Positions 1 through 33,859 of a DNA stretch of 33,859 nt are shown piece by piece. The position numbers were made by a program, and so were the translations under genes. Within the stretch, counting starts at the first letter, position 1, and every line of letters starts with the position of its first letter. The notes beneath the pieces were generated by a model. That model ran no database searches and had not been told where the DNA came from. It saw only the letters and a program-made list of their open reading frames with translations. This DNA is from Pseudomonas sp. A-1 (lineage in GTDB: Bacteria; Pseudomonadota; Gammaproteobacteria; Pseudomonadales; Pseudomonadaceae): assembly GCF_004801855.1 (NCBI RefSeq), contig NZ_SSTC01000019.1, positions 1 through 33,859 on the forward strand, written 5' to 3'.

Positions 1-177
1 CTGATCTCGGTGGTCGGCGACCTGACCGAGAGCATGTTCAAGCGTCAGTCCGGCATCAAGGACAGCAGCAGCCTGCTGCCCGGCCACGGCGGCGTGCTGG
101 ATCGCATCGACAGCCTGACGGCGGCGGTGCCGATGTTCGCCGTGCTGCTCTGGCTGCACGGCTGGGGAAGCCTGTGA
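1..177 (+). CDS. cdsA: Phosphatidate cytidylyltransferase, C-terminal end only
   Basis: The last 58 codons of CDP-diglyceride synthase, an inner-membrane enzyme that makes CDP-diacylglycerol from phosphatidate and CTP for phospholipid synthesis. The window opens inside the gene. The family signature is complete and visible: S-x-F-K-R, then K-D, then P-G-H-G-G-x-L-D-R-x-D at residues 11-37 of the fragment, followed by a final hydrophobic helix ([12 protein letters not shown]). The stop TGA (175-177) overlaps the GTG start of dxr by four bases, so the two are almost certainly co-translated. The identification rests on the signature plus the cdsA-dxr-rseP order conserved in gammaproteobacteria. 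Confidence 0.95.
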
Positions 178-1355
178 AGCAGATAACCGTACTCGGGGCG
201 ACCGGTTCCATCGGTCTCTCCACCCTCGACGTCGTCGCCCGTCATCCCCACGACTACCGCGTCTTCGCCCTGACCGGCTTCAGCCGGCTGGCCGAGCTGG
301 AGCGCCTGTGCCTGCTGCATCGCCCGCGCTTCGCCGTGGTGCCGACGGCCGAGGCGGCGCGCGTGCTGCAGGATGGTCTGCGTGGCGCCGGGCTGGATAC
401 CGAGGTGCTGGTCGGCGAGTCGGGCTTGTGCACGGTCGCCGCCCACCCGGAGGTGGATGCGGTGATGGCCGCCATCGTCGGCGCCGCCGGGCTCAAGCCG
501 ACCCTGGCCGCGGTGCAGGCGGGCAAGCGCGTGCTGCTGGCCAACAAGGAGGCGCTGGTGATGTCCGGCGCCCTGTTCATGCAGGCGGTGCAGGCCCACG
601 GCGCCGAGCTGCTGCCGATCGACAGCGAACACAACGCCATCTTCCAGTGCATGCCCGGCGACTACGGCCAGGGCCTGGGGCGGGTCGGCGTGCGGCGCAT
701 CCTGCTCACCGCCTCCGGCGGGCCGTTCCGCTGCTGGCCGCTGGAGCGCATCGCCGAAGCCACGCCGCAGCAGGCCTGCGCCCATCCCAACTGGGCGATG
801 GGGCGCAAGATCTCGGTCGACTCGGCGAGCATGATGAACAAGGGGCTGGAGCTGATCGAGGCCTGCTGGCTGTTCGATGCGCGCCCGGCCCAGGTCGAGG
901 TGGTGGTCCATCCGCAGAGCGTGATCCATTCGCTGGTCGACTACGTCGACGGTTCGGTGCTGGCCCAGCTGGGCAATCCGGACATGCGCACGCCCATCGC
1001 CCATGCCCTGGCCTGGCCGCGGCGCATCGACTCCGGGGTGGCGCCGCTGGACCTGTTCGCCATCGCCCGCCTCGACTTCGAGGCGCCGGACGAGCGGCGT
1101 TTCCCCTGCCTGAAGCTGGCGCGCCAGGCGGCCGAGGCGGGCGGTACGGCGCCGGCGCTGCTCAACGCCGCCAACGAGGTGGCGGTCGCCGCCTTCCTTG
1201 ACGAGCGCATCCGCTTCGTCGACATTGCCCGAATGATCGAGGCGGTGCTCGAGCGCATCCCTGCCGTTGCCGTCCGCGAGCTGGACACCGTGCTGCAGGC
1301 CGATGCCGAGGCGCGTGCCGCCGCGCAGGACTGGCTTGGCCGCTGCGGACACTGA
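174..1355 (+). CDS. dxr: 1-deoxy-D-xylulose 5-phosphate reductoisomerase
   Basis: Cytosolic enzyme of the MEP isoprenoid pathway; it rearranges and reduces DXP to 2-C-methyl-D-erythritol 4-phosphate with NADPH and a divalent metal. The 393-residue product has the usual family length. The N-terminal NADPH-binding motif GATGSIG lies at residues 8-14. The metal ligands D150 and E152 sit in [11 protein letters not shown], and the third ligand is E226 in NKGLELIEA. The substrate-contacting stretch ASGGPF starts at about residue 180, and [21 protein letters not shown] follows at 204-224. The start is GTG at 174, inside the cdsA stop; the N-terminus [14 protein letters not shown] aligns well with E. 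coli Dxr and no better start lies upstream. rseP follows after a 16-base gap. Confidence 0.97.
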
Positions 1356-1371
1356 GTCCGGAGGTTTTTCG

Positions 1372-2724
1372 ATGAGCGCGTTGTATATGATCGTCGGCAC
1401 CCTGGTCGCCCTGGGTGTGCTGGTCACTTTCCACGAATTCGGTCACTTCTGGGTGGCGCGGCGTTGCGGCATCAAGGTGCTGCGTTTCTCGGTGGGCTTC
1501 GGTGCGCCGTTGCTGCGCTGGCATGACCGCCACGGCACCGAGTTCGTGATTGCCGCCATCCCGCTGGGCGGCTACGTGAAGATGCTCGACGAGCGCGAGG
1601 GCGAGGTTCCCGCGGCGCTGCTCGAGCAGGCGTTCAACCGCAAGAGCGTACGCCAGCGCTTCGCCGTGGTCGTCGCCGGACCGCTGGCCAACTTCCTGCT
1701 CGCCATCCTGTTCTTCTGGGTGGTCGCCATGCTCGGCAGCCTGCAGGTGCGCCCGGTGATCGGCAGCATCGAGCCGGGCAGCCTGGCGGAGCAGGCCGGG
1801 GTGATGGCCGGCGCCGAGGTGCTGGCGGTGGACGGCCGGGCGGTGCAGGGCTGGAGCGAGGTCAACCTGCAGCTGGTGCGCCGTCTCGGCGAGAGCGGCA
1901 GCCTGCGCCTGCGCCTGCAGGAGCCGGACTCCAGCGTGCAGAGCGAGCGCACCCTGACCCTGGATGGCTGGCTCAGGGGAGCCGAGGATCCCGATCCGTT
2001 GGCGGCGCTGGGCATCCGTCCGTGGACGCCGAGGATCGAGCCGGTACTGGCCCAGCTCGATCCCCAGGGGCCGGCGCAGGCCGCCGGGCTGGAGGTCGGC
2101 GATCGCCTGCTGAGCCTGGACGGGGTGGGGCTGGACGACTGGCAGCAGGTGGTCGAGCGGGTGCGCGAGCGCCCGGGGCAGCGGGTGAGCCTGCGGGTCG
2201 AGCGCGATGGCCAGGCGCTGGACGTCAGCCTGACCCTGGCCGCTCGCGGCGAAGGCAAGGCGCGCAGCGGCTACCTCGGGGCCGGCGTCAGCGGCGGCGA
2301 ATGGCCGGCGCAGATGCTTCGTGAAGTCCGTCACGGTCCGCTGGAAGCGGTGGGCGAAAGCCTCGGGCGGACCTGGTCGATGAGCCTTCTGACCCTCGAC
2401 TCGATCGGCAAGATGCTGTTCGGCGAGCTCTCGGTAAAAAACTTGAGCGGCCCGATAACGATTGCTAAAGTGGCCGGCGCTTCGGCCCAGTCTGGGGTGG
2501 GAGATTTCCTGAGCTTCCTCGCCTACCTGAGTATCAGCCTCGGCGTGCTCAACCTGCTGCCGATTCCGGTCCTCGATGGCGGGCATCTGCTGTTCTATAT
2601 GGTCGAATGGGTCCGTGGCCGGCCGCTGTCGGAACGGGTGCAGGCGCTCGGCATGCAGATAGGCATCAGCCTGGTGGTCGGCCTGATGCTTCTCGCCCTG
2701 TTTAATGACATCAGCCGGCTGTAA
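1372..2724 (+). CDS. rseP: Site-2 zinc metalloprotease RseP (MucP type)
   Basis: Inner-membrane intramembrane protease of 450 residues that cuts the anti-sigma factor (RseA/MucA) after its first periplasmic cleavage and so releases sigma-E/AlgU. The zinc motif HEFGH is at residues 21-25 in the first membrane helix, and the third ligand D402 lies in PIPVLDGGH. Between them are a GGYVKM segment, a second membrane helix (AVVVAGPLANFLLAILFFWVV), and two PDZ domains (roughly 115-190 and 205-285). The ATG at 1372 was chosen because GGAGG (1360-1364) precedes it and the protein then begins MSALYMIVG, as in relatives; the same frame is open further upstream inside dxr but lacks a ribosome site. A strong terminator follows the gene. 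Confidence 0.97.
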   Translation: MSALYMIVGTLVALGVLVTFHEFGHFWVARRCGIKVLRFSVGFGAPLLRWHDRHGTEFVIAAIPLGGYVKMLDEREGEVPAALLEQAFNRKSVRQRFAVVVAGPLANFLLAILFFWVVAMLGSLQVRPVIGSIEPGSLAEQAGVMAGAEVLAVDGRAVQGWSEVNLQLVRRLGESGSLRLRLQEPDSSVQSERTLTLDGWLRGAEDPDPLAALGIRPWTPRIEPVLAQLDPQGPAQAAGLEVGDRLLSLDGVGLDDWQQVVERVRERPGQRVSLRVERDGQALDVSLTLAARGEGKARSGYLGAGVSGGEWPAQMLREVRHGPLEAVGESLGRTWSMSLLTLDSIGKMLFGELSVKNLSGPITIAKVAGASAQSGVGDFLSFLAYLSISLGVLNLLPIPVLDGGHLLFYMVEWVRGRPLSERVQALGMQIGISLVVGLMLLALFNDISRL

Positions 2725-2740
2725 CCTGCCACGCATTGCG

Positions 2741-2771
2741 GAGCTGCCGCCTGGGGCGGCAGTTCCTTTTT
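2741..2771 (+). terminator. Rho-independent terminator between rseP and bamA
   Basis: An 11-bp stem (2741-2751 with 2755-2765, containing one G-T pair) closes a three-base loop and is followed by TTTTT at 2767-2771. It lies 16 bases after the rseP stop. It implies that much bamA transcription starts downstream of it, or that readthrough from rseP is attenuated. Confidence 0.75.
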
Positions 2772-2800
2772 AGTCAGTCTGAAAAGTTAGAAAGGACTTC

Positions 2801-5146
2801 ATGAAACGCTTGCTGCTACCGGCGGTAATTGCCGCGCTGATCACCGCCGAGGTTCACGCCGAGTCCTTCACGATCACCGACATTCGCGTCAACGGCCTGC
2901 AGCGGGTATCCGCCGGCAGCGTGTTCGGCGCCCTGCCGCTCAACGTCGGCGACGCGGTCGACGACCGTCGCCTGGTCGAGGCGACCCGCTCGCTGTTCAA
3001 GACCGGTTTCTTCCAGGACATCCGCCTCGGTCGCGAGGACGGCGTGCTGGTGGTCGACGTGGTCGAGCGCCCGTCGATCTCGGCGATCGAGATCGACGGC
3101 AACAAGGCCATCGCCACCGATGATCTGCTCAAGGGCCTCAAGCAGTCCGGCCTGGCCGAAGGCGAGATCTTCCAGCAGGCGACCCTCGAGGGCGTGCGCA
3201 ACGAGCTGCAGCGCCAGTACGTGGCGCAGGGCCGCTACTCGGCGAGTATCGACACCGAGGTGGTCAGCCAGCCGCGCAACCGGGTCGCCCTGAAGATCAA
3301 GATCAACGAGGGTTCGGTCGCCGCCATCCAGCACATCAACATCGTCGGCAACAAGGTGTTCTCCAGCGAGGAGCTGGCCGGCCTGTTCGAGCTGCGCACC
3401 ACCAACTGGCTGTCGTTCTTCCGCAACGACGACAAGTATTCCCGCGAGAAGCTGTCCGGCGACCTCGAGCGCCTGCGTTCCTACTACCTGGATCGCGGCT
3501 ACATCAACATGGACATCACCTCCACCCAGGTGTCCATCACCCCGGACAAGAAGCACGTCTACGTCACCGTCAACATCGACGAGGGCGAGCGCTACACGAT
3601 CCGCGAGGTCAAGCTGGCCGGCGACCTGCGCGTGCCGGAGGAAGAGGTGCGCAAGCTGCTGCTGGTCAAGGAAGGCCAGGTGTTCTCGCGCAAGGTGATG
3701 ACCAGCACCTCCGAGCTGATCACCCGCCGCCTCGGCAACGAGGGCTACACCTTCGCCAACGTCAACGGCATCCCCGAGCCGCACGACGAGGACAACACCG
3801 TCTCGCTGACCTTCGCCGTCGACCCGGGCAAGCGCGCCTACGTCAATCGCATCAACTTCCGCGGCAACACCAAGACCGAGGACGAGGTGCTGCGCCGCGA
3901 GATGCGCCAGATGGAAGGCGGCTGGGCCTCGACCTACCTGATCGACCAGTCGAAGACCCGCCTCGAGCGCCTCGGCTACTTCAAGGAGGTCAACGTCGAG
4001 ACCCCGCCGGTGCCGGGCACCGACGACCAGATCGACGTCAACTACAGCGTCGAGGAGCAGCCGTCCGGCTCGATCACCGCCAGCGTCGGCTTCGCCCAGA
4101 GCGCCGGCCTGATCCTTGGCGGCTCGATCAGCCAGAACAACTTCCTCGGCACCGGCAACAAGGTCAACGTCGGCCTGACCCGCAGCGAGTACCAGACCCG
4201 CTACAACTTCGCCTTCACCGATCCGTACTGGACCGAGGACGGCGTCAGCCTCGGCTACAACATGTTCTATCGCACCACCGACTACGACGACCTCGACGTC
4301 GACGTGTCGAGCTACTCGGTGGACAGCCTCGGTGCCGGCATCAACCTCGGCTATCCGATCAGCGAGACCTCGCGCCTGACCTACGGGCTGTCGGCCCAGC
4401 AGGACGACATCAAGCCCGGTACCTACACGGTCGACGAGATCAACGACTTCATCGCGGCCGAAGGCGACAGCTACACCAACTTCAAGGGCTCGATGGGCTG
4501 GTCGCAGTCGACCCTCAACCGCGGCATGTTCGCCAGCCGCGGCTACTCGCAGAGCCTGGTCGGCGAGATCACCCTGCCGGGCAGCGACCTGTCGTTCTAC
4601 CGCATCGACTACAACGGCCAGGTCTTCGTCCCGCTGTGGAAGAAGGACTACGCCCTGCGCTTCCATGGCCGCTTGGGCTATGCCGACAGCTACGGCTCGA
4701 CCAGCGAACTGCCGTTCTACGAGCACTACTACGCCGGCGGTTTCGGTTCGGTACGCGGCTTCGAGGAAAGCAGTCTCGGCCCGCGCAGCACGCCGGCCGC
4801 GGCCGATCCGGATCAGGATCCGCAACCCTTCGGCGGCAACGTCATCGTGCAGGGCGGTACCGAGCTGCTGTTCCCCCTGCCGTTCGTCAAGGACCAGCGC
4901 TCCCTGCGCACCGTGTTGTTCTGGGACGTCGGCAACGTGTTCGACACCAACTGCAGCGCCGCCCAGGAGGCGCGCGGCGAGGTCGGCTGCGACATCAGCC
5001 TGAGCGACATGGCCAGCTCGGTGGGCGTCGGCCTGACCTGGCTGACCGCGCTCGGCCCGCTGAGCTTCAGCCTCGGCATGCCGGTCAAGGAGCCCGAGAA
5101 CTCCGATACCCAGGTATTCCAGTTCTCCCTGGGACAGACTTTCTAA
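2801..5146 (+). CDS. bamA: Outer membrane protein assembly factor BamA
   Basis: Essential core of the BAM complex, which folds and inserts beta-barrel proteins into the outer membrane (the Omp85 homologue is called Opr86 in P. aeruginosa). The 781-residue precursor starts with a signal peptide, [20 protein letters not shown], cut before ESFT. Five POTRA domains occupy about residues 22-420; examples are [14 protein letters not shown] at the start of POTRA1 and [13 protein letters not shown] at POTRA3. The rest is a 16-strand barrel. The lid-locking VRGF motif is at 651-654. The protein ends with the classic C-terminal phenylalanine signature (FQFSLGQTF). AAAGGA at 2791-2796 supports the ATG. 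The periplasmic chaperone gene skp follows 46 bases later. Confidence 0.98.
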
Positions 5147-5192
5147 GCCCGTTGGGGCCTTTCACCCAACCGATTCGTATCAGGAGTTCATC

Positions 5193-5696
5193 GTGCGCAA
5201 GTTGACCCAAGCAATCCTGTTCGCCGCCGCTATGGTGAGCCTGCCGGCCTTCGCCGAAATGAAGGTGGCGGTACTCAACTATCAAATGGCCCTGCTCGAA
5301 TCCGACGCGGCCAAGAAGTACGCCGTCGATGCCGAGAAGAAGTTCGGCCCGCAGCTCAACCGCCTGAAGACCCTGGAGAGCGACGCCAAGCGCATCCAGG
5401 ACCGCCTGATGAAGGAGGGCGAGAAGATGGCGCAGAGCGAGCGCGAGCGTCTGGAACTCGAGTTCAAGCAGAAGGCCCGCGACTTCCAGTTCCAGTCCAA
5501 GGAGCTGAACGAGGCCAAGGCCATCGCCGACCGCGACATGCTCAAGCAGCTCAAGCCGAAGCTGGACAAGGCCGTCGAGGAAGTGATCAAGAAGGGCAAC
5601 TACGACCTGGTGCTGGAGCGCGGTGCCGTGGTGGAAGTCAAGCCGCAGTTCGACATCACCAAGCAGGTGATCGAGCGCATGAACCAGCTGCGCTGA
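5193..5696 (+). CDS. skp: Periplasmic chaperone Skp/OmpH
   Basis: Jellyfish-shaped trimeric chaperone that carries unfolded outer-membrane proteins across the periplasm to BamA. The 167-residue precursor has a clear signal peptide, [21 protein letters not shown], followed by [10 protein letters not shown], the first core strand. A long charged alpha-helical region (about residues 45-125) forms the tentacles. The start is GTG at 5193, supported by AGGAG at 5182-5186; no ATG in frame would keep the signal peptide. Its position between bamA and lpxD is the standard gammaproteobacterial arrangement and matches its role. Confidence 0.95.
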
Positions 5697-5701
5697 TCGC
5701 C

Positions 5702-6760
5702 ATGAGTGCTTCCGTCCATACCCTTGGCGAGCTGGCCGCGCGCGTCGGCGCCGAGCTGCGCGGACCGGCCGGTCTGCCCATCGCCGGTCTGGCCGCCCTG
5801 CAGGACGCCGGCCCGCAGCAGCTGACCTTTCTCGCCAACGCGCAGTACCGCAAGCACCTGGCGACCTGCCAGGCCGGCGCGGTGCTGCTGACTCCGGCCG
5901 ATGCCGAGGGCTTCGCCGGCAATGCCCTGGTGCTGGCCAATCCCTACCTGGCCTTCGCCCAGCTGTCGCACCTGTTCGACCGCAAGCCGGTCGCCGTGCC
6001 CGGCATCCACCCGACGGCCATGGTCGCCGCGGATGCCGTGGTCGATCCGAGCGCCTCGGTCGGTCCCGGCGTGGTGATCGAGTCCGGCGCGGTGATCGGC
6101 GCGCGGGTGAGCCTCGGTGCCCATTGCGTGATCGGTGCGCGCAGCGTGATCGGCGACGACGGCTGGCTGGCGCCGCGGGTGACCCTGTACCACGACGTGC
6201 GCATCGGTCAGCGTGTGGTCATCCAGTCCGGCGCGGTGCTCGGCGGCGAGGGCTTCGGCTTCGCCAACGACAAGGGCGTGTGGATCAAGATCGCCCAGAT
6301 CGGTGGCGTGACCATCGGCGACGACGTCGAGATCGGCGCCAACACCACCATCGACCGTGGCGCCCTGGCCGACACGGTGATCGGCAACGGGGTCAAGCTC
6401 GACAACCAGATCATGATCGCCCACAACGTGCAGATCGGCGATCACACTGCCATGGCCGGCTGCTGCGGCATCTCCGGCAGCACCAGGATCGGCAAGCACT
6501 GCATGATCGCCGGCGGCGTCGGCATGGTCGGTCACATCGAGGTGTGCGATCACGTGTTCGTCACCGGCATGACCATGGTCACCCGCTCGATCACCGAGCC
6601 GGGGGCCTATTCCTCGGGCACGGCGATGCAGCCGGCGGCCGAGTGGAAGAAGAGCGCCGCGCGCCTGCGTCACCTTGACGACATGGCCAAGCGCCTGCAG
6701 CAGCTGGAAAAACAGCTCGCCGCCGTGACCCGGAGCGGGGATGGCTCATCTGATGCCTGA
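5702..6760 (+). CDS. lpxD: UDP-3-O-acylglucosamine N-acyltransferase
   Basis: Third step of lipid A synthesis: transfers a 3-hydroxyacyl chain from ACP to the 2-amino group of UDP-3-O-acyl-glucosamine. Cytosolic homotrimer of 352 residues. After an N-terminal uridine-binding domain (about 1-100), the isoleucine-patch hexapeptide repeats of a left-handed beta-helix run from about residue 105 to 320 (for example [21 protein letters not shown]). The catalytic histidine is H241 in [13 protein letters not shown]-terminal helix ([18 protein letters not shown]) closes the protein. It begins five bases after the skp stop and lacks a good Shine-Dalgarno site, so translation is probably coupled to skp. 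Confidence 0.97.
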
Positions 6761-6805
6761 GGCACGCCTCCCCGTGTTCCATTTTTTGACCAAGGCTCCC
6801 ACACC

Positions 6806-7246
6806 ATGATGGATATCAACGAGATTCGCGAACTCCTGCCGCACCGCTACCCGTTCCTGCTGGTGGATCGGGTGGTGGAGATGGATCTCGAGGAAAAGCG
6901 CATCCGCGCCTACAAGAACGTGACCATCAACGAGCCGTTCTTCAATGGCCACTTCCCGGGCCATCCGATCATGCCGGGGGTGCTGATCATCGAAGCCATG
7001 GCCCAGGCCGCCGGCCTGCTCGGCTTCAGCATGATGGGGGCCAAGGCGGCCGCCGACACCCTGTACCTGTATGTCGGCTCCGACAACCTGCGTTTCCGCT
7101 CGCCGGTGACCCCGGGGGATCAGCTGATCCTCGAGGCCCGCGTACTCAGCACCAAGCGTGGCCTGTGGAAGTTCGAGTGCCAGGCCAGCGTCGACGGCAA
7201 GGCGGTCTGCTCCGGCGAGATCATCTGCGCGGAACAGAAGAAATGA
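6806..7246 (+). CDS. fabZ: 3-hydroxyacyl-ACP dehydratase FabZ
   Basis: Hot-dog-fold dehydratase of type II fatty acid synthesis; removes water from 3-hydroxyacyl-ACP. It competes with LpxA/LpxD for the same 3-hydroxyacyl-ACP pool, which explains its place between lpxD and lpxA. The product is 146 residues. Catalytic H49 lies in [15 protein letters not shown] and E63 in IIEAMAQ, the same numbering as P. aeruginosa FabZ. Two adjacent ATGs (6806 and 6809) give MMDINE or MDINE; the first is taken because relatives keep both methionines. Its stop TGA (7244-7246) overlaps the lpxA ATG. Confidence 0.97.
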
Positions 7247-8019
7247 GTCTGATCGACCCTCGCGCCATCATCGATCCGAGTGCCAGGCTGGCCGACTCCG
7301 TCGAAGTTGGCCCCTGGTCGATCATCGGTCCGAACGTGGAAATCGGCGAGGGTACCGTGATCGGTCCCCACGTGATCGTCAAGGGCCCCACGGTGATCGG
7401 CCGGCACAATCGCATCTACCAGTTCTCCTCGGTAGGCGAAGACACTCCCGATCTGAAGTACAAGGGCGAGCCGACCCGTCTGGTGATCGGCGACCACAAC
7501 GTGATCCGCGAAGGCGTCACCATCCATCGCGGCACCGTGCAGGATCGCTTCGAGACCACCATCGGCAACCACAACCTGCTGATGGCCTACGTGCACGTCG
7601 GCCACGACAGCGTGATCGGCGACCACTGCATCCTGGTCAACAACACCGCACTGGCCGGCCACGTGCACGTCGGCGACTGGGCGATCCTCTCCGGCTTCAC
7701 CCTGGTCCACCAGTTCTGCCATATCGGCGCGCACAGCTTCTCCGGCATGGGCACGGCGATCGGCAAGGACGTGCCGGCCTTCGTCACCGTGTTCGGCAGC
7801 CCCGCCGAGGCGCGCAGCATGAACTTCGAGGGCATGCGCCGGCGCGGTTTCAGCGACGAGGTGATGCACGCCCTGCGCCGCGCCTACAAGGTCGTCTACC
7901 GCAAGGGGCTGACCGTCGAGGAGGCGCTGGCCGACCTGGCCGCCGAGGCGGCGCAGTACCCGGAAGTGGCGCTGTTCTGCGACTCGGTGCGCAGCTCGAC
8001 CCGCGGCATCACCCGCTGA
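7243..8019 (+). CDS. lpxA: UDP-N-acetylglucosamine acyltransferase LpxA
   Basis: First enzyme of lipid A synthesis: transfers a 3-hydroxyacyl chain from ACP to the 3-OH of UDP-GlcNAc. The 258-residue length equals that of P. aeruginosa LpxA. It has a left-handed beta-helix of hexapeptide repeats (about 1-185) and a C-terminal helical domain. The catalytic base is H121 in [12 protein letters not shown]. The start ATG (7243) overlaps the fabZ stop as ATGA and gives [14 protein letters not shown], identical in register to homologues; the frame is open further upstream inside fabZ but that extension is not family-like. lpxB follows four bases after the stop. Confidence 0.97.
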
Positions 8020-8023
8020 CGCC

Positions 8024-9157
8024 ATGGCCCGTCCCCTGAAGATCGCCTTGGTCGCCGGCGAGGCGTCCGGCGACATCCTCGGCGCCGGCCTGATGCAGGC
8101 CATCAAGGCCCGCCACCCCGATGCCCGCTTCATCGGCGTCGGCGGGCCGCGCATGCAGGCCGAGGGCCTCGATTCGTACTTCCCGATGGAGCGCCTGGCG
8201 GTGATGGGCCTGGTCGAGGTGTTCGGCCGCCTGCCCGAACTGCTCAAGCGCCGCCGCGGCCTGATCCGCACCCTGATCGACGAGCGCCCGGACGTGTTCG
8301 TCGGCATCGATGCCCCGGACTTCAACCTCGGCGTCGAATTGAAGCTGCGCCAGGCCGGCATCCGCACCGTGCACTACGTCAGCCCCTCGGTGTGGGCCTG
8401 GCGGCAGAAGCGCGTGCTGAAGATCCAGCGCGCCTGCGACCTGATGCTCACCCTGTTTCCCTTCGAGGCGCAGTTCTACGAGGCACAGCAGGTGCCGGTG
8501 TGCTTCGTCGGTCACCCGCTGGCCGACGCCATTCCCCTGACGGCCGACCGTGTCGCCGCGCGCGCCGCTCTCGGCCTGCCGGAGCAGGGCACGGTGGTGG
8601 CGCTGCTGCCCGGCAGTCGCGGCGGCGAGGTCGAGCGTCTCGGCGGCCTGTTCCTCGACGCCGCCGAGCGCCTGCGCGCGCTGCGTCCGGGGCTGCGCTT
8701 CGTGCTGCCCTGCGCCAGCGCCGAGCGCCGCGCCCAGGTCGAGGCCATGCTCGCCGGGCGCGACCTGCAGGTCAGCCTGCTCGACGGCCGCTCCCACGAG
8801 GCTCTGGGCGCCTGCGATGCGGTGCTGATCGCCTCCGGCACCGCGACCCTCGAGGCGCTGCTGTTCAAGCGGCCGATGGTGGTGGCCTACCGGGTGGCGC
8901 CGCTGACCTACCGCATCCTCAGGCGGCTGGTGAAGAGTCCGTACATCTCGCTGCCCAACCTGCTGGCCGGGCGCCTGCTGGTCCCCGAGCTGATCCAGGA
9001 CGCCGCCACGCCGGAAGCACTGGCCGGCGCGCTGGCGCCGCTGATCGACGATGGCCAGGTGCAGACCGAGGGCTTCGATGCCATCCACCGCGCGCTGCGC
9101 CGCGGCGCCTCCGAGCGCGCCGCCGAGGCGGTGTTGCGGCTGGTGGAGGGCGCCTGA
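8024..9157 (+). CDS. lpxB: Lipid-A-disaccharide synthase
   Basis: GT19-family peripheral-membrane glycosyltransferase that joins UDP-2,3-diacylglucosamine and lipid X into the lipid A disaccharide. 377 residues. The N-terminal glycine-rich motif [13 protein letters not shown] lies near residues 10-22, the family-diagnostic SPSVWAWR at 120-127, and the C-terminal nucleotide-binding half contains [13 protein letters not shown] and [11 protein letters not shown]. It sits directly behind lpxA and shares one base with the rnhB start (TGATG at 9155-9159), which implies stop-restart translation into rnhB. Confidence 0.97.
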
Positions 9158-9756
9158 TGCAGCTGGGTCTGGATTTCACCCTGGTCGAGGAGCTGGTCGC
9201 CGGCGTCGACGAGGTCGGCCGCGGTCCGCTGTGCGGTCCGGTGGTCACCGCGGCGGTGATCCTCGATCCGGCGCGTCCCATCGCGGGGCTCAACGACTCC
9301 AAGAAGCTCAGCGAGGCGCGCCGCGAGCGGCTGTTCGACGAGATCCGCGACAAGGCGCTGGCCTGGTGCATCGGTCGCGCCGAGGTCGAGGAGATCGACC
9401 GCCTGAACATCCTGCAGGCCACCTTCCTGGCCATGCAGCGCGCGGTCGAGGGGCTGCCCATCCAGCCGCGGCTGGCGCTGATCGACGGCAATCGCTGCCC
9501 GAAGCTCCTGGTGCCCAGCGCGCCGGTGGTCGGCGGCGACGCCAGGGTGCCGGCGATCGCCGCCGCCTCGATCCTCGCCAAGGTCAGCCGCGACCGCGAG
9601 ATGGCCGAACTGGATGCCCGCTATCCTGGTTACGGCATGGCCGGGCACAAGGGCTATCCGACGCCGGCGCATCTCGAGGCGCTCAGGCGCCTGGGGCCGA
9701 CGCCCATTCATCGGCGCTCCTTTGCGCCGGTCCGGGCGCTGCTCGATCCGTCCTGA
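9157..9756 (+). CDS. rnhB: Ribonuclease HII
   Basis: Cuts the RNA strand of RNA/DNA hybrids and incises at single ribonucleotides in DNA. 199 residues. The active-site motif [15 protein letters not shown] gives D18 and E19; a third acidic ligand is D110 in ALIDGN, and D146 lies in VSRDREM. The ATG at 9157 overlaps the lpxB stop by one base; an open frame extends far upstream inside lpxB but is only a shadow. The link to the following dnaE is conserved and fits replication maintenance. Confidence 0.96.
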
Positions 9757-9779
9757 GCTAACCCATGCACTGCCTGTCC

Positions 9780-9802
9780 GGGCCCGGTACAATTCCGGGC
9801 CC
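9780..9802 (+). promoter_or_regulatory. GC hairpin with -10-like loop upstream of dnaE
   Basis: A perfect 8-bp inverted repeat (GGGCCCGG at 9780-9787 and CCGGGCCC at 9795-9802) encloses the loop TACAATT, which contains the good -10 hexamer TACAAT (9788-9793). No convincing -35 is seen 16-18 bases upstream, so the promoter reading is tentative. There is no U-tract, so it is not a classical terminator for rnhB. Confidence 0.4.
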
Positions 9803-9829
9803 AGTCGTTTCTGCGTCCACGGAATTGCC

Positions 9830-13348
<3,519 letters not shown>

Positions 13349-13374
13349 GGCGGGGTCCTCCGACCCTGCCAGGC

Positions 13375-13403
13375 TCGACCCGTGGCGCCCGATCCCGTAA
13401 AGT
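13375..13403 (+). promoter_or_regulatory. accA: Possible sigma70 promoter for accA
   Basis: TCGACC (13375-13380) and TAAAGT (13398-13403) are separated by exactly 17 bases, each matching four of six consensus positions. The -10 lies mostly in the loop of the hairpin listed as the dnaE terminator, so one small element may both end dnaE transcripts and start accA transcripts. Prediction from sequence only. Confidence 0.35.
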
Positions 13404-13417
13404 CGGGCGCCTGTTTT
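13384..13417 (+). terminator. Likely terminator after dnaE
   Basis: A perfect 9-bp stem (GGCGCCCGA at 13384-13392, TCGGGCGCC at 13403-13411) with a 10-base loop, followed by TGTTTT (13412-13417). It is 36 bases past the dnaE stop and upstream of accA. It overlaps a possible accA promoter whose -10 lies in the loop. Confidence 0.55.
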
Positions 13418-13456
13418 CCTGAGCCGAACAGTAACCCGCTCACCACGGATGCCTGC

Positions 13457-14407
<951 letters not shown>

Positions 14408-14428
14408 TCCACCGGCTATGCCGATCTG

Positions 14429-14457
14429 AAGGCTCCTGCGCTCCGGCGCGGAGCCTT
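14429..14457 (+). terminator. Hairpin after accA, probable terminator
   Basis: AAGGCTCC (14429-14436) pairs with GGAGCCTT (14450-14457), and the intervening bases add a four-pair inner stem. Only a short T-poor stretch (GCTGTAG) follows, so termination may be weak. Confidence 0.4.
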
Positions 14458-14460
14458 GCT

Positions 14461-14494
14461 GTAGGGTGGAAGACTCGCGCAGCGATCTTCCACC
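14461..14494 (+). repeat. REP-like element (GTAG plus foldback)
   Basis: GTAG (14461-14464) is followed at once by a hairpin with a 9-bp perfect stem: GGTGGAAGA at 14465-14473 and TCTTCCACC at 14486-14494. A GTAG tetranucleotide 5' of an imperfect palindrome is the architecture recognised by REP-associated tyrosine transposases. It lies in the accA-tilS gap. The architecture is seen directly; repetition elsewhere in the genome is inferred. Confidence 0.5.
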
Positions 14495-14534
14495 GTGCTG
14501 GCACGGCCCTCGTCCCCAGCTGGAGCCTGCCTCC

Positions 14535-15851
14535 ATGTCCCTCGAATCCCGCCTCCTGCAAGTCCTCGAGCCCTGGCGCCAGGCGCCGGCCTGGAAGATA
14601 GCCTTCTCCGGCGGACTGGATTCCACCGTCCTGCTCCACCTGCTGGCGCGCCTGCGCGAGTCCCATGCGCTGCCGCCGCTGTCCGCCATCCACATCCATC
14701 ACGGCCTGCAGAGCGTCGCCGACAGCTGGGTCGCCCTGTGCCGCGCCCAGTGCGAGGCGCTTGGCATTCCCCTGCAGGTGCGCCATGTGAAGGTGGGCGA
14801 GGGCGCCAGTCTCGAGCGCGCCGCCCGCGAGGCCCGCTACGCCGCCTTCGCCGAGCTGCTGGGGGCCGGCGAGGTACTGCTGACCGCCCAGCACCGGGAT
14901 GACCAGGCCGAGACCCTGCTGCTGCGCCTGCTGCGCGGTGCCGGGGTACGCGGCCTGGCGGCCATGCCGGCCATTCGGCCGCTGGCGGCGGGGCGGCTGC
15001 TGCGCCCGCTGCTGGGAATGACGCGGGTGGAGCTGGAGACCTGGGCGACGCGCGAGCAGCTCGCCTGGGTCGAGGATCCGAGCAACCTGGACATCCGCCT
15101 GGCGCGCAACTTCCTGCGTCACGAGATCCTGCCGCGGCTGGCGCAGCACTGGCCGGCGGCCGGCGCGGTGCTGGCGCGCGACGCCGAGCAGCTGGCCGAG
15201 GCCGACGACCTGCTCGGCGAACTGGCCGAGCTGGACCTGGCGGCGGCGCGCCTGGCGGCCGAACCGGCCTGGCTGGCACTGCCCTCGCTGGCGCTGGCGC
15301 CGCTGCTGGCGCTGTCCGAGGCGCGTCAGCGCAATGCCCTGCGCCACTGGCTGCGCGCGCTGACCCGGCTGCCCGAGCGCGAGCACTGGGCCGGCTGGGT
15401 CGATCTGCGCGACGCCCGGGGCGATGCGGAGCCCGTCTGGCGCCTCGAGGGGGGCGAGCTGCGCCGGGCCGGCGGGCGGCTGTGGTGGCTGAATGGCGAC
15501 TGGCTGCAGGCGCCGCCGCCATCCGCCGTCGACTGGAGCGATCCGGCGCGGCCGCTGCCGCTGCCCGGCAACGGCCGGGTGCGGCTGGAGGGGGCGCTTC
15601 CCGGGCGGCCTCTGCAGATCCGCTATCGCCAGGGGGGCGAGGTGCTCGAGCTGCTCGGGCGCGGTCGTCGCGACCTCAAGCGCCTGCTGCAGGAAAGCGG
15701 CCTGCCGGCCTTCGTGCGTACCCGCCTGCCCCTGCTGCACGCTGGTGGCGAGCTGCTGGCGGTGGCCAATCTGCCCGGGTTGCAGGCCCGTCTGCAGCCG
15801 GCACTGCGACTGGTCTGGGAGTCGCCGACCGCCGGTCCGGGTTTGAGCTGA
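14535..15851 (+). CDS. tilS: tRNA(Ile)-lysidine synthetase
   Basis: ATP-dependent enzyme that puts lysine on C34 of tRNA-Ile(CAU), changing both its codon reading and its charging identity. 438 residues. The PP-loop SGGLDS is at residues 25-30, followed by AIHIHHGLQ and the HRDDQAETLLLRLLRG motif of N-type ATP pyrophosphatases. The central and C-terminal parts match TilS substrate-binding domains in layout (WVEDPSN, NFLRHEILPRL, and RRDLKRLLQESGLPAFVR near the end). The ATG at 14535 gives MSLESRLLQVLEPW; a GTG in frame at 14466 lies in the REP-like hairpin and is rejected. It is isolated from accA by a hairpin and a REP-like element. Confidence 0.93.
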   Translation: MSLESRLLQVLEPWRQAPAWKIAFSGGLDSTVLLHLLARLRESHALPPLSAIHIHHGLQSVADSWVALCRAQCEALGIPLQVRHVKVGEGASLERAAREARYAAFAELLGAGEVLLTAQHRDDQAETLLLRLLRGAGVRGLAAMPAIRPLAAGRLLRPLLGMTRVELETWATREQLAWVEDPSNLDIRLARNFLRHEILPRLAQHWPAAGAVLARDAEQLAEADDLLGELAELDLAAARLAAEPAWLALPSLALAPLLALSEARQRNALRHWLRALTRLPEREHWAGWVDLRDARGDAEPVWRLEGGELRRAGGRLWWLNGDWLQAPPPSAVDWSDPARPLPLPGNGRVRLEGALPGRPLQIRYRQGGEVLELLGRGRRDLKRLLQESGLPAFVRTRLPLLHAGGELLAVANLPGLQARLQPALRLVWESPTAGPGLS

Positions 15852-15871
15852 AAAGGCCTTTCGCGTAAACT
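15843..15871 (+). promoter_or_regulatory. pyrG: Possible sigma70 promoter for pyrG
   Basis: TTGAGC (15843-15848), 17 bases, TAAACT (15866-15871); both boxes match four of six consensus positions. The -35 overlaps the end of tilS, leaving an untranslated leader of roughly 80 bases before pyrG. Prediction only. Confidence 0.4.
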
Positions 15872-15927
15872 ATCCTCCCGTCTTCAAGAGGCTTTCTGCC
15901 TCCCTTCGCATTCCCCGGCGGCGCTGA

Positions 15928-18440
<2,513 letters not shown>

Positions 18441-18459
18441 AGGTCGTTCGATCCGCTAA

Positions 18460-19863
<1,404 letters not shown>

Positions 19864-19870
19864 GCTGTCT

Positions 19871-19909
19871 GTTGTCGGCCGGGCCGCCCCAGGGCGGCCG
19901 GCCGGCAAC
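19871..19909 (+). promoter_or_regulatory. Very stable hairpin between eno and ftsB
   Basis: An 18-bp stem with one bulged G and one wobble: 19871-19880 pairs with 19900-19909, and GGCCGCCC (19882-19889) pairs with GGGCGGCC (19892-19899) around a CA loop. No U-tract follows, so it is not a standard terminator. It could be a pause or partial terminator, or a 3' stabiliser of the abundant eno mRNA. Confidence 0.5.
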
Positions 19910-19937
19910 GGTTATCGCGCACTGAGGGCTGACTCGG

Positions 19938-20216
19938 ATGCAAAGGGCCCACTGGCTGATCGTCGTACTCCTCCTGCTCCTGGGCGGCCTGCAGTACCGT
20001 CTCTGGTATGGCGATGGCAGCATCACCCAGAACCGCCAGCTGACTGCGCAGATCGAGGCGCAGAAGGCCGAGAACGAGCAACTGCTCGAGCGCAATCGCA
20101 TCCTCGAGGCCGAAGTGGTGGAGCTCAAGCGCGGCATGGAAACCGTCGAGGAGCGTGCCCGCCATGAACTCGGCATGCTCAAGGAAGGCGAAACCCTCTA
20201 CCTGCTGAGCCAATGA
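19938..20216 (+). CDS. ftsB: Cell division protein FtsB
   Basis: Small bitopic divisome protein that forms the FtsQ-FtsB-FtsL complex at the division septum. 92 residues: a short cytoplasmic tail, one membrane helix (about 5-20, WLIVVLLLLLGGLQY), then a periplasmic coiled coil (LTAQIEAQKAENEQLLERNRILEAEVVELKRG) and the conserved ERARHELGM segment. The ATG at 19938 has GAGGG about ten bases upstream. Its stop overlaps the ispD start as ATGA. The ftsB-ispD pairing is conserved in gammaproteobacteria. Confidence 0.95.
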   Translation: MQRAHWLIVVLLLLLGGLQYRLWYGDGSITQNRQLTAQIEAQKAENEQLLERNRILEAEVVELKRGMETVEERARHELGMLKEGETLYLLSQ

Positions 20217-20920
20217 GCCTGACTCCTCTCCCCGAATTCTGGGCCGTCATCCCGGCGGCCGGGGTGGGCGCGCGCATGCGCGCCGACCGTCCCAAGCAGT
20301 ACCTGCGTCTCGGCGAGCGCACGGTGCTGGAGCATACCCTCGACTGTTTCCTCGACCACCCGACCCTCCGGGGGCTGGTGGTGTGCCTGGCGGAGGACGA
20401 TCCGTACTGGCCGGGCCTGGCCTGTGCCGGCGATCCGCGCATCGCCCGCGCCCCGGGGGGCTGCGAGCGGGCCGACTCGGTGCTCAACGGCCTGCTGCAC
20501 CTGATGACCCTCGGCGCCCGCGAGGACGACTGGGTGCTGGTCCACGACGCGGCGCGTCCCAACCTGTCGCGCGACGACCTCAACCTGCTGCTCGGCGAGC
20601 TGGCCGAGGATCCGGTCGGCGGCCTGCTGGCGGTGCCGGCGCGCGATACCCTCAAGCGCGCCGGCAAGGACGGCCGGGTGCGCGAGACCATCGATCGCAG
20701 CGTGATCTGGCAGGCCTATACCCCGCAGATGTTCCGTCTCGGCCAGCTGCACCGCAGCCTGGCCGACGCGCTGGTGTCGCGCGCGAACATCACCGACGAG
20801 GCTTCCGCCCTGGAGTGGGCCGGCCATGCGCCGCGGCTGGTCGAGGGGCGCGCCGACAACCTGAAGATCACCCGCCCGGAAGACCTGGAATGGCTGCGTC
20901 AGCGCTGGTCCGGGCGCTGA
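20213..20920 (+). CDS. ispD: 2-C-methyl-D-erythritol 4-phosphate cytidylyltransferase
   Basis: MEP-pathway enzyme that joins MEP to CTP, giving CDP-methylerythritol; it acts directly after Dxr, encoded at the other end of this block. 235 residues. The nucleotidyltransferase motif IPAAGVGARMRADRPKQYL carries R21 and K28 (R20 and K27 in E. coli). VHDAARPNL and a C-terminal NLKITRPEDLEW are typical. Its ATG overlaps the ftsB stop. The common partner ispF is not directly downstream; the next gene is an unrelated lipoprotein after a 189-base gap. Confidence 0.96.
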   Translation: MSLTPLPEFWAVIPAAGVGARMRADRPKQYLRLGERTVLEHTLDCFLDHPTLRGLVVCLAEDDPYWPGLACAGDPRIARAPGGCERADSVLNGLLHLMTLGAREDDWVLVHDAARPNLSRDDLNLLLGELAEDPVGGLLAVPARDTLKRAGKDGRVRETIDRSVIWQAYTPQMFRLGQLHRSLADALVSRANITDEASALEWAGHAPRLVEGRADNLKITRPEDLEWLRQRWSGR

Positions 20921-21109
20921 GGCGGACGGCCGGCGTTGTCCGGGTGCCGGCACTGCCTGCCGATTTTCCTGTGCGGCCTATGCTTTACCCTGCGGTCCCC
21001 TTCCGAAGGTGGGCGGGGGCTGGCAGGGAGCGCAGGGCATTGCTAGTTTTGCGTCCCCCCGATGGGGCGTGTCCTTGCGGTATTTCGTTCTGTTCAATTG
21101 GAATTGATC

Positions 21110-21952
21110 ATGTCTCTCGTGAAACCTGCAGCTTTGTTCGTGTGTGTGGCGCTGGCCGGCTGTGCCGGCAAGACCGATTCGACCGCCTCCGCGCTGAAGG
21201 AGGGCGGGGCAAAGCCGGGAGCGGCACAGCAGGTGGCCCAGGCCGACAAGGCCAAGGCGCCGGCGGTCAAGCCGGCCGCTGCCGTGCCTGCCAAGGCGGA
21301 AGGCAAGCCCGAGGCGGCCGCGCGCAAGGTCGCCGAGGCACCTGCCGAGAAGGCCGAGAAGAAGCTGGCCGCGGCTGGCAAGGAAGAGAAGGGCGGCTGG
21401 TGGCCGTTCGGCGGCAAGGACAAGGCCGAGCAGAAGTCCGCCGAAGATAAGGTGGCGAAGAAGCCCGAAGCCGCCAAGGTCAGCCAGGCCTGGCTGGATG
21501 ACCACGAGAAGCGCCTGCGCGCCGCCGTGGCGGGCAGCAAGTTCGAGGTCGAGCGGCGTGGCGACGTGCTGGTGGTGGTGGCGCCAGTGGATCCCTCGTT
21601 CAACAAGGATCGTCCGCACATGCTGCTGCCGGTGACCCTCGGTCCGCTGACCCGGGTGGCCAAGCTGGTGGAAAGCGACCCGCTCAATGCCGTGCTGGTG
21701 CTCGGTCACAGCGATGCCGGCAAGGATGCGGCGCTCGACCGCAAGCTGAGCCTGGAGCGTGCCCAGGCGGTGGCCTCGATCTTCCGCATGAGCGGGCTGC
21801 GTAGCGATCGCCTGCTGCTCAAGGGGGTCGGTGCGGACAAGCCGCGGGCGAGCAACGACAGTGCCACCGGCCGCGCGCAGAATCGCCGCATCGAGCTGCT
21901 GCTGACCCGCCGCGACAGCCTGTCGGCCGTGCTGGCGCAGGCCAGCCGCTGA
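21110..21952 (+). CDS. OmpA-domain lipoprotein with an Ala/Lys-rich linker
   Basis: 280-residue predicted lipoprotein. The signal is MSLVKPAALFVCVALAGC with lipobox LAGC and lipidated C18. A long low-complexity Ala/Lys/Glu/Pro linker (about 20-125), like that of TolA, probably spans the periplasm. The C-terminal OmpA-like peptidoglycan-binding domain (about 145-265) has VLVLGHSDAG, then LSLERAQAVASIF, and ends with NRRIELLL (258-265). The usual GHTD is GHSD here. A hydrophilic extension is possible from 21062, but the lipoprotein signal fixes the start at 21110. Role inferred: tethering outer membrane and peptidoglycan. Regulation is unclear; TCAATTGGAATTGA (21094-21107) lies just before the start. 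Confidence 0.85.
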   Translation: MSLVKPAALFVCVALAGCAGKTDSTASALKEGGAKPGAAQQVAQADKAKAPAVKPAAAVPAKAEGKPEAAARKVAEAPAEKAEKKLAAAGKEEKGGWWPFGGKDKAEQKSAEDKVAKKPEAAKVSQAWLDDHEKRLRAAVAGSKFEVERRGDVLVVVAPVDPSFNKDRPHMLLPVTLGPLTRVAKLVESDPLNAVLVLGHSDAGKDAALDRKLSLERAQAVASIFRMSGLRSDRLLLKGVGADKPRASNDSATGRAQNRRIELLLTRRDSLSAVLAQASR

Positions 21953-22039
21953 GGAATGCGCCGGTCTTGCCGCCGGTCAGTGGCGGCGAGGTCGGCCGGT
22001 GGTTAAGTTAGCCATGTTCATTGCCCAAGGAGTTCTGCC

Positions 22040-22687
22040 ATGACCCAGTCGCTTGCCGACATGCGTCGCGACTATACCCGGGATGGTCTGTCCGAGGAGC
22101 AGGCGCCGCTGGAACCGTTCGCCCTGTTCCACCGCTGGTTCGCCGAGGCGGTGCAGACCGAGCAACTGCCGGTGGAGGCCAATGCGATGACCCTGGCTAC
22201 CGTCGATGCCGAGGGGCAGCCGCACTGTCGCGTATTGCTGCTCAAGGCGCTCGATGAGCGCGGTTTCACCTTCTTCACCAACTACGACAGCGCCAAGGGC
22301 GAGCAGCTGCTGGGCAATCCGCGCGCCGCCATGACCTTCTTCTGGCCGGCGCTGGAGCGCCAGGTGCGCATCGAGGGGCGGGTGGAGCGGGTGACCGCGG
22401 AGGAGTCGGATGCCTACTTCAAGGTCCGCCCGCTGGGCAGCCGGCTGGGTGCCTGGGCCTCGCCGCAGAGTCGGATCATCGACGGTCGTGGCGAACTCGA
22501 GCGGCTGCTGGCCGAAACCCAGGCGCGCTTCATGGAGACTGCGCCGCACTGTCCCGAGCACTGGGGCGGCTACCGCCTGCTGCCGGAGCGCATCGAGTTC
22601 TGGCAGGGGCGCCCCAGCCGTCTGCATGATCGGCTCAACTATCGCCTCGAACAGGGCGCCTGGGTGCGCGAGCGCCTGGCGCCCTGA
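22040..22687 (+). CDS. pdxH: Pyridoxamine/pyridoxine 5'-phosphate oxidase
   Basis: FMN enzyme that oxidises PNP or PMP to pyridoxal 5'-phosphate, the last step of de novo and salvage vitamin B6 synthesis. 215 residues, the usual length. The FMN-binding split-barrel region includes [28 protein letters not shown] and RIEGRVERV, and the C-terminal family motif is [17 protein letters not shown] at 22027-22032 supports the ATG. The gene converges on the small minus-strand gene with only nine bases between the stop codons, so no room exists for a separate terminator. Confidence 0.96.
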
Positions 22688-22696
22688 ACTCCGCTG

Positions 22697-22936
22697 TCAG
22701 CGGGCGGTCGGATATTCGGCGGCGGCCTGCGCCAGCCAGGCTTCCAGCGCCTTGCGCTTGACGCGCCGGGCCTGGGCTTCCTGCAGGCGCTCGAGCATGT
22801 AGGCGCGCTTGGCCGGGTCGTCACCGCCGAAGGACAGGGCGAGGTCGCGGTCGGTCCAGCGCCGGATGCGCCTGTACAGCCACCAGTGGAAGTACAGACC
22901 GGTTACAGTAGTAATGAAGATGATGAAGTAGTCCAT
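22697..22936 (-). CDS. Small single-pass membrane protein, unknown function
   Basis: 79 residues: one N-terminal membrane helix (MDYFIIFITTVTGLYFHWWL) followed by a strongly basic cytoplasmic tail rich in Arg and Ala that looks alpha-helical (RRIRRWTDRDLAL, MLERLQEAQARRVKRKALEAWL). The start at 22936 is backed by GGAG on the minus strand a few bases upstream; the longer open frame on this strand extends to 24349 but overlaps two other genes and is a shadow. I do not recognise a domain. It is divergent from the SlyB-like gene and convergent with pdxH. Confidence 0.75.
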   Translation of the reverse strand: MDYFIIFITTVTGLYFHWWLYRRIRRWTDRDLALSFGGDDPAKRAYMLERLQEAQARRVKRKALEAWLAQAAAEYPTAR

Positions 22937-23035
22937 GTCGGGCTCCGTGGAAAGCGTGCCCACCCTAGCCGATCGGGGCGTGGTGGAAAAGCGCCGCCGG
23001 AGCCGGTGGGACCACAGGCAACCTGGAGAGCAGTC

Positions 23036-23497
23036 ATGCGTAGATCGGCAGTATTCCTGAGTCTGGCCGTTGCGGCCCTCGCGGCGGGAGGCTGCGCCTC
23101 GAACCTGGGGGGCGACGTGTACACCCGCGACGAGGCGCGTGCCGTGCAGACGGTGCGCATGGGGACCATCGTTGCCCTGCGCCCGGTGCGCATCGAGGGG
23201 ACCAAGACGCCGATCGGCGCCGGCGCTGGCGCCGTGGTCGGCGGTATCGGCGGCAGCACCGTCGGTGGCGGACGCGGCAGCGCGGTCGCGGCGGTGATCG
23301 GTGCGGTGGCCGGCGGTCTCATCGGCGCGGCGACCGAGGAGGGTTTTACCCGCACCCAGGGCGTGGAGATCACCGTGCGCGAGGATGACGGCACCATGCG
23401 TGCCTACGTGCAGGAAGTTTCCGAGGGCGAGATCTTTCGCGTCGGCGAGCGTGTTCGCGTGCTGACGGTCAACGGCACCAGCCGCGTCGCCCACTGA
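23036..23497 (+). CDS. slyB: Glycine-zipper outer-membrane lipoprotein, SlyB/Pcp family
   Basis: 153-residue lipoprotein precursor. The signal MRRSAVFLSLAVAALAAGGC places the lipidated cysteine at C20. A glycine-zipper segment (about 63-103) has GAGAGAVVGGIGGS, then AVIGAVAGGLIGAAT. A C-terminal beta-rich domain follows (VEITVREDDGTMRAYVQE, FRVGERVRVL). In enterobacteria SlyB is PhoPQ-controlled and stabilises outer-membrane proteins; here only family membership is seen. GGAG (23025-23028) precedes the ATG. It is divergent from the small membrane protein gene, and about 100 bases between them must hold both promoters. Confidence 0.85.
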   Translation: MRRSAVFLSLAVAALAAGGCASNLGGDVYTRDEARAVQTVRMGTIVALRPVRIEGTKTPIGAGAGAVVGGIGGSTVGGGRGSAVAAVIGAVAGGLIGAATEEGFTRTQGVEITVREDDGTMRAYVQEVSEGEIFRVGERVRVLTVNGTSRVAH

Positions 23498-23598
23498 CAT
23501 CCGCTTTTCCGGACGCCCATGCGGTTTGCGGGCGTTCCCGGCCGCCAGCCGCAGCAGCTCACGCAGCCGCTGCGCGGTTCCTTTCCCTCCCGTGATGC

Positions 23599-24261
23599 TC
23601 AGTCGCGCGCGCCGCCCAGTGCGGCGCAGCCTTCGAGCGGAGCCTCTTTGCCCAGGCGCAGACGTGCCTGCAGGTGGCTGAGGGTGCCGCTCATGCTGTC
23701 CTCGCAGCGTCCCGGCGTCAGCCACAGCTCGACGCGCTGGCCGTCCGCTTCGCTGGAAAAGCTCAGGCGACCGTCCGGCAGGCTCTCCTCCAGATAGGGC
23801 AGGGCCAGCGGCGCGCTGTCCGGCCGCTCGAGCACCATGCCGCGGGTGGTGACGCGCAGCGACCAGGCCGGCTCGTTGCCGCTGGCGCGCACGACCAGCC
23901 GCTTGAAGTCCGCCTCGCCGCACCCCGGGCCCTCGGCCTGCAGCCGGTACAGGCGCTCCACCGCGAACAGGCCGTCGCCGCTCGGGTCGGCGTCCAGCTG
24001 GCCGCCGAGATCGGCGAACAGCGGCCGCGCCGGGTCGCCCTGCAGGCGCGCGGCCGCCTCCTCCAGCCCCAACTGAGCGGCATCGAGCAGCAGCAGGTGG
24101 CGCTCCTCGCCGCAGGGGCTGAGCATCAGCATCTCGCCGGCACGTACCAGTTCGCCCTGCACGCGCACCGGCTTGGGCTGCGGGGCCTCGGACGTCCACG
24201 GCAGCCACTGGCAGCCGGCGAGCAGGGAAGCCAGGCCGAGGGCTGCGGGTGCAATACGCAT
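23599..24261 (-). CDS. Putative lipoprotein with a NEPxW motif (COG3650-like)
   Basis: 220 residues. The signal MRIAPAALGLASLLAGC has lipobox LAGC with C17. The C-terminal half contains ASGNEPAWSLRV, a variant of the NEPFW motif, then paired cysteines in TPGRCEDSMSGTL and LEGCAALGG, the pattern I associate with COG3650 periplasmic proteins. An earlier half (about 40-115) has two further cysteines (SPCGEE and GPGCGE). Start at 24261 chosen for the lipoprotein signal and a GGAG on the minus strand; an upstream methionine at 24318 gives a non-signal extension. Function unknown. It is divergent from ihfB across 189 bases. Confidence 0.75.
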   Translation of the reverse strand: MRIAPAALGLASLLAGCQWLPWTSEAPQPKPVRVQGELVRAGEMLMLSPCGEERHLLLLDAAQLGLEEAAARLQGDPARPLFADLGGQLDADPSGDGLFAVERLYRLQAEGPGCGEADFKRLVVRASGNEPAWSLRVTTRGMVLERPDSAPLALPYLEESLPDGRLSFSSEADGQRVELWLTPGRCEDSMSGTLSHLQARLRLGKEAPLEGCAALGGARD

Positions 24262-24450
24262 GTCTAGTCTCCACTCCAGAATGCGCCACACGGTAATCGC
24301 CGGCATCGCCGGCCACAAGCCGCCGGCGGGGCCGAACGCGCATTTTCACAATCGCCCGGTGCTGTCAATAGCGTCGGGCTGGCCAAACCCCGCGGACCAT
24401 GCTAAAACCACTAGGAACTGATCTAGCCGCTTGAAACACAAGGGAAAACC

Positions 24451-24735
24451 ATGACCAAGTCGGAGTTGATCGAACGCATCGTCACCCATCAGGGACAGCT
24501 GTCGTCCCGTGATGTCGAGCTGGCCATCAAGACCATGCTGGAGCAGATGGCGCACGCGCTGGCCGCCGGCGACCGCATCGAGATCCGCGGTTTCGGCAGC
24601 TTCTCGCTGCACTATCGGGCGCCGCGGGTCGGGCGCAATCCGAAGACCGGCGAGTCGGTCCGTCTGGATGGCAAGTTCGTTCCCCACTTCAAGCCGGGCA
24701 AGGAGCTGCGCGACCGGGTCAACGAGCCGAGCTGA
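24451..24735 (+). CDS. ihfB: Integration host factor beta subunit
   Basis: DNA-bending nucleoid protein; with IhfA it makes sharp bends at specific sites for transcription, replication and recombination. 94 residues of the HU/IHF fold: an N-terminal helical pair ([23 protein letters not shown]), [14 protein letters not shown], the beta arm [10 protein letters not shown], and [17 protein letters not shown] precedes the ATG. In most pseudomonads and enterobacteria rpsA lies directly upstream; here a divergent lipoprotein gene does, so ihfB must use its own promoter in the 24262-24450 gap, where I see no clear consensus. lapA follows after 43 bases. Confidence 0.97.
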
Positions 24736-24778
24736 CCCGGCCGGCGAGGCGCTGCCACTCCCTGTCCGAGGAGTACCC

Positions 24779-25084
24779 ATGTACTGGATCAAACGCATCC
24801 TGGTGGCTGTAGCCGCCCTGCTGGTCGCCGCGATTACCCTGGTGTTCATCCTCGAGAACCAGAGCCACGCGCGCCTGCAGTTCATGACCCTGCAGAGCCC
24901 CGAACTGCCGGTGGCCTTCTTCGTCGCCCTGGCCTTCATCGCCGGCGGCCTGGCCGGTGTCCTGCTCAGCCTCTACCTGCGTGCCCGCCTCAAGTTCGCC
25001 CTGGCGCGCAACCGCAGCGAGCTGGGTCGCTGCCGCAAGGAGCTCGACCGCCTGCGCGAGCAGCTCGCCAGCAAGGACGCCTGA
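24779..25084 (+). CDS. lapA: Lipopolysaccharide assembly protein A
   Basis: Inner-membrane protein of the LapA (DUF1049) family, 101 residues. Two membrane helices are visible (about 5-24, KRILVAVAALLVAAITLVFI, and 45-67, VAFFVALAFIAGGLAGVLLS), with the family ENxxxxxLQF motif between them (ENQSHARLQF). A C-terminal basic coiled-coil tail follows (RSELGRCRKELDRLREQL). In E. coli LapA works with LapB in controlling lipopolysaccharide synthesis. GAGGAG just upstream supports the ATG. It lies three bases before lapB, so the two are translated together. Confidence 0.92.
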   Translation: MYWIKRILVAVAALLVAAITLVFILENQSHARLQFMTLQSPELPVAFFVALAFIAGGLAGVLLSLYLRARLKFALARNRSELGRCRKELDRLREQLASKDA

Positions 25085-25087
25085 GGC

Positions 25088-26251
25088 ATGCCCGAGCTGC
25101 TCTGGCTCGTCCTGTTCATGCTCGCCATCGGCAGCGGCTGGTGGCTCGGTCGACGCGAGCGGCAGCCGCACGTGCAGCGGCGTGGCGCCGCCGCCATCAG
25201 CAACAACCACCTGCTCGACGACCAGCCCGACGCCGCCCTGCAGCGTCTGGTCGAGGCGCTGGAGGTCAGTAACGAGACCTTCGAGACCCACCTCGGCGTC
25301 GGTCGCCAGTTCCGCCAGCGCGGCGAGCTGGCCAAGGCCACCGAGGTCCATCAGAACCTGCTGACCCGCCCCGAGCTGGGCCGCTCCCAGCAGGAGCGCG
25401 CCCAGCTCGAGCTGGCCAACGACTTTCTCTCCGCCGGCGAACTGTCCCGCGCCGAGCCCCTGCTGCAGAACCTGGTCGACAGCGGCGCCGCGGTGCTGCT
25501 GCAGGCGTTGCGCAGCCTGCTGCGCATCTACGAGCGTGAGCGCGAATGGGCCAAGGCCATCGAGGTCGGCGCGCGCCTGGCCGGCGAGGACCCGGCGGTG
25601 CGGGTGGCCACCGCCCACTATCACTGCGAGCTGGCCGAGCAGCAGTTGCGCCGGCGCGAGGCGCAGGCCGCGCGGCCGCTGCTGCTGCAGGCGCTGCGCG
25701 GCGATCCGGGCTGCGTGCGCGCCAGCCTGATCCTCGCCCGCCTCGACTGGCAGGCGGGGCATGCCGATGCGGCCATGCGCCAGCTGCTGCAGGTGGTCGA
25801 GCAGGATGCCGAGCTGTTCGCCGAGGCCCTGCCGCCGCTGCTGCAGTACGCGGCCAGCGACGAGGCGCGCCTGCGTCTCGAGCAGGTGCTGGGGCGCATC
25901 CTCGAACGCTTCGATGCGCGGCGTGCCGATCCGCTGCAGCTGGCGCTGGCCGACCTGATCGCCCAGCGCGTGGGTAGCGCGGCGGCCATCGAGCACCTGC
26001 AGCAGTGCCTGGCCCGCCAGCCGTCGCTGCCGCTGATGCTGCGCCTGCTCGACTACCAGCGCGACAGCGCGCCGGAGGCGTGCCGCGCCCAGCTGTCGCC
26101 GCTGCGCGAGGCGCTGGCCAGCCTGCTGGCCAGTGCGCCGCTCTATCGCTGCCACCACTGCGGCTTCCAGTCCCGCCAGCTGTACTGGCAGTGCCCGGCC
26201 TGCCACGGCTGGTCGACCATCCGCCGCCAGCTGCGCCCCGGCCTGGCCTAG
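25088..26251 (+). CDS. lapB: Lipopolysaccharide assembly protein B (YciM)
   Basis: 387 residues, close to E. coli LapB (389). An N-terminal membrane anchor (LLWLVLFMLAIGSGWWLG) precedes a cytoplasmic array of TPR-like helical repeats (about 45-330) and a C-terminal rubredoxin-type metal site with C355, C358, C369 and C372 (YRCHHC and QCPAC). In E. coli LapB presents LpxC to FtsH for degradation, setting lipid A output; the lpxA/B/D genes upstream in this window are the pathway it controls. The stop TAG (26249-26251) is part of the CTAG that borders the inverted-repeat element. Confidence 0.95.
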   Translation: MPELLWLVLFMLAIGSGWWLGRRERQPHVQRRGAAAISNNHLLDDQPDAALQRLVEALEVSNETFETHLGVGRQFRQRGELAKATEVHQNLLTRPELGRSQQERAQLELANDFLSAGELSRAEPLLQNLVDSGAAVLLQALRSLLRIYEREREWAKAIEVGARLAGEDPAVRVATAHYHCELAEQQLRRREAQAARPLLLQALRGDPGCVRASLILARLDWQAGHADAAMRQLLQVVEQDAELFAEALPPLLQYAASDEARLRLEQVLGRILERFDARRADPLQLALADLIAQRVGSAAAIEHLQQCLARQPSLPLMLRLLDYQRDSAPEACRAQLSPLREALASLLASAPLYRCHHCGFQSRQLYWQCPACHGWSTIRRQLRPGLA

Positions 26252-26396
26252 CAGGCTGTTGAAAAAACGTAGGCGAGGCAGCCGAGGCAAGGCAAAAACG
26301 GCCGAAAAAGCGCAGTTTACGTGCTGTAAATGAGCATTTTGAGGCCGTTTTTAACGCAGCATCGGCAACGCAGGTAGTTTTTCAACAGCCTGCTAG
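26248..26396. mobile_element. MITE-like inverted-repeat element flanked by CTAG
   Basis: A 149-bp unit with 19-bp perfect terminal inverted repeats including the flanking CTAG: 26248-26266 and 26378-26396, with core GCAGGCTGTTGAAAAA. CTAG occurs at both ends and may be a 4-bp target duplication. An inner inverted repeat (AAAAACGGCC at 26294-26303, GGCCGTTTTT at 26343-26352) and a central hairpin (TTTAC/GTAAA at 26316-26330) let most of the unit fold on itself. It has no coding capacity. It fills the whole gap between the convergent lapB and CoA-transferase genes and could act as a two-way terminator. IS5-subgroup or IS1182-type transposases are candidate movers; this is inference. Confidence 0.7.
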
Positions 26397-27592
26397 ATCG
26401 CCCCGTCCTGTTTCAGCGCGGTGATGCGCTCCGCGTCGTAGCCCAGGCGCGCGAGGATCGCCGCGGTGTGCTCGCCCAGCTGCGGGCCGATCCACTCGGT
26501 GCCGCCGGGCGTCTCCGACAGCTTCGGCACGATGCCGGGCATCCGGAACTCTTTCCCGTCCGGCAGGCGCGCCTTCTGCAGCATGTCGCGGGCGAGGAAC
26601 TGCGGATCGCCGAACATGTCCTCGGCGCTGTAGATGCGGCTGGCCGGCACCTCGGCCTGCTGCAGCACCGCCAGCACCTCGTCCAGCGGCAGCGACTGCA
26701 CCCAGCGGTCGATCACCCCGTACAGCTCGTCGCGCCGCGCATCGCGCCCGGCATTGTCGGCCAGGCTCGGGTCGCTGGCGAGGTCGTCGCGGTCGATGGC
26801 CAGCATGAAGCGCCGGAAGATGGCATCGCCGTTGGCGCCGATCTGCACGTGCTTGCCGTCCGCGCTGGTATGGATGGAGGAGGGCGTGATGCCGGGCATG
26901 ATGTTGCCGGTGCGCTCGCGGATGAAGCCGTAGACGTCGAACTCCGGCACCAGGCTCTCCATCATGGCGAACACCGCCTCGTACAACGCCACGTCGACCA
27001 CCTGGCCCTGGCCGCCGTTGACCTCGCGGTGGCGCAGCGCCATCAACGCGCCTATCACCCCCCACAGCGCGGCGATCGAGTCGCCGATGGAGATGCCGGT
27101 GCGCACCGGCGGACGGTCCTCGAAGCCGGTGATGTAGCGCAGCCCGCCCATCGACTCGCCCACCGCGCCGAAGCCCGGCTGGTCCTTCATCGGTCCGGTC
27201 TGGCCGAAGCCGGACAGGCGCACCATCACCAGCTTCGGGTTGAGCGCGTGCAGCACCTCCCAGCCGAGACCGAGCTTCTCCAGTACGCCGGGGCGGAAGT
27301 TCTCGATGACGATGTCCGCTTCGGTCACCAGCTGCTTGAGGATGGCCTGCGCCTCGGGGTGCTTGAGGTTGAGGGTCAGCGACTGCTTGTTGCGGGCCTG
27401 CACGAACCACCACAGCGAGGTGCCCTCGTACAGCTTGCGCCACTTGCGCAGCGGATCGCCGCCGTCGGGCGACTCGATCTTGATCACCTCGGCACCGAAC
27501 TCGGCGCAGATGCGCGAGGCGAAGGGGCCAGCGATCAGGGTGCCGAGTTCGATGACCTTGAGGCCGGCGAGGGGTTTGGCGGGCAGGGACAT
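26393..27592 (-). CDS. Class III CoA-transferase (CaiB/BaiF family)
   Basis: 399 residues. N-terminal GLKVIELGTLIAGPFASRICAEFGAEVIKIE is the family opening, followed by NLKHPEAQAILKQLV, ENFRPGVLEKLGLG and RLSGFGQTGP. The catalytic aspartate that forms the acyl-CoA thioester is D171 in GISIGDSIAAL, aligning with D169 of formyl-CoA transferase. The C-terminal part holds FLARDMLQKARLPDG and GEHTAAILARLGY. The substrate cannot be read from sequence; relatives act on dicarboxylates such as succinyl-CoA/glutarate. The start at 27592 is supported by a GGAG on the minus strand; a frame open to 27721 would overlap the operator-like repeats. The stop lies in the CTAG bordering the repeat element. Confidence 0.9.
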   Translation of the reverse strand: MSLPAKPLAGLKVIELGTLIAGPFASRICAEFGAEVIKIESPDGGDPLRKWRKLYEGTSLWWFVQARNKQSLTLNLKHPEAQAILKQLVTEADIVIENFRPGVLEKLGLGWEVLHALNPKLVMVRLSGFGQTGPMKDQPGFGAVGESMGGLRYITGFEDRPPVRTGISIGDSIAALWGVIGALMALRHREVNGGQGQVVDVALYEAVFAMMESLVPEFDVYGFIRERTGNIMPGITPSSIHTSADGKHVQIGANGDAIFRRFMLAIDRDDLASDPSLADNAGRDARRDELYGVIDRWVQSLPLDEVLAVLQQAEVPASRIYSAEDMFGDPQFLARDMLQKARLPDGKEFRMPGIVPKLSETPGGTEWIGPQLGEHTAAILARLGYDAERITALKQDGAI

Positions 27593-27698
27593 GGTGGCTC
27601 CGTGGCGGCAAGGGATGGCCAAGCCTAGGCGATTGCGCGCGGCGCGGCGAGGGGCTGGAGCCCATGTGCGCGTTCTGTGCGCGGCTTGGCGAAAATCC

Positions 27699-27729
27699 CA
27701 CATGTGAGACATGGCGATCACACATGTGA
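27699..27729. promoter_or_regulatory. Paired CACATGTGA sites, putative operator
   Basis: CACATGTGA occurs at 27699-27707 and again at 27721-27729, 22 bp apart, about two helical turns; each contains the palindrome CACATGTG. A partial copy (CATGTG) is at 27663-27668. The pair lies 18 bases before the first gene of the PspA operon and inside the 154-bp region shared with the divergent CoA-transferase gene. The spacing on one face of the helix suggests cooperative binding of a dimeric regulator. The N-terminal segment of the adjacent gene is a candidate binder. No clear -35/-10 pair was found. Confidence 0.5.
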
Positions 27730-27746
27730 TGCTCTAGCCTCAGGGC

Positions 27747-28379
27747 ATGGACAGCAAATCGTCGGCCTACTACCAGCGTCTGTACCGCCAGCGCCTGCGC
27801 GAGCAGGGGCTGGTGAAGAAGGAAGTGTGGATACGGCCCGAGCATGCGGCGCAGCTCGCGGCCATGGAACGCAAACTGCGCCAGCCCGCCAGCGGGCTGG
27901 ACTCAACGGAGGAGGGGGGTATGCACATGCCCAGGCTATGGACCACCGGCGAGCTGTACGAGGCGCTGGCGAACGTGGAACTGCTGCGCGCCGGACGGGC
28001 CAGCATCGAGTTGCTGCAGGGGGCCGACCCCAGCCTGCACCTGACCCTGCACGACTACGGCGACCTGCCGCTGTTCGCTGCGGTGGTCGGCGAGCAGATC
28101 CTGGTCGAGGCGCTGCTCTGGCCGCAGGCCGACGTGCGCGATCCGGCCGCCTTCAACGAGGAAGTGCTGCGCACCCACAAGCTGTTCCCGCTCTCCAGCA
28201 TAGCCCTGGAGACCCTGGCCGACGGCCGCTCCTGCTACCTGATGTTCGGCGCCCTCAGCGCCTCCGCCAGCCTGGCCGACGTGGTCTGCGAGATCGAGAC
28301 CCTGGCCGACAACGTCATCAGGGCCACCGAGGCCTACGAGGACTTCCTGCTTCCTGCCGTCGAGGAGAGCCGCGCATGA
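27747..28379 (+). CDS. yjfI: YjfI-type protein (DUF2170) with N-terminal DNA-binding-like segment
   Basis: 210 residues in two parts. Residues 1-45 are basic and resemble ribbon-helix-helix-type N-termini: AYYQRLYRQRLREQGL, a strand KKEVWIRPE, then AAQLAAMERKLR. Residues about 62-200 match YjfI/DUF2170, which comparative work has related to CesT/Tir-type secretion chaperones (LHLTLHDYGDLPLFAAVVGEQILVEA). Upstream of the ATG only AGGG abutting the start is seen, whereas a strong site and ATG occur at codon 59 (27921), so a short 152-residue form equivalent to E. coli YjfI may also be made. It overlaps pspA by ATGA. Likely roles, inferred: autoregulator and PspA partner. The repeats at 27699-27729 lie just upstream. 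Confidence 0.8.
   Translation: MDSKSSAYYQRLYRQRLREQGLVKKEVWIRPEHAAQLAAMERKLRQPASGLDSTEEGGMHMPRLWTTGELYEALANVELLRAGRASIELLQGADPSLHLTLHDYGDLPLFAAVVGEQILVEALLWPQADVRDPAAFNEEVLRTHKLFPLSSIALETLADGRSCYLMFGALSASASLADVVCEIETLADNVIRATEAYEDFLLPAVEESRA
27908..27923 (+). promoter_or_regulatory. yjfI: Strong internal ribosome binding site within yjfI
   Basis: GGAGGAGG (27908-27915) followed five bases later by an in-frame ATG (27921-27923, codon 59 of the long form). It falls exactly in the linker between the basic N-terminal segment and the DUF2170 domain. It is much better than the site before the long-form ATG. Confidence 0.55.
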
Positions 28380-29077
28380 ACGTGTGGAGCAAGCTGCTGA
28401 CCGCCCTGCGCGGCGGCGCCAACGAGGCGGGCGAGGCGCTGGTGGACAGCCAGGCGCTGCGCATCCTCGACCAGGAAATCCGCGACGCCGACCAGGAGCT
28501 GCGCCAGTCGCGCGAGGCGCTGGCCGAGATCATGGCCAGGCAGAAGCTGGCCAGCGAGCGGGTGAGCAAGGCCGAGGCCAAGGTCGCCGAGTACGAGCAG
28601 TACGCGCTCAAGGCGCTGGCCGCCGACAACGAGACGCTGGCCACCGAGGTGGCGGAGAAGATCGCCACCCTGGAAGCCGAGCTGGCGAGCGATCGCGAGC
28701 AGGCCGCGGGTTTCGCCGCCAGCGTCACGCGCCTGCGCCAGGCGGTCAGCCAGGCCGAGGGGCACATCAGGCGGCTCAAGCAGCAGGTCGACACGGTCAA
28801 GGCCACCGAGAGCGTGCAGCGCGCGCAGCTGGCGGTGGCCCGTCGCCACGGCGGCTCGCAGGCCAAGCTGCACACCGCGGTGGAATCGCTGGAGCGCATC
28901 AAGCAGCGCCAGGCCGAGCGCGCCGCCCGCCTGGAGGCCGAGGCCGAGCTGGCCGCCGAGCAGCCGGAGGCCAGCCTGGAAGGCAAGCTGCGCGCCGCCG
29001 GCATCGTCCCCGACAACGGCAGCGCCGCCAGCGTGCTGGCGCGGCTGAAGGACAGGGCGGCGCACGACGCCACCTGA
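28376..29077 (+). CDS. pspA: PspA/IM30-family membrane-stress protein (YjfJ type)
   Basis: 233 residues, predicted almost wholly alpha-helical coiled coil. It starts MNVWSKLLTALRGGANEAGEALVDSQALRILDQEIRDADQEL, as in PspA/YjfJ, with the amphipathic N-terminal helix used for membrane binding, then long heptad-rich helices (about 45-200). PspA/Vipp1 proteins are ESCRT-III relatives that polymerise on damaged inner membrane. The pspF/pspBC partners are absent; instead yjfI, yqiJ and flotillin surround it, which marks the YjfJ branch. The ATG at 28376 overlaps the yjfI stop and has GAGGAG at 28362-28367. A 72-base gap follows. Confidence 0.9.
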   Translation: MNVWSKLLTALRGGANEAGEALVDSQALRILDQEIRDADQELRQSREALAEIMARQKLASERVSKAEAKVAEYEQYALKALAADNETLATEVAEKIATLEAELASDREQAAGFAASVTRLRQAVSQAEGHIRRLKQQVDTVKATESVQRAQLAVARRHGGSQAKLHTAVESLERIKQRQAERAARLEAEAELAAEQPEASLEGKLRAAGIVPDNGSAASVLARLKDRAAHDAT

Positions 29078-29108
29078 CGCTCACGCCCAGCCTCGCCGCG
29101 CGCAGTTC

Positions 29109-29129
29109 CACGCTGCGTGCGGCTCCTAC
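29109..29129 (-). repeat. Possible REP remnant
   Basis: On the minus strand GTAG (29129-29126) is followed by GAGCCG and the small palindrome CACGCAGCGTG (29119-29109). The opening GTAGGAGC is the same as in the 48-bp REP doublet downstream. Short and imperfect, so only a tentative call. Confidence 0.25.
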
Positions 29130-29149
29130 GCTTTCACGGACGGAACACG

Positions 29150-29788
29150 ATGGAACTCTTCCTGCACAGCGCCCTGGCGTTCCCCACCGTGCTGTTCAGC
29201 TTCCTGCTTTGCTTGGCGGTGCTCTACTGGCTGGTCGCCGCCCTCGGCATCCTCGAGGTCGACGTGCTCGACGGCGACTTCGGCCCGGACGGCGAGGGCC
29301 TCGAGCTGGAAGGTCTGGCCGGCCTGCTGCTCAAGCTGGGCCTGGGCGGCGTGCCGGTGACCCTGGTGCTGACCCTGCTGGTGTTCTTCGCCTGGTTCGC
29401 CAGCTACTTCATCGAGCTGCTGCTGTTGCGCCACCTGCCGCTGGGCGTGCTGCGCTATCCGCTGGGCGTGGCGGTGGCAGCACTGGCGCTGCTGCCGGCG
29501 GTGCCGCTGACCGGCGTGCTGTGCCGGCCGCTGCGCCGGCTGTTCCGCAAGGTCGAGGCGCCCAGCGCGCGGACCCTGCTCGGTCAGGTGGCGCGGGTGC
29601 GCAGCGGCACGGTCACCGCGCAATTCGGCGAGGCCGACCTGGACGACCAGGGCGCCGGACTGATCCTGCGCATCCGCGCCGACGCGGCGCAGGGCTTCAA
29701 GCGCGGCGACCGCGTGGTGCTGCTGCAGTACCTGGAGGGCGAGCACGCCTACCGGGTGGTCAGCGAAGACGAATTCAAGGGCCTCTGA
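29150..29788 (+). CDS. yqiJ: YqiJ-like membrane protein with NfeD-type OB-fold (DUF1449)
   Basis: 212 residues. Three membrane helices are predicted: about 10-33 (AFPTVLFSFLLCLAVLYWLV), 69-93 (PVTLVLTLLVFFAWFASYFI) and 103-124 (YPLGVAVAALALLPAVPLT). An acidic loop (VDVLDGDFGPDGEGLE) lies between the first two. The C-terminal domain (about 140-205) is a small beta barrel like NfeD/OB-fold proteins (GQVARVRSGTVTAQF, FKRGDRVVLLQY). NfeD-type proteins partner SPFH/flotillin proteins, and here the flotillin gene follows after 27 bases. The start at 29150 was chosen because the membrane helix follows directly; an upstream methionine at 29117 lies in the REP-like gap. Confidence 0.85.
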   Translation: MELFLHSALAFPTVLFSFLLCLAVLYWLVAALGILEVDVLDGDFGPDGEGLELEGLAGLLLKLGLGGVPVTLVLTLLVFFAWFASYFIELLLLRHLPLGVLRYPLGVAVAALALLPAVPLTGVLCRPLRRLFRKVEAPSARTLLGQVARVRSGTVTAQFGEADLDDQGAGLILRIRADAAQGFKRGDRVVLLQYLEGEHAYRVVSEDEFKGL

Positions 29789-29815
29789 GCCGCCCCTCAA
29801 GGAGATGAAAACAAA

Positions 29816-31861
29816 ATGATCGAGATTCTGATGCCCTTCCTGATCGGGGTCGGCGTGGTCTTCCTGCTGGTCTTCGGCTTCTTCGTGCTGTTCAAGGCCT
29901 TCTACATCAAGGTGCCGCAGGGCACCGCGCTGATCGTCAACGACATGTCCTCGCAGCCCAAGGTGCACTTCACCGGCGCGCTGGTCTACCCGGTGATCTA
30001 CAAGAAGGAGTTCATGCAGATTTCCCTGATCACCCTGGAGATCGACCGCCGCGGCAAGGACGGCCTGATCTGCCAGGACAACCTGCGCGCCGACATCACC
30101 GTGGCCTTCTACCTGCGGGTCAACGAGACCCAGCAGGACGTGCTCAAGGTGGCCAAGGCCATCGGCGCCGAGCGCGCCTCCGACCGCGCGGCGGTCAACG
30201 ACCTGTTCAACGCCAAGTTCTCCGAGGCGCTGAAGACCGTCGGCAAGCGCTTCGACTTCGTCCAGCTGTTCGAGGAGCGGCAGAACTTCCGCGACCGCAT
30301 CGTCGAGGTGATCGGCAACGACCTCAACGGCTACGTGCTGGAGGACGTGGCCATCGACTACCTGGAGCAGACGCCGAAGAGTTCGCTGGACCCGACCAAC
30401 ATCCTCGACGCCCAGGGCATCCGCAAGATCACCGAGCTGACCGCGGCGCAGAACGTGATCACCAACGACCTGGAGCGCAACGAGGAGCTGGCGATCAAGA
30501 AGAAGAACGTCGAGACCCGCGAGGCGACCCTGGCGCTGGAGCGCCAGCAGGCCGACGCCGAGGCGCGCCAGCAGCGCGAGATCGCCACCATCCGCGCCCG
30601 CGAGCAGGCCGAGATCCTCAAGGTGCAGGAGGAGGAGCGGCTCAAGGCCGAGCAGGCGCGCATCCAGACCCAGCAGGAGCTGGATATCCGCGCCGAGAAC
30701 CACCAGCGCGAAGTCGAGGTGGCGCAGCAGAACCGCCAGCGCGCGGTGGTGATCGAGGAGGAGAAGGTCACCCGTGCCCGCGAGCTGGAGATCGTCGCCC
30801 GCGAGCGCGAGGTCGAGCTGCAGCGCATCGAGAAGGAGAAGGCGCTGGAGGAGCAGCGCAAGAACATCGCCAACGTGATCCGCGAGCGGGTGGCGGTGGA
30901 GAAGACCGTGGCCCAGGAGGAGGAGCGCATCAAGGAGGTGCGTCAGGTGTCCGAGGCCGAGCGGCTCAAGCAGGTCGCCGTGCTCAACGCCCAGGCCGAG
31001 GCCGAGCAGGAGCTGGTGCGCCAGGTCAAGCAGGCCGAGGCCGACGAGACCCGCGCCAAGCACAAGGCGGTGGAAGTCAACGTCATGGCCCAGGCCGAAC
31101 TGGAGGCGGCGGCCAAGCAGGCCGAGGCCAAGCGCAAGCTCGCCGAGGGCATCGAGGCCGAGCGCGCCGCGCCGGGCCTGGCCGATGCGCGGGTGCGTGA
31201 GGTGACCGCGGCAGCCATGGAGAAGGAAGGACTGGCCGACGCGCGGGTGAAGGCCGAGCAACTGATCGCCGAGGCCCGTGGCGAGCAGGAGAAGGGCCTG
31301 GCCCAGGCGCGGATCATCGAGGCGCAGGCGGCGGCCAAGGAGAAGGACGGCCTGGCCGAGGCCAGGGTGCTGGAGGAGAGGCTCGGCGCCCAGGCGCGCG
31401 GCGAGGAGCAACTGGGCAGCGCCAAGGCCAAGGCCACCAAGGACCTCGGCCTGGCCGAGGCCGAGGTGCTGCTGCAGCGCTTCAACGCCGAGGCCGAGGG
31501 CCTGGGCAAGAAGTTCGGCGCGCTCGACGAGCTCAGCGACAGCGCCCGCCAGCACGAGGAATTCCGCATGCAGCTGGAGAAGGACTTCGAGACCTCGATG
31601 GCCGGCATCGCCGCCAACCAGGAGATCGCCAGGGAGCAGGCCGAGGTGCTGTCCGCCGCGCTGTCCAAGGCCAAGATCGAGATCGTCGGCGGCGAGGGCG
31701 ACTTCTTCAACTCCTTCGCCCGCTCGCTGTCGGTGGGCAAGGCCATCGAGGGGGTGGTCGGCAAGAGCCCGGTGGTGCAGGAAGTGCTGGGGCGGCTGAT
31801 GGCCGGCAAGGGCGCCGAGGCCAGGAACGTGCCGGCGTCGGTCGACAAGACCCCGGCCTGA
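29816..31861 (+). CDS. yqiK: Flotillin-like SPFH protein (YqiK type)
   Basis: 681 residues, longer than E. coli YqiK (553). One N-terminal membrane helix (about 5-26, LMPFLIGVGVVFLLVFGFFV) leads into an SPFH/PHB domain (about 30-230: VPQGTALIVND, then EIDRRGKDGLICQDNLRADI and FNAKFSEALKTVGKRFDF). From about 225 to 590 it is a charged coiled coil with EAR/EAQ motifs, as in flotillins. Residues 454-533 contain a 40-residue unit twice. A Gly-rich C-terminal segment ends the protein (SFARSLSVGKAIEGVVGKSPVVQEVLGRLM). AAGGAG (29799-29804) precedes the ATG. Flotillins oligomerise into membrane microdomain scaffolds; with YqiJ and PspA this suggests a membrane-integrity machine (inference). Confidence 0.93.
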   Translation: MIEILMPFLIGVGVVFLLVFGFFVLFKAFYIKVPQGTALIVNDMSSQPKVHFTGALVYPVIYKKEFMQISLITLEIDRRGKDGLICQDNLRADITVAFYLRVNETQQDVLKVAKAIGAERASDRAAVNDLFNAKFSEALKTVGKRFDFVQLFEERQNFRDRIVEVIGNDLNGYVLEDVAIDYLEQTPKSSLDPTNILDAQGIRKITELTAAQNVITNDLERNEELAIKKKNVETREATLALERQQADAEARQQREIATIRAREQAEILKVQEEERLKAEQARIQTQQELDIRAENHQREVEVAQQNRQRAVVIEEEKVTRARELEIVAREREVELQRIEKEKALEEQRKNIANVIRERVAVEKTVAQEEERIKEVRQVSEAERLKQVAVLNAQAEAEQELVRQVKQAEADETRAKHKAVEVNVMAQAELEAAAKQAEAKRKLAEGIEAERAAPGLADARVREVTAAAMEKEGLADARVKAEQLIAEARGEQEKGLAQARIIEAQAAAKEKDGLAEARVLEERLGAQARGEEQLGSAKAKATKDLGLAEAEVLLQRFNAEAEGLGKKFGALDELSDSARQHEEFRMQLEKDFETSMAGIAANQEIAREQAEVLSAALSKAKIEIVGGEGDFFNSFARSLSVGKAIEGVVGKSPVVQEVLGRLMAGKGAEARNVPASVDKTPA

Positions 31862-31898
31862 CTGAGCCGGCTCCGCTCCGGGGCCGCATGCCGCCTGT

Positions 31899-31946
31899 GT
31901 AGGAGCGAATTCATTCGCGACCGGTCGCGAATGAATTCGCTCCTAC
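31899..31946. repeat. Perfect 48-bp REP doublet (REPIN-like) palindrome
   Basis: Two inverted 22-base copies (31899-31920 and 31925-31946) around CCGG make a perfect 48-bp palindrome. Each copy starts with GTAG from the outside (GTAGGAGCGAATTCATTCGC), the tetranucleotide recognised by REP-associated tyrosine transposases. It sits 37 bases after the flotillin stop and 42 bases before the next start, within an apparent operon. As RNA it would form a very stable hairpin that could protect the upstream mRNA or reduce transcription of the ATPase gene. Confidence 0.8.
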
Positions 31947-31988
31947 GGAAAGCCCCCACTTCTCGCGCAATCTTCAGGAAGCACAACG

Positions 31989-33859
31989 ATGTCGGATGCC
32001 CAGGACGCCAGCCGCGAACAGGACATGGTGGATCAGGCTGTCGCCGAGGGCGGCGCCTACGAGGTGCTGCAGCGCCGGCTGGCCGAGCAGGGCCAGCGCC
32101 TGCGCCAGGGCGTCGACGCCCTCAACGCGCAGCGCCTGGCCGAGTTCGGCAGCAGCGAGATGGCGGTGCTTGGCCGGGTGCGCATCCGCACCGAGAACAA
32201 CTGCATCGCCCGCGACATCGTCCAGGTCGGCGACTGCCTGCTGTTCGGCTACAACGTGTTCCTCGGCCTCAAGCAGGAAACCCGCGTCGAGGACGTGTTC
32301 TCCCTGTATCGCCTGAGTCACGCCGAGGAGGGCTATGAGGCCGAGCCGCAGCCGCTGGAGGGCAGCTTTCTCGGTCAGGCCAGCTTCGTGCAGGACTTCC
32401 GCGAGCTGTACAGCTACTACAAGAACACCCGCCTGCTGCAGCTGGTGGTGCGCGACGGCAAGCTGCTGGCCAGCTTCCAGATCGGCGAGCGACTCACCGA
32501 CATCCGCGTGTTCCGCTGGTCGATCGCCGTCGACGGCGGCGAGGTGCGCTACCTCGACAACCGCGGCGAGCGCGACATCGCCCTGCCGGCGCCCTACGAC
32601 TTCGCCTGGCAGAAGACCACGCGCGAGATGGTGGTCAACGGCCGTCATCCGCACGTCAACATCCTCGACACGGTGTTCGTCGAGACCATCGGCGGCGACC
32701 TGACCGTCAAGGTCGAGAACAACACCGAGGACGGCCTGGGCATCTACCGCGAGGCGGTGGTGGACAAGACCCAGTCGCTGGACGACGCACAGATCGAGTT
32801 CGCCCGCCTCGGCAGCCTGATCCTGCTCAAGGTGCTGCCGTACCGCGAGGAGCAGTGGCGCTACCTGGTGTTCAACGGCCTGACCCGCCAGGTCGAGCGC
32901 ATCGACGCCATCGGCCAGGCCTGCGTGCAGCTGCCCGAGGACCACGGCATCGTCTTTCCCGGCGGCTACTACCTGCAGAACGGCGAGTCGCGGACCTTCG
33001 AGCAGCCGATGGCCGGCATGCGCTTCAAGCGCGCGGTGCGCTCGCCCAACGGCGAGGACGTGCTGTACATCTTCTACCAGCCGGAGGAGGGCCGCTCGGC
33101 GCTGTTCACCTACAACCTGATCGAACGCCAGCTGCACAGCCCGATCTTCGGCCACGGCTACGCGCGCCTGGAGGACGGGCGCATGGTGATCTTCGCCGCC
33201 GAGGGCGCCGAGCCGACGCGCATCCACCCCATGCAGATCTGGCAGACGCCGTTCGCCAGCGCCGAGTTCGCCGCCCGCCAGCCGCCGCGCAGCGGCTTCC
33301 TCGGCCGCATCGGCAACGCCGAGCTGGTGCGCGGGGTGTCCGAGCTGCGCAACCTGTGCCGCGAGATCGACGCCCGGTCGGTGTCGGTGCAGCGCTACGG
33401 CCAGCTGTGCCAGAGCGTGCGCCGCCTGTTCGACGCCTACCACTGGCTGGGCGCCGCCGAACTCGGCGAGCTGGCGCCGCTGCTGCGCGAGATCGCCGCC
33501 ACCGCCGAGCGGGTGCTCGACGAGTTCGAGAAGGTCGAGAGCATCCGCCAGCAGTCGGTGCGCGCCATGGCCGAGGCCGAGACCCGCCAGCAGGCGCTGC
33601 TCGCCGGCCTGCACGTCGACAGCTGGGACGCGGTGGCGGCCTTCGTCGAGGCGCTCAACGCGCTGACCGCCCAGCGCGGCCTGCTGCTGACCATCCGCGA
33701 CTACCGCTACATCGACGTGGCGCGCATCGACGCCATGGAGGCGGCGCTGCTCGAGGCGCAGGCGCGGGTCGCTGCGGCCACCGCGCGCTTCCTCGCCGGC
33801 GAGCGGGCGCTGGCGCCCTACGCCGAGCGCCTGGCCGAGCTGGACGGCGCGGCGCAGCA
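31989..33859 (+). CDS. DUF3686 'DNA repair ATPase'-type large protein, N-terminal part
   Basis: 623 complete codons are visible and the frame stays open to the window edge, so this is the N-terminal part of a large protein (relatives exceed 1500 residues with a C-terminal AAA-type ATPase). Residues about 1-50 are helical (YEVLQRRLAEQGQRLRQGVDALNAQRL). About 55-440 form a beta-rich, possibly propeller-like region (EFGSSEMAVLGRVRIRTENN, NCIARDIVQVGDCLLFGYNVF, VVNGRHPHVNILDTVFVETIGGD). From about 450 on it is helical coiled coil (ELRNLCREIDARSVSVQRYGQ). No Walker A is seen in the visible part. AGGA (31976-31979) precedes the ATG. The DUF3686 name rests on remembered family features and operon context; the repair role is only an annotation tradition. 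Confidence 0.7.
   Translation, partial: MSDAQDASREQDMVDQAVAEGGAYEVLQRRLAEQGQRLRQGVDALNAQRLAEFGSSEMAVLGRVRIRTENNCIARDIVQVGDCLLFGYNVFLGLKQETRVEDVFSLYRLSHAEEGYEAEPQPLEGSFLGQASFVQDFRELYSYYKNTRLLQLVVRDGKLLASFQIGERLTDIRVFRWSIAVDGGEVRYLDNRGERDIALPAPYDFAWQKTTREMVVNGRHPHVNILDTVFVETIGGDLTVKVENNTEDGLGIYREAVVDKTQSLDDAQIEFARLGSLILLKVLPYREEQWRYLVFNGLTRQVERIDAIGQACVQLPEDHGIVFPGGYYLQNGESRTFEQPMAGMRFKRAVRSPNGEDVLYIFYQPEEGRSALFTYNLIERQLHSPIFGHGYARLEDGRMVIFAAEGAEPTRIHPMQIWQTPFASAEFAARQPPRSGFLGRIGNAELVRGVSELRNLCREIDARSVSVQRYGQLCQSVRRLFDAYHWLGAAELGELAPLLREIAATAERVLDEFEKVESIRQQSVRAMAEAETRQQALLAGLHVDSWDAVAAFVEALNALTAQRGLLLTIRDYRYIDVARIDAMEAALLEAQARVAAATARFLAGERALAPYAERLAELDGAAQ

Follow-up and report, generated by a model that had tools for sequence, protein, structure and literature searches.

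The window, a stretch of 33,859 nucleotides from Pseudomonas sp. A-1 (contig NZ_SSTC01000019.1), ends in five consecutive + strand genes that encode, in order, BacA/YjfI (DUF2170), PspA, YqiJ, a YqiK-type flotillin and a DUF3686 ATPase. The gene upstream of this operon encodes a CoA-transferase. The features of the locus are as follows.

27699..27706, no strand: candidate operator O1, CACATGTG palindrome, starting 48 bp upstream of the bacA ATG
27721..27728, no strand: candidate operator O2, CACATGTG palindrome, starting 26 bp upstream of the bacA ATG and 22 bp from O1
27747..28379, + strand: bacA/yjfI, putative N-terminal DNA-binding domain plus DUF2170 (CesT-like) domain (NF050185, PF09938)
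27756..27911, + strand: conserved BacA N-terminal domain of ~50 residues (KSSAYYQRLYRQRLREQGLVKKEVWI...), MazE-like / plasmid-repressor-like (NCBIfam UrfF, PF11455, hhalign)
28376..29074, + strand: pspA (PspA/IM30; PF04012, 168 bits), ATGA overlap with bacA
29150..29788, + strand: yqiJ-type membrane protein (SPFH partner), start codon uncertain
29816..31861, + strand: YqiK-type flotillin (SPFH, long coiled coil; Band_7, blastp)
31989..33859 (contig end), + strand: DUF3686 AAA+ ATPase, N-terminal 623 aa of ~1742 (PF12458, 692 bits)

Family and blastp matches confirmed all five members of the operon proposed in the initial annotation. BacA/YjfI scored 168 bits against PF09938 in Pfam and 327.8 bits, with a cut-off of 300, against the NCBIfam equivalog NF050185 (biofilm formation regulator BacA). 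The PspA encoded here is the only one in the genome and its sole PF04012 match. YqiJ, which gave no match in a Pfam scan at E<=0.001, was recognized by its similarity to E. coli YqiJ in blastp (5e-5) and profile (1e-11) comparisons, and the flotillin matched Band_7 over its N-terminal 200 aa (32.8 bits) and E. coli YqiK by blastp (3e-40). A role in defence was considered and rejected: among the five proteins PADLOC matched only PspA, and that match was weak (JetC, 15.6 bits).

The gene set is that of operons reported by Ravi et al. 2024 (PMC11237479), whose main text describes CesT/Tir(DUF2170)-PspA together with Band-7/flotillin, YqiJ and AAA+ genes, already points to a novel AAA+ ATPase that contains a coiled coil and beta-propeller, and includes shorter flotillin-YqiJ(-ATPase) operons. 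The operon is thus a bac-type PSP operon, and its gene association was known from comparative genomics, as had been noted. Its function had been called essentially untested, a view that the P. aeruginosa literature contradicts: the accounts of that system (PMC2587700, PMC10948618) report six co-transcribed genes (bacA-F), accumulation of the other Bac proteins in a bacA mutant, biofilm, swarming and rhamnolipid phenotypes of bac mutants, osmotic induction of PspA and a BacA crystal structure. Like P. aeruginosa bac, the window operon begins with a BacA ortholog (NF050185) directly followed by a PspA-like protein in the position of BacB, and the YqiJ and YqiK matches occupy the positions of BacC (membrane protein) and BacD (large). 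We take BacC to be YqiJ, BacD to be the flotillin and bacE to encode the DUF3686 protein. In a same-species genome the gene directly after the ATPase encodes a GGDEF protein.

What is new here is a probable built-in regulator, consisting of the BacA N-domain and a matching palindrome pair; BacA had previously been described as chaperone-like. NCBIfam UrfF matched the N-domain of the window protein at 1.7e-4 and 21 of 29 family members at E<=0.1, while PF11455 matched 12 of the 29 at that threshold and exceeded its cut-off for L111 only (25.1 versus 22). By hhalign, the family match reached 86.4%, compared with 0.1 and 0.6% for controls. A search for solved relatives gave none that was convincing (best E 0.78), tblastn against plasmids returned nothing beyond three Pseudomonas "YjfI family" genes, and no standalone N-domain protein rose above noise near 11 DUF2170 genes lacking the domain (best E 3.2). 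Judged from sequence, the N-domain appears to be a putative DNA-binding domain that resembles MazE-like and plasmid-repressor proteins. In the published structural account (PMC10948618), the DUF2170 domain shares its fold and mode of dimerisation with the ExsC/CesT type III chaperones, some of which act in regulation, but BacA differs from these in carrying the putative DNA-binding domain within one polypeptide. As described for P. aeruginosa (PMC2587700, PMC10948618), BacA (16 kDa; 139 crystallised residues) leaves no room for the N-domain beside DUF2170, and our findings suggest that the published BacA work may have used a form without the DNA-binding end. In the passages considered here, Ravi et al. 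2024 (PMC11237479) mention neither a DNA-binding domain in YjfI nor an operator, and the words operator, MoxR and autoregul are absent from the main text.

The presence of the N-domain was closely matched by that of the palindromes. Two YACATGTR palindromes lie upstream of bacA in 62 of the 64 loci with the domain; the pair was found in 0/3 loci with N-domain-less BacA and 0/22 without bacA (together 0/25). A recount over 200-bp regions gave 62 of 68 and, owing to a wrongly chosen bacA start codon, missed the L042 pair that the locus count includes. The pair pattern occurs once in the 4.4 Mb genome and in 4 of 397 genomes of the phylum, one each and every time upstream of bacA. A separate pair (TCACGCGTGA) goes with a second BacA subtype and is present in 20 of the 22 genomes with that subtype, compared with 0/276 others. 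The operator letters vary with the subtype: the core changes from CATG to CGCG as the presumed recognition strand changes from KKEVW/KRE.W to KHETW. The alphaproteobacterial and L133 operators were chosen by eye and are exploratory.

Could the palindromes instead be bound by another transcription factor, the N-domain serving otherwise, for example in PspA or membrane binding? A different palindrome, GACAT-N2-3-ATGTC, is carried by 11 of 35 DUF2170 loci lacking the domain and is presumably bound by some other protein, which lends this explanation some support. However, the agreement between domain and operator (62/64 versus 0/25), the single site per genome at bacA, the shift of operator letters with BacA subtype, and P. 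flexibilis (L059), where N-domain and operator are both missing at the ATPase locus, make it quite improbable. From the covariation of N-domain and palindromes, the genome-wide specificity and the subtype-specific pairs, we infer that BacA is probably an autorepressor, predicted to bind DNA and to read PspA in place of PspF. With the N-domain matched to paired palindromes in front of the operon, the operon is therefore probably self-regulated.

In relatives, O2 falls between the two elements of a sigma70-like promoter consensus, TTGa.t-N17-TAgtCT, inside its 17-bp spacer, and this consensus spans O2 in 54 distinct upstream regions; this element is a consensus of relatives, and a sigma70 promoter scan of the window found none. 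For P. aeruginosa bacA, the authors reported a putative RpoN site and proposed sigma54 control (PMC2587700, PMC10948618), so that sigma54 with an enhancer-binding activator might also drive the operon here. By contrast, a strict sigma54 consensus in sense orientation was found in 0/156 upstream regions (a set without P. aeruginosa), and no site within 3 mismatches lies between 27593 and 27746 of the window. Together with the sigma70-like element across O2, these results make sigma54 control very improbable here.

How might BacA sense PspA? PspA proteins polymerise on damaged membrane, and others have predicted that the CesT-like DUF2170 domain of BacA binds PspA. In our model, the BacA N-domain would bind the two palindromes overlapping the promoter, as the strong sequence covariation suggests; once stressed membrane recruits PspA, BacA would either be sequestered or lose its co-repressor, and the operon would be switched on. 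The arrangement is reminiscent of E. coli pspF-pspABC, which likewise has PspA and a regulator that it touches (for BacA, by our model), but there the AAA+ protein PspF activates transcription and PspA inhibits it, whereas BacA would be a repressor. In the classic psp operon PspB, PspC and PspF stand beside pspA, whereas none of these was found among the five genes or the adjoining CoA-transferase. The earlier statement that classic psp regulators are absent thus holds for the adjacent genes, yet bacA, the first gene of the operon, has the look of a regulator with its operator beside it. This provides a concrete candidate regulator, operator and subtype code for PSP systems without PspF, LiaRS or ClgR, and would tie PspA status to transcription via one protein.

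We then considered the ATPase. The window shows no AAA domain because the contig stops at 33859, inside the gene; the part present comprises a propeller-like region and the beginning of a helical part in AF2 models. The complete protein (1742 aa) is encoded in a same-species genome (G449, L175 5901-11129) and contains an AAA+ domain, whose Walker A and Walker B motifs lie at 1296 and 1358, so that the initial proposal passes its check for such a domain downstream. At E<=0.05, a Pfam scan of all 1742 aa returned AAA-type families besides DUF3686 and DUF7902, plus a single weak match to TBCC_N, with neither an MIT nor a protease domain. The PF00004 match exceeded its cut-off and was confined to the surroundings of the P-loop. 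The protein has an AAA_5 domain, and its modelled AAA+ fold (alignments built from 31/38 diverse rows; P-loop region of low confidence) was nearest to MoxR-type proteins (CbbQ, NorQ), dynein and midasin, with Clp also among the neighbours listed; Vps4 was not among the 50 structural matches listed, which is uninformative taken alone. The Pfam description of PF12458 is all that speaks for a DNA-repair protein sitting here by chance. The ATPase adjoins a flotillin in 88 of 89 loci, RuvB-like matches are limited to the P-loop and the word DUF3686 was not found in the open-access literature searched, leaving this idea next to no credibility; the initial doubt about the label was justified, as nothing here supports it.

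Co-inheritance was examined in these 89 ATPase loci (one neighbourhood set being the best 80 of 196 relatives), whose counts are not independent events because L015/L028 and L146/L175 repeat an organism or gene and L145 is the window. All five genes were present in 66/89 loci. Flotillin and YqiJ accompany the ATPase in every locus that its contig covers, the few misses falling at contig ends, and PspA lies within the operon in 68/89. Co-inheritance of the five genes was therefore upheld for YqiJ-flotillin-ATPase and in part for BacA-PspA. The initial proposal that the ATPase takes apart PspA polymers as Vps4 does those of ESCRT-III draws on the ESCRT-III-like nature of PspA, on the AAA+ domain and on the frequency of PspA in the operon; moreover, 14 of 15 genomes with a PspA-less operon encode PspA elsewhere (16 were taken, L075 being cut just upstream of yqiJ, and L020 was set aside because its operon carries a divergent PspA-like gene). 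However, the constant neighbours of the ATPase are flotillin and YqiJ, not PspA. On an ATPase tree of 79 rows, PspA presence switches 6 times, at least 4 of them forced (the alignment had 84 rows, five loci with an ATPase frame <=1600 aa being omitted; L039, L075, L090, L093 and L098, cut upstream by a contig end, were also left out of the tree). Furthermore, Wohlfahrtiimonas larvae retains ATPase-flotillin-YqiJ, with PspA not detected anywhere in its genome. Together with the missing MIT domain and the MoxR/dynein/midasin-like fold, these observations leave the analogy weak and Vps4-like action on PspA unlikely.

Collectively, these data favor, with fair likelihood, a bac-type PSP operon of two modules, in which BacA-PspA would be the sensor/effector and YqiJ-flotillin-ATPase an ATP-driven membrane-domain machine. 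A more specific claim, that this is an alternative PSP wiring with a one-component repressor (DNA-binding and PspA-binding chaperone domains), a MoxR/dynein-kind ATPase acting on flotillin-YqiJ and an operator that switches together with the BacA strand, has in our estimate slightly better than an even chance. The question of what the ATPase acts on moves accordingly from PspA to flotillin/YqiJ: the DUF3686 protein, predicted to combine a MoxR/NorQ-dynein-midasin-like AAA+ motor with a propeller-like N-terminus and a helical stretch, would most likely serve the flotillin/YqiJ scaffold by assembling, remodelling or extracting its clients, and is less likely to disassemble PspA. A known parallel is HflKC-FtsH, an SPFH cage with an AAA+ partner. 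The two systems share an SPFH scaffold and an AAA+ motor, but the DUF3686 protein differs in lacking a protease domain (by Pfam) and in having a MoxR/dynein-like motor and a propeller-like N-terminus.

The five-gene PspA-flotillin operon proposed by the initial annotation was confirmed: positions 27747-33859 are occupied by five genes on the same strand, encoding BacA (YjfI), PspA, YqiJ, flotillin and a DUF3686 ATPase. The pspA start lies within the final codons of bacA (ATGA overlap), and the operon PspA is the sole PF04012 match in the genome. The flotillin matched E. coli YqiK and the YqiJ-type protein E. coli YqiJ. At full length, neither had a Pfam match at E <= 0.001 and only noise appeared at E <= 10; the SPFH part of the flotillin, taken alone, matched Band_7. 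The ATPase gene is cut off by the contig end, and the rest of it was found in G449, a second genome of the species. There, at locus L175, the complete protein runs on to 1742 aa with the motifs PPGYGKTT at 1296, VMLYVDDIQ at 1358 and MSGNPYTESGE at 1408, and its N-terminal 623 residues are identical to those of the window at 605 positions. Downstream of this gene (L175:11226-16239) are a GGDEF protein and then a Zorya-type ZorA/ZorB pair (PADLOC E 1.3e-266 and 4.1e-111). At another locus (L019 in G007), an in-frame TGA splits the DUF3686 gene into two frames, and this gene is possibly decaying.

We examined 89 DUF3686 loci (9 plus the best 80 of 196 from a further genome set), and in all 89 the detected genes lie on one strand. 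DUF3686 is rare, occurring in 10 of 397 genomes of a phylum sample; DUF2170 occurs in 55 of the same 397.

Gene content of the 89 DUF3686 loci
YjfI-PspA-YqiJ-flotillin-ATPase: 66
YqiJ-flotillin-ATPase: 17
PspA-YqiJ-flotillin-ATPase: 2
flotillin-ATPase: 2
YjfI-YqiJ-flotillin-ATPase: 1
ATPase alone: 1

The expected co-inheritance held for YqiJ, flotillin and ATPase: flotillin is absent only from L093 and YqiJ only from L039, L090 and L093, three loci that lie at contig ends. It extended only partly to BacA-PspA, as all five genes occur together in 66 of the 89 loci. At L020, a divergent coiled-coil gene missed by the PspA profile occupies the PspA position. In a 79-row tree of the ATPase, some of whose long branches are unreliable, the presence of PspA in the operon changed six times, at least four of them forced by well-supported branches. 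PspA is encoded elsewhere in 14 of 15 genomes without it in the operon; in the remaining one, Wohlfahrtiimonas larvae, it was undetected genome-wide. Because of these counts, the tree and the PspA-elsewhere test, we assign the ATPase to a flotillin-YqiJ module, from which BacA-PspA is separable, and this weakens the suggestion that the ATPase acts on PspA in the manner of Vps4. The initial annotation had also noted that the association was known from comparative genomics, and Ravi et al. (PMC11237479) indeed report full and short forms of the operon; our co-occurrence result is a confirmation of theirs, with counts added.

At 69 of 70 further loci, the DUF2170 gene is followed on its own strand by a PspA gene that begins no more than 300 nt away. 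BacA-PspA also occurs in two Pseudomonadaceae genomes (G127 and G376) that lack any DUF3686 match. Thus, the probable regulator BacA, described below, is associated with PspA rather than the ATPase. No flotillin was seen in these 70 stretches, most of which are only ~2 kb.

Upstream of bacA are two palindromic copies of YACATGTR (mostly TYACATGTRA), which form a putative operator, O1 and O2.

Putative operator sites in the window
27699-27706, upstream of bacA: YACATGTR copy 1
27721-27728, upstream of bacA: YACATGTR copy 2

Among YjfI proteins of the DUF3686 loci, 64 of 67 carry a strongly conserved N-terminal stretch before DUF2170 (the N-domain; consensus KSSAxYQRxYRQRLREQGLVKKEVWILPE...LxxxERxLRQ). 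The YACATGTR pair is present at 62 of these 64 loci, the other two having a single site (L026) or two sites 92 bp apart (L096). It was found at none of the three loci whose BacA lacks the N-domain and at none of the 22 loci without bacA, six of them cut by a contig end. At L059 (Pseudomonas flexibilis), PspA, YqiJ, flotillin and ATPase are kept, and bacA and the pair are both absent. Sites are spaced, start to start, by 22 bp (44 regions), 13 (10), 23 (6) or 24 (2), counting the window and omitting L042. The pair (gap 8-20) occurs once in the 4.4-Mb genome, before bacA, and a reversed-pattern control gave no occurrence. With a gap of 14-16, it was found in 4 of the 397 phylum genomes, one site each, directly before bacA; these genomes are the sample's four Pseudomonadaceae that carry a DUF3686 operon. 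The control pattern matched seven of the 397 genomes, by chance and at one site each. G171, a genome with the operon and the N-domain, has the 13-bp version.

What kind of domain precedes DUF2170? The NCBIfam model for plasmid repression protein F matched 21 of 29 diverse BacA members at E <= 0.1 (best 1.1e-4; window BacA 1.7e-4 with 21.6 bits, below the model cut-off of 100). The Pfam MazE-like antitoxin model matched 12 of the 29, one of them (L111) above the curated cut-off (25.1 bits versus 22). Profile comparison of the N-domain with three MazE-like proteins gave 86.4%, and control comparisons with PspA and YqiJ alignments gave 0.6% and 0.1%. No solved structure matched. With caution, we regard the N-domain as MazE-like or RHH-like, a putative DNA-binding kind. 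Related N-domains occur in YjfI-family genes on the large Pseudomonas plasmids NZ_CP047261.1, NZ_CP127046.1 and NC_009444.1.

In a search of the whole family, 88 of 298 genomes contained BacA relatives. The N-domain is missing from two of the 90 bacA loci we examined (one G449 gene counted twice, the window once); we sorted the other 88 by recognition-strand letters.

Upstream sites by BacA subtype
KKEVW (49): 47 YACATGTR pairs, 2 single
KRELW (4): all YACATGTR pairs
KRELY (4): all YACATGTR pairs
KREFW (8): 3 YACATGTR pairs, 2 single, 3 none
KHESW, KHEAW, KHEAY (1 each): single YACATGTR
KHETW (20, including L214): no YACATGTR; instead CACGCGTG, 18 pairs, 2 single

When these upstreams were dinucleotide-shuffled, 200 rounds produced neither kind of pair. 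Across the 298 genomes, TCACGCGTGA-N34-38-TCACGCGTGA occurs in 20, one site each, all beside a KHETW bacA. KHETW genomes total 22, counting G127 and G376; the two missed by this search (G606 and G653) have one site each. The other 276 genomes had none, as did the control pattern. Because KHETW proteins are accompanied by CACGCGTG/TCACGCGTGA sites and the other subtypes mostly by YACATGTR, the operator letters follow the BacA subtype. Exploratory cases agree with this: five BacAs from alphaproteobacteria (VKxExW) have inverted repeats, some imperfect, just upstream of the start, and L133 (HKVEVYVPE) has two TTCGCGAA sites. Three genomes of one genus (G451, G499 and G440; L199, L207 and L208) have two BacA genes each; the second copies are KREFW, and neither YACATGTR nor CACGCGTG lies within 160 bp of their chosen starts.

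The spacer of a promoter is a common site for a repressor. An alignment of 54 distinct 22-bp-spaced regions reads O1, then TTGa.t, 17 bp holding O2, then TAgtCT, which would place O2 within the spacer of a sigma70-type promoter. This is a tendency only, since, of 102 regions spaced by 22-24 bp, 56 have a loose sigma70-like pattern spanning O2, and the window itself scores none. A strict sigma54 site on the sense strand was found in none of 156 upstreams.

The present analysis establishes the second BacA domain, the putative operator and their joint distribution; together they indicate that the operon probably has a built-in regulator. In P. aeruginosa biofilms, disruption of bacA increased the amounts of the remaining Bac proteins by 6.1- to 13.5-fold (PMC10948618), which fits BacA as an autorepressor, and osmotic shock raised PspA (PA3731; PMC2587700). 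BacA is predicted to interact with BacB, the PspA-like protein (AlphaFold2 probability 0.981; PMC13092808), and PMC10948618 mentions an unpublished strong interaction. Binding of PspA by the DUF2170 domain could control DNA binding by the other end of BacA. We favor a model in which PspA acts as co-repressor, or membrane-bound PspA sequesters BacA; the sign could be either.

Published P. aeruginosa BacA (16 kDa in PMC2587700; 139 residues crystallized in PMC10948618) is shorter than the N-domain BacAs here, whose lengths run from about 203 to 225 residues, apart from one of 242 whose start is misplaced. Either the N-domain is missing from this protein or its annotated start lies too far downstream. 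The latter seems preferable, because the 206-position NCBI BacA model scores 83.7 bits against the N-domain alone. In the main texts, the words ribbon, DNA-binding and palindrom- are absent from PMC10948618, and operator and autoregul- from PMC11237479. Our searches of an open-access library found no report of BacA binding DNA; as far as they show, the probable built-in regulator and its putative operator are new.

In heat-adapted E. coli, loss of a single base 80 bp upstream of yjfI is reported as the probable reason that yjfIJKL is strongly expressed (PMC12492005); the K-12 yjfI upstream (L235:6400-6640) contains no copy of any of the three palindromes that we describe. Another DUF2170-PspA operon group has a separate RHH factor as its last gene (PMC11237479). 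Finally, a GACAT-N2-3-ATGTC palindrome lies upstream of the DUF2170 gene at 11 of 35 loci without the BacA N-domain (L017, L018, L020, L121, L128, L130, L132, L135, L137, L143 and L144), and is paired at six of the 11, 15 or 33-36 bp apart.
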